From positions 3,173,501 through 3,237,500 of the forward strand of contig NZ_CP150917.1 of NCBI RefSeq assembly GCF_039908645.1: a stretch of DNA of 64,000 nucleotides. The letters are read 5' to 3'. Position numbers and translations under genes: made by a program. Below the pieces are notes generated by a model. It searched no databases. It saw nothing but the letters and a program-made list of their open reading frames with translations, and had not been told where the DNA came from. Shown here one piece after another: positions 1-64,000 of this stretch. The stretch comes from Pseudomonas helvetica (GTDB taxonomy: Bacteria > Pseudomonadota > Gammaproteobacteria > Pseudomonadales > Pseudomonadaceae). The first letter of the stretch is position 1. Each line of letters starts with the position of its first letter.

Positions 1-101
1 GGCCTTTCGTCAATCCTTTACTCCTGCAGTACAACCTCGATTATGTCGAGGAGGCGCCCACGCTCACCTCCAACCTCATTTTGCGTAGCCTCATGCCTTG
101 A
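1..101 (+). CDS. 3' end of an unidentified protein (partial)
   Basis: Frame 3 is open from the window edge to a TGA at 99-101 and gives 32 residues ending ..LTSNLILRSLMP. The codons look like normal Pseudomonas coding sequence and a hairpin terminator follows 65 bp later, which fits a real gene end. Too little is present to name a family. Because the gene lies just upstream of a palindromic operator that recurs at 4.1-4.2 kb, its identity would be of interest, but nothing here shows that it is the regulator. Confidence 0.4.
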   Translation, partial: PFVNPLLLQYNLDYVEEAPTLTSNLILRSLMP

Positions 102-165
102 CCTTCGGCTAACGGTTTACGTCATGCCTGTGTAAGCGACACATCACCAAAACGGCTTTTCACTT

Positions 166-200
166 TGCCCTTCTTCCAGTCGTCGAAGGGCATTTCATTT
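166..200 (+). terminator. Rho-independent terminator after the partial gene
   Basis: TGCCCTTC at 166-173 pairs with GAAGGGCA at 185-192 (8-bp stem, 11-nt loop) and is followed by TTTCATTT. It separates the partial upstream gene from the fadL-type promoter that starts 17 bp further on. Confidence 0.6.
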
Positions 201-209
201 ATTCGCATT

Positions 210-233
210 GTGACCGTTGACTGAATTGGTCAC
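210..233. promoter_or_regulatory. 24-bp palindromic operator over the fadL-type promoter (copy 1)
   Basis: GTGACC-N12-GGTCAC, 24 bp in total, with the same arms and spacing as the copies at 4094-4117 and 4216-4239. A -35-like TTGACT (217-222) lies inside it, and an AAATAT -10 candidate (240-245) follows after 17 bp. A repressor bound here should block RNA polymerase. Symmetry and length fit a TetR-type dimer, but that is inference. Confidence 0.65.
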
Positions 234-299
234 ATGAATAAATATGGTGAGCCATTGCTTCTACTGCTTCATCTCAGTGATCCCCATAGAGTTCAAACA

Positions 300-1569
300 A
301 TGAAAAAATAGTGCTCAAGAGCCCATTTGGCCTCGCTGTCGTGCTCGCATCTTCAAATGTGTTTGCAAGCGGTTTCGCTCTCAATGAACAAAGCGTCAGC
401 GGGATGGGGGCCGGGTTTGCCGGGCGCTCCTCATCCGCTGAAGATGCGAGCACGGTCTTCGGTAATCCGGCGGGCATGTCTCGATTGAAAAGAGAGCAGG
501 TCAGCGTGGGCGCGGCGACTCTATTCGCGAAGACCGACATAAGCCAAACCCGCAGTACATTCGGAGGCCAGGAAGACGCGACATGGTGCCAACCACCACA
601 GTGCCTATGGGTTACTACGTCAAACCCATCGATGAGCATTGGGCGTTCGGTGTAGGCTTTTATGTACCTTTCGGTCTGATGACTGACTACGGCAGCGATT
701 TTGCCGGGCGTTACTACGCCAACAAAAGTGAGGTCACGACGCTTACGTTCCAGCCCACTATCAGCTATGCCTTTAACGACAAAGTTTCGATCGGGTTCGG
801 TCCGACTATCAACCGCATCACCGGTGAGCTGTCCGGGATGGTGCCCAATCCACTGAGCCCAGGTCGCAATGACGGAAAACTCAAAAGCACGGGCGATGAC
901 ACGGCCCTCGGTTTCAACGCCGGTATCCTGGTGCAGGCTACAGACCAAACTCGCTTGGGCATGACTTACCATTCCAAGGTCAGTTACCACTTGGACGCCA
1001 AGACCAAGGTCACCGACGGCATCTTTAGCGTGTTGGGGGTCAGCGGTCGGAGTTATGACGCTTCGCTGGATGTGGATACCCCAGAGTCAGTGGATTTCTC
1101 GGTGACTCATCAGCTCAATAATGACTGGACTCTATATTTGGGGAGTACCTGGACACGCTGGAGTCGCTTTAAAGAATTAACCATCGAGAACACGGGTTTA
1201 CCCCCTTTGTTGAGCGGCTCACTGGGCACTATTACCGAAGAACAGAACTGGCATGATACGTGGGCTCACGCTATCGGCACGGCGTACAAATTGAACAGCC
1301 AATGGGTACTTCGCGCAGGCTTCTCGGTCGACCAGTCGCCCACCAACAACACCAACCGAGGACCACGTATTCCCACGGGCGACCGGAAGGTTATCAGCTT
1401 CGGTGCTGGCTGGACTCCGGCGGACAATGTCACGATCGATGTTGCTTATTCCTACCTATGGGAGGAGAGCGTGCAGATCAACGACGCCTCCGCGAACAGA
1501 GGTGCATACAGTGCCAAATTCAAGAACAGTGCGAACGGGCTCGGTACGTCCGTTAGTTACCGCTTCTAA
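300..1569 (+). pseudogene. fadL-type outer-membrane long-chain fatty acid porin, two frameshifts
   Basis: The pieces together read as a FadL/OmpP1-family beta-barrel: a signal peptide, ASGFALNEQS at the mature N-terminus (the family starts near-identically), FGNPAGMS, the YVPFG..YYA(N)KSE segment, and a C-terminal barrel ending in SYRF. The ATG at 300 runs into TAG after three codons because an A-tract is one base short; adding one A would give MKKIVLKSPFG. A second shift lies between about 572 and 583, where frame 2 (..GGQEDA) changes to frame 1 (DMVPTTTVPMGYY). Both shifts go the same way, as with two one-base losses. Either the gene is dead, or the sequence has homopolymer errors, or the A-tract is phase-variable. 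A strong promoter with a palindromic operator lies upstream. Confidence 0.75.
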
Positions 1570-1640
1570 TTGAGTGCTGTTACACGATAAATGTCCTGTC
1601 GGGAGCATGCGTTGCCTCCCGACCTTTAAGAACATATCTC

Positions 1641-1672
1641 GGGCCTTTCCCCTGAGGTAAAAGGCCCCTTTG
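1641..1672. terminator. Bidirectional terminator between fadL and the SDR gene
   Basis: GGGCCTTT (1641-1648) pairs with AAAGGCCC (1660-1667), followed by CTTTG on plus and by A/T-rich sequence on minus. A second, weaker hairpin (GTCGGGAG 1598-1605 with CTCCCGAC 1616-1623) precedes it. Both lie between the convergent fadL and SDR genes. Confidence 0.55.
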
Positions 1673-1680
1673 TCGCCCCC

Positions 1681-2466
1681 TCAGACTCCCATCACCTGCG
1701 CCATAAGGCTCTGATGAAACCGACGAGGCGTGGCCCAAGTCAAGACAGTAATGGCCTTGTTGCCAAAACCCGGCACCACACTCATGCGTCCGGCTTGCAG
1801 TGCACGGATTCCTGCACGCACGACGGGTTGAGGCTGCATCATCACCATTTTTAAGGCCGGTGTGATCCGTTGCTTGGCGCTTTCTGCAAATCCGGTATCC
1901 GACATTCCTGGGCAGAGTGCGGTAACGACGACGCCGTCTTTTTTCAGTTCGCGATGAAGCGCATCAGAGAAGCGAAGAACATAGGCTTTCGCGGCAGAGT
2001 AAACGGCGAAATTCTTCACGCCCTGGAAGGACAGCAAGCTGGCGACCATCAGGATGTGCCCACGTTTGCGGGCTCGCATGTCGGCCGCGAAAAGGCGTGT
2101 CAGCCCTGTCAGGCTGGCGATATCCAAATCAATCATGGTCAGAGACTCATCCAGAGATTGATCCAGGAAAGGCCCCTGCAATCCATGACCCGCATTGTTG
2201 ATGAGCACATCGATCACTATATTGCGTTCGCTGAGTCGCTCATGCAGTTCGATGATCGCAGGGATCGAGGACAGGTCTACTTGTTCGACGATCACATCAA
2301 CGCCGAAGCGTTCGCGCAACTGCGCCGATAGTGCTTCGAGCTTGCTCAGTCTTCTTGCTACCAGAACGAGCGATTTTCCCTGTGCTGCATATTGCCGGGC
2401 AAACTCCTCGCCAAATCCGCTTGATGCTCCGGTGATGAGCACCCAGGAATTCTCGTTCGACTTCAT
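1681..2466 (-). CDS. Short-chain dehydrogenase/reductase (SDR)
   Basis: A 261-aa classical SDR, the usual length for the family. The Rossmann glycine motif TGASSGFG is at residues 12-19, NNAG at 90-93, and the catalytic Ser143, Tyr156 and Lys160 fit the S..YxxxK arrangement. It should be a cytosolic NAD(P)-dependent oxidoreductase; the substrate cannot be told from sequence. A longer frame starts with TTG at 2499, but the ATG at 2466 has GGAG nine bases upstream, so that start was chosen. It is convergent with fadL and shares a strand with the outer-membrane factor gene, 140 bp downstream of that gene's stop. Lipid-related neighbours (fadL, ketoacyl synthase remnants) hint at a lipid substrate, which is only context. 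Confidence 0.85.
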   Translation of the reverse strand: MKSNENSWVLITGASSGFGEEFARQYAAQGKSLVLVARRLSKLEALSAQLRERFGVDVIVEQVDLSSIPAIIELHERLSERNIVIDVLINNAGHGLQGPFLDQSLDESLTMIDLDIASLTGLTRLFAADMRARKRGHILMVASLLSFQGVKNFAVYSAAKAYVLRFSDALHRELKKDGVVVTALCPGMSDTGFAESAKQRITPALKMVMMQPQPVVRAGIRALQAGRMSVVPGFGNKAITVLTWATPRRFHQSLMAQVMGV

Positions 2467-2606
2467 TTCGCTGTACTCCGGTTGGTTTCTATTGAGCAAT
2501 TGGCTACTGACCGCGTCAGTCGGTGAACGAACCCGCGCTCGGATTGGGTAGTAGCTGAAAGAGGAGGGGTAGGTGCGTGCATCAAGTGCTACGTCACCTG
2601 GTTAAA

Positions 2607-4067
2607 TCATCGTGTCGCAACAGGCTGGGCTTCAGGAGGCTGCCAGCCACCACCGAGCGCCTTGAATGCCGCGACCGCCGCCCGTGCCGATTCCGTTCGT
2701 GCTTGTGCCCGGGCATCGGAAGCCTGCAGCATCGTCTCGTCGGCGTGCAGGACGTCGATCAGGCTGGCCGTGCCTTTCTCATAGGCAATGAACGACGATT
2801 GGCGAGCCTGTGTCAGAGACGCCTCTCCCCCGGTGAGGGTGGTTGCTTGAGCTTCCCGATTCACCAGTGAGGAGAGCGCGTTCTCCACATCCTCGGTGGC
2901 GCGCAGCACAGACTGACGGTAAGCGGCCAGGGTTTCGGCTTCCTGTCCCTTGGCTTGGTCGATTTGGGCGTTTATGCGACCAAAATCGAAGAGCCTCCAG
3001 CGCAATCCCAATACGCCCGCCGACTGGCTGGCGCCGCCAGTAAAAAGGTTGCCTGCGGATACAGCCGTGGCACTGCCCAGCAATGCGTTAAGGGAGAATT
3101 TCGGGTAGTACTCGGCAATCGCCTCCCCGATGCGTGCGTTTGAGGCCGCAAGACGGCGCTCAGCCACAATGAGGTCTGGCCTGCGGCGCAGCAAATCGGC
3201 CGGCGTTCCCATCGCCTTTAATTGCGGCGCTACAGGAATGCTCCCCGCACTTGCCAGTTGTGTGCGGTGAGTGCCTGGCGGCGTGCCGAGCATGACATCC
3301 AGCGCATTCATGGCAGCATCCAGACCGGTCTGCAGGACCGGCACTGTCGCTTGGACCTGCGATAGCGCTCCCTCGGCCTGGCGAACCTGATAGTTGGCGG
3401 CGAGCCCCTTGCTGTAGAGCATTTGGACTTTCTCTAGTAGCTCCTGCTGTGTTTTGACTTGTCGGTTCGCAATGTCCAGCCGGGTCTGCAGTCCGCGGAT
3501 AGTGATGTAGATATCAGCGGTCTGCGCGGCGATGGCCAATCGTGTGGCAGCGACGCCCGCCTGGGACGCCTGGTACTCGGCCAGAGCAGCCTCGCGTCCG
3601 CGGCGCAATCCGCCAAAGACATCTACCTCCCAGCTGGCATCGAGGTTGGCCTCGTAGGAACTTCCGTACCGATCATAGCCAGGCGTTGAGTTCAACACCT
3701 GGCCGAGCGGCGTCTCGATTGACTGGTAGGAGCGCGCGGCCTGTCCGCTGATGTTCCCCGAGGGCAGTAAAGCGGCATTTGCGACGCCCAGTCCGGCCCG
3801 TGCCTGCGTGACTCGCGCCGACGCCTGCGCCAGATCCAGGTTCTGCTCAAGTGCCTTGGAGACGAAGTCGGCTAACAGTGGATCACCAAAGCCTTCCCAC
3901 CAGGCGACAAGACCGGCCGGCGTCGCCCCTGGCCTCTGTTCGACAGAAGACTGCCCCAGGTAATGGTCCGAAAGTGGGGCGTCCGGACGGTGATAGTCCG
4001 GACCGACCGCGCAACCTGTCATCAAGCTGGCACTCACCAAGAGAGCAACGGGACGGAGGGTAGGCAT
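2607..4067 (-). CDS. Outer-membrane factor lipoprotein of an RND efflux pump (OprM/NodT type)
   Basis: A 486-aa TolC-like channel of the NodT/OprM lipoprotein subfamily. The N-terminus is a lipoprotein signal peptide with lipobox LMTGC followed by AVGPDYHRP, the hallmark start of the family. The body has the two alpha-helical repeats (Q-, A- and R-rich, with RPDL..AERRLAASNARIGEA). It should form the outer-membrane exit duct for the divergent MFP/RND pair. The start at 4067 has AAGGA six bases upstream and directly gives the signal peptide; the frame is open 20 codons further. Transcription should begin from TTGACA (4127-4122) and TAATAT (4105-4100), overlapped by the 24-bp operator. Divergence from mfp-rnd is unusual, as the three are often one operon. 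Confidence 0.9.
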   Translation of the reverse strand: MPTLRPVALLVSASLMTGCAVGPDYHRPDAPLSDHYLGQSSVEQRPGATPAGLVAWWEGFGDPLLADFVSKALEQNLDLAQASARVTQARAGLGVANAALLPSGNISGQAARSYQSIETPLGQVLNSTPGYDRYGSSYEANLDASWEVDVFGGLRRGREAALAEYQASQAGVAATRLAIAAQTADIYITIRGLQTRLDIANRQVKTQQELLEKVQMLYSKGLAANYQVRQAEGALSQVQATVPVLQTGLDAAMNALDVMLGTPPGTHRTQLASAGSIPVAPQLKAMGTPADLLRRRPDLIVAERRLAASNARIGEAIAEYYPKFSLNALLGSATAVSAGNLFTGGASQSAGVLGLRWRLFDFGRINAQIDQAKGQEAETLAAYRQSVLRATEDVENALSSLVNREAQATTLTGGEASLTQARQSSFIAYEKGTASLIDVLHADETMLQASDARAQARTESARAAVAAFKALGGGWQPPEAQPVATR

Positions 4068-4093
4068 TGAGGTTCCTTCAATTGAGGATGTTT

Positions 4094-4117
4094 GTGACCA
4101 TATTACGTTATGGTCAC
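4094..4117. promoter_or_regulatory. 24-bp palindromic operator over the outer-membrane factor promoter (copy 2)
   Basis: GTGACCATA-N6-TATGGTCAC, an inverted repeat with perfect 9-bp arms. On the minus strand it covers the 16-bp spacer and -10 (TAATAT at 4105-4100) of a promoter whose -35 is TTGACA (4127-4122). Same outer hexamers and length as copies 1 and 3. Confidence 0.75.
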
Positions 4118-4215
4118 TTTCTGTCAATCGACACTCTTTGGGCTAAGCTCCAGGTTGGCCAACAGATTACGGCGATACTAGTGCTGAGATTAAGGGGCTC
4201 GGTATTTCATAATAT

Positions 4216-4239
4216 GTGACCATTGACAGATATGGTCAC
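4216..4239. promoter_or_regulatory. 24-bp palindromic operator over the mfp-rnd promoter (copy 3)
   Basis: GTGACCAT-N8-ATGGTCAC. It contains TTGACA at 4223-4228, a consensus -35; GAGAAT at 4246-4251 is the -10 candidate after 17 bp. As in copy 1, the TTGAC lies at positions 8-12 of the palindrome, so the two plus-strand promoters share one layout. Start codon of the fusion-protein gene is 47 bp downstream. Confidence 0.75.
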
Positions 4240-4286
4240 CAGACTGAGAATATGACGCCTGTCCTATTTTTTAAGTAAGGGAACCT

Positions 4287-5396
4287 ATGCGCCGGCTTCG
4301 ACCTGTCCCCATTGCCGCTTGCTTGTTGCCTCTCGTCCTGACGGCGTGTGGCGACTCATCCACCGTTGAAGATCCACGCACGCAGGCCCCTTTGGTGAGG
4401 TCTTCTGCGGTTCAGGCTTCGTCCGACGTCTCACGTTCTTTCACGGGTGTCGTGGCTGCCCGCGTCCAGGGCGATCTGGGTTTTCGGGTATCAGGCAAGG
4501 TGCTTGAACGTCTGGTTGACACTGGTCAGACCGTTAAACGTGGGCAGCCACTCATGCGCCTTGACCCAATCGACCTGGGGTTGCAGGCGCGAGCACAGCA
4601 AGAGTCAGTCATAGCCGCTCGGGCCCGAGCCAAGCAGACTGCAGATGACGAGGCGCGATATCGCGACCTGGTCGCCGCAGGTGCTATTTCTGCATCGGCC
4701 TATGACCAGATCAAAGCCGCAGCGGATACCGCAAAAGCGCAGCTCAGCGCTGCTGAAGCGCAGGCTGACGTTGCCCGCAATGCTTCTGGTTATGCGGTGC
4801 TGTTTGCGGATTCCGACGGCGTAGTGGTGGAGACGCTCGCCGAGCCCGGACAAGTTGTCAGCCCGGGACAGCCCGTGGTTCGACTGGCGCGGGCAGGGCA
4901 ACGCGAAGCCATCGTGCATCTGCCCGAGACGCTACGCCCCACAGCAGGATCCACTGCGCAGGCGACGCTTTATGGCAATACCACGGGTGCAGTTACAGCG
5001 AAGCTGAGGCTGCTTTCTGACTCGGCCGACCGTATGACGCGCACCTTCGAGGCGCGGTATGTGCTTGAGGGCGCACTGGCCAATGCACCGCTAGGTTCGA
5101 CCGTCACACTTCGGATCGCTGAAAGCACCACGCAAGGGCAGGGGCTGCAAGTACCGATCGCTGCCGTTTATGACCCAGGCCAAGGCACTGGCGTGTGGGT
5201 CATCGCCGGTACACCGGCGAAAGTGACTTGGCGATCTGTTCAGGTCCTGGGCTTGAGCGACGACGCAGCGCGAGTCGCAGGCGATCTCAAGGTCGGCGAG
5301 CAGATTGTAGCGTTAGGCGCGCATCTGCTGCGCGATGGTGAGGAGGTGAGACTGGCTCAACCGGGTGACGTCAAGGTTGCCGGGAGTCATCCATGA
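4287..5396 (+). CDS. RND efflux membrane-fusion (periplasmic adaptor) lipoprotein
   Basis: A 369-aa HlyD/AcrA-type adaptor. It begins with a lipoprotein signal (lipobox LTAC at residues 18-21, then GDSS). The biotinyl-lipoyl half-motif GDLGFRVSGKV..G..VKRGQPL is near residues 64-90, a short alpha-helical hairpin rich in A, R and Q follows (about 95-165), and the second half is VLFADSDGVV..AEPGQVVSPGQPV. Beta-barrel and membrane-proximal domains close the protein. It should bridge the inner-membrane pump to the outer-membrane channel encoded divergently. AAGGGA precedes the ATG. Its stop overlaps the pump start in ATGA, so the two are translationally coupled. Confidence 0.92.
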   Translation: MRRLRPVPIAACLLPLVLTACGDSSTVEDPRTQAPLVRSSAVQASSDVSRSFTGVVAARVQGDLGFRVSGKVLERLVDTGQTVKRGQPLMRLDPIDLGLQARAQQESVIAARARAKQTADDEARYRDLVAAGAISASAYDQIKAAADTAKAQLSAAEAQADVARNASGYAVLFADSDGVVVETLAEPGQVVSPGQPVVRLARAGQREAIVHLPETLRPTAGSTAQATLYGNTTGAVTAKLRLLSDSADRMTRTFEARYVLEGALANAPLGSTVTLRIAESTTQGQGLQVPIAAVYDPGQGTGVWVIAGTPAKVTWRSVQVLGLSDDAARVAGDLKVGEQIVALGAHLLRDGEEVRLAQPGDVKVAGSHP

Positions 5397-8300
5397 GCGA
5401 GGGGCGCTTCAATCTTTCCGCGATCGCCGTTCGTGAGCGCTCCATCACGGTGTTTCTGATCTTCCTGATCGCCGTTGCGGGCATCCTGTCCTTCTTCCAA
5501 CTGGGGCGTGCGGAAGATCCTCCGTTTACGGTCAAGCAATTGACGGTCATTACCGCGTGGCCGGGCGCCACGGCGCAGGAGATGCAGGATCAGGTAGCAG
5601 AGCCACTTGAAAAACGCCTGCAAGAACTGAAATGGTACGACCGCACGGAAACTTACACCCGTCCAGGCCTCGCTTTCACGATGGTGTCACTGCGCGATAG
5701 CACGCCGCCCTCGCAAGTGCAGGAGGAGTTCTATCAGGCGCGTAAAAAGCTCGACGATGAGGCCCGGAAGCTGCCGGCGGGTGTCATCGGGCCAATGGTC
5801 AACGACGAGTTTTCGGACGTGACATTTGCACTGTTCGCCCTGAAAGCCAAAGGCGAACCGCAGCGACTGTTGGTGCGTGATGCAGAGTCGTTGCGCCAAC
5901 AACTGTTGCATGTGCCGGGCGTGAAGAAGGTCAACATTATTGGTGAGCAACCCGAGCGCATCTTTGTTTCCTTTTCCCATGATCGGCTGGCCACCTTGGG
6001 CGTATCGCCTCAGGACATCTTTGCCGCGCTGAACAATCAGAACGTGCTCACGCCTGCCGGTTCGATCGAAAGCAACGGGCCACAAGTCTTCCTCCGGCTG
6101 GATGGCGCCTTCGATAAGGTGCAAAAGATTCGTGACACACCCATTGCGGTTCAGGGGCGGACGCTGAAGCTCTCGGACGTGGCGACGATCGAACGTGGTT
6201 ATGAAGATCCGGCAACCTTTCTCGTGCGTAATAACGGTGAAGAGGCCTTGTTGCTGGGGATCGTGATGCGTGAGGGCTGGAACGGTCTTGACCTCGGCAA
6301 GGCGCTGGACGCGGAGACGGTCAAGATAAATGAAGGCATGCCTTTGGGCATGACGCTCTCCAAGGTCACCGATCAATCTGTAAATATCAGTTCGGCCGTC
6401 GGCGAGTTCATGGTCAAGTTTTTCGTCGCGCTGCTTGTGGTGATGCTCGTCTGCTTTCTCAGCATGGGCTGGCGTGTAGGCGTTGTGGTCGCTGCGGCTG
6501 TGCCGTTGACGTTGGCTGTGGTGTTTGTGGTGATGGCGGCCACTGGAAAGAACTTTGACCGTATCACCCTTGGCTCGTTGATTCTGGCGCTCGGACTGTT
6601 GGTGGACGACGCCATCATTGCTATCGAAATGATGGTGGTGAAAATGGAGGAGGGCTACGACCGCATCAAAGCTTCCGCGTATGCCTGGAGTCATACAGCC
6701 GCACCGATGCTTTCCGGTACGCTGGTGACGGCTATCGGCTTTATGCCCAACGGCTTCGCGCAGTCGACAGCCGGCGAGTACACCAGCAACATGTTCTGGA
6801 TCGTGGGCATCGCCCTGATTGCCTCCTGGGTGGTTGCGGTGGCCTTTACCCCGTACCTGGGTGTGAAGATGTTGCCGAACATCAAGAAGGTGGAGGGTGG
6901 TCATGCGGCCATCTACAACACCCGAAATTACAACCACTTCCGCCAGGTGTTGACGCGTGTCATCGCTCGCAAATGGCTGGTAGCCGGTACTGTTATCGCA
7001 ATGTTTGGCGTGGCGATTCTCGGCATGAGCCTGGTCAAGAAACAGTTCTTCCCTACCTCGGACCGTCCAGAGGTATTGATTGAAGTGCAAATGCCTTATG
7101 GAACCTCCATTGAACAGACCAGCGCCACTACCGCCAAGATAGAGGCTTGGCTGCAAAAGCAGGATGAGGCAAAAATCGTCACCGCTTATATCGGGCAAGG
7201 AGCGCCGCGTTTCTATCTGGCGATGGCGCCGGAACTCCCCGATCCGTCTTTTGCGAAGATTGTGGTGCTGACGGACAGCCAGGAGGAGCGCGAGGCCCTC
7301 AAGTTCCGTCTCCGCGAGGCCGCTGCCGAGGGACTTGCCCCAGAAGCGCGTGTCAGGGTGACTCAGCTTGTGTTTGGTCCGTATTCGCCGTTCCCTGTTG
7401 CCTATCGGGTGATGGGGTCTGATCCGTCGAAATTGCGCGAGATCGCGGGCCAGGTACAGGACGTGATGCAATCGAGCTCGATGATGAGAACCGTCAACAC
7501 TGACTGGGGGCCACTGACGCCGACGCTGCATTTGGCTCTGGATCAGGATCGCTTGGAGGCGGTGGGGTTGACGTCAAACTCAGTCGCGCAGCAACTGCAG
7601 TTCCTGTTGGCCGGAGTACCGATCACCGCAGTTCGTGAGGACATTCGTTCGGTGCAGGTGGTTGGTCGCGCAGCGGGTGATATCCGGCTCGATCCCGCCA
7701 AGATAGAAGGTTTTACTCTGGTAGGCACGGCAGGTCAGCGGATCCCGCTGTCTCAGGTGGGAGAGGTCGATGTTCGTATGGAGGATCCGATCCTCCGACG
7801 TCGTGATCGCACGCCGACCATTACCGTGCGCGGTGACATTGCCGAAGGCCTGCAGCCACCGGACGTCTCGAGCGTGATCATGAAAGAGCTGCAGCCGGTC
7901 ATCGACAAGCTGCCTGACGGGTACCGGATCGAGCAGGCGGGTGCAATCGAGGAGTCGGGCAAAGCCGGTAAAGCGATGTTGCCGTTGTTCCCGATCATGA
8001 TTGCCATGACGCTACTGGTCATTATTGTGCAGGTACGTTCGATCTCGGCGATGATCATGGTGTTCCTCACCTCGCCACTGGGGTTGATTGGTGTGGTGCC
8101 GACACTGCTTATCTTCCAGCAGCCGTTTGGTATCAACGCTCTGGTAGGTCTAATCGCCCTTTCAGGCATTTTGATGCGCAATACGCTGATTCTGATTGGC
8201 CAAATCCATCACAACGCGCAAGAAGGGCTGGATCCGTTTCACGCGGTGGTCGAAGCTACGGTCCAACGTGCCCGCCCGGTACTGCTGACAGCGCTGGCGG

Positions 8301-8530
8301 CAATCCTGGCGTTCATTCCCCTGACACACTCCGTCTTCTGGGGGACGCTGGCCTACACGTTGATCGGAGGCACGTTCATCGGAACCATCATGACGCTGGT
8401 GTTCCTGCCAGCGATGTACTCCATCTGGTTCAAGATCCGTCCTGACAATAAGGGTCAACTGAACAGCGAAACTGACGTAGCACGCGAGCCTGGAGGAGAA
8501 GACGCCACCCGTCCTCTCGCCGTTCTTTAG
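5393..8530 (+). CDS. RND-family multidrug/solute efflux pump (AcrB/TriC-like)
   Basis: At 1045 aa this is a full-length RND permease. It has an N-terminal membrane segment (about 16-36), a large periplasmic loop with the GREDPPF-like start (GRAEDPPFTVKQL), a first membrane bundle holding GLLVDDAIIAIE with the proton-relay Asp405-Asp406, a second periplasmic loop, and a final bundle with LSGILMRNTLILI. At the position of AcrB Lys940 the motif reads MRNT with arginine, a variant seen in one subgroup of RND pumps. It should work as a proton-driven trimer in the inner membrane with the adjacent adaptor and the divergent outer-membrane factor. Substrate is unknown. The divergent layout and shared operators resemble inducible efflux units. 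Confidence 0.93.
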   Translation: MSEGRFNLSAIAVRERSITVFLIFLIAVAGILSFFQLGRAEDPPFTVKQLTVITAWPGATAQEMQDQVAEPLEKRLQELKWYDRTETYTRPGLAFTMVSLRDSTPPSQVQEEFYQARKKLDDEARKLPAGVIGPMVNDEFSDVTFALFALKAKGEPQRLLVRDAESLRQQLLHVPGVKKVNIIGEQPERIFVSFSHDRLATLGVSPQDIFAALNNQNVLTPAGSIESNGPQVFLRLDGAFDKVQKIRDTPIAVQGRTLKLSDVATIERGYEDPATFLVRNNGEEALLLGIVMREGWNGLDLGKALDAETVKINEGMPLGMTLSKVTDQSVNISSAVGEFMVKFFVALLVVMLVCFLSMGWRVGVVVAAAVPLTLAVVFVVMAATGKNFDRITLGSLILALGLLVDDAIIAIEMMVVKMEEGYDRIKASAYAWSHTAAPMLSGTLVTAIGFMPNGFAQSTAGEYTSNMFWIVGIALIASWVVAVAFTPYLGVKMLPNIKKVEGGHAAIYNTRNYNHFRQVLTRVIARKWLVAGTVIAMFGVAILGMSLVKKQFFPTSDRPEVLIEVQMPYGTSIEQTSATTAKIEAWLQKQDEAKIVTAYIGQGAPRFYLAMAPELPDPSFAKIVVLTDSQEEREALKFRLREAAAEGLAPEARVRVTQLVFGPYSPFPVAYRVMGSDPSKLREIAGQVQDVMQSSSMMRTVNTDWGPLTPTLHLALDQDRLEAVGLTSNSVAQQLQFLLAGVPITAVREDIRSVQVVGRAAGDIRLDPAKIEGFTLVGTAGQRIPLSQVGEVDVRMEDPILRRRDRTPTITVRGDIAEGLQPPDVSSVIMKELQPVIDKLPDGYRIEQAGAIEESGKAGKAMLPLFPIMIAMTLLVIIVQVRSISAMIMVFLTSPLGLIGVVPTLLIFQQPFGINALVGLIALSGILMRNTLILIGQIHHNAQEGLDPFHAVVEATVQRARPVLLTALAAILAFIPLTHSVFWGTLAYTLIGGTFIGTIMTLVFLPAMYSIWFKIRPDNKGQLNSETDVAREPGGEDATRPLAVL

Positions 8531-8590
8531 CCGGGGGGGCAGGCGTTACAGTAGGCGGTCAGGTGCCCTCACTGGAGGAGTGATGCCATC

Positions 8591-9062
8591 GCGGGTTACG
8601 ACCCGGAGCGCATCATTTCGGCCAAGGACCGCAAGAAAGATGGATCGCTTCATCGAGTTTGCACTTGTGGCCGCGCACGAAGCTCTGGTGCAGGCAGGCT
8701 GGCATCCGACTGATGTCGCAGACCAGGAGCGTACCGCCACGATCATTGCATCGGGCGTAGGTGGTTTTGGCGCGATTGCCGACGCTGTACGTACCACCGA
8801 TGCGCGTGGTCCTCGCCGATTGTCGCCGTTCACTGCACCGTCTTTCCTCGCCAACATGGCGGCCGGGCACGTTTCCATCCGGTACGGTTTCAAAGGGCCG
8901 CTCGGCGCGCCCGTAACGGTCTGTGCTGCAGGGGTACAGGCTATCGGCGATGCGGCCAGACTCATCAGAAGTGGTGAGGCGGATATTGCCATATGCGGCG
9001 ATACCGAAGCAGCGATAGACCGAGTGACCCTGGGTTGTTTTGCTGCGGCTCGTGCGCTATGG
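8591..9062 (+). pseudogene. Remnant of a FabF-type 3-oxoacyl-ACP synthase II gene
   Basis: Reading from 8591 gives AGYDPERIISAKDRKK, then one extra base at about 8639 shifts the frame to MDRFIEFALVAAHEAL, GVGGFGAIADAVRTTD, SPFTAPSFLANMAAGH and CAAGVQAIGDAARLI, and ends at DRVTLGCFAAARAL near 9062. This is FabF from roughly residue 60 to 230, including the region of the active-site Cys (AVTVCAAG-like). The N-terminus (beta-alpha-beta start) and the C-terminal half with the two catalytic His are missing. It lies 60 bp after the RND pump and on the same strand. The stretch 9063-9200 holds nothing I recognise. Together with the fabH remnant at 10844 it marks a lost fatty-acid or polyketide-type operon. 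Confidence 0.8.
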
Positions 9063-9200
9063 CGCCAGAATTCCATTAGGGTTCTAATGGTTTCTGTTAA
9101 CCCCACATTGGAGCCAGGGGCGTCGTGCGTAGCTGTCAGGGCGCCTAGAAACTCAGGGCGATTCAAGACGCGGGCACCCGCCGTGTCGATGGCACCTGCC

Positions 9201-9782
9201 TCAGGAATGCTCTATCACCATCACCGCAGTGGTGTCCGCTTCGAGTGCTTCGAACACGTGAGGCACATTAGCCAGGTAGCTGATGTAGTCGCCAGCGTTC
9301 AGCAATACAGGTCCAGTCGCCGGGCCGATATGGGCACTGCCACTGCACAGCACCACGTGCTCTACGGTGCCCAGTGGGTGGGGCTGAGATAGCCGGACTT
9401 CGCCGGGCTGCACTTTGAGCCGGTAGATATCGCGTTGTACTCCCGCCGGGCAATCGGCAAGCAGTGTCGCTGCATAATTGGCAGTCTCGGCATAGGTCGT
9501 CATGCCCTCGTTGGCGCGAATCACCCGCAGGGTCTGCTGGGGTTGCTCGAAGAATCGGGTGACTTGCAAGCCCATTGCCATCGCCAGCGACCACAAGGTT
9601 TCGATGCTGGGGTTACCGATTCCCGACTCCAATTGAGACAAGGTCGACTTCGCCACCCCGGCGCGCTTCGCCAGCTCGGTCAAGGAAAGCCCGGCGGCCA
9701 GGCGCTCGCGTTTGATTGAAAGGGCCAGCAGATCGATTCGGCTCGGGTTATTTATCGGTAGGGTGTTCGTTATACCGGTCAT
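9201..9782 (-). CDS. XRE-cupin transcriptional regulator
   Basis: A 193-aa protein with an N-terminal Cro/C1-type helix-turn-helix (about residues 20-75: LAAGLSLTELAKRAGVAKSTLSQLE) and a C-terminal cupin (about 105-190: L..QPGEVRLSQPHPLGTVEHVVLCSG..LNAGDYISYLANVPHVFEAL). This layout is common in local regulators that sense small metabolites through the cupin. It is divergent from the EamA exporter gene, 155 bp away, and so probably controls it; such xre-cupin/eamA pairs occur widely in Pseudomonas. It sits between two broken ketoacyl synthase genes, as if inserted there. Confidence 0.85.
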   Translation of the reverse strand: MTGITNTLPINNPSRIDLLALSIKRERLAAGLSLTELAKRAGVAKSTLSQLESGIGNPSIETLWSLAMAMGLQVTRFFEQPQQTLRVIRANEGMTTYAETANYAATLLADCPAGVQRDIYRLKVQPGEVRLSQPHPLGTVEHVVLCSGSAHIGPATGPVLLNAGDYISYLANVPHVFEALEADTTAVMVIEHS

Positions 9783-9937
9783 GTGTTTTGTAAATCATCC
9801 TGAAATGGGTTGACGCTCCCAGGCGCCCTGTTCAGTATAGCGGTCATTAGTTCATTATAAAGTTCGATTTGTCGAACCAACCCCCACGAATGGCGGTTTA
9901 GGTTACGGCAATGCCGGTAGCAAGGAAGCAGTGAGTG

Positions 9938-10837
9938 ATGAAGTCGCAAACCCGTGGGACGCTCGAAATGATTTCGGCCATGATGATCTCCGGAACGGTG
10001 GGCTGGTTCGTCATCATGTCGGGGCAGAGCCCGGAGGCCGTGGTGTTCTGGCGTTGCTTGTTCGGCGCCATGGCGATGCTGGTTGCGTGCCTGGTGCCCG
10101 GGGTGCTTAGCCGCTCCCGGATCAACGCCCGGCAGTTCATTCTGGTGTGCCTGGGCGGGGTGGCGCTGATTCTCAACTGGGTGCTGTTGTTCAGTGCCTA
10201 CAAACATTCCTCTATCGCCATTGCGACGGTGGTCTACCACGTTCAGCCGTTCATGCTGGTCGGTCTGGGTGTGCTGTTCTTCGCCGAGCGCCTCAGCGCC
10301 GCCAAGGTCGGCTGGTTGCTGTTGGCCTTCGCCGGTCTGATGCTGATCGTGTCCGCCAAAGGCAGTGGGCAGGCCACCGGTGCCGACTACCTGCTGGGCG
10401 TCTGCCTGGCCCTGGCTTCAGCCTTCTTCTACGCTGTGGCGGCAGCGATCACCAAGCGCCTCAAGGATTTACCCGCGCACCTGATCGTGCTGATTCAGAT
10501 GGTGGTAGGCGTGCTGATCCTGGCACCGTTCGTGGACTTCACCAGGGTCGACACGGTCGAGAGCGCCTGGACTTACCTGATCATTATCGGCGTGGTCCAT
10601 ACCGGGCTCATGTCGACCCTGCTGTACAGCGCCATCCAGAAAATCCCCACGGCGCTGGTCGGGGCACTGTCGTTCATCTATCCGATCGTCGCCATCCTGG
10701 TCGACTGGGTTGCCTTCGCCCACCCGCTCGGCGTCCTGCAAGTGACTGGTGCGAGCGCCATCCTGCTGGCGGCTGCGGGCATGAACTTCGGTTGGTCGCT
10801 GGGCCGCGTCCCGCCTCAGATAATTGACAATCAGTAA
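9938..10837 (+). CDS. EamA-family (DMT) transporter
   Basis: A protein of about 299 aa with ten hydrophobic segments in two EamA halves (about residues 8-140 and 150-290), each with the family pattern (first half: AMMISGTVGWFVI, WRCLFGAMAML; second half: AFFYAVAAAITKRL, ALVGALSFIYPIVAILVDW). It is an inner-membrane drug/metabolite exporter or amino-acid effluxer; the solute is unknown. The ATG at 9938 lies 11 bases after AAGGA (9922-9926); an in-frame GTG at 9935 has better spacing (8) and may be the true start. Divergent from the xre-cupin regulator. Confidence 0.85.
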   Translation: MKSQTRGTLEMISAMMISGTVGWFVIMSGQSPEAVVFWRCLFGAMAMLVACLVPGVLSRSRINARQFILVCLGGVALILNWVLLFSAYKHSSIAIATVVYHVQPFMLVGLGVLFFAERLSAAKVGWLLLAFAGLMLIVSAKGSGQATGADYLLGVCLALASAFFYAVAAAITKRLKDLPAHLIVLIQMVVGVLILAPFVDFTRVDTVESAWTYLIIIGVVHTGLMSTLLYSAIQKIPTALVGALSFIYPIVAILVDWVAFAHPLGVLQVTGASAILLAAAGMNFGWSLGRVPPQIIDNQ

Positions 10838-10843
10838 ATTTCC

Positions 10844-11074
10844 AGCGGGCTGGATACCACGCCCGAATGGGTAGAGTCGCGCACCGGCATTCGTGAACGC
10901 CGAATGGTCAGTGACGGATTGAGCATGCTCGACCTGGCAATCAAAGCCGGCGCCCGTGCCCTCGCCTTAGCAGGTGGGCGGACGGTGCAGGCTGTGCTGG
11001 TCGCGCCCACCTCGCCGGAGCCCATCTGCCCGGCGGTGGCACCGGAAGTGGCGTCGGCACTTGGGCGACGTCGC
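10844..11074 (+). pseudogene. Remnant of a FabH-type 3-oxoacyl-ACP synthase III gene
   Basis: From 10844 the frame reads SGLDTTPEWVESRTGIRERRM, then LDLAIKAGARALALA and VLVAPTSPEPICPAVAPEVASALG. This matches KAS III/FabH from about residue 28 to 105: the (D)xxxEWIxxRTGIRER motif, the AxxAxxAL helix and the TxTPDxxxPxxAxxV segment. The N-terminus and the rest of the enzyme, including the catalytic Cys-His-Asn, are missing. It lies directly after the EamA stop and on the same strand as the fabF remnant. What follows, up to the terminator at 11104, I do not recognise. Confidence 0.75.
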
Positions 11075-11103
11075 AGCCTAATGACATCACCTCTGCCTGC
11101 AGC

Positions 11104-11128
11104 GAGCCGCAGTGCCTGCGGCTCTTTT
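11104..11128 (+). terminator. Rho-independent terminator
   Basis: GAGCCGCAG (11104-11112), TGC loop, CTGCGGCTC (11116-11124), then TTTTAT. A 9-bp perfect stem. It probably ended the former fabF-fabH operon and now ends eamA transcription. Confidence 0.75.
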
Positions 11129-11182
11129 ATGGGCCGTTGTGAACGCCCGGTCGCCAGCGATTAAGCGCTGCGCCGGTTTGAT

Positions 11183-12097
11183 TCAAAGACTCTCAGGGTC
11201 CCCAAAAAACATCTGAATCCGCGACCTTAGCCAGCGCTCACCCGGATCGTTGTCCTGCGAGCCGCGCCAGGCCATGTGCAGCTCGAAGGTTCGCGTCGGC
11301 AGCGGCGGGTCTTCGGCGCGTACGCCACCGGCGGCGGTCAGTGCATCGGCGGTGTAGTCCGGCACGGTGGCGAGAATATCGGTGCCGGCCAACAGCGTCC
11401 CCAAACCATTGAACTGCGGAACCGCGAGCACCACATGACGCTTGCGCCCGAGTTTCTCCAGTTCTTCATCGATGAAACCGCTGAGGTCGCCGGCGAAGGA
11501 CACCAGGGCATGGGGGCGAGCGCAGAAGTCGTCCAGGCTCAAGGCGCCGGGGACCGAGTCGGCGCGCAGCAGTTTCGGCATGCTGCGTCGCAGGACTTTG
11601 CGTTTGGCGTTGGCGGGCAGATCGGTGGTGTAGCTGACGCCAATCGAGATTTCGCCCGATGCCAACAGGCTCGGCATCAATAGATAGTTGACGCGTCGCA
11701 CCACCAGCACGATGCCGGGCGCCTCCGCGCGCAAGCGCTTCAACAGCATCGGCAGCAGGGCGAACTCGACATCATCCGAGAGGCCGATGCGAAACACCGC
11801 GGTGCTGGTGGCCGGGTCGAATTCAGCGGCGCGACTGACAGCGGTCGAAATCGAATCCAGCGCCGGAGAGAGCAGGGCGAAGATTTCCACCGCCCGGGCC
11901 GAAGGCTCCATGCTGCGACCGGTACGCACAAACAGCGGGTCGTCGAACAGGCTGCGCAGGCGCGATAACGCCGCACTGATGGCCGGCTGGCCGAGAAACA
12001 GCTTTTCCGCCGCGCGGGTCACGCTGCGTTCATGCATGAGGGTTTCGAACACGATCAACAGGTTCAGGTCGACACGACGCAGGTCATTACGATTCAT
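11183..12097 (-). CDS. LysR-family transcriptional regulator
   Basis: A 304-aa LTTR. It starts MNRNDLRRVDLNLLIVFE, with the winged helix-turn-helix in residues 8-66 (SVTRAAEKLFLGQPAISAALSRLRSLFDDPLFVRTG), and has a type 2 periplasmic-binding effector domain from about 92. The N-terminal pattern (RRVDLNLL..E..SVTRAAE) is that of the NodD/LeuO-like branch. The ATG at 12097 has AGGA ten bases upstream; longer in-frame starts lack a site. It is divergent from the alcohol-dehydrogenase gene with 267 bp between, so it likely controls it. Inducer unknown. Confidence 0.88.
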   Translation of the reverse strand: MNRNDLRRVDLNLLIVFETLMHERSVTRAAEKLFLGQPAISAALSRLRSLFDDPLFVRTGRSMEPSARAVEIFALLSPALDSISTAVSRAAEFDPATSTAVFRIGLSDDVEFALLPMLLKRLRAEAPGIVLVVRRVNYLLMPSLLASGEISIGVSYTTDLPANAKRKVLRRSMPKLLRADSVPGALSLDDFCARPHALVSFAGDLSGFIDEELEKLGRKRHVVLAVPQFNGLGTLLAGTDILATVPDYTADALTAAGGVRAEDPPLPTRTFELHMAWRGSQDNDPGERWLRSRIQMFFGDPESL

Positions 12098-12364
12098 CTG
12101 GAGTCCTGGCAGAGTCAGCAAACTTGACGAGAGCGGCCATATGAGAACAATGGCCGGCATGAATCTTACGGGGAAAGGCTGTTACTCTGCACCGAGTAAT
12201 TCATTTTTCCCACAATGCTGGTTCGGTTTTCTACGTTGATTGACGTATTGCCGGGGCTGCGGAATCAATGACAGGCATGTCGACTATTAATAGCCACTGA
12301 TGGTCTTGGTCAGAAAGCCCAGATAGAGTTCAGGGCATTAGAGGTTACTTTGACGAGGTTTGCG

Positions 12365-13387
12365 ATGTCCCGCACGATCCGTTTTCACAAGTTTGGTCCT
12401 GCCGAGGTGCTCAAATGCGAAGAGCATGCGGCAGCTCTGCCAGCGCCGGGCGAAGTGCAGGTGCGTGTCGAAGCGATCGGCATCAGTTGGTATGACATCC
12501 TCTGGCGCCAGAACCTGGCGTCTTCCCATGCCCGGTTGCCATCGGGCCTTGGCCATGAAATGGCCGGCGTGGTCACCGCCGTCGGCGAAGGTGTCGATGA
12601 TCTGGCCGTGGGTGACAAGGTCGCCAGCTTCCCGGCAGAAAGTCCCAATGACTATCCCGTCTACGGCGAGCAGATCGTGCTGCCGCGTTCGGCGCTGACG
12701 CGCTATCCGGATGTGCTCAGCCCGATCGAAGCCGCTGTGCACTACACGCCGCTGCTGGTTGCCTACTTTGCCTACGCCGATCTGGCACGGGTCAAGCCTG
12801 GCCAGTTTGCACTGGTCACCGATGCGAGCCATTGTGCCGGCCCGTCCTTCGTGCAACTGGGCAAGGCCTTGGGTGTACGGGTCATTGCCGCGACCAAAAC
12901 GGCCAGCGAACGCGAGTACCTGTTATCCCTGGGTGCCGAGAAGGTGATCGTCACTGAAGAGCAGGATCTGCTCATGCAGATCAACAAGCTCACCGACAAC
13001 CGCGGTGTCGACGTGGTATTCGACGGCCTCGGTGGTCCGCAGATGTCGATGCTCGGTGACGTGCTGGCGCCTCGTGGCAGCCTGGTGCTGTATGGCCTGC
13101 AAGGCGGCAACCAGACTCCGTTCCCGGCCTGTGCAGCGTTCCAGAAAAACATTCAGTTCTTCGTGCACTGCATCGGCAACTTCACCGGCAAACCGGAACT
13201 CGGGATCATTCAGGACCAGGTTGCACTGCAACGGGCCTTGCGCGATATCAACCAGTTGACGGCTGACCGTGTACTGCTGCCACTCAAGACCCGGGTCTTC
13301 CCGTTTAGCGAGTTTGTCCAGGCGCACCGTTACATGGATGAGTGTCCGTGTCACGAACGAGTGGCGCTTCAAGTAGAACCTGCATGA
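12365..13387 (+). CDS. Zinc-type/quinone-oxidoreductase-like alcohol dehydrogenase (MDR superfamily)
   Basis: A 340-aa medium-chain dehydrogenase/reductase. The N-terminal GroES-like domain has FHKFGPAEVLKCEE, LPAPGEVQVRVEAIGISWYDILWR and GHEMAGVV..VGEGVDDLAVGDKV. The nucleotide-binding domain has KPGQFALVTDASHCAGPSFVQLGKALGVRVIAATKT and GVDVVFDGLGGPQM. The usual structural-zinc cysteines are absent and the catalytic Cys position reads ISWYD, so it is nearer quinone oxidoreductases than true zinc alcohol dehydrogenases. NADPH use and an enone or aldehyde substrate are guesses. GAGG lies six bases before the ATG. A strong terminator follows directly. Confidence 0.87.
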   Translation: MSRTIRFHKFGPAEVLKCEEHAAALPAPGEVQVRVEAIGISWYDILWRQNLASSHARLPSGLGHEMAGVVTAVGEGVDDLAVGDKVASFPAESPNDYPVYGEQIVLPRSALTRYPDVLSPIEAAVHYTPLLVAYFAYADLARVKPGQFALVTDASHCAGPSFVQLGKALGVRVIAATKTASEREYLLSLGAEKVIVTEEQDLLMQINKLTDNRGVDVVFDGLGGPQMSMLGDVLAPRGSLVLYGLQGGNQTPFPACAAFQKNIQFFVHCIGNFTGKPELGIIQDQVALQRALRDINQLTADRVLLPLKTRVFPFSEFVQAHRYMDECPCHERVALQVEPA

Positions 13388-13394
13388 CGCTTGC

Positions 13395-13428
13395 GCAAGA
13401 GTCCGTGTTGACGGGCTCTTGCATTTTT
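13395..13428 (+). terminator. Rho-independent terminator after the alcohol dehydrogenase
   Basis: GCAAGAGTCCGT (13395-13406), GTTG loop, ACGGGCTCTTGC (13411-13422), then ATTTTTG. Eleven of twelve stem positions pair in the standard way and one is G-T. Confidence 0.85.
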
Positions 13429-13979
13429 GTTGTACGGGTAAACCTCTCATCCCCCTTTGTCATCTGCCGGTTCAGCAACTGAACTGGTTTTTGCTCCTGA
13501 TCTGTATCTTCTAATCATCATATAAGCCCTGATAATTGAATGATTAATTTCATCTCAAGGAATGAGTCATGGCTGGGCATGTTTTTTTAATGGGTACTGC
13601 TTTGGGTGCTATGTATTCGGACCATTGCTCGCCTGCGCTTCGCGTTGAAGCGCGGCAAGTAAGCGGTTCGCTTGTTAGTTATGGAAGTATTGCCTTGCTC
13701 TGGTTTCCTTATTTCTCGTGCTCATTGTCTGTGGGACGTTGTCGGAAAAATCCTAGGCCGCCCATCCGGCCCGTCGGAGCGCTTGGTCTCGGGGGTTGTG
13801 GGCGATTGACTCGGTCGTGAATGCTATTTCTATAACAATCGTTTCAAATAGTTACCACAACCAAAGTGTTAGCATTTGAAAGCAGATACTCACGATAAGC
13901 CGTAATCAGCCATCACCGATCGCAGATCGTGCAAGCAAATGATTGTTTGTGCGATGCCGACTTTTTGAATATCAGGTAA
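13429..13979. other. AT-rich intergenic region upstream of the unrecognised 493-aa gene
   Basis: About 550 bp with clearly lower GC than its surroundings. It contains one possible small ORF, 13569-13820 on plus (83 codons, AAGGA seven bases before the ATG), whose product is rich in Cys, Arg and Gly, has no recognisable domain, and ends in a composition unlike coding DNA here; I would not call it a gene without homologues. AATCAT/ATGATT inverted arms lie near 13511-13545. The region most likely carries the promoter and control sites of the next gene. Confidence 0.4.
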
Positions 13980-15461
13980 ATGACAATGAGCGCAACTCAT
14001 GATCAAGCGATGAACTATGTCTATCAGCAAGTTTTGCAGCGGTTGCTGAGTTTCTTTTCTCGCGCGGAACGTACTGCATTGCAGTTGTTGATCCAGCGTC
14101 TGGTGGTGGCTGCCGGGGGAATGGACAGAATCGGTACTTACAAGGTGCTGATGATGCACTCGGGAACGCGCGACAGTTGCTACACATTGGCATTCCTGCG
14201 TGCCGCGCAGTTGAGTATCGCGGGCAGAGCGCCAGCGACCTTCCAGTTGCGTGTCGCCACGCTACGGCTGGGCGGGACGACGCCGATGATCATGGAGAAT
14301 ATTCATAGCAGCTACGGCGCCCTGTTTGTCTATGACGATCCTCGGGTAGAGGTGGTGATGGTCGATAACCGCGAGGTCTTGCCCTTCAGCCATCTGACGC
14401 CGATGTCTGAGGCAGGTCGCGATTTGAATCGCACCAACATGCTGATGCTCGGCCATCTGCGAGGGGCTCACGGGGTGCTTGAAGCGTGTGACGACGGCTA
14501 TCTGGCGACAGGCGAGTTCTACTTGCAGATGGCCCGATGGGAGGGCGGTGTCGATACGCTGATCAGCGGTGAAACCGTGCGTCAGCAAAAGCGGTTTTTG
14601 ACCGGCCTGATGCGCGAAGCACAAAAGGCCGGCCTGCCGACAATCACACATCCGGCCTTCAGTTATGAAGGATTGTTCTCAACGCTCGATCAATTGGGCG
14701 GCGACTGTTATCGCGAGCTTTATGCGGGCCATGAAACGGTCGAGTGGCGGCCACGCGAGAGCTTTGAGACGCGACGCGGCGCAGACTACATCGATATCCA
14801 GGACCTGGTGACCGGCAACATGGAGGAGCGCTGGCCATTACTGACCGATTTTCTCGGGCTGCAACCGGATGAAATTGACGTTCACCTGCGCGAAAACGAA
14901 TTCGCCAGTCCTTTGCTCTCGGCCCATTTGCGGGGCTTGCAGGCCTGCTTCGTGAACGGCCTGGCCTACGAAAACGGATTCAGCGAGTACATACAACGGG
15001 CGTTGTTGAAGATGCGTAAACGACGTCTGCCCGAGCGGCTTTGCGAGCAGGTGCTGGAGGTCTACGGCAATCCACGCGCGATGGCTGAGCTTCGGACCCT
15101 GGCGTCGGCCGAGGCTCAGCAAGCACTGGGCCTCAATGAAACACAGCAGCTGTGCCTGCTGTTCGCCCCCTTCGTCGATGCCGGTGCCGGGCTTGAGCAC
15201 TTTTTGCGCCGCTGCCATCCCGGCATGTTGGTGGCGATGCCCGAACTGCACAAGGCGATGCAGGGCAATGCCGCTCCTGAGCAAGTCATGCAATGGATGA
15301 TCGACGTCAGCGGTTTGTCGGTCAGCCTGATCTGCAAGCTCTACGGCATGCGCTCGGGGTCCGGGATCGGGCTTGAGGCGGGTGATTCGGGCTTGAGTGC
15401 CGAAGGCGCGGGAGAGTTTCAGGTGGACGATGCGCTGAGTGAACGGTCAGCGAGACGTTGA
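13980..15461 (+). CDS. Conserved-looking protein of unknown function, 493 aa
   Basis: I do not recognise this protein. No signal peptide and no membrane segments are visible, so it is probably cytosolic. The first half is beta-rich with LRVATLRLGGTTPMIMENIH and YDDPRVEVVMVDN; the middle has GETVRQQKRFLTGLMREA and ITHPAFSYEGLF; the C-terminal third is helical with LRLLLF-type leucine patterns. No Walker, helix-turn-helix or metal motif stands out. Two starts are possible: ATG at 13980 and ATG at 13986, the latter nine bases from AGG. Its 3' end overlaps the next (MocR-type) gene by 23 bp, so the two are almost certainly expressed together and probably act in one process. The last 40 residues are low-complexity (G, E, S). 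Confidence 0.8.
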   Translation: MTMSATHDQAMNYVYQQVLQRLLSFFSRAERTALQLLIQRLVVAAGGMDRIGTYKVLMMHSGTRDSCYTLAFLRAAQLSIAGRAPATFQLRVATLRLGGTTPMIMENIHSSYGALFVYDDPRVEVVMVDNREVLPFSHLTPMSEAGRDLNRTNMLMLGHLRGAHGVLEACDDGYLATGEFYLQMARWEGGVDTLISGETVRQQKRFLTGLMREAQKAGLPTITHPAFSYEGLFSTLDQLGGDCYRELYAGHETVEWRPRESFETRRGADYIDIQDLVTGNMEERWPLLTDFLGLQPDEIDVHLRENEFASPLLSAHLRGLQACFVNGLAYENGFSEYIQRALLKMRKRRLPERLCEQVLEVYGNPRAMAELRTLASAEAQQALGLNETQQLCLLFAPFVDAGAGLEHFLRRCHPGMLVAMPELHKAMQGNAAPEQVMQWMIDVSGLSVSLICKLYGMRSGSGIGLEAGDSGLSAEGAGEFQVDDALSERSARR

Positions 15462-16917
15462 AGGAGTCTGGTTTGACCGATTCAAACACTACCTGCACAG
15501 CGATTGGCCAGCGTTCATGAAGGGGCAAAGGGAAACCGATTTTGCCTACCAGGCCGTGTACCGATACCTGACCAGCCTGATTAATGAAATGGCGACTGAA
15601 GCACCGATCAAGCTGCCTTCGCTGAGGCAACTGGCGGACCGGTTGAACGTGTCGATTTCAACTATCCAGTACGCCTATTCGCTGCTGGAGAAAGAAGGGC
15701 GAGTGTATTCGGTGGCAAAGTCCGGCTACTACGCGTTGCCGGTTTCCTTGAATACGTCGTTCAGCAGCGGCAACGACCTGCTTGAAACGGTCTATGTCAG
15801 CGCAAGGCGCCCGGGAATGCTGGTCCTGAGTATCGACGAGCCCGCGCTTTTGCAGTCGCTGGACAGTCCGCTGTTACTGCTGGAGCGGGAATTGGTGCGC
15901 CAATATCCGCGCCAGCCGCAGCTTCACTCACAGCCGTGTGGCGAGCTGGAATTACGTACTGCGCTGGCGGCACGCTACACCACTTCACCGGCACGCTGCT
16001 GGCATGCCGATGATGTTTACATCGGTGCCGACTGGCGAGGTGTGCTGGAAATACTGATCGCAGTGCTCGAACTCAAGGATGCGACCGTGCTGGTCGAATC
16101 GCCCTGCGACTGGGCCATTTTGCGCTTGTTCCAGACCGCTGGCGTGCAGGTGATCGAGTTGCCGATAGACAGCAACGGCTGCCTTGACCTTGAGTTACTC
16201 GAGCATTTGCTCCGGACCGAGGCGGTTCGCCTGGTGGTGCTGTCGTCGGGCGTGAGCATGCCGCGCGGCAGCCTGATGCCGTCGGACAACCGGCAATCCA
16301 CCGCCGAGCTGTTGGAACAACACGGCAGTTGGGTACTGGAAAACGACGTGTACGGCGAACTCGCTCATGAGCCGCATGAACGTCGTTTTCGCGATGTGCT
16401 CGATCCTGATCGACTGATCGTGTTTTCCACCTTCGAAAAGCTCATGGGGCCTGAGGCGCCTTACGGTTATCTGCTTTCACGGCATTTGAGCGTGGAGTTG
16501 CAGCGGCATTTTTTGCTGCGCGCGTTTCGCCTGTCGCCGATTCGTCAGAAAGCCATCGCACGCTTGTACAGCAGCGGCCGTATCGACCAGCACTTGCTGG
16601 TACTGCGCCGGCTGTTGAAAGAGCGTAAAAGCCGAATGACCCAAATGCTGCAGGACCGTCTGAGCGACTCGCTGGAATTTGTCGAGCCGGCGGGCGGGGC
16701 GACCATCTGGGCGCGTTCGTTACGGCCGGTCGATGTGCGGCGGGTCTTCCAGCGCATGCTCAAGCAACAGGTGGTGATTGCCCCCGGCGAACTGTTCAGC
16801 CTGCATGGGTTGTATTCGCAGAACGTCAGGCTCAGCCACACATTCAGCGGGCAGCATGACCTGGAGGCTGCATTGACGATGCTGGCAGATGCGTTGAGGC
16901 TTGAACTCATCGATTGA
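15439..16917 (+). CDS. MocR-type regulator (GntR wHTH fused to a PLP aminotransferase-like domain)
   Basis: A 492-aa protein. Residues about 30-105 form a GntR-type winged helix-turn-helix (LPSLRQLADRLNVSISTIQYAYSLLEKEGRVYSVAKSGYYA). Residues about 130-490 resemble a fold-type I aminotransferase: SGVSMPRGSLMPS in the substrate region, ENDVYGEL for the cofactor-contacting Asp/Tyr, and Lys334 in STFEKLMGP as the probable PLP-binding lysine. Such proteins regulate transcription in response to PLP adducts of amines or amino acids. The first in-frame start after a stop is GTG 15439, inside the upstream gene; the AAGGAG at 15461-15466 would suit a later start, but the nearest in-frame ATG (15517) has no Shine-Dalgarno. 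A regulator encoded downstream of and overlapping its likely target is an unusual layout. Confidence 0.85.
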   Translation: MNGQRDVEGVWFDRFKHYLHSDWPAFMKGQRETDFAYQAVYRYLTSLINEMATEAPIKLPSLRQLADRLNVSISTIQYAYSLLEKEGRVYSVAKSGYYALPVSLNTSFSSGNDLLETVYVSARRPGMLVLSIDEPALLQSLDSPLLLLERELVRQYPRQPQLHSQPCGELELRTALAARYTTSPARCWHADDVYIGADWRGVLEILIAVLELKDATVLVESPCDWAILRLFQTAGVQVIELPIDSNGCLDLELLEHLLRTEAVRLVVLSSGVSMPRGSLMPSDNRQSTAELLEQHGSWVLENDVYGELAHEPHERRFRDVLDPDRLIVFSTFEKLMGPEAPYGYLLSRHLSVELQRHFLLRAFRLSPIRQKAIARLYSSGRIDQHLLVLRRLLKERKSRMTQMLQDRLSDSLEFVEPAGGATIWARSLRPVDVRRVFQRMLKQQVVIAPGELFSLHGLYSQNVRLSHTFSGQHDLEAALTMLADALRLELID

Positions 16918-16941
16918 CCGGGCGTCAATATACCCAGCTGA

Positions 16942-16969
16942 TGTCTGGATAGATTTTGTCTGGATAGAT
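16942..16969. repeat. Two direct copies of a 13-bp sequence between mocR and pgm
   Basis: TGTCTGGATAGAT at 16942-16954 and again at 16957-16969, with a 15-bp period. Perfect copies of this length this close together are not expected by chance. Direct repeats are the usual binding sites of MocR-type regulators, and one is encoded just upstream; the repeats could instead serve pgm, whose ATG is at 17043. Confidence 0.5.
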
Positions 16970-17042
16970 ATCGTCGCTCTCTGGTCAAACTGCCAGTAAA
17001 CTGCGTCCCCATTCCTGAACCACTCTTTTTCAGAGGTTTTGC

Positions 17043-18689
17043 ATGACACTCAGTCCTTTTGCGGGCAAACCGGCACCCGTAGAGTTGTTGGTCGACATCC
17101 CGCGACTGGTAACGGCCTATTACACCGGCCAGCCCGATGCCTCAGTTTCAACCCAGCGCGTTGCGTTTGGTACTTCAGGCCATCGTGGCAGCTCGTTCGA
17201 GCTGAGTTTCAACGAATGGCACGTTTTGGCCATCAGCCAGGCCATCTGTCTGTATCGCGAAGCCCAGGGCATTGACGGCCCTTTGTTTGTCGGCATCGAC
17301 ACCCACGCGCTATCGACGCCAGCCGGCGCCAGTGCGCTGGAAGTCCTCGCCGCCAATGGCGTGACCGTGATGATTGCCGAAGGCGACGAGTACACGCCGA
17401 CGCCAGCTATTTCCCACGCCATTCTTTGCTACAACCGCGGCCGTACGTCGGGGCTGGCAGACGGCATCGTCATCACGCCGTCCCATAACCCGCCGCAAAG
17501 CGGCGGTTACAAGTACAACCCCACCAACGGTGGCCCGGCCGATACCCACATCACCAAGTGGATCGAGGCCAAGGCCAACGAGTTGCTGGCCAACAAGCTT
17601 GCAGGTGTCAAACGCATCAGCTACGAGCAGGCACTCAAGGCCAGCACCACCCATCGTCACGACTACCTCAATACCTACGTCGCCGATCTGGTCAACGTGA
17701 TCGACTTCGACGCCATCCGAGGCGCCAACCTGCGCCTGGGCGTGGATCCGCTGGGCGGAGCAGGGGTGCGCTACTGGTCGGCGATTGCCGAGCATTACCG
17801 CCTGAACCTTGAGGTGGTGAACACCCAGGTCGACCCAACGTTCCGTTTCATGTCCGTCGATTGGGATGGCCAGATTCGCATGGACCCATCGTCCAGCTAC
17901 GCCATGCAAGGCCTGATCGGTCTGAAAGAGCGTTTCGACGTGGCGTTCGCCTGCGACCCGGACCACGACCGTCATGGCATCGTCACCCCGTCCGGCGGCT
18001 TGCTGGCGCCGAACAACTACCTGGCCGTGTCCATCGACTATCTGTTCCAGAACCGCCCGCAATGGCGCGCCGATGCGGCGGTGGGTAAAACCGTGGTCAG
18101 CAGTGGCTTGATCGACCGCGTTGCCAAGCGCCTGAACCGTCGTCTGTACGAAGTGCCGGTCGGTTTCAAATGGTTTGCCGATGGCCTGTTCGACGGCTCG
18201 CTGGGTTTTGGCGGCGAAGAAAGTGCCGGTGCCTCGTTCCTGCGTAAGGATGGCGGCGTCTGGAGCACCGACAAGGACGGCCTGATTCCAGCCTTGCTGG
18301 CGGCTGAAATGACCGCTCGCACAGGACGCGATCCAAGCCAGGCTTATCGCGCACTGACCGATGAACTGGGTGAGCCGTTCTCGGTACGTGTCGATGCCAA
18401 GGCCAACCCCGAGCAAAAAGCCTTGCTCGGCAAGCTGTCACCAGATCAGGTCAAATCGACACAACTGGCTGGCGAAGCGATCCAGAGCATTCTCAGCAAG
18501 GCGCCGGGTAACGACCAGGCGATCGGCGGGCTGAAAGTCATGACCGAAAATGGCTGGTTCGCAGCCCGTCCTTCGGGAACCGAGGACATCTACAAGATCT
18601 ACGCCGAAAGCTTCATTGGCGACGATCACCTCAAGCAATTGGTGCAAGAGGCACAAACGCTGGTGGATGGCGCAATCAGCGCGAAATAA
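17043..18689 (+). CDS. pgm: Phosphoglucomutase, alpha-D-glucose phosphate-specific
   Basis: A 548-aa protein of the length and sequence of bacterial Pgm. It interconverts glucose 1-phosphate and glucose 6-phosphate in the cytosol, feeding glycogen, trehalose and polysaccharide precursors. Visible motifs are [10 protein letters not shown] near the N-terminus, the phosphoserine loop TPSHNPP with catalytic Ser147, the metal loop DPDHDRHG, the sugar-binding [10 protein letters not shown] and the phosphate-binding [15 protein letters not shown] at the C-terminus. All are intact. It stands alone; the IS3-family element now lies between its stop and the terminator at 20059 that probably once ended it. 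Confidence 0.96.
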
Positions 18690-18698
18690 TAGAGAGCC

Positions 18699-18740
18699 TG
18701 TGGCGAGGGAGCTTGCTCCCGCTCGGCCGCGAAGCGGTCG
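18699..18740. repeat. REP-type palindromic sequence truncated by the IS element
   Basis: TGTGGCGAGGGAGCTTGCTCCCGC followed by CGGCCGCGAAGCGGTCG is the standard fluorescens-group REP unit, the same family as the pair at 41495-41586. It ends exactly at the left end of the insertion sequence, so the REP was the target or the adjoining sequence was lost. Confidence 0.8.
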
Positions 18741-18771
18741 TGTCTAGTCCTGAAATAGGTTTACACCTGTT

Positions 18772-19572
18772 TCACTTCAACGCCCGATGCACCGCATCGG
18801 GCGTTTTGTATTTCAAAGACAAGTGCGGTCGCTCGCCGTTATAGATCGATACCGACTCACTCACCATCTTCTTCGCCTGCGTCAAATCCTGCGGTCGCTG
18901 GAGCATAAGCTCTGTCTTTAATATCCCGTTGACCCGCTCTGCCAATGCATTCTGGTAGCAGTCATAGCCGTCCGTCATAGAACACCGGATGCCGTGTTTC
19001 GCGTGCAGTTCCTGGTACATTCCCGAGCAATACTGGCTGCCTCTATCCGAGTGGTGGACCAGCGACTGCTCCGTTCGACGGCGTTTCACCGCCCGGCGCA
19101 GCGCATGCGCTACCGACTCGGCGTGCAGGCTCTCATGGACGTGATAACCCACGATCTTTCGCGAAAAAGCATCCGTCACGAGGCTTAGATAGGCCACGCC
19201 TTCCTGAGTTGGCAAATAGGTGATGTCAGCCACCCAGACTTGTTCCGGGCCGCTTGCAACAACCTGATCAGGACCGGGCTTGAGCAGGTTCGGATGGCGT
19301 CGAAAGCGATGATGGCTGTCGGTCGTTTTGTGATAGGCCCGCTTGCGGACCACCAATAAACGCCTTTCGCGCAGAATCGAAAACAGCCGATCTCGACCCA
19401 CTTGCAGCTCAAGTTGAGGCTGGCAATGCAGCAAGTAATGCAGCTTTCGGGTGCCCAGACGTGGCTGCCGCTGACGCTTTTGCTGAACGAAATCGGCAAC
19501 TTTCTGATCCAGAACGCGGCGAGCAGCATCGGCGCGATTGCGTTTGTAGTAAGCCTGTCGGCTTATCCCCAT
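18772..19572 (-). CDS. IS3-family transposase OrfB (DDE integrase domain)
   Basis: The 266-aa frame from the ATG at 19572 carries the rve integrase core: the catalytic Asp in VWVADITYLPT, the second Asp in HHSDRGSQYCS and the Glu in NALAERVNGILKTEL. The same frame is open upstream to the slippery site at 19644, reading KKASRQVLAQKRVQNLSIS, so the functional product is most likely an OrfAB fusion made by a -1 frameshift. It cuts and joins the element ends. Confidence 0.93.
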   Translation of the reverse strand: MGISRQAYYKRNRADAARRVLDQKVADFVQQKRQRQPRLGTRKLHYLLHCQPQLELQVGRDRLFSILRERRLLVVRKRAYHKTTDSHHRFRRHPNLLKPGPDQVVASGPEQVWVADITYLPTQEGVAYLSLVTDAFSRKIVGYHVHESLHAESVAHALRRAVKRRRTEQSLVHHSDRGSQYCSGMYQELHAKHGIRCSMTDGYDCYQNALAERVNGILKTELMLQRPQDLTQAKKMVSESVSIYNGERPHLSLKYKTPDAVHRALK

Positions 19573-19595
19573 GAACTGGCAAGCCCTGCTGATAC

Positions 19596-19997
19596 TCAGG
19601 TTTTGGACTCGCTTTTGCGCGAGGACTTGCCGGGACGCTTTTTTATGACAGAGAGGCCGTAGTCATTCTTCAAGACATCCACGACAGCTTCGAAAAACTG
19701 CGCTTTCTGATTGGACAGAGCCAGCTGCTCTTCAAGCTCTTTGATGCGTTGCTCTGGCGTTAATGGTCGGTTTTTGTCGGGCATAGACCCCATCCTCGGC
19801 GAGCCAATGTATGTGCCTGGGCTCCAATCTTGCCGACCATGCTTGCGCAACCACGTCAGAACGGTCGTTTTGCCTTGAATCCCGTAGCGCTCCTGAGCCT
19901 CTTTATAACTCAGCTCGCCTTTTTCGACCTGGTCGACGACCGACAATTTAAAAGTCAGCGTGTAGTCTCGCTGACTCCGCCTTTTTGCCGTTTCCAT
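19596..19997 (-). CDS. IS3-family transposase OrfA (HTH protein)
   Basis: 133 aa. The N-terminal helix-turn-helix (residues about 8-60: YTLTFKLSVVDQVEKGELSYKEAQERYGI) binds the element ends, and a leucine-zipper-like helix follows (IKELEEQLALSNQKAQFFEAVVDVL). It overlaps the extended OrfB frame, with the frameshift signal 45-51 bases before its stop. TCAGGAGGG lies just upstream of the ATG. Confidence 0.92.
   Translation of the reverse strand: METAKRRSQRDYTLTFKLSVVDQVEKGELSYKEAQERYGIQGKTTVLTWLRKHGRQDWSPGTYIGSPRMGSMPDKNRPLTPEQRIKELEEQLALSNQKAQFFEAVVDVLKNDYGLSVIKKRPGKSSRKSESKT
19638..19644 (-). promoter_or_regulatory. A6G slippery heptamer for programmed -1 frameshifting
   Basis: On the minus strand the codons ATA AAA AAG contain A-AAA-AAG, the classical IS3-family shift site. 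A -1 slip moves the ribosome from OrfA into the OrfB frame. Confidence 0.85.
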
Positions 19998-20058
19998 TAC
20001 GCCCTCCTGAAAATAGATCAGAAGGTGTAAACCTTATTCAGGACGGGACACACAGCCG

Positions 20059-20093
20059 AAAAAAGGGGTGACCTAAATGGTCACCCCTTTTTT
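20059..20093. terminator. Strong bidirectional terminator (pgm/pirin)
   Basis: AAAAAAGGGGTGACC, TAAAT loop, GGTCACCCCTTTTTT: a perfect 15-bp stem including the A and T tails. It serves the convergent pirin gene and, before the IS insertion, pgm. Confidence 0.92.
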
Positions 20094-20112
20094 GCATCTG
20101 GCCTTCAGCGCA

Positions 20113-20808
20113 TCAAGCCAGGTCCACCAACACGATTTCACTGTCCTCGATGGCGGTCACCCGCAGCACCTGCTCCTGCGCAACCGCTACACCGTCTCGA
20201 GCTTGTGCACGCAAGCCATTGACTTCAATGACTCCAGTGGCAGGCACCAGGTACGCCCGTCGACCGTTGTCCAGTCGATACTCGGCGGTTTCGCCAGCCT
20301 TCAGGTTTGCCGCCACCAACCGTGCATCGGCGCGGATCCGCAGGCTTTGGTCGTCGCCGGCCTTGCCGCTGGCCAGGGTCACGAAACCTTCGCGCTGACC
20401 TTGGGGAAACGGTTTGGCACCCCAGGACGGCGCCAGTCCGGTTTCATTCGGGATGATCCAGATCTGGAAAATCTTCGTTGCCGTCGATTCCAGGTTGTAT
20501 TCGCTGTGAGCAATCCCGGTGCCGGCGCTCATGACCTGTACATCACCAGCCTCGGTGCGACCCTTGTTACCCAGGTTGTCTTCATGGCTGATCGCACCTT
20601 CGCGAACGTAGGTGATGATTTCCATGTCCCGATGCGGGTGTTTCGGGAATCCGGTGCCCGGCGCAATCACATCGTCGTTCCATACTCGCAGGTTGCCCCA
20701 GTTCATGCGCTTGGGGTCATGGTACTCGGCGAACGAAAAGTGATGATGGGCATCCAACCAGCCATGGTGGGCGCCGCCCAGGGAATTGAAGGGTCTGAGT
20801 TCAAGCAT
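20113..20808 (-). CDS. Pirin family protein
   Basis: A 231-aa bicupin. It starts MLELRPFNSLGGAHHGWLDAHHHFSF, the usual pirin N-terminus. The metal-binding residues of the first cupin are present (FPKHPHRDMEIITY and GTGIAHSEYN). Bacterial pirins such as YhhW are quercetinase-like iron proteins of uncertain role. The ATG at 20808 has AGGAGA five bases upstream; the frame could extend 27 codons but without a ribosome-binding site. It is divergent from the helicase gene, with an AT-rich 276-bp gap. Confidence 0.9.
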   Translation of the reverse strand: MLELRPFNSLGGAHHGWLDAHHHFSFAEYHDPKRMNWGNLRVWNDDVIAPGTGFPKHPHRDMEIITYVREGAISHEDNLGNKGRTEAGDVQVMSAGTGIAHSEYNLESTATKIFQIWIIPNETGLAPSWGAKPFPQGQREGFVTLASGKAGDDQSLRIRADARLVAANLKAGETAEYRLDNGRRAYLVPATGVIEVNGLRAQARDGVAVAQEQVLRVTAIEDSEIVLVDLA

Positions 20809-21084
20809 GATCGTCTCCTGAAAAGGTTCGTCATGGGGCGGAACGCTTGAGCCGCAAAACGAGAACCGGTGGTTGATGGCAAGCATCATCTATCAGTTAA
20901 CAATCGATAAAAAGCGTAAAAAATGCCTTAATCCAATCAGCTTATTAGATGTTATTTAAGGGCTATATTCTACGTTCCAGCATTCACTTCATCGCTTAAA
21001 CCAATGATGGATAAGCATTTGACTAGAACTCGCCGGCAAATGAAGACACCATAGCCTGCAACAGCCTCACACCCTGGAGTCAGC

Positions 21085-23559
21085 GTGCCGCGTCACAATC
21101 CCGATCTTCCTTCCGAGCTTTTGCCCCTGGCCGAGATGCCGTTGCTCAAACGCCTGGCCGCGCGTTTTTTTGGCCACGGCCTCAATCGCCTGCGCGCGCA
21201 GCACCGGGCGTCCTGGCTGCATGGCCAGGCTGACGGCTTTCGCAGCGGTCATAGCGCGGGCGTCGACTACGGCTACAAGGAAGGCAAGCTGGACGGAATA
21301 GAAGAAGGCCGTCAGGTGCTGCTGATTCGCGACAGCCGATCCACCGAGCACCCGGCGCCGCGCATTGATGAAAACCTGTTTGACGACTGGCGGCTGCCCC
21401 TGAGTGCCGAGATCAAGAAGCGCATGAAGGCCGATGTCTCCCGTTTACTGCCGGAGTCGGCGCAGCCGAGCGCCGCCCAGTGGAAGATGATCTTCAGCGA
21501 CACCCCCTCGACCTCGGTGATTGCCGGGGCGGGTGCCGGTAAGTCGACAACCCTGGCGCTGCGCATTTTACTGCTGACCCATTACCTGGGGTTTGAACTC
21601 GATTCGTTGACTGTGGTGACCTTCACCCGGGAATCGCGCAAGGACTTCATCAACAAGTTGATCGGGCTGTTTGCCGTGTGGGGCCGAGCGCTCTCCCAGA
21701 AAGACGCCCGCGACCTGGTGCGAACCTTCCACTCACGCATTCTGCCGATGGTCCGTAGCCTGCCGGGATTCGAGCGGCTGCAGGCTTTCGAAAACCTTAA
21801 TGGCCGTTCGCTGTTCGATGACGCCGAGGTCGACAGCAACCCGTTCGATCTGCGGATCAACGACACTCAGCGCCAACAGCTCAATGCCTGTTTTCACCGG
21901 CTGTTTACTCAAAGCGAGCGCTTTCGCGAACTGATTACGCCGCTGTCCCGTCACGCCTTGCAGCTCAAGGAGCTGGAACGCGATCACCCGGATGTGCAAA
22001 AGCGCATGGCGGTGACCGAGTTGGCGGCCAAGCGCGATGAAGAACTCTGCGATGTCGTCGAAGATCTATGGATTCGCGCAGGCGCCTGGCCGATCAAGGG
22101 CATTGAGCCGAGCCGCCAGGCATTCGAGATCAACGGTTCGACCTTCCACTGTCACGGTTACATCCCAACCCTTGACGCTTGGGTCGTGCTGGGCTTCGAC
22201 CCTCGTGAAAACCCGCAAGTCAGCCGTCCCAACGCCAAACTGACGGTTCGCGCCGAATGGGCAGTCAAACGCACCCTGTTTCAAGCTTTCTGTCGTAAGC
22301 CTTTGATTTGGTTAGATAGCTACGAATCTTCAAAGCGCGTATTAGCCACACTGGCAGGGGATGCCAGCGCCGGACCGGGGTTCGATTACAAGGTCAAGGG
22401 CGAACTCGGCTCCGCGCCGCTGCTCGACTGTTTTGTCGCGGCGGCCAGCTTTATCGAGAACCTCGGGCTGGATGTTCCGGCTGCCGTGGGCCAGATGAGT
22501 TTCGCCAAGGACGATCCTGACCGTTTGTTCTTTGAAGCGCTCAGCCTGTACTGGCGAGCCCTGGAGGATCACCTGCTGGATCAGTCGCCGCCGGTGATGA
22601 CCTACAACCGGATGTTCGCCTTGTTCAGTGAGCATTCGCCAGAAAACCTCAAGCTGCTGAGCGATGAGTTGCTGCGACCGATGTCGCATTTGATGATCGA
22701 TGAATTTCAGGACGTTTCCCCGCAAATCGTCTCCTGGATTCGCGCAACCCTGATGGAAATCCGCAGCCGTGGTCCGGCCATGCACATCGGGCGCGGGGCG
22801 CAACGCTCGTCGCTGCTGTGTGTCGGCGACGACTGGCAGTCGATCTATGGCTGGCGCGGCAGTTCGCCGAAGTACTTCATGGAGTTCAACAAGGAGTTTG
22901 CGTCACCTGCTACCACGCGGGTAATGCTCAGCGAAAACTACCGCAGCCATCAGCACATCATCGACGCTGCCGAGCATATCGTGCGCGCCGCACCGGCGAT
23001 TCCCGGCAAAAAAGCCAAGGCCAGTGGCGAACCGGGGGAACTGCTGCCGGTCAACGTCCATGATCGGGATGATTCGGCCATGGCCAAGCGTCTGACAGAA
23101 CACTATCGAAACGGTGATTCAATCTTGATGTTGTATCGAAAAAGTAGCGATAAGTCATTGATTGAAGAGCATATTTCTCCTGTAGTTAATGCTGATTCTA
23201 GCTTGCCGTTCGAGGCTCGACGGCTCAAGCAGCTGACCTATCACAGTGCCAAGGGGCTTCAGGCAGACGCGGTATTCCTGCTCGGCGATTGCCAGCACCT
23301 GACCAGTTCACCGTACAAGAATCAGGTCTATCGCATGGCCGGGTTGGGCAAGGACGGCGACGCGGAGCCTTATGACAGTGCACAGAAAGACGAGATTCTG
23401 CGGTTGGCTTACGTTGGCATCACCCGGGCAGTGAAGCACTGCTATTGGTACGTCGATGGCCAGGACAATCAATCGGTCAATATGCCCAAGGCATCCGACA
23501 GGATCGCGCAGGGCAAGCCTTTCTTCGCCGATCAGCGCGTTGCCAAGCAGTCAGCCTGA
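21085..23559 (+). CDS. UvrD/Rep-type superfamily 1 DNA helicase
   Basis: An 824-aa ATP-dependent helicase. Motif I GAGAGKST is at 148-155 with Lys153, motif Ia is TFTRESRKDF, motif II IDEFQD is at 538-543, motif III is GDDWQSIYGWRGS, motif IV is ENYRS, motif V is YHSAKGLQADAVFLLG and motif VI is LAYVGITRAVKH. About 120 residues of unknown type precede the ATPase core, and roughly 350 residues separate motifs Ia and II, longer than in UvrD, so an accessory domain is inserted (FEINGSTFHCHGYIPTLDAW..LGFDPRENP). The start is GTG with GGAG five bases upstream. Two patches (22290-22350 and 23105-23205) have visibly lower GC than the rest. Likely a DNA-repair or replication-restart helicase; it stands alone and ends in a terminator. 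Confidence 0.9.
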   Translation: MPRHNPDLPSELLPLAEMPLLKRLAARFFGHGLNRLRAQHRASWLHGQADGFRSGHSAGVDYGYKEGKLDGIEEGRQVLLIRDSRSTEHPAPRIDENLFDDWRLPLSAEIKKRMKADVSRLLPESAQPSAAQWKMIFSDTPSTSVIAGAGAGKSTTLALRILLLTHYLGFELDSLTVVTFTRESRKDFINKLIGLFAVWGRALSQKDARDLVRTFHSRILPMVRSLPGFERLQAFENLNGRSLFDDAEVDSNPFDLRINDTQRQQLNACFHRLFTQSERFRELITPLSRHALQLKELERDHPDVQKRMAVTELAAKRDEELCDVVEDLWIRAGAWPIKGIEPSRQAFEINGSTFHCHGYIPTLDAWVVLGFDPRENPQVSRPNAKLTVRAEWAVKRTLFQAFCRKPLIWLDSYESSKRVLATLAGDASAGPGFDYKVKGELGSAPLLDCFVAAASFIENLGLDVPAAVGQMSFAKDDPDRLFFEALSLYWRALEDHLLDQSPPVMTYNRMFALFSEHSPENLKLLSDELLRPMSHLMIDEFQDVSPQIVSWIRATLMEIRSRGPAMHIGRGAQRSSLLCVGDDWQSIYGWRGSSPKYFMEFNKEFASPATTRVMLSENYRSHQHIIDAAEHIVRAAPAIPGKKAKASGEPGELLPVNVHDRDDSAMAKRLTEHYRNGDSILMLYRKSSDKSLIEEHISPVVNADSSLPFEARRLKQLTYHSAKGLQADAVFLLGDCQHLTSSPYKNQVYRMAGLGKDGDAEPYDSAQKDEILRLAYVGITRAVKHCYWYVDGQDNQSVNMPKASDRIAQGKPFFADQRVAKQSA

Positions 23560-23595
23560 ACAGGATGGTGCAGGCATCAGGAATGCCTTCGAACG

Positions 23596-23623
23596 AAAAA
23601 AGCCCACGCTGCGTGGGCTTTGA
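23596..23623. terminator. Terminator between the helicase and DUF1652 genes
   Basis: AAAAGCCCACG, short loop, CGTGGGCTTT, with A-rich sequence before and T/G after; usable in both directions by the convergent genes. Confidence 0.8.
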
Positions 23624-23638
23624 TCTCAAGGGTGCGGC

Positions 23639-23911
23639 TCAAGAAGCACTTTTCAGGGCAGGAGGAGCAAAGGCTTCAAGCTCATCCTCCACCGCTTCGA
23701 TTATTCGCTCGACATCGGCGGCGTTCATCACTGTAGCGCAGGGAATTCCGGCAATGGCGATCATGGTCTCGCCACTGGCACGATCAAACAACCGGGCAAT
23801 CATGCTGTCCGGGGCATCCATGCTCGCCTCGAATCCCATGGGATGAAAATACCAGCGCATCAGCTGGCAGGCGTTTGGAAACGTAACCTTGCTCAACGAC
23901 ACTCTATTCAT
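23639..23911 (-). CDS. DUF1652 family protein
   Basis: 90 aa, with the family pattern SKVTFPNACQLMRWYFHPMGFEASMD and a helical acidic end (DVERIIEAVEDELEAF). DUF1652 proteins are small, cytosolic and nearly confined to Pseudomonas; their function is unknown. The ATG at 23911 has only a weak GGGCAG upstream. Confidence 0.85.
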   Translation of the reverse strand: MNRVSLSKVTFPNACQLMRWYFHPMGFEASMDAPDSMIARLFDRASGETMIAIAGIPCATVMNAADVERIIEAVEDELEAFAPPALKSAS

Positions 23912-24109
23912 GTGCTGCCCGCCTTGTTCATCGAGCGCGTCCGTTAGCCCGTGTTTAGGAGGGATGGGCCCTCATTGGCCCAACCGTTTGAATTTTAAAA
24001 ATAGCACTCGTTGGTGAAAGGACCGTGAAATCTTTAAGGCCGTTTGGCGATTGAAGCGCTGTCATTGATCTGGATCATGTTTTGTAGGGCATCGGGCGGA
24101 GCGCCGCCG

Positions 24110-24274
24110 ATGCGCGTTGCGTCAACCGGCATCGGTTTCAGCTATGACGTCTACGGCACCAAGGTGTATCCGAGCCGGGAAATGATCGACAAGCTGTTTG
24201 TCCATCCCGCTGAACATCGACCGGGTTCGTACACGGTTGGGGAACAAGATCCGGACGGGGAGTTGAGGGGGTAA
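24110..24274 (+). CDS. Possible small protein or gene fragment, 54 aa
   Basis: The ATG at 24110 has GGAG eight bases upstream. The product (MRVASTGIGFSYDVYGTKVY.., HPAEHRPGSYTVGEQDPDGEL) looks like real protein rather than noise, and could be the end of a longer lost gene, since the frame is open upstream to 24044. I do not recognise it. The AT-rich stretch 23912-24109 before it shows nothing else. Confidence 0.35.
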   Translation: MRVASTGIGFSYDVYGTKVYPSREMIDKLFVHPAEHRPGSYTVGEQDPDGELRG

Positions 24275-24304
24275 ATTCCGTGCGGGGGCGAGAGCCAAAG
24301 ATCA

Positions 24305-24374
24305 AAATATCGCAGCCTTCGGTAGCGCCTGCATCGGTGTTTACCTGTAGGCGCTGCCAAAGGCTGCGATATTT
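24305..24374. repeat. Inverted pair of REP-like sequences
   Basis: AAATATCGCAGCCTTCGGTAG on the left and, reversed, AAATATCGCAGCCTTTGGCAG on the right form a long imperfect hairpin. This is a different family from the GGGAGCAAGCTCCC-type REPs in this window. It marks the 5' border of the exoprotein island. Confidence 0.75.
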
Positions 24375-24736
24375 AGGTTAATGCACTTTAAGCCGAACGT
24401 TTACAGTGCGCTTTGAATGCAACTAGATGGCGCAAAGCCACATAAAACTGCGACGCAGCAATCAAATACAACTGTACTGTTATTTAATATTTAAATAGAT
24501 CATTGTCCGACAATCCATCAAGGGGATTGAACTACAAAGATTATTTCGACCCGCCGGTCATTGTTTTCGGGAGTTTTGTGGAGCAGTTCAATTTGACGTC
24601 AAAAAAGTAGTAGACGTTTGATTTCGAAATGTGTCAGCTTCCTTACGCCTTCATTGGGCGAGTGATAGGACGATCTCGCCAGAGATTGTCGCTGTCTGAC
24701 AAAAACTGTTCCATTGCTAAACAAGGAAGTGTGTTT
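24375..24736 (+). promoter_or_regulatory. aprA upstream region
   Basis: About 360 bp without a gene, AT-rich (e.g. TTATTTAATATTTAAATAG at 24480-24498). It contains a perfect 12-bp palindrome TTTGACGTCAAA (24592-24603). Promoter and activator sites of the apr cluster should lie here, but I cannot place a -10/-35 with confidence. Confidence 0.45.
24721..24730 (+). promoter_or_regulatory. RsmA/RsmE-like binding site over the aprA Shine-Dalgarno
   Basis: ACAAGGAAGT covers the ribosome-binding site and agrees with the RsmA consensus core ACARGGAUGU at nine of ten positions. In P. protegens aprA expression is known to depend on Gac/Rsm. Direct repression at this site is an inference. Confidence 0.5.
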
Positions 24737-26161
24737 ATGTCGAAAGTAAAAGTGAACGCTATTGACTCACTGGCCGCCACAAGTAGCGCCTGGTCGCAGA
24801 TCGATAGTTTCAGCCATCAGTATGACCGTGGCGGCAATCTTACGGTCAATGGCAAACCCTCCTACTCGGTAGATCAAGCCGCAACTCAGCTGTTGCGAGA
24901 TGGCTATGCTTGGCACGATCTCAACGGCAGCGGCAAGATCGAACTCACCTACACGTTTCTGACGGCCCCGACGTCGAACTTCAGCGGCCTGGGTGTTACT
25001 GGTTTCAGTCAGTTCAGTGCCTTGCAGAAATCTCAGGCCGTGCTCGCCATGCAATCCTGGGGCGACGTTGCCAATGTCACCTTCACTGAAGCCGCCAAGG
25101 GCGGTGACGGTCACATGACTTTCGGCAACTACAGTGGCGGCCAGGAAGGTGCGGCCGCGTTTGCCTTCCTGCCTGGCAGCGAGCCTGGCTATGACGGCCA
25201 GTCGTGGTACCTGACCGGCAGTGGCTACAACGTCAACAAGACCCCGGGCGTGAACAACTACGGTCGTCAGACCCTGACTCACGAAATCGGGCATACCCTC
25301 GGTCTGTCCCACCCTGGCGACTACAACGCCGGCGAAGGCACTCCGTCTTACAACGACGCCGTCTATGGTCAGGACACGCGCGGCTACAGCCTGATGAGTT
25401 ACTGGAGTGAAAGCAACACTAACCAGAACTTCAGCAAAGGCGGCGTCGAGGCTTATTCGTCCGGTCCGTTGATGGACGATATTGCTGCGGTGCAGAAGCT
25501 CTACGGCGCCAACATGAGCACCCGTACCGGTGACACCACCTACGGCTTCAACTCCAACGCCGGCCGCGATTTCTATAGCGCGACCTCGTCGTCGGACAAA
25601 GTCGTGTTCTCGGTGTGGGACGCGGGCGGCAAGGATACCCTGGACTTCTCCGGCTTCACCCAAAACCAGAAGATCAACCTCAATGAGGCCTCGTTCTCAG
25701 ATGTTGGTGGCCTGGTAGGTAACGTTTCCATTGCCAAGGGCGTGACCATCGAGAACGCCATCGGTGGCTCGGGCAACGACTTGCTGATCGGTAACAGCGT
25801 GGCCAACGAGCTCAAGGGCGGTGCCGGCAGCGACATCATCTACGGTGCCGGTGGCGCGGACAAACTCTGGGGTGGCAGCGGTTCCGACACCTTCGTGTTT
25901 GCAGCAAGCTCCGACTCCAAGCCGGGTGCGGCCGATCAGATTCTGGATTTCACCAGCGGTCTGGACAAAATCGACCTGAGTGCCATTACCAACGGCGCAG
26001 GCCTGCACTTCGTGAATTCGTTCACCGGTGCAGCGGGCGACGCGGTATTGAGCTCGATCTCCGGTGGCAGCAGCCTTGCCATCGACTTCTCCGGGCACGG
26101 CGTGGCTGACTTCCTGGTCACCACCGTTGGCCAGGCAGCTACCACGGACATCGTGGCCTGA
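24737..26161 (+). CDS. aprA: Serralysin-type extracellular alkaline metalloprotease
   Basis: 474 aa; also called AprX. The zinc site is [11 protein letters not shown] with His182, Glu183, His186 and His192, followed by the Met-turn SLMSYW. The C-terminal half carries RTX calcium repeats ([25 protein letters not shown] is typical nonapeptide register) and the protein ends DIVA, the hydrophobic C-terminal type I secretion signal. A short N-terminal propeptide precedes the catalytic domain and there is no Sec signal. It is exported by AprDEF, encoded downstream, and inhibited in the periplasm by AprI. The ATG at 24737 has AAGGA nine bases upstream; the open frame begins earlier without a site. 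In the fluorescens group this enzyme spoils milk and acts on host proteins. Confidence 0.97.
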
Positions 26162-26175
26162 GTCGATGACTATGG

Positions 26176-26200
26176 GGGCAGCGCATCTGCGCTGCCCTTT
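26176..26200 (+). terminator. Hairpin after aprA (partial terminator)
   Basis: GGGCAGCGCA (26176-26185), TC, TGCGCTGCCC (26188-26197), then only three T. The short T-run suggests attenuation between the highly expressed protease gene and the transporter genes, rather than a full stop. Confidence 0.6.
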
Positions 26201-26264
26201 GTCCTTGCCAGCGCCGCTGCGGTAGGCGAGCCTGCATAGGCTACAACCTGGAACGAAGCACCTT

Positions 26265-26651
26265 ATGACCCATAACGCCTTTACCTACAGGGCAATGGCG
26301 TGGCTGATTGCCACGCTGATGATGTTTTCTGGAGATGTAGTCATGGCAAGCAGCCTGAGATTAGCGGACCCGTCAGAACTGGCCGGGCAATGGCAGGTTT
26401 ACCTGACGGCACAGCCGCAGAACACCTGTTCACTGGAACTTGTGCAAAATCAAACATTGGCGGGCGATATTCAATGCCTCGCCGGTTGGCTGAGTGAAAC
26501 ACCCGTCGGTTGGTTCCCGGAACCCGACGGTATATCGCTGACCGGTAAAGAAGGTTCAAGAATTATTCATCTTGGCCGACAGCAGGAAGGGCGCTACGAA
26601 AGTACCAAACACTCTGATCCGCAGATTGTCCTGCAACGCGCTCCAGACTAA
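26265..26651 (+). CDS. aprI: Periplasmic alkaline protease inhibitor
   Basis: 128 aa; also called Inh. A Sec signal peptide ends about residue 28 (VVMASS) and the mature protein begins SSLRLADPSELAGQW, whose N-terminal strand inserts into the protease active site in solved inhibitor complexes. The two Cys (CSLEL..DIQCLAGW) form the conserved disulfide. It protects the cell from stray AprA. Between aprA and the transporter genes, as in other fluorescens strains. Confidence 0.95.
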   Translation: MTHNAFTYRAMAWLIATLMMFSGDVVMASSLRLADPSELAGQWQVYLTAQPQNTCSLELVQNQTLAGDIQCLAGWLSETPVGWFPEPDGISLTGKEGSRIIHLGRQQEGRYESTKHSDPQIVLQRAPD

Positions 26652-26868
26652 GAACACCAGGGTAAGTCGAGTCTTTTCCAGTCATGGAAATAACGACTCC
26701 CTCACAGTTTCTTGCTGACCGGTAAATAACCTGAACTATATATCGTCATGACATAGAGTTCGTTCGCTTGTCAGTTGCATTATTAAAAGCATACCCCCGC
26801 CAGAGTGGTGGGCAGTTAATTGGAACCGTGTCGAACTACCGCGCGGGCTATCAGCTCAGGGAAGATCA

Positions 26869-28647
26869 ATGAGAATGGCGAAGACCACTCCCACTGCACC
26901 GCTATTGAAGGCGCTGGGCGACTATAAAAGTATTCTGATCAGCGTCGGTTGTTTCACCGCATTGATTAACGTACTGATGTTAGTGCCGTCGATTTACATG
27001 CTCCAGGTCTATGACCGGGTACTCTCCTCGCAGAATGAAACCACCCTGGCCATGCTGTCGCTGATGGTGGTGGGCTTTTTCGCGTTTATCGGTTTGCTGG
27101 AGACCGTGCGCAGCTTCATCGTGATTCGCATCGGCAGCCAACTGGAGCGACGTTTCAATCTGCGAGTCTATCAGGCCGCATTCGAGCGCAACCTTTTCAA
27201 GGGCGAGGGCAACGCCGGCCAATCGTTGGGCGATCTGACCCACATTCGCCAGTTCGTCACGGGACCTGCGCTGTTTGCGTTCTTCGATGCCCCGTGGTTT
27301 CCGGTCTACCTGTTCGTGATTTATCTGTTCAACGTCTGGCTGGGGGTGTTCGCTACCGTCGGCGCGGTGCTGTTGATCGGTCTGGCGTTCCTCAATGAGG
27401 CGATCACCAAAAAGCCCTTGGGTGAAGCCGGCGGTTACTCGCAACGGTCCACGCAACTGGCCACCAGTCATTTGCACAACGCCGAGACCATCCAGGCGAT
27501 GGGCATGCTTGGGGCGTTGCGCAAACGCTGGTTCCAGGTGCATTCACGTTTTCTCGGCTTGCAGAACCAGGCCAGCGATACCGGTGCGGTCATCAGTTCC
27601 TTGAGCAAGACCCTGCGTCTGTGCCTGCAATCGTTGGTGCTGGGGTTGGGCGCCTTGCTGGTGATCAAGGGCGACATGACCGCCGGGATGATGATCGCCG
27701 GTTCCATCCTGATGGGCCGGGTGCTGAGTCCGATCGATCAGTTGATTGCTGTCTGGAAGCAATGGAGCGGGGCGAAGCTGGCCTACCGGCGGCTGGACGC
27801 TTTGCTGCAAGAGTTCCCTCCAAATGAAGACGCCATGGAGTTGCCCGCGCCCAAGGGCCAGGTGACCTTCGAACAGGTCAGCGCCGGCCCACCGGGCAAG
27901 CGCGCGGCGACCTTGCACATGGTGAATTTCAACCTTGGGGCCGGCGAGGTGCTGGGTGTGCTCGGTGCGTCCGGCTCCGGCAAGTCGACCCTGGCGCGGG
28001 TGCTGGTAGGTGTCTGGCCAACCCTGGCCGGCACTGTGCGGCTGGACGGTGCGGACATCCATCGCTGGAACCGCGATGACCTCGGCCCCTACATCGGCTA
28101 CCTGCCACAGGACATCGAACTGTTCAGCGGCAGTGTCGCCGAGAACATTGCGCGCTTTCGCGAAGCCGACCCGCAGAAGGTGGTCGAGGCTGCGCAGCAG
28201 GCCGGTGTGCACGAGATGATCCTGCGCCTGCCACAGGGTTACGACACCGTGCTGGGCGAGGATGGCAGCGGTTTGTCCGGCGGCCAGAAACAGCGCGTGG
28301 CCCTGGCCCGAGCGCTGTATGGCAAGCCAAGCCTGGTGGTGCTCGATGAGCCGAATTCGAACCTCGACACCGTTGGTGAGGCAGCGTTGGCCAGTGCCAT
28401 CGCGCAGATGAAAGCCCAAGGCACCAGCGTGATTCTGGTGACCCACCGTTCCTCAGCGCTGGCCCAGGCCGACAAGTTGCTGGTGCTCAACGAAGGCCGC
28501 CTGCAAGCCTTCGGACCGAGCCAGGAAGTGCTCAAGGCGCTGTCTGGCGCACAACAGGAACAGCCACGGGAAAAAACCGTCGCAGCACCGGCCGGGCTCA
28601 GCATGAGCCGCCAGTATCAGGCCTCGACCAAGAGCAGCGGTGTATGA
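26869..28647 (+). CDS. aprD: Type I secretion ABC transporter (permease/ATPase)
   Basis: 592 aa. Residues about 20-310 form the six-helix membrane domain and 330-570 the ATPase, with Walker [10 protein letters not shown] (Lys372), signature LSGGQKQR (469-476) and Walker B LVVLDEP (Asp493). No C39 peptidase domain is present, as expected for protease/lipase exporters. It powers export of AprA and the two lipases. AGGGA lies before the ATG at 26869; a second in-frame ATG follows two codons later. Preceded by a 217-bp gap in which no gene is visible. Confidence 0.96.
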
Positions 28648-29978
28648 GCAAGGACAGCGGCATGACAATCGAACAAGGTTACGCACCGGAGCGCCCTGAA
28701 CGCGGCGCCGGTTATTTTGCCCGCTTGGGCTGGATACTCGCCGTGGTCGGCGCCGGCAGCTTTTTTCTCTGGGCCAGCCTGGCGCCCCTCGACCAGGGCA
28801 TTCCGGTGCAGGGCACGGTGGTGGTGTCCGGCAAGCGCAAGGCTGTGCAATCGATGAGTGGCGGGGTGCTCAGCCGGATTCTGGTGCGTGAAGGTGAGGC
28901 GGTGAAGCAAGGGCAACCGTTGTTTCGCCTCGACCAGACGCAGGTCGAAGCCGATGTGCAATCCCTGCAAGCCCAGTACCGCATGGCCTGGGCCAGCCTG
29001 GCCCGGTGGCAAAGCGAGCGTGACAACCTCAAGCAGGTGAGTTTCCCCGTCGAGCTTAGCAACGACCCCGACCCGCGTCTGGCGTTGGTGCTGGAAGGTC
29101 AGCGACAACTGTTCAGCAGCCGCCGCGAAGCGTTTGATCGTGAGCAGGCCGGGCTGCGCGCCAACATCGAAGGCGCCACAGCGCAATTGGCCGGGATGCG
29201 CCGGGCGCGCACCGACCTGACCGCGCAGGCTGAATCCCTGCGCCAGCAACTGACCAACCTGCAACCCTTGGCGGACAACGGTTACATCCCGCGCAACCGG
29301 CTGATGGAGTTCCAGCGTCAGCTCTCGCAGGTCCAACAACAGTTGGCGCAGAACAGCGGCGAAAGCGGGCGAGTGGAGCAGGGCATTCTTGAAACGCGCT
29401 TGAAGCTGCAACAGCACAGCGAGGAGTACCAGAAAGAGGTGCGCAGCCAGTTGGCAGACGCGCAACTCAAGAGCCTGACCCTCGAGCAGCAACTGACCTC
29501 GGCCGGTTTTAATCTGCAACAGAGTGAAATCGTCGCGCCGGCCGACGGCATCGCCGTCAACCTCGGCGTGCACACCGAAGGCGCAGTGATTCGTCCGGGC
29601 GAAACCTTGCTGGAAATCGTGCCTCAAGGCACGCGTCTGGAGGTCGAGGGTCATTTGCCGGTGAACCTGATCGACAAGGTCGGTAGCCACTTGCCGGTGG
29701 ACATCCTGTTTACCGCCTTCAACCAGAGCAAGACCCCGCGGGTGCCGGGCGAAGTCAGCCTGATTTCCGCCGACCAGATGGTCGACGAGAAAACCGGCGT
29801 GCCGTACTACGTGCTGCGCAGCAGCGTCAGCGATGTCGCCATGGAGAAACTCAACGGTCTGGTGATCAAGCCGGGCATGCCGGCCGAGATGTTCGTGCGC
29901 ACCGGCGAACGCTCACTCCTCAACTATCTGTTCAAACCTCTGCTCGACCGGGCAGGCTTCGCATTGACCGAGGAATAA
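28644..29978 (+). CDS. aprE: Type I secretion membrane-fusion protein
   Basis: 444 aa, HlyD family. A short cytosolic N-terminus and one membrane helix (about residues 30-50: [21 protein letters not shown]) lead to a lipoyl half-motif ([20 protein letters not shown]), a long coiled coil (about 95-290) and the second lipoyl half ([27 protein letters not shown]). It starts inside the aprD stop (ATGA), so the two are translationally coupled. It connects AprD to the outer-membrane channel AprF. Confidence 0.96.
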
Positions 29979-29980
29979 GG

Positions 29981-31345
29981 ATGTTCCGTCGTATGAGCAA
30001 GCATTCCATTCTCGGGACCGCTATTGCATTGCTGGTCTGCACCAACGTTTACGCCATGGGGCCCTTTGAAGTTTACGAACAGGCGTTGCGCAATGATCCG
30101 ATCTTCCTCGGCGCCATCAAGGAGCGCGACGCAGGTCTGGAAAACCGCACGATCGGTCGCGCCGGCCTGCTGCCAAAACTGTCGTACAACTACAACAAGG
30201 GCCGCAACAACTCCAAGGCCACGTCCCTGGACGAGCGCCGCCGCAACCAGACCGAAGACCGCAACTACAACAGCTATGGCTCGACGTTCACCTTGCAACA
30301 GCCGTTGTTCGACTACGAGGCATACGCGGCCTATCGCAAGGGCGTGGCGCAATCGCTGTTTGCCGATGAGAACTTTCGCGGCAAAAGCCAGGAACTGCTG
30401 GTTCGGGTGCTGACCTATTATACCCAGGCGCTGTTTGCCCAGGATCAGATCGATATCGCGCAAGCGAAGAAAAAAGCCTTCGAGCAACAGTTCCAGCAGA
30501 ACGAACAGATGTTCCGTCAGGGCGAGGGCACCCGCACCGATATTCTCGAAGCGGAATCGCGTTACGAACTGGCCACCGCCGAAGAGATCGAGGCCCGCGA
30601 CGAGCAAGACGCTTCCTTGCGTGAGCTGGGCGCGCTGATCGGTACGCGGGATATCGATATCAAGGACCTCGAGCCGTTGAGCGAGTCCTTTGAGTCGTTC
30701 TCCTTGCAACCGGCCAATTTCGACAGCTGGCATGAGCTCGCACTGAACAACAACCCGAACCTCGCTTCCCAGCGTCAGGCGGTGGAAGTGGCGCGGTTCG
30801 AAGTGGAGCGCAATCGCGCCGGGCACCTGCCCAGGGTCAGCGCCTACGCGACGGCACGCAAGAACGAGTCGGAAAGCGGCAACACCTACAACCAGCGTTA
30901 CGACACCAACACCATCGGTATCGAGATCAGCGTGCCGTTGTATGCCGGCGGCGGGGTGTCGGCATCGACGCGTCAGGCCAGTCGCTCGATGGAGCAGGCC
31001 GAATACGACCTGGACTCGAAAACCCGCGAAACCCTGATCGAGCTGCGGCGCCAGTTCAGCGCCTGCCTGTCAGGGGTCAGCAAGTTGCGCGCCTATCAAA
31101 AGGCCCTGACCTCGGCCGAAGCGCTGGTGGTCTCGACCAGGCAAAGCATCCTCGGTGGCGAGCGGGTCAACCTTGATGCACTGAACGCCGAACAGCAGCT
31201 CTACACCACACGCCGAGACCTGGCCCAGGCCCGTTATGACTATTTAATGGCCTGGACCAAGTTGCATTACTACGCCGGCAACTTGCGCGAGGAGGACCTG
31301 GCCAAGGTCGATGAAGCCTTCGGCGCGCGTAAGACCACCCGATAA
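29981..31345 (+). CDS. aprF: Type I secretion outer-membrane channel (TolC-like)
   Basis: 454 aa with a Sec signal peptide (ends about VYAM). The two TolC repeats are visible, each with a long helical pair (EQALRNDPIFLGAIKERDAG; ELALNNNPNLASQRQAVEV). Two bases separate it from aprE, with GAGGAATAAGG as the ribosome-binding region. It completes the secretion duct used by AprA and the lipases. Confidence 0.96.
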   Translation: MFRRMSKHSILGTAIALLVCTNVYAMGPFEVYEQALRNDPIFLGAIKERDAGLENRTIGRAGLLPKLSYNYNKGRNNSKATSLDERRRNQTEDRNYNSYGSTFTLQQPLFDYEAYAAYRKGVAQSLFADENFRGKSQELLVRVLTYYTQALFAQDQIDIAQAKKKAFEQQFQQNEQMFRQGEGTRTDILEAESRYELATAEEIEARDEQDASLRELGALIGTRDIDIKDLEPLSESFESFSLQPANFDSWHELALNNNPNLASQRQAVEVARFEVERNRAGHLPRVSAYATARKNESESGNTYNQRYDTNTIGIEISVPLYAGGGVSASTRQASRSMEQAEYDLDSKTRETLIELRRQFSACLSGVSKLRAYQKALTSAEALVVSTRQSILGGERVNLDALNAEQQLYTTRRDLAQARYDYLMAWTKLHYYAGNLREEDLAKVDEAFGARKTTR

Positions 31346-31414
31346 ACGCCACACCGCTGCACCGCCCCGGGATAGGGGACTACAAGTCTAATAACGCCAG
31401 GAAAGCGAGTATTT

Positions 31415-34381
31415 ATGAACACGGACGTACGTCGTAATCGTGCCCAGCCGATCACCACCGGCTCATTGTTGTTGCTCGTCGCCGCGCTGCCTGCTGCAGT
31501 TCAGGCGGCTTATCTCGATCCGGGGCAAGTGGGGGATCCCGCCAGTTGGCGCACCGCTGAGTACCAGCGCGACTGGGGCCTGGATCGCCTGAAGGCGAAT
31601 GAAGCCTATGCCGCAGGATTCACCGGCAAAGGGGTGAAGATCGGCGCACTGGACTCGGGTTTTGATCCGAACCATCCCGAAGCCGCACGCTTTCATGCGG
31701 TCACGGCCACCGGCAACGACCTCAACGGCACACCGTTCAGTGTCAGCGGCATTCACAACGCCAACAACGACTCCCACGGCACCCATGTCACCGGCACCAT
31801 GGGCGCTGCGCGTGACGGTGTCGGCATGCACGGCGTGGCGTTCAACGCGGATGTGTACGTCGCCAATACCAATCAGAACGACAGCTTCCTGTTTGGCCCC
31901 GGCCCCGATCCGAAGTATTTCAAGGCGGCCTATGACGCCTTGGCCGATGCTGGCGTGCGGGTAATCAACAACAGCTGGGGCAGCCAGCCCAAGGATGTCG
32001 ACTACAAGACGATCGACAGCCTGCACGCCGCCTATGCCCAGCACTGGAACCGCAACACCTGGATCGATGCGGCCGCCGATGTCTCGCGGCGTGGCGTGAT
32101 CAACGTGTTCAGCGCCGGCAACAGCGGGTACGCCAACGCCAGCGTGCGTGCGAGCCTGCCGTATTTCGAGCCGGACCTGGAAGGCCACTGGCTGGCGGTC
32201 TCGGGGCTGGATAAAAACAACCAGCAAAAATACAACCAGTGCGGGATCGCCAAGTACTGGTGTATCAGCACGCCGGGCGCGCAGATCTACAGCACCATCG
32301 TCGGTGGCGGTTATGCCAGTTACAACGGCACGTCGATGGCGGCACCCCATGCAACCGGGGCCTTGGCGCTAGTGATGGAACGCTATCCGTACATGAACAA
32401 CCAGCAAGCCTTGCAGGTGTTGCTGACCACTGCGACCCAGCTTGACGGTTCGATCACCGACGCGCCGACCGCTCGGGTCGGTTGGGGCGTGCCCGACCTT
32501 GCGCGGGCGATGAGAGGGCCGGGGCAATTGCTCGGTCCATTCGACGCCAGTCTTGCCGCCGGTCAACGTGATGTGTGGAGCAACGACATCTCGGACAAGG
32601 CGCTGATCCAGCGTCAGAGCGAAGATGCCGCCGAACACAGCGCCTGGCAACAGACCTTGAAAGACAAAGGCTGGGAAAACGGTGTCGCGGCCAATGCCAG
32701 TCAGCAGGACCAGACCGATTATGCGGTGGGCACGGCGCGCGATGCCGCTGCCGCGACACGACTGTATGAAGGCAGCCTTATCAAATCCGGTGCGGGTCAG
32801 TTGATACTGGCCGGGAACAACAGCTATCGCGGTTCGACCACGGTGGATGGCGGGCTGTTGACGGTCAATGGGTCGCTGAGTTCGGCGGTGACGGTCAATG
32901 ACAGCGGCACCCTGGGTGGCTCCGGGCGAGTCGGTGGATTGATCGCCAACCGCGGCGCAACCGTCGCGCCGGGCAATTCGATCGGCACCTTGCAGGTCAG
33001 CGGTGATGTGACGCTGGCCCCCGGTTCGACCTATGCGGTGGAGCTGTCGCCGACCCGCAGCGACCGCATTGTTGCCAGCGGCACGGCGACCGTCACCGGT
33101 GCCACTGTCAGCCTTGCGCTGGAAAACAGCCCGACATTGTTAAGTGCCAGCCAGGTCGAAAGCCTGCTGGGTCACCAGTACAACATCCTGCAAGCGGCGG
33201 GCGGCATTCAGGGACAATTCGCTGCGGTGGTGCCGAACTATCTGTTCATCGGCGGCATTCTCGACTATTCGGCGACGGGCGTGCAGCTGGCGATTCAACG
33301 CAACGGCACGTCGTTCGCCAGTGTTGGGCAAACCCCGAACCAACGTTCTGTGGCCGCCGCCGCCGAGCAATTGGGCACCGGCAATCCGGTTTACGAAAGC
33401 CTCTTGTTGTTGCCATCGGCAGCGTCTGCCCAACAGGCGTTCCAGCAGTTGTCCGGAGAAATCTATCCGGCGCTCGACACCTTGCTGATCAACGACAGCC
33501 GTTACCTGCGTGATGCGGTGACAGAGCGTTTGCAGGCCGATCCGGCAACGGGCGGTAGCGGTTGGGTCAAGGCGCTGGGCGCCTGGGGCAAGACCGATAC
33601 GCGCAACGACACGGCTGGCTCGACCACCTCGATTGGCGGCTTGCTGGCCGGGGTCGACGGCTTGCTCGACGAAGACACTCGTCTGGGATTCGTCACGGGT
33701 TACAGCGACAGCTCGCTGAACCTGGACAGCGGCACCCATTCGCGGGCGCAGGTCGACAGTTATCACCTGGGCGCTTACGCCGGACGTGAACTGGGCGCGC
33801 TGCGCCTAAGTCTTGGCGGGTCTTACAGCTGGCACCGGGCAGACATCAAGCGCGACCTGCACTACGGCGAAGTCAGCGCCAAGCAGAAAGCCAAGGTCGA
33901 CGCCAACACCACGCAAGTGTTCACCGAAGCGGCCTACCGGATGGACCGGTTGCCAGTAGCGCTGGAGCCGTTCGCCAACCTCGCCTATGTGCACCTGGAC
34001 ACTGGCGGTTTCACTGAAAAAGGTGATGCCGCAGCGTTGAAAAGTGGTCGCGACACGCGTGATGCGGTGCTCGGCACGTTGGGTGTGCGAGCGCTGAAAA
34101 CCATCAACCTTTCCAGTCAGCAACAGCTCGACCTGGCCGGCACCCTCGGCTGGCAGCACAACTTGAGTGCTACCCGATCGGAAGACCATCTGGCGTTTGC
34201 CAGCGGCGGCCCGACGTTCGCCGTCGAAAGCGCACCACTGGCGCGCAACGCGGCGCTGATCGGGGTTCAGGCAGGGCTGGCATTGGCCAAGGACGTCCGT
34301 TTGAACCTCGATTACAACGGCCGTCTGGCCAGCGGCGAAAACAGCCACGGAGTAGGCCTGAGCCTGAATTGGCAGTTCTAA
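31415..34381 (+). CDS. prtA: Autotransporter subtilisin-like serine protease
   Basis: 988 aa. A signal peptide (to about residue 32, VQAA) leads into an S8 protease domain with Asp80 (LDSGFDP), His121 (SHGTHVTG) and Ser307 (NGTSMAAPH). A passenger-associated repeat (SGAGQLILAGNNSYRGSTTVDGG) and a beta-helical linker follow, then a roughly 280-aa autotransporter beta-barrel ending in NWQF with a C-terminal aromatic. It is secreted through its own barrel (type Va), not through AprDEF. It belongs to the EprS/Ssp family and is a close paralogue of the next gene, mainly from the repeat to the C-terminus. CCAGGAAAG precedes the ATG. Confidence 0.93.
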   Translation: MNTDVRRNRAQPITTGSLLLLVAALPAAVQAAYLDPGQVGDPASWRTAEYQRDWGLDRLKANEAYAAGFTGKGVKIGALDSGFDPNHPEAARFHAVTATGNDLNGTPFSVSGIHNANNDSHGTHVTGTMGAARDGVGMHGVAFNADVYVANTNQNDSFLFGPGPDPKYFKAAYDALADAGVRVINNSWGSQPKDVDYKTIDSLHAAYAQHWNRNTWIDAAADVSRRGVINVFSAGNSGYANASVRASLPYFEPDLEGHWLAVSGLDKNNQQKYNQCGIAKYWCISTPGAQIYSTIVGGGYASYNGTSMAAPHATGALALVMERYPYMNNQQALQVLLTTATQLDGSITDAPTARVGWGVPDLARAMRGPGQLLGPFDASLAAGQRDVWSNDISDKALIQRQSEDAAEHSAWQQTLKDKGWENGVAANASQQDQTDYAVGTARDAAAATRLYEGSLIKSGAGQLILAGNNSYRGSTTVDGGLLTVNGSLSSAVTVNDSGTLGGSGRVGGLIANRGATVAPGNSIGTLQVSGDVTLAPGSTYAVELSPTRSDRIVASGTATVTGATVSLALENSPTLLSASQVESLLGHQYNILQAAGGIQGQFAAVVPNYLFIGGILDYSATGVQLAIQRNGTSFASVGQTPNQRSVAAAAEQLGTGNPVYESLLLLPSAASAQQAFQQLSGEIYPALDTLLINDSRYLRDAVTERLQADPATGGSGWVKALGAWGKTDTRNDTAGSTTSIGGLLAGVDGLLDEDTRLGFVTGYSDSSLNLDSGTHSRAQVDSYHLGAYAGRELGALRLSLGGSYSWHRADIKRDLHYGEVSAKQKAKVDANTTQVFTEAAYRMDRLPVALEPFANLAYVHLDTGGFTEKGDAAALKSGRDTRDAVLGTLGVRALKTINLSSQQQLDLAGTLGWQHNLSATRSEDHLAFASGGPTFAVESAPLARNAALIGVQAGLALAKDVRLNLDYNGRLASGENSHGVGLSLNWQF

Positions 34382-34396
34382 AGAACACCACAGCTT

Positions 34397-34558
34397 TTGT
34401 AGCAGCTGGCGCAGCCGGAGTTCGAGTCGGTCCGCGTTCGGGCGAAGCGCTCGCCATACGGACGGCTCGGTGAGCCTGATGCACCGCGGGGCATGGTTTT
34501 ACGACTGCTGCGCCCGAGCGCGGACCGAGCCGAACGCGGCCTACGGCCGCTGCTACGG
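34397..34558. repeat. Long inverted repeat between prtA and prtB
   Basis: GTAGCAGCTGGCGCAGCC ... TCGGTCCGCGTTCGGGC (left) faces a reversed copy ending CGGCCGCTGCTACGG (right arm 34511-34558). The outer part GTAGCAGCTGGCGC recurs at 63868. It may act as a transcript-stabilising or attenuating stem within the operon. Confidence 0.75.
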
Positions 34559-34634
34559 GGAGCATGGAACACAACAAGATGCGTGCGGATAAACACGCGG
34601 GGATTCAAGCAAGTCAACTAAGGAAGGTAGCTGG

Positions 34635-37600
34635 ATGAAAGGCAAGTCTCGCAACAACGGACCTGTGCAAATCGGCATCAGCCGCAAGGCCAAAGCTCTC
34701 AATGGAGCCTTTATCGCTTATATGGCGGCGATCGGGGTCGCTCAGGCCGCGCCCTATGTGGAAAGCGCCAAGCTCGGCGATCCGAACAGCTGGCGCAGTC
34801 CCGAATTCAACGCCGAGTGGGGGCTGGGCGCGATCAACGCCCAGGATGCCTACGCAGCCGGGTACACCGGTAAAGGCGTCAAGTTGGGCATCTTCGATCA
34901 ACCGGTCTACGCCAAACACCCGGAGTTTTCCGGCGTGGATAAAGTAGTGACGCTGATCACCAGCGGTATCCGCGAATACACCGACCCCTACATTCCGGTC
35001 AAAGCCGGAGATGCCTTTCGGTATGACGGCACACCGACGATAGGTTCCGACGGCAAGCTGGGGTACCACGGTACTCACGTCGGCGGGATTGCCGCCGGCA
35101 GCCGCGATGGCAGTCCGATGCACGGTGTGGCGTTCAACGCGCAAATCATCAGCGCTGACAACGGCGACCCGGGACCTGAAGACGGGATCATTCTCGGCAA
35201 CGACGGCGCGGTCTACAAAGCCGGCTGGGACGGCCTACGAGAAAGCGGCGCGCGGATCATCAACAACAGCTGGGGCATCGGCATCACCGATCGCTTCAAA
35301 AAGGGCGGCAAGGACCCGGCGTTCCCGCATTTCACCGTGCAGGACGGCCAGGCACAGTTCGATCAGATCCAGCCGCTGCTCAACACCAAACAGGGCGGTG
35401 CGTACCGGGGCGCCATCGACGCGGCGCGCAGCGGTATCGTGACCATCTTCGCCGCGGGTAACGACTACAACCTCAACAACCCGGACTCGATTGCCGGCCT
35501 GGGCTACTTCGTGCCGGACATTGCCGCAAACTGGGTCACGGTCGCGGCGCTGCAAATGAACCCGGACACCACTAGCGCCAATCCCTACATCATCAGCACC
35601 TTCTCGTCGCGTTGCGGTTATACCGCAGGCTTTTGTGTGTCGGCACCGGGTACCAAGATCTACAGCGCGGTGCTCGGCGGCACCAACGCCGATGACCTGA
35701 CCGTGGGCTATGCCAACAAGAACGGCACCTCGATGGCCGCGCCACACGTTGCCGGCGCCACTGCCGTGTTGATGGAACGTTTCCCGTACATGACCGGCGC
35801 GCAGGTCGCCACGGTGCTGAAAACCACCGCCACCGACATGGGCGCACCGGGCATCGATTCGTTATACGGCTGGGGCATGATCAACCTGCGCAAGGGCATC
35901 GACGGCCCCGGCATGTTTGTGGCCGATGCCGACATTCCGCAGGAATTCCGAGTGGACGGGTCCTATGGCTCCGGCCAGTTTGTCGCCGACCTGCCAGGCA
36001 TTGGTGCGGTCATCGATGCCGGCAAGCCAACGCAGCGGATCTGTAACGACATCAGTTGCGGGTTTGACGTCTGGCGCAACGATATTTCCGGCCACGGCGG
36101 CTTGACCAAGCAGGGCATCGGCACGCTGGTGATGACCGGCAGCAACACGTATGCCGGGCCAACATTGGTGAATCAGGGGCGGTTGGCGGTCAACGGTTCG
36201 TTGCTGTCGGCGGTCACGGTCAACGACAGCGGCATCCTCGGTGGCTCCGGGCAGGTCGGCGCATTGACCGCGAAAAGCGGCGGCACCGTTGCGCCGGGCA
36301 ACTCGATCGGCACTTTGCACGTGGCCGGCGATGTGACCTTCGAGCCCGGCTCGACCTATGCCGTCGAGCTGTCCCCGACCAGCAGCGACAGCATTGTTGC
36401 CGGTGGCACAGCCACGATCCAGGGCGCGACCGTGAGCCTGTCGCGGGAAAACAGCCCGACGCTGTTAAGCCCCGGCGACGTGCGCAGCCTGATCGGTCAT
36501 CAGTACAACATCCTGCAAGCGGCCGGCGGTATCCAGGGCCAGTTCGGCGCGGTGTTGCCGAACTACGCGTTTATCGGTGGCAGCCTCGATTACTCGGCGA
36601 CCGGCGTGCAATTGGCGATCGAGCGCAATGGCAACGCCTTCGCCAGCGTCGGGCAAACCCCGAATCAACGCTCCGTGGCTGTCGCTGCCGAACATCTGGG
36701 CGCGGGCAACGCCGTGTATGAAAGCCTGCTGTTGTCGCCGAACGCGGCGAGCGCGCAGCAAGCCTTCCAGCAATTGTCCGGAGAAATTCATCCGGCGATC
36801 GGCACCTTGCTGGTCAACGACTCGCGCTATCTGCGTGATGCCGTTGGTGAGCGCCTGCGCGATGGTGGTCTGTATGACGCCGCAACGCCGAACAGCGCCG
36901 AGAACAACGCCTGGGTCAAAGTCCTGGGCGCCTGGGGCAAGACTGACAGCGGCCACGACAACGCCAACTACACCAGCTCCATCGGCGGTCTGCTGGCCGG
37001 GGCCGACGGTTTGATTGCCGACCACACGCGCCTGGGTTTCGTCACCGGTTACAGCAACAGTTCGCTGAACATGGGCGATGGCACCCATTCTTCCGCCACG
37101 GTCGACAGCTACCACTTGGGCCTGTACGCCGGGCATGAAATGGATGCGCTGCGTCTGAGCGTCGGCGGTGCGTACAGCTGGCACCGTATCGATGCCAAAC
37201 GCGACCTACAGTTCGGCGATGTCAGTGCCAAGCAGAAATCCAAGCGCGATGCCCACACCACACAAGTGTTCACTGAGGCGGCTTATCGCCTGGACCTGCA
37301 GCCGTTGGCACTGGAGCCGTTCGCCAATCTGGCCTATGTGCACCTGGACAGTGACAGTTTCACCGAGAAGGGCGGTGCGGCGGCGCTCAAGGGCGGCGAC
37401 GACAATCGTGACGCGGTGCTTTCCACACTGGGTCTGCGAGCGAGCAAACGCCTGGCACTCACCGAACATCAGCAACTCGACCTGTCCGGGACCCTCGGCT
37501 GGCAGCACAACCTGAGCAACATCCACGCCGAGGAAAACCTCGCGTTTGCCTCCGGCAGTACGCCGTTCGCCGTGCAGAGCGTTGCCATGGACCGCAATGC

Positions 37601-37730
37601 GGCGGTGGTCGGTGTTCGCGCAGGGCTGGCGTTGGCACGCGATGTCTCGCTGAACCTGGATTACAACGGACTGCTGGGCTCGCGGGACAAGACCCACGGC
37701 GTCGGGCTGACCCTCGACTGGCAGTTCTGA
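34635..37730 (+). CDS. prtB: Second autotransporter subtilisin-like serine protease
   Basis: 1031 aa, same architecture as prtA: signal peptide (to about 37, AQAA), S8 domain, passenger-associated repeat (GIGTLVMTGSNTYAGPTLVNQG), linker and beta-barrel ending DWQF. The catalytic triad is Asp88 (IFDQPVY), His145 (YHGTHVGG) and Ser366 (NGTSMAAPH). The Asp is followed by Gln rather than the usual Ser/Thr-Gly, and the loop before His is longer, so specificity probably differs from PrtA. AGGAAGG lies before the ATG. The pair arose by tandem duplication. Confidence 0.93.
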   Translation: MKGKSRNNGPVQIGISRKAKALNGAFIAYMAAIGVAQAAPYVESAKLGDPNSWRSPEFNAEWGLGAINAQDAYAAGYTGKGVKLGIFDQPVYAKHPEFSGVDKVVTLITSGIREYTDPYIPVKAGDAFRYDGTPTIGSDGKLGYHGTHVGGIAAGSRDGSPMHGVAFNAQIISADNGDPGPEDGIILGNDGAVYKAGWDGLRESGARIINNSWGIGITDRFKKGGKDPAFPHFTVQDGQAQFDQIQPLLNTKQGGAYRGAIDAARSGIVTIFAAGNDYNLNNPDSIAGLGYFVPDIAANWVTVAALQMNPDTTSANPYIISTFSSRCGYTAGFCVSAPGTKIYSAVLGGTNADDLTVGYANKNGTSMAAPHVAGATAVLMERFPYMTGAQVATVLKTTATDMGAPGIDSLYGWGMINLRKGIDGPGMFVADADIPQEFRVDGSYGSGQFVADLPGIGAVIDAGKPTQRICNDISCGFDVWRNDISGHGGLTKQGIGTLVMTGSNTYAGPTLVNQGRLAVNGSLLSAVTVNDSGILGGSGQVGALTAKSGGTVAPGNSIGTLHVAGDVTFEPGSTYAVELSPTSSDSIVAGGTATIQGATVSLSRENSPTLLSPGDVRSLIGHQYNILQAAGGIQGQFGAVLPNYAFIGGSLDYSATGVQLAIERNGNAFASVGQTPNQRSVAVAAEHLGAGNAVYESLLLSPNAASAQQAFQQLSGEIHPAIGTLLVNDSRYLRDAVGERLRDGGLYDAATPNSAENNAWVKVLGAWGKTDSGHDNANYTSSIGGLLAGADGLIADHTRLGFVTGYSNSSLNMGDGTHSSATVDSYHLGLYAGHEMDALRLSVGGAYSWHRIDAKRDLQFGDVSAKQKSKRDAHTTQVFTEAAYRLDLQPLALEPFANLAYVHLDSDSFTEKGGAAALKGGDDNRDAVLSTLGLRASKRLALTEHQQLDLSGTLGWQHNLSNIHAEENLAFASGSTPFAVQSVAMDRNAAVVGVRAGLALARDVSLNLDYNGLLGSRDKTHGVGLTLDWQF

Positions 37731-37773
37731 TTTGAAAAACCGCAACACGTACCAGCAATGAAGAGGCAAGAAA

Positions 37774-39468
37774 ATGGGTGTTTTTGATTACAGGAAGTTC
37801 GGCAGCGAGGCCAGCAAGGCCTTGTACAGCGATGCGATTGCATTGACGCTGTACGCCTACACGCCGACTGGCAAGCCATTGGCTACCGGCTGGACGCCGG
37901 TCACCGCCGGGCAATTGGGCTATCAAGGCAAGGTCGGCGCCCAGGGCACCTTCTTTGGCGAGCAGGAAGGTTTTACCAGCGCCGAAGCCGAAGTGCTGGC
38001 CAAGTACGACGCGGCAGGCAAGCTGATCTCCCTCGGCATCGCGTTCCGCGGGACCGGAGGCCTGGGTTACAGCGACACCTACGGCGACATGAAGAACAAT
38101 CTGCTGGCCGCTGTCGGCCCGACGGATTATGCGAAGAACTACGCCAAAAGCGCCTTCGATAACTTGCTCAAGGACGTTGCCGCGTTCGCCAGCGCCAAGG
38201 GCCTGAATGCCAAGGACGTGCTGATCACCGGCCACAGCCTCGGAGGCCTGGGCGCCAACAGCGTGGCCGAATTGAGTGCCGACCACTGGGGCGGTTACTT
38301 CAAGGATGCCAACTACATGACCTTCGCCTCGCCGACGCAAAGCCCGGCGGGCACCCATGTGTTGAACATCGGTTACGAAAACGACCCGGTGTTTCGTGTG
38401 CTCGACGGCACCACCTTCACCAGTTCATCGCTGTACAAGCACGACAAGGTTCAGGACTCGGCGACCAACAACATCGTCAATGTCAACGACCACTACGTCT
38501 CCACCCAGATGACCCCGTTCAGCATTGCCAACCCGCAACACTGGGCGGCCCATAGCTCCCTCGGCTATGCCGACGGCCTGAACCGGGTGATCGGCTCGAG
38601 CTTCTACGACCTCACCAGCAAGGACTCGACGATCCTCGTCTCGACCTTGTCGGAGTCGTTGCGCGCCAGCACCTGGATCGAAGACCTGGGCCGCAGTGGT
38701 GAAACACACACCGGCAGTACCTTCATCATCGGCACCGATAGCAACGATTTGCTGCGCGGCGGCGTCGGCAATGACTTCCTTGAAGGCCGCGACGGTAATG
38801 ACACCTTCAGGGACGCGGGTGGCAACAACATCCTGCTGGGCGGCAAAGGGCAGAACGTTTTCGACCTGCAACAGCCGCTGAAGAACTTCACCTTTGCCAA
38901 CGATGGCGACGGCACGCTGTATGTGCGCGACAGCTACGGCGGCATCAGCATCACCCGCGACATCGGCGCACTGGTCAGCAAGGAATCGGGGGCGATGTGG
39001 GGCCTGCTGAACAAGGACGTTACCTACAACGTTACCGCCAAAGGTTTGTTGGCCGGCACCGAGCTGACTCACTACAACCACTCGCTCAATGGCGATGCCT
39101 ATGGCAATTCGCTGGTGGCGACCGCCGACGGTGACTGGCTGTTCGGGTTGTCGGGCAACGACGTGCTGCGCAGCGACAAGAGTCAGGTGACGTTCGTCGG
39201 CGGCGAGGGCAATGACGTCATGTATGCCTCCGGCGGCCACAACACTTTCCTGTTCAGCGGTGCGTTCGGTTTCGACGCCATCAATGGTTACCAGGGCAGC
39301 GACAAGCTGGTGTTCATGGGCGTTCAAGGCGCAGGGCAGGGCTATGACTACAGCCAGCACGTTTCGCAATCGGGTAACGACACGCTGCTCAAGGTCGGCG
39401 ACTACGCGGTGACGCTGGTGGGTGTCGGCCTGAATAACCTGTCGGGTGCGGAGATCATATTTGCTTAA
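37774..39468 (+). CDS. pueB: Family I.3 lipase/polyurethanase lacking the segment that carries lid 1
   Basis: 564 aa. The N-terminal alpha/beta-hydrolase has GHSLGG with nucleophile Ser155; the C-terminal part carries RTX repeats (GGVGNDFLEGRDGNDTF), a second glycine-rich set, and a hydrophobic end (LSGAEIIFA) that serves as the type I secretion signal. Compared with the 617-aa lipase encoded next, about 53 residues are missing between LTLYAY and GWTPVTA. That is where family I.3 lipases hold lid 1. Its size and place match PueB of P. protegens and P. chlororaphis. Exported by AprDEF. AGAGG precedes the ATG. Confidence 0.9.
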   Translation: MGVFDYRKFGSEASKALYSDAIALTLYAYTPTGKPLATGWTPVTAGQLGYQGKVGAQGTFFGEQEGFTSAEAEVLAKYDAAGKLISLGIAFRGTGGLGYSDTYGDMKNNLLAAVGPTDYAKNYAKSAFDNLLKDVAAFASAKGLNAKDVLITGHSLGGLGANSVAELSADHWGGYFKDANYMTFASPTQSPAGTHVLNIGYENDPVFRVLDGTTFTSSSLYKHDKVQDSATNNIVNVNDHYVSTQMTPFSIANPQHWAAHSSLGYADGLNRVIGSSFYDLTSKDSTILVSTLSESLRASTWIEDLGRSGETHTGSTFIIGTDSNDLLRGGVGNDFLEGRDGNDTFRDAGGNNILLGGKGQNVFDLQQPLKNFTFANDGDGTLYVRDSYGGISITRDIGALVSKESGAMWGLLNKDVTYNVTAKGLLAGTELTHYNHSLNGDAYGNSLVATADGDWLFGLSGNDVLRSDKSQVTFVGGEGNDVMYASGGHNTFLFSGAFGFDAINGYQGSDKLVFMGVQGAGQGYDYSQHVSQSGNDTLLKVGDYAVTLVGVGLNNLSGAEIIFA

Positions 39469-39486
39469 ACCACAGAAGCACTAAAT

Positions 39487-39513
39487 GGAACGCCCTGCGC
39501 TGCGGGGCGCTCC
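39487..39513 (+). terminator. Hairpin between the two lipase genes
   Basis: GGAACGCCC pairs imperfectly with GGGGCGCTCC around a GCGCT-containing loop. No T-run follows, so it is more likely a processing or attenuation stem than a terminator. Confidence 0.4.
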
Positions 39514-39561
39514 AGCTGCGTGAGCTATCTCTAACAATTTCAACAAAAGAGAGGCAATACC

Positions 39562-41415
39562 ATGGGTGTCTATGACTACAAAAACCACAACTCAGCCGAA
39601 TCCAAAGCGCTGTTTTCCGATGCGCTGGCGATCACGCTGTACTCCTATCACAACCTCGACAATGGCTTTGCCACGGGCTATCAGCACAATGGTTTCGGCC
39701 TTGGGCTGCCGGCGACGCTGGTCACTGCGCTGATCGGCGGCACCGACTCGCAAGGGGTGATTCCCGGCGTTCCCTGGAACCCCGATTCGGAAAAAGCTGC
39801 GCTGGACGCGGTACAAAAGGCCGGTTGGACCCCGATCACCGCCAGCCAGTTAGGCTATGGCGGCAAGGTCGATGTGCGGGGAACCTTCTTCGGCGAGAAA
39901 GCCGGTTACACCAGCGCTCAGGTCGAGATCCTCGGCAAGTACGACGTTCAAGGCCATCTCACCGAAATCGGTATCGCGTTTCGCGGCACCAGCGGCCCAC
40001 GTGAAATACAGATCAGCGACTCCATCGGCGATGTGATCAACGACCTGATGGCGGCGCTCGGGCCCAAGGACTACGCCAAGAACTACGTCGGCGAAGCCTT
40101 TGGTTCATTGCTCAAGAATGTCGCCGCATTTGCCACCGCCAATGGCCTGAGCGGCAAGGACGTACTGGTCAGCGGCCACAGCCTCGGCGGGTTGGCGGTC
40201 AATAGCCTGGCGGACCTGAGCGGCGATCACTGGAACGGCTTCTACAAGGATTCCAACTACATCGCCTACGCGTCACCGACCCAAAGCAGTACCGACAAGG
40301 TGCTCAACATCGGTTACGAAAACGACCCGGTATTCCGTGCGCTGGACGGTTCAACGTTCAACCTGGCATCGGTCGGCGTACACGATGCGCATCAGGATTC
40401 GGCAACCAACAACATCGTCAGCTTCAACGACCATTACGCCTCGGCGGCATGGAACATGTTGCCGTTTTCGATCCTCAATGTCCCGACCTGGATTTCCCAT
40501 CTGCCCACCGGTTACGGCGATGGCATGACCCGGGTGCTGGAGTCGAAGTTCTACGACCTGACCAGCAAGGACTCGACAATCATCGTCGCCAACCTGTCGG
40601 ACCCGGCGCGCAGCAACACCTGGGTTCAGGACCTCAACCGCAACGCCGAGCCGCACAAGGGCAGCACCTTTATTATCGGCAGTAACGGTGACGATTTGAT
40701 CCAGGGCGGCAACGGTAATGACTATCTGGAGGGCGGCGATGGCAACGACACCTTCAGGGATGCCGGTGGTTACAACATCCTGTTGGGCGGCAAGGGCAGC
40801 AACACGCTGGACTTGCAGCAATCAGTAAAAAACTTCAATTTTGCCAGCGATGGCGCCGACACCTTGTACGTGCGCGATGCGAATGGCGGGATCAGTATCA
40901 CCCGCGATATCGGCAGCATCATCAGTAAAGAACCGGGTTTTCTCTGGGGTTTACTCAAGGATGACGTGACCCATAGCGTCACCGACAAAGGCTTGCAGGT
41001 CGGCAATAACCTGACCCAGTACGCGTCATCGGTGAAGGGCAACGCGGGAGACAATGTCCTCACGGCGCATGCAGCTGGCGACTGGCTGTTTGGCCTGGAC
41101 GGCAATGATCATCTGATCGGCGGCAAGGGCAATGACGTGTTTGTCGGCGGTGCCGGTAATGACCTGATGGAGTCGGGAGGCGGCAGCAACACCTTCCTGT
41201 TCAGTGGCCACTTCGGCAACGACCGGATCCTCGGCTACCAGAGCAGCGACAAGCTGGTCTTCCTCGGCGTCGAAGGCGTGGGGCAAAACTACGACGTACG
41301 TGACCACGCCAAAGCGGTTGGCGCCGATACCGTATTGAGCTTCGGTAATGACTCGGTGACGCTGGTCGGGGTTGGGCTGGATCACCTGGCCAGTTCAGGC
41401 GTGGTAATCGCCTGA
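39562..41415 (+). CDS. lipA: Family I.3 lipase/polyurethanase (TliA/PueA type)
   Basis: 617 aa, exactly the size of the well-studied Pseudomonas sp. MIS38 lipase, with the nucleophile in GHSLGG at Ser207 as in that enzyme. Lid 1 (GFATGYQHNGFGLGLPATLV..) is present, unlike in the upstream paralogue. RTX repeats (GGNGNDYLEGGDGNDTF and IGGKGNDVFVGGAGND) bind calcium, and the C-terminus (LASSGVVIA) is the type I export signal. It hydrolyses triglycerides and, in related strains, polyester polyurethane. Also named tliA or pueA. AGAGGCAAT precedes the ATG. Confidence 0.95.
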   Translation: MGVYDYKNHNSAESKALFSDALAITLYSYHNLDNGFATGYQHNGFGLGLPATLVTALIGGTDSQGVIPGVPWNPDSEKAALDAVQKAGWTPITASQLGYGGKVDVRGTFFGEKAGYTSAQVEILGKYDVQGHLTEIGIAFRGTSGPREIQISDSIGDVINDLMAALGPKDYAKNYVGEAFGSLLKNVAAFATANGLSGKDVLVSGHSLGGLAVNSLADLSGDHWNGFYKDSNYIAYASPTQSSTDKVLNIGYENDPVFRALDGSTFNLASVGVHDAHQDSATNNIVSFNDHYASAAWNMLPFSILNVPTWISHLPTGYGDGMTRVLESKFYDLTSKDSTIIVANLSDPARSNTWVQDLNRNAEPHKGSTFIIGSNGDDLIQGGNGNDYLEGGDGNDTFRDAGGYNILLGGKGSNTLDLQQSVKNFNFASDGADTLYVRDANGGISITRDIGSIISKEPGFLWGLLKDDVTHSVTDKGLQVGNNLTQYASSVKGNAGDNVLTAHAAGDWLFGLDGNDHLIGGKGNDVFVGGAGNDLMESGGGSNTFLFSGHFGNDRILGYQSSDKLVFLGVEGVGQNYDVRDHAKAVGADTVLSFGNDSVTLVGVGLDHLASSGVVIA

Positions 41416-41451
41416 CGTTAAAAAGCCCGGCGCGAACCTCGGTTCGCGTCG

Positions 41452-41628
41452 CAATGCTGTTCACTTAAGCCGATGTTTCAGGCTCATCCGCAGTTGTGGC
41501 GAGGGAGCTTGCTCCCGCTGGACTGCGTAGCAGGCCCAAATCAGGGCCGCTTCGCACCCCAGCGGGAGCAAGCTCCCTCGCCACAGATACTTCTCAGGCC
41601 TCCAGACTTCCTTAAGTGAACAGCATTG
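41452..41628. mobile_element. 177-bp MITE-like element with 18-bp terminal inverted repeats
   Basis: It starts CAATGCTGTTCACTTAAG (41452-41469) and ends with the exact reverse complement (41611-41628). It is flanked by perfect 12-bp direct repeats CGGTTCGCGTCG at 41440-41451 and 41629-41640. No coding frame is present. Inside lies an inverted REP pair. The direct repeats restore a terminator when one copy is removed, which shows a true insertion. Target duplications of 10-13 bp fit mobilisation by an IS4-family transposase; that is inference. Confidence 0.85.
41495..41586. repeat. Inverted REP pair (REPIN) inside the MITE-like element
   Basis: TGTGGCGAGGGAGCTTGCTCCCGCTGG and, reversed, the same sequence, separated by about 38 bp. 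It is the same family as the truncated REP at 18699. Confidence 0.9.
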
Positions 41629-41653
41629 CGGTTCGCGTCGGGCTTTTCAGCGT

Positions 41654-42097
41654 TTATTCATAGTGAATCACGATGCCCTTGAGCTTGCGTCTCTGCTCGG
41701 AATGGAGATCCCGGTCCAGCGGAAGCGCGACGCTGACGTAATCCGAAATGGGTAGGGTCATGTCGTAGATCACCACCACCGCATCGCCGCCGATTTTCGC
41801 CGCTTCTTCACGCAGTCTCTGCTCGAACTCGCTGACGGGCGGGGCCGGCTGCGTGCGTGTGTGAAGAATCACTTCACCCAACCGCGTGTACGGTCGTGTC
41901 GGCGCGGTACGCAGTATTTGCACCGAGTCCGGGGACGTCGCGGTTGTGTGCTGGGCCCCGGCGTATTCGGTGGTGTGTGCGTGGATACTGCTGCACGCAC
42001 TGAGCCCGAATACGGTAAGGGCCAGTGCCAGCACTTTGAAGCCGGGCAGGGGAAGCGCGAAGTCCTTATCGCTCAATGGGCGTTGTAGGGGCTGCAC
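41654..42097 (-). CDS. Small lipoprotein of unknown function
   Basis: 147 aa. A signal peptide with lipobox LSAC (about residues 32-35, ..VFGLSACSS) is followed by a short linker and a compact domain with TRLGEVILHTR, EFEQRLREEAAKIGGDAVVVIYD. The last motif (aK.GGDAVv) recurs in small envelope lipoproteins of the YajI/DUF4156-like kind. The start is GTG at 42097 with AAGGA nine bases upstream. It is convergent with the lipase gene across the split terminator, so read-through from the lipase side could produce antisense RNA. Confidence 0.75.
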   Translation of the reverse strand: MQPLQRPLSDKDFALPLPGFKVLALALTVFGLSACSSIHAHTTEYAGAQHTTATSPDSVQILRTAPTRPYTRLGEVILHTRTQPAPPVSEFEQRLREEAAKIGGDAVVVIYDMTLPISDYVSVALPLDRDLHSEQRRKLKGIVIHYE

Positions 42098-42381
42098 GCT
42101 GGTAATTCCTTCTGATTGAAAAAGGTGACCTGTCGCTACACGACAGGCTCAAATACCGGACAAAAGCGTTTTCCCAGGCTCAGGAAAGCGCCCGTCGACT
42201 CTGAAAAGCATAGCCACAATGTTCCGGTGAGCCAGGCCTAAATCAGAATTTTGCGGGTGTGCCCCAGTTTTTTTTTTGCCATGGCATTAAACCACCGGGC
42301 AGGCCATGCGTTTCCAGAGGGCGCCACCTTCGAGCAGCACAGACACCAGGCGCGGTGAACCGAAACAGGAGATTGAACACA

Positions 42382-42768
42382 GTGAGTAACAGCAAGAGGC
42401 AGGCAGTCGCAGCAGTGCTGATGATGTTATCGGCGGGCGCGATGGCTGAGGAGTTGCCTCATGGCTCGATTTTGAATCGATATGGCGTGACCGCCGATCA
42501 ACTGCCAACACCCGCACAGGTTGAACAGACCGAGCCTGAACCCGAGAACAGCCGTTTCCAGATTCAGCCGGAACAACCCTGGGTGAAACTGAGCCTGGGT
42601 GACGGCAAACAACCGCCCGTGACCGGCAATATCAGCATCGACAACGCGAATGCCCGGGAATACGAGCGCTGCCAAACCATCAGGGGGCAATTGCTGCGAC
42701 GCGGCGGGCAGGTCATTTCCTGCGATAACAGTATCCCGGGGCAAGACCCTGCATTGCAGATGCCCTGA
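42382..42768 (+). CDS. Putative periplasmic protein of unknown function
   Basis: 128 aa from a GTG start with AGGAG ten bases upstream. A clear signal peptide (SKRQAVAAVLMMLSAGAMAEE) is cut after AMA. The mature part is acidic and Pro-rich at first and has two Cys (YERCQTIRGQ and QVISCDN) that could pair. I recognise no family. The 280 bp upstream contain a T10 run at 42271-42280 and no other gene. Confidence 0.65.
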   Translation: MSNSKRQAVAAVLMMLSAGAMAEELPHGSILNRYGVTADQLPTPAQVEQTEPEPENSRFQIQPEQPWVKLSLGDGKQPPVTGNISIDNANAREYERCQTIRGQLLRRGGQVISCDNSIPGQDPALQMP

Positions 42769-42777
42769 GGCTTTCGA

Positions 42778-43002
42778 TCATTTTCCGGTGCGGATGGTGG
42801 CGACATCGTCCGCCTTGACCTTGATCTTGGCGTCGGAAATGTCCTTGAACTCAATGAAACCGTCTGTGCCTTTGGTTTTCGGCGTGTCCTGGGTCAAATA
42901 TTGCGTACCGTTCTGCAACGTCACCACCGTTGGCGACGCGCAACCGCCTAATGCCAGCAAGCCTACGATCGCCAAGGGCATGCTCAGAATACGGATATTC
43001 AT
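42778..43002 (-). CDS. YgdI/YgdR-type small lipoprotein (DUF903)
   Basis: 74 aa. Lipobox LGGC, then a short beta-rich SH3-like domain with VVTLQNGTQYLTQDTPK, GFIEFKDISDAKIKVKADDVATI, which is the DUF903 signature. The role is unknown; E. coli has several such lipoproteins. The ATG at 43002 has AGAGAGG seven bases upstream. It is convergent with the preceding periplasmic gene, with nine bases between stops. Confidence 0.88.
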   Translation of the reverse strand: MNIRILSMPLAIVGLLALGGCASPTVVTLQNGTQYLTQDTPKTKGTDGFIEFKDISDAKIKVKADDVATIRTGK

Positions 43003-43238
43003 CAATAAACCTCTCTTACAGAATTCTTTTGATCGTCTCGACGCACAGGTGCGTCATTTCGATACCGACCGTTGTTGGTGTCACTCACTCCAGGAAAGTT
43101 CGGTTGATAACGGAAAAAGTCGAAAACCGAATGATGACGATCAGTTAAGCCGTAACACGAGCCGGACATGGTGACCTTCATTACGCAAAACCGGCCGCCG
43201 ATCTTTTTCCGTTTGCCAGCACTGGGTTCAGCTGATAT

Positions 43239-43254
43239 CTGTACGCATAACCAG
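43239..43254. promoter_or_regulatory. LexA-box candidate upstream of fan1-helicase
   Basis: CTGTACGCATAACCAG. Against the Pseudomonas LexA consensus CTGTATNNATANACAG it agrees at 12 of 14 fixed positions. It lies 28 bp before the GTG of the fan1 gene. The genes behind it are DNA-repair enzymes, which supports SOS control. Confidence 0.65.
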
Positions 43255-43282
43255 TATCTGCTCGCCATGGCGTTTTCTATTC

Positions 43283-44935
43283 GTGACAGTCAATCCGCTC
43301 GAAGATCCGTTCTATTACCTGAACAACTTCCAACAAGTGCTCGCCTGGCTTGAGCAGCGCTATGCCGATGTGCTGAGCCTGGAAGAGCAGCAATTTATCG
43401 TTGATTTTGGCCAGTTGCCGCGCGCCTCTCAGGCACTGCTGGTCAGGATGGTCATGCGCAAGGGCGAGCATTTTCGCCTCGGCAAGTTGCATTACGCCGA
43501 AATAGGCGAGATCGCCCGCGCGGCAGAACCCTTGCTGACCCTTGGCTGGGTTGACGAACAGGCGCCACTTTCGATTGAGCAACTGTTCGAGGTGCTGCTC
43601 AAACCGGAAATCCTTCAGTGCTTCAGCACGGCAATCGAACAACCCAAAGCGAAGAAGTCCGAGTGGCTGGCCGCACTGAGCGAGCAGTTCACCGAGGCGC
43701 AGTCCTTCAAGAACTGGTGCCCGACGCTGGATGACCGGTTGTTGAGCCTGACCACCATGGATCTGTGCGATCGGCTGCGGCTGATGTTCTTCGGCAACCT
43801 GTATCAGGACTGGTCGGAGTTTGTCCTGGCCGATCTTGGGATTTTTACCTACGAGAAAGTCGAGTTTTGCGCCGAGTCCCGAGGCTTGCGCAGTCGTGAC
43901 GACGTCGAGGCGTTTCTCTATCTGCACGATTGTCAGCTGCGTTTTGAAGCCGGGGAGCCGCTGGAACAAGTCGTCGAACAGATCCGTATATTGCAAACCG
44001 CCAACCCCTGGCTCGAACGGCGACGCGCCAAGCTACTGTTTCAGATCGGGCAACACTGCGAGCGCATTGCTGATTTCCCGGCAGCGCTGACGATCTACCG
44101 CGAATGTGCGTACCCCGGCGCCAGGTTGCGCTTGATCCGGGTGCTGGAACGTTGTGCCGAGTTTCAATTGGCCCTGGAGTTGGCGACCCACGCCGAACAC
44201 GCGCCGGAGAGCGCCGCCGAGCAACAACAGCTGTCGCGGGTGCTGCCCCGGTTGCGGCGTAAACTCGGCGGCCCGCCGGCGCCTCGGGTCAAGACGCGCG
44301 AGGTTGAGCGCCTGGACCTTAGCCTGTCGCGAATCGACCCGGCACTGTCAGTTGAGTTCTACGTGCAGGCTCATCTCGATGAACCCACGGCGCCAGTGCA
44401 TTACGTCGAAAACAGCCTGATCAACTCGTTGTTCGGGCTGCTCTGCTGGCCGGCGATTTTCGCACCGTTGCCTGGAGCATTTTTTCACCCATTCCAGCGC
44501 GGGCCGGTAGACCTGCTCAGCGAGGATTTTCATTCCCGGCGTGCCGATCTGTTCCAGGCGTGCCTGGCAGAGCTGGACGATGGGCGTTATGCCGATACCA
44601 TCCGCCAGCGCTTTCGCGCCAAGTCGGGGGTGCAGTCACCCTTCGTGTTTTGGGGCGTGCTGACCGAGGAGCTGCTTGAGCAGGCGCTGGACTGTCTGCC
44701 GGCCGAACACCTCAAGCACTGGTTCAATCGCCTGTTGCTCGACATCAAGGCCAATCGTGCCGGGATGCCGGACCTGATCCAGTTCTGGCCGCAGCACAAG
44801 ACCTACCGGATGATCGAAGTCAAAGGCCCGGGCGATCGCCTGCAAGACAACCAACTGCGCTGGCTGGAGTTCTGCCACCAGCACCAGATGCCTATCGCCG
44901 TCTGTTATGTGCAATGGGCGGAGCACGAGGCGTGA
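43283..44935 (+). CDS. FAN1-type structure-specific nuclease (VRR-NUC domain)
   Basis: 550 aa, the length of the bacterial FAN1 of P. aeruginosa. The N-terminal helical part begins DPFYYLNNFQQVLAWL; a TPR-like helical middle follows; the C-terminal VRR-NUC nuclease has Asp497 (GMPDLIQF), Glu512 and Lys514 (MIEVKGPGDRLQDNQ), the metal-binding PD-(D/E)xK residues. FAN1 trims 5' flaps and unhooks interstrand cross-links. The start is GTG with no obvious Shine-Dalgarno; no earlier in-frame start exists after the last stop. The stop overlaps the helicase start (GTGA), so the two are coupled. A LexA-box candidate lies just upstream. Confidence 0.9.
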   Translation: MTVNPLEDPFYYLNNFQQVLAWLEQRYADVLSLEEQQFIVDFGQLPRASQALLVRMVMRKGEHFRLGKLHYAEIGEIARAAEPLLTLGWVDEQAPLSIEQLFEVLLKPEILQCFSTAIEQPKAKKSEWLAALSEQFTEAQSFKNWCPTLDDRLLSLTTMDLCDRLRLMFFGNLYQDWSEFVLADLGIFTYEKVEFCAESRGLRSRDDVEAFLYLHDCQLRFEAGEPLEQVVEQIRILQTANPWLERRRAKLLFQIGQHCERIADFPAALTIYRECAYPGARLRLIRVLERCAEFQLALELATHAEHAPESAAEQQQLSRVLPRLRRKLGGPPAPRVKTREVERLDLSLSRIDPALSVEFYVQAHLDEPTAPVHYVENSLINSLFGLLCWPAIFAPLPGAFFHPFQRGPVDLLSEDFHSRRADLFQACLAELDDGRYADTIRQRFRAKSGVQSPFVFWGVLTEELLEQALDCLPAEHLKHWFNRLLLDIKANRAGMPDLIQFWPQHKTYRMIEVKGPGDRLQDNQLRWLEFCHQHQMPIAVCYVQWAEHEA

Positions 44936-47196
44936 GCTATAGCGTTGCGGTGCGTGCGCTGTGTGAGTTCACCGCCAAGGTCGGTGATCTCGACCTGCGT
45001 TTCACCCCGTCGCCGACTGCCCTGGAAGGCATCGTCGGTCACCGTACCGTCGCTTCGCGGCGAAGTGAGACCTATCAAAACGAAGTGGCCCTCGAAGGCG
45101 AATATCGGCAGTTGACAGTCAGGGGCAGGGCGGACGGTTATGACCCCGACCAGAACCGCCTTGAGGAAATCAAAACCTACCGTGGCGAACTGGAGCGGAT
45201 GCCGGTCAACCACCGCCAGTTGCATTGGGCCCAGGCGAAAATCTACGGCTGGCTGATGTGCCAGAAATTGCAGCTGGCCGAGATCAAGCTGGCGCTGGTG
45301 TATTTCGATATCGTCAGCGAAAAGGAAACCAGCCTGGTCGAAACCTGGAGCGCGCTTGAGCTGGAGCATTTCTTCACGCTGCAGTGCGGGCTGTTTCTGC
45401 AGTGGGCCGAGCAGGAAATGGCCCATCGCGAAGCGCGCAATCAGGCCGCGCAGGTACTGGGCTTTGCGTACCCGGACTTCCGCCCGGGGCAACGTCACCT
45501 CGCCGAATCGGTGTTCAAGGCAGTCAGCACCGGTCGCTGCCTGATGGCCCAGGCTCCGACAGGCATCGGCAAGACGGTCGGCACGCTGTTCCCGATGCTC
45601 AAGGCGTTCGCGCCGCAGCAACTGGACAAGGTGTTCTTCCTCACCGCCAAGACACCCGGACGCAAATTGGCGCTGGATGCGGCACAGGTGATCGTCGACC
45701 GCAGCGACGGTTTACCGTTGCGAGTGCTTGAGATGATTGCGCGCGACAAAGCCTGCGAGCACCTGGACAAAGCCTGTCACGGCGAATCCTGCCCGTTGGC
45801 GAAAGGCTTTTACGATCGCCTGCCGGCGGCCCGTGAGGCGGCGAGCCGAGTGACGCTGCTCAATCAGACGGCCCTGCGCGGGATCGCCCTGGAACATCAG
45901 GTATGTCCGTATTACCTGAGCCAGGAAATGGCCCGTTGGGCTGACGTGGTGGTTGCCGATTACAACTACTATTTCGACTTCAGCGCGTTGCTGTTCGGTT
46001 TGGCCCAGGCCAACCAGTGGAAGGTCGCGGTGCTGGTGGATGAGGCCCACAACCTGGTGGAGCGCGGTCGGCAGATGTACAGCGCCAGCCTCGATCAATT
46101 CGCCTTGAATACGCTGCGCAAAAGCGCCCCCGAGGTGCTGAAGAAGAGCTTGCAGCGGGTCAACCGTGAATGGAACGCGCTGCACAAAACACAGATAAGC
46201 CCTTATCAGGCTTACGCCAAGGCCCCGGAAAAACTGTTGCAAGCGCTGTCGCTCTGCACGACCGCCATTGGCGATTACCTCAACGATCACCCGCAAGGGC
46301 TGGATGCTGCGGTGCAGAGCTTCTATTTCGATGCGCTGCAATTCAGCCGGGTCGCCGAACTGTTCGATGAACATTTCCTGTTCGACATCAGCAAGCGCGA
46401 CCTCGGCAACACGCGCAGCCTTTCGCAGCTGTGCCTGCGCAATGTGGTGCCAGCCGGTTTCATCCGCCCGCGCCTGACGGCGGCGCGCAGCACGGTGATG
46501 TTTTCCGCGACCTTGAGCCCGCAGCGTTATTACGCCGACCTGCTCGGGTTGCCGGCTACCACGGTGTGGATCGACGTTGAGTCGCCGTTCAACGCCGAGC
46601 AACTCAAGGTGCAGATTGTCAGCCGGATCTCCACCCGATTCGTGCACCGGCAGGCCTCGCTTGCGCCGATTGTCGAGTTGATGGCCCGACAGTTCATTGA
46701 GCGTCCCGGCAATTACCTGGCGTTTTTCAGCAGCTTTGATTATCTGCAACAGGTGGCGCAGCTGTTTGCCGAGACTTGGCCGCAGATCAACCTGTGGTCA
46801 CAGTCACGCGGAATGGACGAAGCCCGGCGTCAGGCCTTTCTGGAGCAGTTCACACCCACCAGCCAGGGCATCGGTTTTGCGGTGTTGGGCGGGGCGTTCG
46901 GCGAAGGTATCGACTTGCCGGGCTCACGCTTGATCGGTGCGTTCATCGCGACGCTGGGGCTGGCGCAACTGAACCCGGTCAACGAGCAACTGAAGCAGCG
47001 CATGGCGGCGATCTTCGGTGCAGGTTATGACTACACCTACCTGTTTCCCGGTGTGCAAAAGGTGGTGCAAGCCGCCGGACGGGTGATTCGTACCCAGCAG
47101 GATCAAGGCGTGGTGATGCTGATCGATGACCGCTTTGGCGAAAGCAAGGTCCAGCAGTTGTTGCCGCGCTGGTGGTCGGTCAGCGGGCGCGCGTGA
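44932..47196 (+). CDS. RecB/Cas4-like nuclease fused to an Fe-S XPD/DinG-type helicase
   Basis: 754 aa. Residues 60-110 carry a PD-(D/E)xK pattern: GRADGYD (Asp68), EEIK (Glu79, Lys81) and QAKIYGW (Gln101, Tyr105). Helicase motifs follow: Walker A APTGIGKT (Lys214), DEAH at 370-373, TVMFSATLSP, and QAAGRVIRT near the C-terminus. Cys275, Cys282, Cys287 and Cys325 are spaced as the 4Fe-4S ligands of XPD/FancJ/DinG. It should be a 5'-3' DNA helicase with its own nuclease, a Dna2-like plan. GTG start four bases inside fan1. The pair probably handles cross-links or stalled forks. Confidence 0.9.
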   Translation: MSYSVAVRALCEFTAKVGDLDLRFTPSPTALEGIVGHRTVASRRSETYQNEVALEGEYRQLTVRGRADGYDPDQNRLEEIKTYRGELERMPVNHRQLHWAQAKIYGWLMCQKLQLAEIKLALVYFDIVSEKETSLVETWSALELEHFFTLQCGLFLQWAEQEMAHREARNQAAQVLGFAYPDFRPGQRHLAESVFKAVSTGRCLMAQAPTGIGKTVGTLFPMLKAFAPQQLDKVFFLTAKTPGRKLALDAAQVIVDRSDGLPLRVLEMIARDKACEHLDKACHGESCPLAKGFYDRLPAAREAASRVTLLNQTALRGIALEHQVCPYYLSQEMARWADVVVADYNYYFDFSALLFGLAQANQWKVAVLVDEAHNLVERGRQMYSASLDQFALNTLRKSAPEVLKKSLQRVNREWNALHKTQISPYQAYAKAPEKLLQALSLCTTAIGDYLNDHPQGLDAAVQSFYFDALQFSRVAELFDEHFLFDISKRDLGNTRSLSQLCLRNVVPAGFIRPRLTAARSTVMFSATLSPQRYYADLLGLPATTVWIDVESPFNAEQLKVQIVSRISTRFVHRQASLAPIVELMARQFIERPGNYLAFFSSFDYLQQVAQLFAETWPQINLWSQSRGMDEARRQAFLEQFTPTSQGIGFAVLGGAFGEGIDLPGSRLIGAFIATLGLAQLNPVNEQLKQRMAAIFGAGYDYTYLFPGVQKVVQAAGRVIRTQQDQGVVMLIDDRFGESKVQQLLPRWWSVSGRA

Positions 47197-47211
47197 GACG
47201 CGCCGCCGCCG

Positions 47212-48009
47212 TCAATGCATGCCGACTGTCCGGTCGGTCCGGCGCGAGGTCTGAACACTGCGTGCCTGGTGCACCATGCTGACCAGCTCCGCGGCAAAAC
47301 GGTGGCAGTCGCCCGGCCAACGTGCGGTCAACAGGTTGCCGTCATGCACGATAAACCCGCATTGCGGGTTTTCTGTCGAATCACGTTGCGAGAATCTTGG
47401 CCCCGGCAAGAAGTCATGGACGCTCGCCAATGCTGCGGTGACTTCGGCCTGCACCGTTTGCGAATAGGTGCGGTAGTAGCGGCCGAGCCACGGCGCGGTG
47501 ATCCACCAGGCTGGCAGCTCCATGGTGTTGGCCAGCAACGCGGTCACCTTGCGCCCGTGCAGCACTGAAAGAACGTTGTCGGCATCCAGCGTGCGGGCCA
47601 GCAGCAAGACACCGTGGCAGACCGCCGCGACCGGTTTCTGTGCATCAAAGAAGTGCCGGACAATCCGCCGGGCGTCTTCGGATTCGAGCAAACTGCGCAT
47701 GCCCTTGGCGTGACCGCCCGGGATCACCAGCCCCTCGTACTGCTCGGGGTCTACTTCGGCGTAGGCCATGGGTGATTTGAAACCTTCGTCGGCGGTCATG
47801 GCCGCGTAACACTGAAGATCTTCCTTGCGGGTCATCAGTAGCGAGTTCAGTGGCCCGAAACCGATGTCCACCAGTCGCGCATCGGCGTAGGCCGGCAAGC
47901 CTTTTGGTGTCGCAAAGCACACCTCGATTCCGGCGTCATGCAACGCCTGCCAAGGCACGCTGCTTTCGGTGGGGTCGTAGTCAGCCTGAGGTAACAGGAA
48001 AAGCAACAT
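47212..48009 (-). CDS. DJ-1/PfpI-family protein (type 1 glutamine amidotransferase-like)
   Basis: 265 aa. The nucleophile elbow VAAVCHGVLLL holds the reactive Cys, LVIPGGHAKGM is the oxyanion region, and a Glu early in the chain (PTESSVPW) may assist. Related proteins are chaperones, deglycases or isonitrile hydratases; the role here is open. The ATG at 48009 has GAGG eight bases upstream. Convergent with the helicase, 15 bp apart. Confidence 0.82.
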   Translation of the reverse strand: MLLFLLPQADYDPTESSVPWQALHDAGIEVCFATPKGLPAYADARLVDIGFGPLNSLLMTRKEDLQCYAAMTADEGFKSPMAYAEVDPEQYEGLVIPGGHAKGMRSLLESEDARRIVRHFFDAQKPVAAVCHGVLLLARTLDADNVLSVLHGRKVTALLANTMELPAWWITAPWLGRYYRTYSQTVQAEVTAALASVHDFLPGPRFSQRDSTENPQCGFIVHDGNLLTARWPGDCHRFAAELVSMVHQARSVQTSRRTDRTVGMH

Positions 48010-48117
48010 GCTCAAAGCCTCGAGTCGTCAGCGCTGGGGATCGTCTATTGCTCTGAGTCTGGACGCAGGGACTGGACTTCGCCAGCCGTTACCTGCCGAT
48101 TTGATGCAGTCAGCGGC

Positions 48118-48615
48118 TCAAGCCTCAGTGAACCGAAACTTGAACAGCGTGCACGGGTAGCCGTCGACGGGAAGCTGATGAAGAGTGAACTGACCCTGGG
48201 TCAGCTCGGGGATGATTTTTGACCAGAACGCCTGCGCCGGCTGATTGGCGTCGATATGAAAAATCTGCCACTGACCGGGAAGCTGCTGGAGCAGGGCAGA
48301 CACCACAAACCTGCCGACGCCGCGCCCGCGATAGCGGCGGCTGACGAAGAGATAACCGATGTTGTACTGCACGTCGTCGAAACGAACTGCGTCGTCAACC
48401 GTCACGAACCCGGCGATATCTCCGTCAACCTTGATCAGGAACGCTTGCGTCGCAGGCTTTCGCCAGTAGTCGAGCATGGGCTGAAGGGGGAAGAATCCAT
48501 GGGCGCCAATCGTCAGCGGCAGCCACTCGCTGAAGTCGTACAGATAGAACTGCATCAGGTTTTCGATGCAGTCCAGTTCATCCCGTTGTGCGCGGTGCAG
48601 CTCGATCGCGGCCAT
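48118..48615 (-). CDS. GNAT-family N-acetyltransferase
   Basis: 165 aa. The acetyl-CoA motif A reads YLFVSRRYRGRGVGRFVVSALL (RxxGxG present) and FHIDANQPAQAFWSKI is motif B. Substrate unknown. It lies 36 bp downstream of the gamma-glutamylputrescine oxidase gene on the same strand and could act on a polyamine or related amine, which is only context. Confidence 0.87.
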   Translation of the reverse strand: MAAIELHRAQRDELDCIENLMQFYLYDFSEWLPLTIGAHGFFPLQPMLDYWRKPATQAFLIKVDGDIAGFVTVDDAVRFDDVQYNIGYLFVSRRYRGRGVGRFVVSALLQQLPGQWQIFHIDANQPAQAFWSKIIPELTQGQFTLHQLPVDGYPCTLFKFRFTEA

Positions 48616-48651
48616 TGCCCGAAGCTCCAGACGATTCGATGGCGATGGTCA

Positions 48652-52486
<3,835 letters not shown>

Positions 52487-52629
52487 AAAGACCTCGTTGT
52501 TGGTTTTATCAGCGCCAGAGTCGGTCTCTGCATCTCGTACAAGTGGCGAGAGACTTTCCCTGTAGCGCGTTGACGACTATCTTGGTCGACGCGTTTCGTT
52601 CCATCTATCCACTTTAAGCAGAACAAAAA

Positions 52630-52646
52630 CGCACCAAAAAAGTGCG
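52630..52646. promoter_or_regulatory. NtrC-like binding site in the pauA/araC divergent region
   Basis: CGCACCAAAAAAGTGCG has GCAC-N7-GTGC, the spacing of the NtrC (NRI) consensus TGCACCNNNNNGGTGCA. It is 144 bp from the pauA start and 14 bp from the araC ATG. Nitrogen control of a polyamine-using operon is plausible. I could not find a convincing sigma-54 promoter. Confidence 0.45.
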
Positions 52647-52659
52647 CACAGGTCATTCC

Positions 52660-53592
52660 ATGACAGAGTCAAACCCCTTGCACGTGCAGGCTTTCAACAC
52701 CGCTGATGTCGCCGAACAGATCCGCGCGACGCCTGGGTGGGTGCAGCACTATCAGCAGATGTCGCCCGGGCATTTCGCAGGCCTGGTGCGTTATCTGGAC
52801 CTGCAAGGCGTGGAGATTTACGAGGAGTGCATGAACACCCGTGTCGAGCAGAATTTCAGCGCGCCGCCGGGCTCGCTGGCGTTCTGTTTCGATCGCAGTG
52901 ACAACGCGCTGTATGTGCTGAACGGCGAAAGTCGCAACATCTGGATCACCCCAGAGAACTATCAGGAAGTGGCTGTGGTGTTCGGCCCGGAATTCGTTCA
53001 GCGCAATGGATTGAATGTAGAGCGGCTGGAAGGCCTGTTCATGGCGCCGCTCAACTCGCAGCAGAACGCATTGTTCAGCCGCTGGCTGAGCGGCACCCTG
53101 ACCCGGCTGTCGCACACCATCGATCCGCCAAGCAAGGACGCGCTGACTCAACAGCTGCTGGACGACTGCCTGTTTATTCTCGACAACGCCTGCGTGTGCC
53201 TGGACCAGGGCGCGTTGCAGCGCCGGACAGGGGAGCGAGCGATCATGAAACGGATCGGTGAATGGGCGGCGGATACGCCGGAAGAGAACCTCAATTTGCT
53301 GGAGCTTTCCCAGGTCGCCGAAGTCTCGCTGCGCCAGCTGCAACACGCATTCAAGACCTACACCGGCATGGCGCCGACGCAATGGCTGCGTTTGCGCCGG
53401 CTCAACAGCGCCCGTCGGGAGTTGCTCAACCGTACCGCGACCGACACCACGGTGGCCGAAGTGGCGATGAACTGGTCGTTCTGGCACCTTGGGCGGTTTT
53501 CCAGCAGCTACCGGGCGCTGTTCAAGGAATTACCGAGTGACACCTTGAAGCGCGCTTGCGCCACTCAGCCGAATGGGCGCCTGCGCCGTTAA
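52660..53592 (+). CDS. AraC-family transcriptional regulator
   Basis: 310 aa. The C-terminal 100 residues hold the two AraC helix-turn-helix units (LNLLELSQVAEVSLRQLQHAFKTYTGMAPTQWL and TDTTVAEVAMNWSFWHLGRFSSSYRALF). The N-terminal 200 residues have no family I can name, though the overall plan resembles EutR-type regulators. It is divergent from pauA and is the obvious candidate regulator of the polyamine genes. The stop overlaps that of the convergent xre-cupin gene. Confidence 0.87.
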   Translation: MTESNPLHVQAFNTADVAEQIRATPGWVQHYQQMSPGHFAGLVRYLDLQGVEIYEECMNTRVEQNFSAPPGSLAFCFDRSDNALYVLNGESRNIWITPENYQEVAVVFGPEFVQRNGLNVERLEGLFMAPLNSQQNALFSRWLSGTLTRLSHTIDPPSKDALTQQLLDDCLFILDNACVCLDQGALQRRTGERAIMKRIGEWAADTPEENLNLLELSQVAEVSLRQLQHAFKTYTGMAPTQWLRLRRLNSARRELLNRTATDTTVAEVAMNWSFWHLGRFSSSYRALFKELPSDTLKRACATQPNGRLRR

Positions 53593-54185
53593 AATGTCGG
53601 CGGGGTAATCACCCATATCACCACTGCATCGACGTCGCCGGGGTTGCCATAGCGGTGGGGTTCCTGGCTGGAAAAACTGAAGCTGTCGCCTTCGTTGAGC
53701 TGGAAATGACGTTCTGCGACCCACAACTCGAAAGTGCCCGACAGCAGATAACCGGCTTCTTCGCCTTCGTGGCTGTAGCTGTGCTGGCTGTAGGTGCCTG
53801 GCGGGAAGCGTGAATGGAGCATTTCCAGCTGACGGTTGGGTTGCGGGGTCAGCAGTTGGTCGACGATGCCGTCTTCGTAATGCACGCTCATGCGGCTGTT
53901 CTTGCGCACCACGTAACCGTGGTCTTCGGGCGCGGTGTTGGCTTCGCTGGCGAAGAACCACTGGATGGTCACGCCCAGGCTTCGGGCGATGTTGAACAGC
54001 GCGGGAATCGAGGGGTAGGCGAGGTTGCGTTCGAGCTGGCTGATGTAGCCTGCCGTCAACTCACTCATGTGCGCCAGCTCCGCCAGGGTCATGCCCCGAC
54101 GTTTGCGCAGGCCGCGAATCCGCGTGCCGAGAAAATGCGGTTCGGCGCTGCCGGTTGCGGGCTGTGTCGTGCTGTTGTTGCTCAT
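53589..54185 (-). CDS. XRE-cupin regulator (PuuR/PauR-like)
   Basis: 198 aa. The HTH_3 domain lies at about 18-75 (LGTRIRGLRKRRGMTLAELAHMSELTAGYISQLERN) and the cupin at about 120-190 (LHSRFPPGTYSQHSYSHEGEEAGYLLSGTFELWVAERHF..). This arrangement and sequence fit the PuuR/PauR repressors of putrescine use. It could therefore control the pau operon, or the oxidoreductase gene behind it. Stops overlap by four bases with the AraC gene, an uncommonly tight convergence. Confidence 0.87.
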   Translation of the reverse strand: MSNNSTTQPATGSAEPHFLGTRIRGLRKRRGMTLAELAHMSELTAGYISQLERNLAYPSIPALFNIARSLGVTIQWFFASEANTAPEDHGYVVRKNSRMSVHYEDGIVDQLLTPQPNRQLEMLHSRFPPGTYSQHSYSHEGEEAGYLLSGTFELWVAERHFQLNEGDSFSFSSQEPHRYGNPGDVDAVVIWVITPPTF

Positions 54186-54220
54186 GGTGAATTCCGAACC
54201 GGGCTGATGAGCGCAATCGC

Positions 54221-54244
54221 TGTGGGAGCAAGCTCGCTCCCACA
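54221..54244. repeat. REP-type palindrome
   Basis: TGTGGGAGC, AAGCTC, GCTCCCACA: the common fluorescens-group REP core. It lies between the xre-cupin gene and the end of the oxidoreductase gene, both on the minus strand. Confidence 0.8.
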
Positions 54245-54273
54245 GGTTATACGGACCCGGAGTATAAACAGCC

Positions 54274-56235
54274 TCAAAGCTCCCAGGCGACTTTCAAGCC
54301 TTCATAAATCGCTTCTTCGGCGGTGCGCGGGGCCAGACAGTCGCCGATCCGCCGAAACTCCACCAGACCTTGCAGCTCAAGACCCAAGGTGTCCACGGGC
54401 TGATGGCCCTGACACAGCACCAGCGTATCGACGTTTTCGAAGAGCATCGGTTCGCCGCTGGCGGTGTGTTGCAAGTAGACGGTGTTGTCGTCGCAACCGT
54501 AAAGCCGCGCATAAGGCGTGATCGGGATGCCCAGCTTATGCAGTTCGCCGGCCAGTTGATCGCGCACGTACAACGGCAGGTTTTCCCCGCAATGAGTGCC
54601 GTTGACCGCCAGTTGCACCTGATGCCCGGTGCGCACCAGGCGTTCGGCAATGCCGGGGCCGATCCAGTCACAGCGCCAGTCGACCACCACCACTGAACGG
54701 CCAATCTGCACCTCATCGCGCAGCACCTGCCAGGCGTCCACCACCTGCAACTCACCGCCACGTTCGAACGCCGGCCAGTAGGGCTCGGCGCCGGTGGCGA
54801 CGATCACCATGTCCGGCCGTTCGCGCGCAACCAACGCCCGGTCGACTCGGGTATTGCGCACCACGCGCACGCCGGCCAGTTCCATCTCGCGCTGGAGGTT
54901 GGTGCTGGCACCGCCGAACTCGCTGCGCCGTGGCAACAGTTGCGCCAACAGCACTTGCCCACCGAGTTGCGAACTGGCCTCGTAGAGCGTCACCTCATGC
55001 CCGCGTTGTGCAGCCACGGCAGCGGCTTTCATTCCGGCCGGACCACCGCCGGCAATCATGATGCGTTTGCGCTGGGTGGTCGGTTGCCGGTGGCCGAACA
55101 GCAACTCGCGACCGGTTTCCGGGTGCTGGATACAGGAAATCGGCAGACCTTTGTGGAAGTGCCCGATACATGCCTGATTGCAGGCGATGCAGGCCCGCAC
55201 ATCTTCGGCGCGCCCGGCGTCGGTCTTGTTGGGCATTTGTGGGTCGCAAATCAGCGCACGGGTCATGCCGCACACATCGGCCTGGCCACGCGCCAGAATC
55301 AGTTCGGCTTCCTGTGGCTGGTTAATGCGCCCGGTGACAAACAACGGAATGCTCAGGCTGGCCTTGAAGGTTCCGGCTTCCTTGGCCAGGTAGGCGGCTT
55401 CGATCGCCATCGGCGGCACGATATGCACCGCGCCACCCAACGACGCCGAGGTGCCGGCGACGATGTGCACGTAATCCAGCTGCGCTTGCAGCGATTGGAC
55501 GGCTTGCAACGACTCGTCTTCAGTGAGCCCCTCCGGGTCGCGCTCATCGGCGGAAATGCGCAAGCCGATGATGAACTGCTCGTCGGTGTTGGCGCGCACG
55601 GCGGCGATCACTTCGCGCAAAAAGCGCAGGCGCTGTTGCAGGTCACCGTTGTAGTCGTCGGTACGGCGGTTGACCCGTGGGTTGATGAATTGCGCCGGCA
55701 GGTAACCATGGCTGGCGACCACTTCGACGCCGTCGAGTCCGGCCTGATACAGGCGCCTGGCAGCGGCACCATAACCGGCGACGATCTCGTCGATCATCGC
55801 CTGATCGAGCGCGCGCGGCATCACCCGAAAACGCTCGTTGGGTACTGCCGAAGGCGAATAGGCAACCGCCAGCAGGCCATCGCTGGACTCCATGATCTCG
55901 CGTCCCGGATGGAAGATCTGCGAGAGCACCACGGTGCCGTGGGCGTGGCAGCTTTGCGCAAGTTTCCGGTAGCCCTCGATACAGGCGTCGTCGGTCGCCA
56001 TCAGCACATGCGAGGTGTAGCGCGCACTGTCATGCACACCGGCCACTTGCAACACGATCAACCCGACACCGCCTTCGGCGCGCGCCTTGTGATAGGCAAT
56101 CAGTTGTTCATTGACCAGGTTGTCGGTGGGCATCGAGGTGTCATGCCCGCTGGACATGATGCGGTTTTTCAGGCGTTTGCCACGAATCTGCAAGGGTTCG
56201 AACAGATGCGCAAAAGCTGGGGTCGAGGTCGACAT
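54274..56235 (-). CDS. FMN/4Fe-4S/FAD oxidoreductase of the trimethylamine dehydrogenase/2,4-dienoyl-CoA reductase family
   Basis: 653 aa in three parts: an old-yellow-enzyme barrel (about 1-340, with FEPLQIRGKRLKNRI, GVEVVASHGYLPAQFINPRVNRRTDDY), a Cys cluster CIACNQACIG...C (about 348-366) that binds 4Fe-4S, and a C-terminal dinucleotide domain with IAGGGPAGMKAA near 395. In Pseudomonas such proteins include N-methylproline (stachydrine pathway) demethylases and dimethylglycine-type demethylases. The neighbouring choline-type TetR and solute-binding genes make a methylated-amine substrate likely. Exact substrate cannot be told. Confidence 0.87.
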   Translation of the reverse strand: MSTSTPAFAHLFEPLQIRGKRLKNRIMSSGHDTSMPTDNLVNEQLIAYHKARAEGGVGLIVLQVAGVHDSARYTSHVLMATDDACIEGYRKLAQSCHAHGTVVLSQIFHPGREIMESSDGLLAVAYSPSAVPNERFRVMPRALDQAMIDEIVAGYGAAARRLYQAGLDGVEVVASHGYLPAQFINPRVNRRTDDYNGDLQQRLRFLREVIAAVRANTDEQFIIGLRISADERDPEGLTEDESLQAVQSLQAQLDYVHIVAGTSASLGGAVHIVPPMAIEAAYLAKEAGTFKASLSIPLFVTGRINQPQEAELILARGQADVCGMTRALICDPQMPNKTDAGRAEDVRACIACNQACIGHFHKGLPISCIQHPETGRELLFGHRQPTTQRKRIMIAGGGPAGMKAAAVAAQRGHEVTLYEASSQLGGQVLLAQLLPRRSEFGGASTNLQREMELAGVRVVRNTRVDRALVARERPDMVIVATGAEPYWPAFERGGELQVVDAWQVLRDEVQIGRSVVVVDWRCDWIGPGIAERLVRTGHQVQLAVNGTHCGENLPLYVRDQLAGELHKLGIPITPYARLYGCDDNTVYLQHTASGEPMLFENVDTLVLCQGHQPVDTLGLELQGLVEFRRIGDCLAPRTAEEAIYEGLKVAWEL

Positions 56236-56452
56236 GGTACGGGTACTCCAGGCGGGCTGAAGCCGAAAGGCCGGGTTTTCGGCGTTGTTATTATTGCCCT
56301 ATAGAAATTTACCGCCAGTAAAAAATCAACTTGTTTTTTTACTGATGCTTGCAGTAGCTTGTTTTGGCGCCCACTCCTGGGGCGAACCTCACCACAATAA
56401 AAAATGGGTCACGCCGGCATTGCCTGAGTGACACCTGCACGAGGAACCACTG

Positions 56453-57502
56453 ATGAAATCGAACACGCTCAAGCACGGTTTTTATCCCTTGTTGTTGACC
56501 TTGGCCATTGGCCTTGGCAACGCTCAGGCAGCACCGGAGATGGTGGTGGTAGGTTACGGCGGAGCCGGACAAAAAGCCCAGGATGTGGCGTTCTTCCAAC
56601 CCTTCAGCACGGCGGATCGGAGCAAGCTGATCCAGAGCGAATACAACGGCGAAATGGCCCGGATCAAAGTGATGGTCGACACCGGCAACGTCGATTGGGA
56701 CGTGGTGCAGATCGAAGGCCCGGACCTGATGCGCGGCTGCGACGAAGGCATGTACGAGCGACTGGACTGGAAAGCTCTGGGACACGCCGAGCAGTTGATC
56801 CCCGAGGCCGCGCAGGAATGCGGTTCCGCCGCGCTGGTCTGGAGCGTGGCGATTGCCTACGACACCCAGAAGCTGGCGCAGGCCCCGACCTCATGGGCCG
56901 ACTTCTGGGATGTGCAGAAATTCCCCGGCAAACGCGGGCTGCGCAAACGTGCGGTGTACAACCTGGAGTTCGCTTTGCTGGCGGACGGGGTGAAAGTCGA
57001 GGACGTGTACAAGGTGCTGAGCACCCCGCAAGGCGTCGACCGGGCGTTCGCCAAGCTCACTGAACTCAAGCCGCATATCCAGTGGTGGGAAGCCGGTGCA
57101 CAACCGGCGCAATGGTTGACCGCCGGCGATGTGGTGATGACCTCGACCTACAGCGGGCGGGTGGCCGCTGCTGCGCAAAGCGGCAGTCACCTCGGGCTGG
57201 TCTGGCCGGGCAGTCTGTACGGCATGGACTACTGGGCGATCATCAAGGGTTCCAGACACGTCGATCAGGCCAAGCGTTTTATCGCCTTCGCCAATCAGCC
57301 GGATGCCCAGGTCAAGTATGTCGAGCAGATTCCCTACGGCCCGACCAATACCCAGGCCGCAGCGCGACTGGACAGCAAACTGGCGCAATGGGTGCCGACT
57401 GCGCCGCAAAACCTCAAGGGTGCACTGTCGATGAACGTGGCGTTCTGGGTCGATCACGGCGAGGAGCTTGAAGAGCGCTTCAACGCCTGGGCCAGCAAGT
57501 AA
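56453..57502 (+). CDS. ABC-type periplasmic solute-binding protein (PotD-like, family 1)
   Basis: 349 aa with a signal peptide cut near AQA. Features are VVVGYGGAGQKAQDVAFFQPF, IKVMVDTGNVDWDVVQIEG and a C-terminal PYGPTNTQAA, typical of the spermidine/putrescine-type group that also binds quaternary amines and opines. No permease or ATPase gene is adjacent, so it either feeds a distant importer or acts as a sensor. Divergent from the oxidoreductase gene (217 bp); the spacer holds T-rich sequence and likely both promoters. Confidence 0.88.
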   Translation: MKSNTLKHGFYPLLLTLAIGLGNAQAAPEMVVVGYGGAGQKAQDVAFFQPFSTADRSKLIQSEYNGEMARIKVMVDTGNVDWDVVQIEGPDLMRGCDEGMYERLDWKALGHAEQLIPEAAQECGSAALVWSVAIAYDTQKLAQAPTSWADFWDVQKFPGKRGLRKRAVYNLEFALLADGVKVEDVYKVLSTPQGVDRAFAKLTELKPHIQWWEAGAQPAQWLTAGDVVMTSTYSGRVAAAAQSGSHLGLVWPGSLYGMDYWAIIKGSRHVDQAKRFIAFANQPDAQVKYVEQIPYGPTNTQAAARLDSKLAQWVPTAPQNLKGALSMNVAFWVDHGEELEERFNAWASK

Positions 57503-57643
57503 TTGCAACGGGGCGACTGACCGAGCCGTGCGGGAAAACCCGGGATCTGACGCTGGAGACTTTTGTCGCTCTTGCTGTACAGTCGTTTAGCTCGCGGTCT
57601 TCCCGACCGTGGCCCCAACGATTGATCCAGGAGAGTGTCGCGC

Positions 57644-58291
57644 ATGAGTCAGGAAGCCCGTTTTTCCCGCATGGAGCCGGAGTTGCGCAAGGCCAATCTG
57701 ATCGAGGCGACGCTGGTGTGCCTCAAGCGGCATGGTTTCCAGGGCGCATCGATCCGCAAGATTTCCGCCGAGGCCGGGGTTTCGGTCGGGCTGATCAGCC
57801 ATCACTATTCGGGCAAGGACGAACTGGTGGCCGAAGCCTACATGTCGATCACCGGACGAGTCATGAGCCTGCTGCGCGAGGCCATGGAACAGGCTGCACC
57901 GAATGCCCGCGAGCGTTTGTCGGCGTTCTTCCGCGGCTCGTTTTCCGCCGAGATATTGGACCCGCAACTGCTGGACGCCTGGCTGGCGTTCTGGGGCGCG
58001 GTCAAGACCGCAGAGGCAATCAACCAGGCGCACGATCAATCCTATGGCGAGTACCGCGGCGTACTGCGCAAGGTGCTGATGGAGTTGGCGCAGGAGGAGG
58101 GCTGGGAACACTTCGACGCCGATCTTGCGGCCATCAGCCTCAGTGCCTTGCTCGACGGCTTGTGGCTGGAGTCGGGACTCAACCCGGGGACCTTTACCCC
58201 GGAGCAGGGCATGCAGATTTGCGAAGCCTGGGTCGACGGTTTACAGGCCGGTGGGCGCCAGCGTTTTTGCTTGCAGACGACTGACTGTTGA
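57644..58291 (+). CDS. TetR-family regulator (BetI-like)
   Basis: 215 aa. The N-terminal helix-turn-helix reads LIEATLVCLKRHGFQGASIRKISAEAGVSVGLISHHYSGKDELVAEAY, very close in style to BetI, the choline-sensing repressor, and the C-terminal ligand domain follows with AFWGAVKTAEAINQAH. It probably senses a quaternary or methylated amine and controls the divergent oxidoreductase or the binding-protein gene just upstream. ATG at 57644 with AGGAG ten bases upstream; a GTG at 57635 is too close to it. Confidence 0.87.
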   Translation: MSQEARFSRMEPELRKANLIEATLVCLKRHGFQGASIRKISAEAGVSVGLISHHYSGKDELVAEAYMSITGRVMSLLREAMEQAAPNARERLSAFFRGSFSAEILDPQLLDAWLAFWGAVKTAEAINQAHDQSYGEYRGVLRKVLMELAQEEGWEHFDADLAAISLSALLDGLWLESGLNPGTFTPEQGMQICEAWVDGLQAGGRQRFCLQTTDC

Positions 58292-58383
58292 TCGCCCGTT
58301 CAGCAATGGATACTCTCTGGCGCCAGTGCAGGAAAAAACTCTAATAAGAAACACGCCTTCGGGCATACGCAGGACTCCAAGCG

Positions 58384-59100
58384 ATGGCTCCTCGGGTACT
58401 GATCGTCGATGACGATCCGCTGATTCGCGAACTGCTGCACGCCTACCTGTCCCAGGAAGGTTATGAGGTGCATTGCGCCGCCACGGCGGAACTCGCCGAA
58501 ACCTTTCTGGCGAGCCAGACGGTCGATCTGGTGATGCTCGATATTCGCTTACCGGGCAAGGACGGCCTGACCCTGACCCGGGAACTGCGGGTCCGTTCGG
58601 AAGTCGGGATCATTTTGATCACCGGCCGTAACGATGAAATCGACCGTATCGTCGGCCTTGAATGCGGCGCCGATGACTATGTGATCAAACCCCTTAATCC
58701 ACGCGAACTGGTGTCCCGGGCAAAAAACCTGGTGCGCCGGGTTCGTCATGCCCAGACGCCGCAACCGGTTGCAGCGATTCCTCGGCCGGTCAAGCAGTTC
58801 GCCGCCTGGGCGCTGGACACTGACCGCCGACGGCTGATCGACCGCTCTGGCAGCGAAACCCTGCTGACCCATGGCGAGTACCAGTTGCTCAGCGTATTCC
58901 TGCGCAACAGCGGCCACACCTTGAGCCGTGACCAATTGATGGACCAGATCCGCAACCGCGAGTGGGTGCCCAACGATCGTTCCATCGATGTGCTGGTCGG
59001 GCGCTTGCGGCGCAAGTTGAACGACGATCCGGCCGAGCCGCAATTGATCATCACCATCCACGGCGCCGGTTACCTGTTCACCGCCAGCGTCGCGGCCTGA
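58384..59100 (+). CDS. OmpR-family response regulator (TorR-like)
   Basis: 238 aa. The receiver has Asp8-Asp9-Asp10 (IVDDDP), phospho-acceptor Asp53 (LDIRLPGKDG), Thr/Lys pair (IKPLNPREL), and the C-terminal winged helix ends LIITIHGAGYLF. Close in style to TorR. It leads a three-gene unit with five bases to the next gene and an ATGA overlap after that, so the three are made together. Confidence 0.92.
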   Translation: MAPRVLIVDDDPLIRELLHAYLSQEGYEVHCAATAELAETFLASQTVDLVMLDIRLPGKDGLTLTRELRVRSEVGIILITGRNDEIDRIVGLECGADDYVIKPLNPRELVSRAKNLVRRVRHAQTPQPVAAIPRPVKQFAAWALDTDRRRLIDRSGSETLLTHGEYQLLSVFLRNSGHTLSRDQLMDQIRNREWVPNDRSIDVLVGRLRRKLNDDPAEPQLIITIHGAGYLFTASVAA

Positions 59101-59105
59101 GCCAT

Positions 59106-59879
59106 ATGTTGCGGCTGTTTTGGCTGATGTTGGCAATGGTGGCCAACAGCGCGATAGCGGCGGAAAAGGTTCGCTACTGCGATTATCCGGTGTACCCGCC
59201 AATCTCCTGGAGCGACGGCAAACAGGTCCGCGGCCTGGCCCCCAGCGTGGTGAAAAACCTTTTCGGGCAACTGGGCTACGAGGTCGAGATCGTCGTGCTG
59301 GGCAACTGGAAACGCTGCCTGCTGGACGCTGCCGAGGGCCGGGTCGACGTGGTGCTGGCCTACAGCACTGTGCAACGCGAGCAGAGCATGGTTTTTTCGA
59401 CGGTGCCGGTGTTGCGCGAAGAGGTCGCGCTGTTCACCAATCGTCAGCATCCGGTGAAGTTCGAACGCCTGGAGGACTTGGCCAATTACCGTGGCGGGCT
59501 GTTGTTCGGTGAAAGCTACGGCGTGGATTTCGATCGCTTGGTCGCCCAACACCAGAACATCGAATGGGTGTCCGACAGTAGCCAGAACTTCGGCAAACTG
59601 ATTCGCGGGCGCATCGACTTCATCACATCGGAACGGCGCACCGGGCAGTTGTACGTCGAAAACCTGCCAGGGGCGCAAGACATCGTGGCCTTGCCTAACG
59701 CCTTGAGCGTGGACTATCTGCGGGTTGCGGTGTCACGCCGTTCCCCGCTGGCCAGCCGCATGCCGGACATCGATGCGCAGTTGAAGCGGATGGTCGATGC
59801 CGGGGACATCGACCGTTGGCTGAACGAAAGTGAAGTCACCTACCGCGACATGATCAACCTGCCGGCAGATGCGCAATGA
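59106..59879 (+). CDS. Periplasmic sensor protein (SBP_bac_3 fold)
   Basis: 257 aa. A signal peptide (..AIAA) is followed by a bilobal amino-acid-type binding fold: [43 protein letters not shown]. Two Cys (RYCDYP and WKRCLLDA) could pair. It lies between a response regulator and a hybrid kinase, so it is most likely the ligand-reading partner of the kinase, like TorT, and not a transport component. Confidence 0.87.
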
Positions 59880-62137
59880 TCCGCGCACGGCCCGGCGGAC
59901 TGTTGCGGCGCCTGCTGCTGTTCATTCTGTTGTTCAGCCTGTGTTTCACCGTACTGGCGAGCACCGTGCAACTGTATTTCGAGTACCGCCGCGAGATGCG
60001 TGACATCGACTCGCGCATGGAGCTGATTCGCGCCGGTTACCTGGCCAGCCTGGAGCGCAGCCTCTGGGACCTGAACCAGGAACAGTTGAATGTGCAACTG
60101 CGCGGCTTGGTGGATTTTTCCGACGTGGCTCGGGTTCGTCTGACCAGCCCGGACTTCGATCTGCTGCAAGGCAACCAGGCCCCGATCGGACCGTTGCGTG
60201 TCGAGCGCTTTGAACTGGACTATCAACCGCCGGCAGGTCCCGTGCGGCATCTGGGACAATTGGAAGTCAGCACCGATCTGGGCGCGGTGCATCAGCGGCT
60301 GTTCGCCACCGGTTTGACCAGTCTGTTGTGGATGAGTGTATTTCTCTGTGGATTGGCAGTGGCGCTGTCGGGGTTGTTTTACCGGTTGGTCACGCGGCAC
60401 CTGCAAGTCATGGCCGGGTTTGCCCGGCGCATCGCCGCCGGTGACTGGCATGAGCCTTTGCATCTGGACAAGAGCCGCGGCGTCAACGAAGACGAAATCG
60501 ACACGGTGGCCCATGCGCTGGACGATATGCGCCGGGCGATCCTCAGTGACATTGATCGGCGCGAAACCGATCGCCTGGCGTTGCAGGATAACCGCGATGA
60601 ACTGCTGAGAATGGTCGAGCGCCGCACGGCCAGCCTGATGCGCGCCAAGGACGAAGCCGAAGCGGCCAACCTCGCCAAGTCGCGGTTTCTGGCGACCATG
60701 AGCCACGAACTGCGCACACCGCTCAATGGCATCCTCGGCATGGCCGAGTTGCTGCGTGGTGCCAGTCTTGACGAGCGTGACGGTAAACGTCTGGATGCGC
60801 TGTACAAGGCCGGCGAAGGGTTGCTGACGATTCTCAACGAAGTGCTGTATTTCGCCCGGCTGGAAGAGGGTGAAACCCACCCGGAACCGGTCGATTTCTC
60901 GATCCGGCACTTGCTCGACGAGGTGCTGACGCTGCTGGAACCGCGTGCGCTGAGCAACGACACGACACTGCATTGCCGGATCGATCCGCAGGTCGTCGAC
61001 CGGCAGCACGGTGCCGAGCAGTTCTTGCGTCAGGTGTTGAGCAACCTGCTGGCCAACGCGATCAAGTTCACCGAAGGCGGGCGGGTCAGCGTCGAAGTCA
61101 CGTTGCTGGCGCAAGATTCGGGGCAAACCGGCCAACGGCTGCGGCTGAGCGTGACCGACAACGGCATCGGCATTGCTCCGGCGATGCAGGCAAAGATTTT
61201 CGAACGTTTCACTCAGGCCAGCGAAGATGTTGCGCAACGGTTTGGCGGTACCGGCCTGGGCCTGTCCATCAGCAAACACCTGGTGGAGCAACTCGGTGGA
61301 CAGATCGGTGTTCAGAGCGAGAGGGGGCAGGGTAGCTGTTTCTGGTTCGAGCTGACGTTGCAACCGGCCACCGGCATGATCGATGTAGTGTCGAGCAGCG
61401 CAGCGGGTCACGTGCTGAACGTTCTGGTGGTCGAGGACGTGGCGCTGAACCGTGACGTGGTCAGCGGCTTGCTGCAACGCGACGGGCATCAGGTCTGGCT
61501 CGCCGAAGAGGCCGAACAGGCGCTGGCGCAATGCGCGAGCCAGACCTTCGATTTGATCCTGCTCGATGTGCACCTGCCGGGTATCAGCGGCGTCGAGCTG
61601 TGCAAACTGATCCGCAGCAGCGCCGGGCCGAACCGCCACAGCCGGATTTTCGCCCTGACGGCCAGCGTGCAACCGGCGTTGGTGCGCGGTTATCTGGATG
61701 CCGGCATGGACGGCATTCTCGCCAAACCCTTGAAGCTCGAAAACCTGCGGCAGGCGCTGGCCGGGCAGTCGCCAATTCCCGAGCCGCAACCCAATAACGA
61801 GGCGATGGATTGGCCACTGTTACAGACTCACCGGACCTTGCTCGGTGAGCAGAAGGTTCAGGGATTGCTCGCGGTGTTGCGCAATTCGATCACTCAGCAT
61901 CAAGAGGCGTTAACGGAGGCCATCGAGGCCGACGATTGCACCGAAGTCGCCCACCTGGCGCATCGCTTGGCTGGCAGTAGCGACTCATTGGGCTTTCGCG
62001 CACTGGCCAATGTGCTGCGTTTGTTGGAAGAGGCGGCGCTGGTCAACGATGAGTCAGCGTTGCGGGCGTTGGCGCCGCAGGTGCATGAGCAATTGCAGCA
62101 TTCGCAACAGACGCTGGCCGAGCTGTTGAACGCCTGA
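59876..62137 (+). CDS. Hybrid sensor histidine kinase with receiver and HPt domains (TorS-like)
   Basis: 753 aa. Two membrane helices (about 10-32 and 143-166) flank a periplasmic sensor part of about 110 residues; a HAMP (about 167-225) leads to the HisKA box [10 protein letters not shown] with His277, the HATPase ([19 protein letters not shown]), a receiver with Asp564 (LLDVHLPG) and a C-terminal HPt with His696 ([12 protein letters not shown]). It relays phosphate to the response regulator of the same operon. Starts in the stop of the sensor gene (ATGA). Confidence 0.93.
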
Positions 62138-62149
62138 CATACAAGATCG

Positions 62150-62169
62150 TTACGACTTTTTACATCTTT
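62150..62169. promoter_or_regulatory. Tandem 10-bp repeats upstream of the permease
   Basis: TTACGACTTT (62150-62159) directly followed by TTACATCTTT (62160-62169), with TTTACG again at 62174-62179. Tandem repeats of about ten bases are the usual target of OmpR-family regulators; one is encoded 3.8 kb upstream. Control of the permease by it is an inference. Confidence 0.4.
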
Positions 62170-62262
62170 GATCTTTACGTTCAACGCGAACTTACACGGG
62201 TTTCCAATAATCGACACAACCGCCGTCAGCGCGGTCTTCGAAGCTTATTGGAGATAATAATA

Positions 62263-62337
62263 ATGAACTGCCGTAAAGCTGATCCTTCCCAGCGTCATGA
62301 CGTCCTGTCATCCGCCGCGCACCTCGCCGACTACTGA
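62263..62337 (+). CDS. 24-codon leader ORF upstream of the permease
   Basis: An ATG at 62263 with GGAG nine bases upstream opens a frame of 24 codons that ends TGA at 62337, nine bases before the permease ATG. The peptide begins MNCRKADPSQRHDV. The ribosome-binding site is better than that of the permease itself, so the permease may be translated by coupling or controlled by the leader. It is too short for family assignment. Confidence 0.55.
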   Translation: MNCRKADPSQRHDVLSSAAHLADY

Positions 62338-62346
62338 GGTGCCGAC

Positions 62347-63759
62347 ATGAGCGAAATTATCGAACGCAAAGGCATCCAACTGACCCGTGCCCTGAAAAGC
62401 CGGCACATATTCATGCTCTCGCTGGGCGGCGTGATCGGCACCGGGCTGTTCATGGGCTCTGGCGTGACTATTAATCAGGGCGGTCCGGTGGGGGCGATTC
62501 TGGCCTACCTGGTCGCCGGCTTCCTGATGTACCTGGTGATGGTCTGCCTCGGTGAATTGTCGGTACAGATGCCGGTGTCCGGTTCGTTCCAGACCCATGC
62601 CACCAAGTTCATCGGCCCAGCCACCGGGTTCATGATCGGCTGGGTGTACTGGATGAGCTGGGCGTCCACCGTCGGCCTGGAATTCACCGCGGCCGGGATG
62701 TTGATGGTGCGTTGGTTCCCGACAGTGCCGATCTGGTACTGGTCGGCGCTGTTCGTGGTCGTCTTGTTCGGGCTGAATGCATTGGCCACCCGTGCTTTCG
62801 GTGAAGCGGAATACTGGTTCTCCGGAATCAAGGTTGCGGCGATTCTCGGTTTCATCGTGGTCGGCGTCCTGGTGATCTTCGGCGCGATCCCGCTGACCAG
62901 TGGCGCACCGGCGCCGATGATGAGCAACCTGATCGGCGACTCGTTGTTCCCCAACGGCTTGCCTGCAGTGTTCGCGGTGATGATGACTGTGGTCTACGCG
63001 TTCCAGGGGTGCGAAATCATGGGCGTGGCTGCCGGCGAAACCGATCAACCGGAAAAAAGCATCCCGCGTGCTGTGCGCAACGTGGTGTTCCGCGTGCTGA
63101 TTTTCTACGTGCTGGCGATCGTAGTGCTGTCGGCCATCGTGCCATGGCAGCAGGCTGGGTTGATGGAGAGCCCGTTCGTACAGGTGTTCGACATGGTCGG
63201 CATTCCTTACGCTGCCGACTTGATGAACTTCGTGATCCTCACCGCGATTCTGTCGGTCGGTAACTCCGGCCTGTACGCCTCGACCCGGATTCTGTGGGCG
63301 ATGTCGAAGACCGGCATGGCACCGAAAAGCCTGTCGCCGTTGAGCAAGCGCGGCGTGCCATTGCGGGCGCTGAGTATCACCTTGTGCTTCGCGCTGGTGT
63401 CGCTGATGACCAGCTTCATCGCTGCCGACACACTGTTCATGGTGCTGATGGCGGTGAGTGGGATGTCCGGCACCGTGACCTGGATCGTCATTGCACTGGC
63501 GCAGTACAAGTTCCGCAAGGCTTATCTGCGCGATGGCGGCAAGCTCAGCGACCTGAAATACCGTGCGCCGTGGTTCCCGCTGCTGCCAATCCTGTGCATC
63601 GCCTTGTGCTGCTCGCTGTTCGTATTCCTGGCCATGGATGAAACCCAGCGTCCTTCGCTGTATTGGGGCTTTGGGTTCATGGCGCTGTGCTACGGCGCGT
63701 ATTTCCTGATTCAGCGCAAACGCCAAACGGTGTTGGTACCGAGCTTGCCGACCGTGTAA
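62347..63759 (+). CDS. APC-family amino acid permease
   Basis: 470 aa with twelve predicted membrane segments. The first reads MLSLGGVIGTGLFMGSG, the substrate-binding motif of amino acid/cation symporters, and FQGCEIMGVAAGETDQPEKSIPRA is the conserved loop with the Glu near helix 6-7. Related transporters move lysine, arginine, GABA, proline or S-methylmethionine; I cannot choose. A leader ORF and tandem repeats precede it and a perfect terminator follows. Confidence 0.9.
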   Translation: MSEIIERKGIQLTRALKSRHIFMLSLGGVIGTGLFMGSGVTINQGGPVGAILAYLVAGFLMYLVMVCLGELSVQMPVSGSFQTHATKFIGPATGFMIGWVYWMSWASTVGLEFTAAGMLMVRWFPTVPIWYWSALFVVVLFGLNALATRAFGEAEYWFSGIKVAAILGFIVVGVLVIFGAIPLTSGAPAPMMSNLIGDSLFPNGLPAVFAVMMTVVYAFQGCEIMGVAAGETDQPEKSIPRAVRNVVFRVLIFYVLAIVVLSAIVPWQQAGLMESPFVQVFDMVGIPYAADLMNFVILTAILSVGNSGLYASTRILWAMSKTGMAPKSLSPLSKRGVPLRALSITLCFALVSLMTSFIAADTLFMVLMAVSGMSGTVTWIVIALAQYKFRKAYLRDGGKLSDLKYRAPWFPLLPILCIALCCSLFVFLAMDETQRPSLYWGFGFMALCYGAYFLIQRKRQTVLVPSLPTV

Positions 63760-63773
63760 TGGCAAGTAGCAAG

Positions 63774-63806
63774 AAAAAACGCGACAGGCGACTGTCGCGT
63801 TTTTTT
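63774..63806 (+). terminator. Rho-independent terminator of the permease
   Basis: AAAAAACGCGACAG, GCGA loop, CTGTCGCGTTTTTT: a perfect stem with T7 tail. Confidence 0.92.
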
Positions 63807-63867
63807 ATGTCCGCAGTGCCGAAGCACGGACCTGCGCACGCTATGGGGTTGTGCACGCCACGGCTTT

Positions 63868-63904
63868 TGTAGCAGCTGGCGCGGCCTGCGACCGCTGCTA
63901 CCGG
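63868..63904. repeat. Short GTAGCAG-type inverted repeat
   Basis: TGTAGCAGCTGGCGCGGCC with GCTGCTAC in reverse; the left arm matches the start of the repeat at 34397. The remaining 96 bases of the window show nothing else. Confidence 0.65.
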
Positions 63905-64000
63905 ATTGTGGGCGGCATGGGGTCTGTAGCCAGTTGTTCAAAGTTGTAACAGCTCAGCTGTCGCACGGTCATGCATCAGAAAATAACTCAATAAAAACAA

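Follow-up and report, generated by a model that had tools for sequence, protein, structure and literature searches.

Sampled insertion sites suggest that terminator-like hairpins are the habitual target of the group of elements to which a 177-bp repeat of Pseudomonas helvetica belongs, a pattern that the earlier note on this DNA overlooked. At 75 of 85 insertion sites, the target-site duplication (9–14 bp) was centred within 2 nt of a hairpin dyad. The repeat lies in the 64,000-nt stretch of DNA that we analysed (the window), and from its sequence we classify it as an IS4-type MITE because other Pseudomonas species carry IS4-subgroup insertion sequences (ISs) with the same 18-bp ends.

An IS4-type MITE between convergent genes

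The MITE interrupts a predicted terminator hairpin that separates a PueAB-type polyurethanase gene from a small convergent gene. The features of this region of the window are the following.

39562..41415, + strand: upstream gene, polyurethane esterase (PueAB), 617 aa (NCBIfam NF050046, 987.7 bits, cut-off 670)
41420..41439, + strand: interrupted hairpin, A-tract (41420–41424) and 5' arm; 41421–41438 pairs with 41630–41647 in the predicted RNA fold
41440..41451, + strand: target-site duplication, left copy, 12 bp, CGGTTCGCGTCG
41452..41628, no strand assigned: MITE of the IS4 subgroup, 177 bp, with exact 18-bp ends and 12 more relatives in the genome
41452..41469, + strand: left terminal inverted repeat, CAATGCTGTTCACTTAAG; the autonomous IS of 1428 bp in locus L058 has identical ends
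41495..41536, + strand: core, left REP arm of the inverted REP pair (REPIN)
41544..41585, - strand: core, right REP arm of the inverted REP pair
41611..41628, - strand: right terminal inverted repeat, exact reverse complement of the left repeat
41629..41640, + strand: target-site duplication, right copy, 12 bp
41641..41647, + strand: interrupted hairpin, end of the 3' arm (GGC) and T-tract (41644–41647)
41654..42097, - strand: convergent gene, 147 aa, with an N-terminus that looks lipoprotein-like by eye

The block of 177 bp with 18-bp ends and 12-bp repeats described in the earlier note was verified to the exact coordinate. With up to three mismatches allowed, the 18-mer end occurred only twice in the window, compared with a chance mean of 0.04, and none of 100 shuffled sequences reached two occurrences; a chance palindrome was rejected as an explanation. 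The element has the properties of a MITE, being short and non-coding (no ORF of at least 100 aa spans the block in the window's ORF list), with inverted ends, a duplication perfect at 12 of 12 positions and copies at multiple genomic loci. Its GC content is 58.2%, and its two REP arms are 42 nt each and 88% complementary. No Rfam matches were found in positions 40900–42300, and the 147-aa convergent gene had no Pfam or NCBIfam match at E ≤ 0.001. On the other side, two similar lipase/polyurethanase-type genes lie next to each other (37774–39468 and 39562–41415; recognised by eye in the ORF list, the second also profile-scanned), downstream of a large autotransporter-like protease (34635–37730, by eye).

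When the block and one repeat were removed in silico, the window site folded as a terminator-type hairpin with A and T tails, that is, a predicted GC-rich hairpin followed by a U-tract, as in an intrinsic terminator. The 18-bp stem that the earlier note had proposed to be restored in this way (41421–41438 with 41630–41647) holds if four A:T pairs and one G.T pair are counted. In a 40-nt window, the reconstructed empty site was the strongest among the ten intact copies in this genome (-24.6 kcal/mol). The TTT starts 3 nt past the duplication, which is the commonest spacing in the element group. However, the duplication lies in the 3' half of the hairpin, its centre 6 nt to the right of the dyad; the other nine intact copies have duplications centred on the dyad.

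The exact 18-mer was present in 13 of the 149 Pseudomonas genomes sampled (a count that includes this one), and in other Pseudomonas there are IS4-subgroup ISs of 1.42–1.43 kb that have these 18-bp ends, with C or T as the first base. In L058, the 18-mer bounds a 1428-bp IS (the same insertion as L098 of P. veronii) with a 445-aa transposase that matched the Pfam families Nterm_IS4 (91.3 bits) and DDE_Tnp_1 (90.1 bits) as well as the NCBIfam IS4-family model NF033592 (264.5 bits), all over the cut-off; its YREK motif was read in translation as YHERWEIELGFRDIK. The ends of the L058 IS are identical to those of the window element, and those of L298–L304 and of the shorter L310 are identical except for base 1. 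Parent-type ISs make duplications of 9–14 bp, about one helix turn, and have 5'-CA ends with a relaxed first base, as expected of the IS4 subgroup. With these shared ends, the two domains of the L058 transposase and 13 related loci in this genome, the earlier attribution of the insertion to an IS4-family enzyme is well supported, and the full-length IS that the earlier note proposed to look for does exist in Pseudomonas (L058, for example), outside this genome.

Relatives of the L058 transposase were found at E ≤ 1e-20 in 36 of 398 Pseudomonas genomes. The same search gave no match at this threshold in the genome of the window (G000), so the MITEs here are orphans. A PF01609 scan of this genome identified two DDE genes (L082, L083), neither bounded by element ends, and no recognisable transposase was seen by eye among the listed ORFs at its loci with single or diverged ends (L047, L049, L050). 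In another genome, G046 (L057, L345, L346), a derivative of approximately 690 bp retains parts of the transposase gene, and further copies open with its start. These three loci, with part of L057 masked, are steps between IS and MITE within one genome.

Across the single 6.44-Mb contig of G000, the element is matched, with one end or both, at 13 loci, of which ten hold intact copies of 176–178 bp and three hold damaged copies (L011, L012, L016). The duplications of the intact copies are 11–13 bp long and perfect in seven of the ten. The earlier note had proposed that the element is a vehicle that spreads REPs. This holds in part, since each of the 13 copies contains the REP pair and some IS4-type MITEs of other genomes have REP-like cores as well. 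However, the REP pair was also found at no fewer than 27 loci that lack MITE ends (a lower bound, from 40 scored of 359 candidates), so the pair also spreads in some other way. The two REPs are inverted and also occur without the MITE, as is the case for REPINs, and the genome has one Y1_Tnp gene (PF01797, 43.8 bits), at L295. By reading, a REP-pair-like core as in the window element was recognised in IS4-type MITEs of G030, G049 and G125, another palindrome type in those of G069 and G082, and no REP-like core in IS4-type elements of G046, G058, G083 and G087. The REP-like MITE cores seen elsewhere (L331, L332, L333–L337, L343) include at least two palindrome types. MITEs carrying REP cores in several genomes, as recognised by reading, were not met in the literature searched, most subscription journals being outside it.

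Two minor variations were seen in this genome. The loop between the REP arms (window 41530–41550) is inverted relative to the outer parts in 2 of the 13 copies, the window's own (L001) and L002, an arrangement that recombination between the long REP arms would produce. An element of approximately 209 bp at L041:1501–1710 (G000:C1:2969574) has the same 18-bp end, with T as its first base, and a different REP-like core.

An empty counterpart was found for the damaged copy L011. Its flanking gene is conserved (match in 397 of 398 genomes, own included), and none of the 29 best-matching relatives has an element end within 500 bp of the orthologous site. There, L348, L352, L355, L373 and others have an intact GGCCTCC...GGAGGCC hairpin followed by a T-tract; in other relatives, no such hairpin was visible in the 115 nt inspected. 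For the window copy, 13 inspected loci, with flanks at most approximately 70% identical, had no element end near and no obvious conserved terminator. Comparison with related genomes gave an orthologous empty site for L011 but none for the window copy among those sampled. The situation named in the earlier note as speaking against a mobile element (the block in the same place in all relatives, no other copies and no empty site) did not occur, given the 13 loci and the empty site of L011.

Insertion sites across the element group

The 85 sites are natural insertions that survived selection, from Pseudomonas, Aeromonas, Acidovorax, Grimontia and E. coli (classic IS4 included). They comprise 10 of this genome's own MITEs, two sets from other Pseudomonas (5 and 14), 10 from ISs with greater than 40% identity, 12 from Acidovorax temperans, 19 from A. 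caviae (15 of an ISAeme15-type IS and 4 of a second IS) and 15 distinct sites of E. coli IS4; six distant IS4 relatives, outside the 85, served as a contrast set. A duplication was required for finding ends, but a hairpin was not. From 375 transposase relatives, 79 loci were listed and 47 examined for ends; 29 gave ends and a duplication, from which L098 was left out as a repeat of the L058 insertion. Five of the 27 loci L055–L081 entered the set, one per insertion and each containing both exact ends, and 14 of the 22 loci in the later Pseudomonas set gave ends. All 19 A. caviae loci were usable, and 22 E. coli loci were reduced to 15 distinct site sequences, representing approximately 11 places by annotation, as some are alleles (bamD/raiA; adhE). 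Removal of identical sites took 84 sites to 77, and adding the 14 later sites and subtracting the 6 distant ones gave 85. The damaged own copies (L011, L012, L016) and the further MITEs checked by reading for REP-like cores were left out.

We counted a dyad as centred when a hairpin dyad with a score of at least 15 lay within 2 nt of the centre of the duplication. Random positions had a centred dyad in 3%–4% of cases (117/3000 own and 116/3000 A. caviae, both drawn from the flanks of fetched loci rather than whole genomes, and 90/3000 E. coli). A stricter terminator call, based on stem, tract and energy, was passed by 173 of 5000 random windows of own sequence, 126 of 5000 of A. caviae sequence, and 15 of 57 AAAN18-24TTT windows of own flanks. 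The sampled insertions gave the following counts for the centred dyad and, after the semicolon, for the stricter call.

Own MITEs: 9/10; 9/10
Other Pseudomonas, first set: 3/5; 2/5
Other Pseudomonas, later set: 14/14 (centred dyad)
ISs with greater than 40% identity: 9/10; 7/10
Acidovorax temperans: 9/12; 9/12
A. caviae, ISAeme15-type: 14/15; 14/15
A. caviae, second IS: 4/4; 4/4
E. coli IS4: 13/15; 12/15
Distant IS4 relatives: 0/6; 0/6

Before the 14 later sites were included, and with no score threshold, the dyad was within 2 nt of the duplication centre in 61 of 71 sites and within 1 nt in 59. The target hairpins probably work as terminators. The distant relatives (29%–39% identity; L124, L130, L147, L150) insert at CTAG-containing sites and not at hairpins, which is a change of target rule inside the IS4 family.

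Tracts of A and T accompany the hairpins. An AAA or TTT arm begins within 6 nt of the duplication in 81 of the 85 sites, with both arms in 61, and on either side, between AAA and the duplication and between the duplication and TTT, the commonest distance is 3 nt (71 sites). The ten intact own copies are flanked by sequences that fold into a GC-rich hairpin; nine have an A- or T-tract no more than 6 nt from the duplication, and five have both tracts. At distances 2–11 from the centre, the two arms of one site were 69% (0.694) complementary, compared with 47% for arms dealt among sites and a maximum of 52% over 1000 partner shuffles. Since the arms of a site match each other beyond all 1000 shuffles, these are hairpins and not merely copies of a shared symmetric consensus.

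Ten of the 85 sites had no centred dyad. Two E. coli sites, one within yicI and one within a FAD-oxidoreductase gene, show A/T arms without a hairpin, and the K-12 IS4 site has a weak hairpin (-8.1 kcal/mol). Because of these three sites, we note that the A/T arms may weigh more than the hairpin. Four 124-bp MITEs of G046 that are outside the 85 all lie in terminator-like hairpins (4/4, by reading); the element of approximately 690 bp at L057 in the same genome has no centred hairpin (by script). At the adhE terminator of E. coli, IS4 is present in two opposite orientations in different strains (L290 versus L292/L294), indicating at least two independent hits on one terminator.

Proposed mechanism and alternatives

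We consider it probable, at roughly 85%, that the element is an IS4-subgroup MITE mobilised in trans, with a cut directed to intrinsic terminator hairpins. An IS4-type DDE transposase from a full-length relative outside this genome would have recognised the 18-bp ends of the MITE and inserted it by a staggered cut of approximately one helix turn. The cut would be directed to intrinsic (Rho-independent) terminator hairpins, with strand-transfer sites symmetric about the dyad. The duplication would then correspond to the loop and inner stem, with the A- and T-tract arms typically starting 3 bp beyond it (AAA-N3-[11-13 bp]-N3-TTT). As a palindrome within a palindromic target, the MITE would leave a site that can still fold as an extended hairpin with its base at the U-tract intact, and such refolding would make terminators tolerable landing sites. 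The REP pair would be cargo, multiplied along with the MITE. The structure of the MITE, the duplications, the copies, the parent-type ISs, the target positions at the 85 sites and the empty site of L011 can be read from the sequences themselves. One point against this interpretation is that the window copy is the sole intact copy of the ten to lie off the dyad, although its T-tract spacing fits. More tentatively, the IS4 subgroup could be a terminator-homing lineage, an idea to which we give somewhat less than even odds. Its transposase would read the terminator dyad, possibly as an extruded cruciform, together with the tracts; palindromic derivatives would be favoured because a palindrome at the centre of a palindrome re-forms the terminator and makes the jump nearly neutral, and REP pairs would use the MITEs as carriers.

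An old target rule for IS4 is AAAN20TTT, a spelling for which a text search of the literature found nothing, and a 1984 report is said to have placed IS4 in the pheST attenuator. A serious rival, albeit a less probable one, is that the transposase reads only the A- and T-tracts (AAA-N18-TTT) and that terminators are hit for supplying this spacing. Both arms are kept without a centred dyad at L215 and L278 (E. coli), L256 (A. caviae), L057, L093 and L112, just as the window copy keeps its T-tract spacing without dyad centring. Against this, AAAN17-19TTT windows had a centred dyad in 0 of 31 cases in own flanks and 5 of 70 in A. caviae (4/19 if GC-rich), versus 9 of 10 and 18 of 19 insertions, respectively. 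In E. coli the contrast is weaker, as 29 of 103 such windows had a centred dyad and the GC-rich ones were mostly hairpins (22/30, overlapping windows counted). Centred dyads with a one-sided tract (L002, L009) or with no tract within 6 nt (L004, L100), identified by reading, also argue against tracts as the only signal. Most likely, the enzyme reads the dyad and the A/T arms together, at the DNA level.

It is also improbable, in our view, that insertion is not aimed at terminators and that survivors are found mainly between convergent genes, where bidirectional terminators are. Such a 'least worst' location was proposed for P. fluorescens repeats by Silby 2009 (PMC2718517), and 9 of 12 own copies lie between convergent genes in a rough assignment by the longest ORF on each side. 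Selection on gene order, however, cannot make the duplication centre and the dyad coincide to within 1 nt at 59 of 71 sites, and the adhE terminator was hit with different duplication lengths as well as in opposite orientations; post-insertion selection alone was rejected. Equally doubtful is a transposase attracted by RNA polymerase that is pausing or terminating, or by the RNA hairpin. Most sites are terminator-like, and those in E. coli are often directly behind crr, raiA, adhE and metK, as transcription-coupled targeting would predict, but the cut is symmetrical about the DNA dyad, and a few sites are inside genes with A/T arms and no hairpin. We strongly disfavour the idea that the element is a REP/BIME unit spread by a RAYT (TnpA-REP), with ends that are part of the repeat and not of a transposon. 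The inverted REP core at loci without ends and the single Y1_Tnp gene would fit such a unit, but the 18-bp ends equal those of IS4-type ISs elsewhere, which make the same duplications, and a pure RAYT/REP element was rejected on these grounds. We know of no RAYT-type movement that leaves 11–13-bp duplications.

The preferred reading, insertion directed to terminator hairpins, bears on what happens to the terminator. The earlier note held that the insertion breaks it and could allow read-through from the lipase genes into the antisense of the next gene. By consensus scan, the occupied window site no longer contains a local terminator. In the minimum-energy fold, however, 41421–41438 pairs with 41630–41647 across the element as one long hairpin of -166.1 kcal/mol (z = -15.7; the mean of 200 shuffles was -82.7, and none was as low). 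In strand-wise folds of the ten intact copies, at least three of the four stem-base nucleotides paired with the left flank or left duplication in 19 of 20 cases. Because the predicted fold re-forms the stem base beside the U-tract, the inserted element may lengthen the terminator instead of abolishing it; the prediction is a matter of thermodynamics only, and the co-transcriptional fold may differ. Termination would survive insertion in this model, and read-through was rejected as a demonstrated effect.

Relation to known systems

Terminator targeting has a precedent in IS1272, an element of the IS1182 family. IS1272 and TnSha1 target hairpins, several of them confirmed terminators, but differ from the window element in that the hairpin is partly deleted or replaced and no target duplication is made (PMC4923244, PMC5678879). 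ISRm22 of S. meliloti is an IS4-family element found in palindromes, but these are REPs and not terminators (PMC1525189), and it belongs to the IS4Sa subgroup (PMC2266710). For the IS4 subgroup itself, target-arm specificity is known (De Palmenaer 2008, PMC2266710). The parent type shares with that subgroup the Nterm_IS4 and DDE domains, the Y-x2-R-x3-E-x6-K motif, 5'-CA/TA ends, a single ORF (445 aa) and duplications of about one helix turn; the window element differs in having no transposase. The word 'terminator' is absent from the main text of that paper.

Among described repeats, R6 of P. fluorescens Pf0-1 resembles the window MITE in being 177 bp long, intergenic and bounded by inverted repeats, with 59.1% GC (PMC2718517). 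It is present in 50 copies with 34-bp repeats in Pf0-1 and absent from SBW25 and Pf-5, and the available text links it to no IS and no target. R6 may be the window MITE's own family. A tail-to-tail bias has been reported for P. fluorescens repeats generally (Silby 2009, PMC2718517).

MITEs of ISs, arm specificity in the IS4 subgroup, hairpin targeting by IS1272, ISRm22 in REPs and the R6 repeat are therefore already known. Insertion of IS4-subgroup elements (E. coli IS4 included) at intrinsic-terminator dyads was not reported in the literature searched, from which most subscription journals were absent. This suggests that an IS4-subgroup duplication centred on the dyad of a terminator-like hairpin is new; the precedent, IS1272, makes no duplication. 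Such targeting gives biological sense to the target rule of IS4, one of the earliest insertion sequences known, with the arms being the two sides of a terminator-like hairpin in most sampled sites. Designed terminators would allow a direct test of how a DDE transposase chooses its target. As an alternative to the 'least worst location', terminator targeting also offers a mechanism behind the tail-to-tail bias seen for Pseudomonas repeats, and it suggests how a mobile element can insert beside genes at low cost. In the MITE with its REP pair, two kinds of mobile repeat are stacked in one unit.

E. coli IS4 (insG) has the terminal inverted repeat TAATGCCAGTCAGTTAAG, duplications of 11–14 bp and, as in the window's group, a dyad at the centre of most distinct sites (13/15), but differs in its internal sequence and in having some sites with A/T arms only. 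The closest named IS that we met is ISAeme15, which has 78%–79% amino acid identity to the P. veronii transposase and has been named on plasmids of A. salmonicida, A. caviae, Enterobacter and Klebsiella. The 15 copies that we call ISAeme15-type, in the unannotated A. caviae sequence NZ_AP026896.1, bear this name on the basis of the same 78%–79% identity. One of their ends equals that of the window element and the other differs at two positions; their duplications lie on hairpin dyads (14/15), and, unlike the window MITE, they are autonomous (1429 bp). The same sequence has four copies of the second IS4-type element. We note that PLSDB lists NZ_AP026896.1 as a 4.94-Mb plasmid, a size that suggests a chromosome filed as a plasmid.
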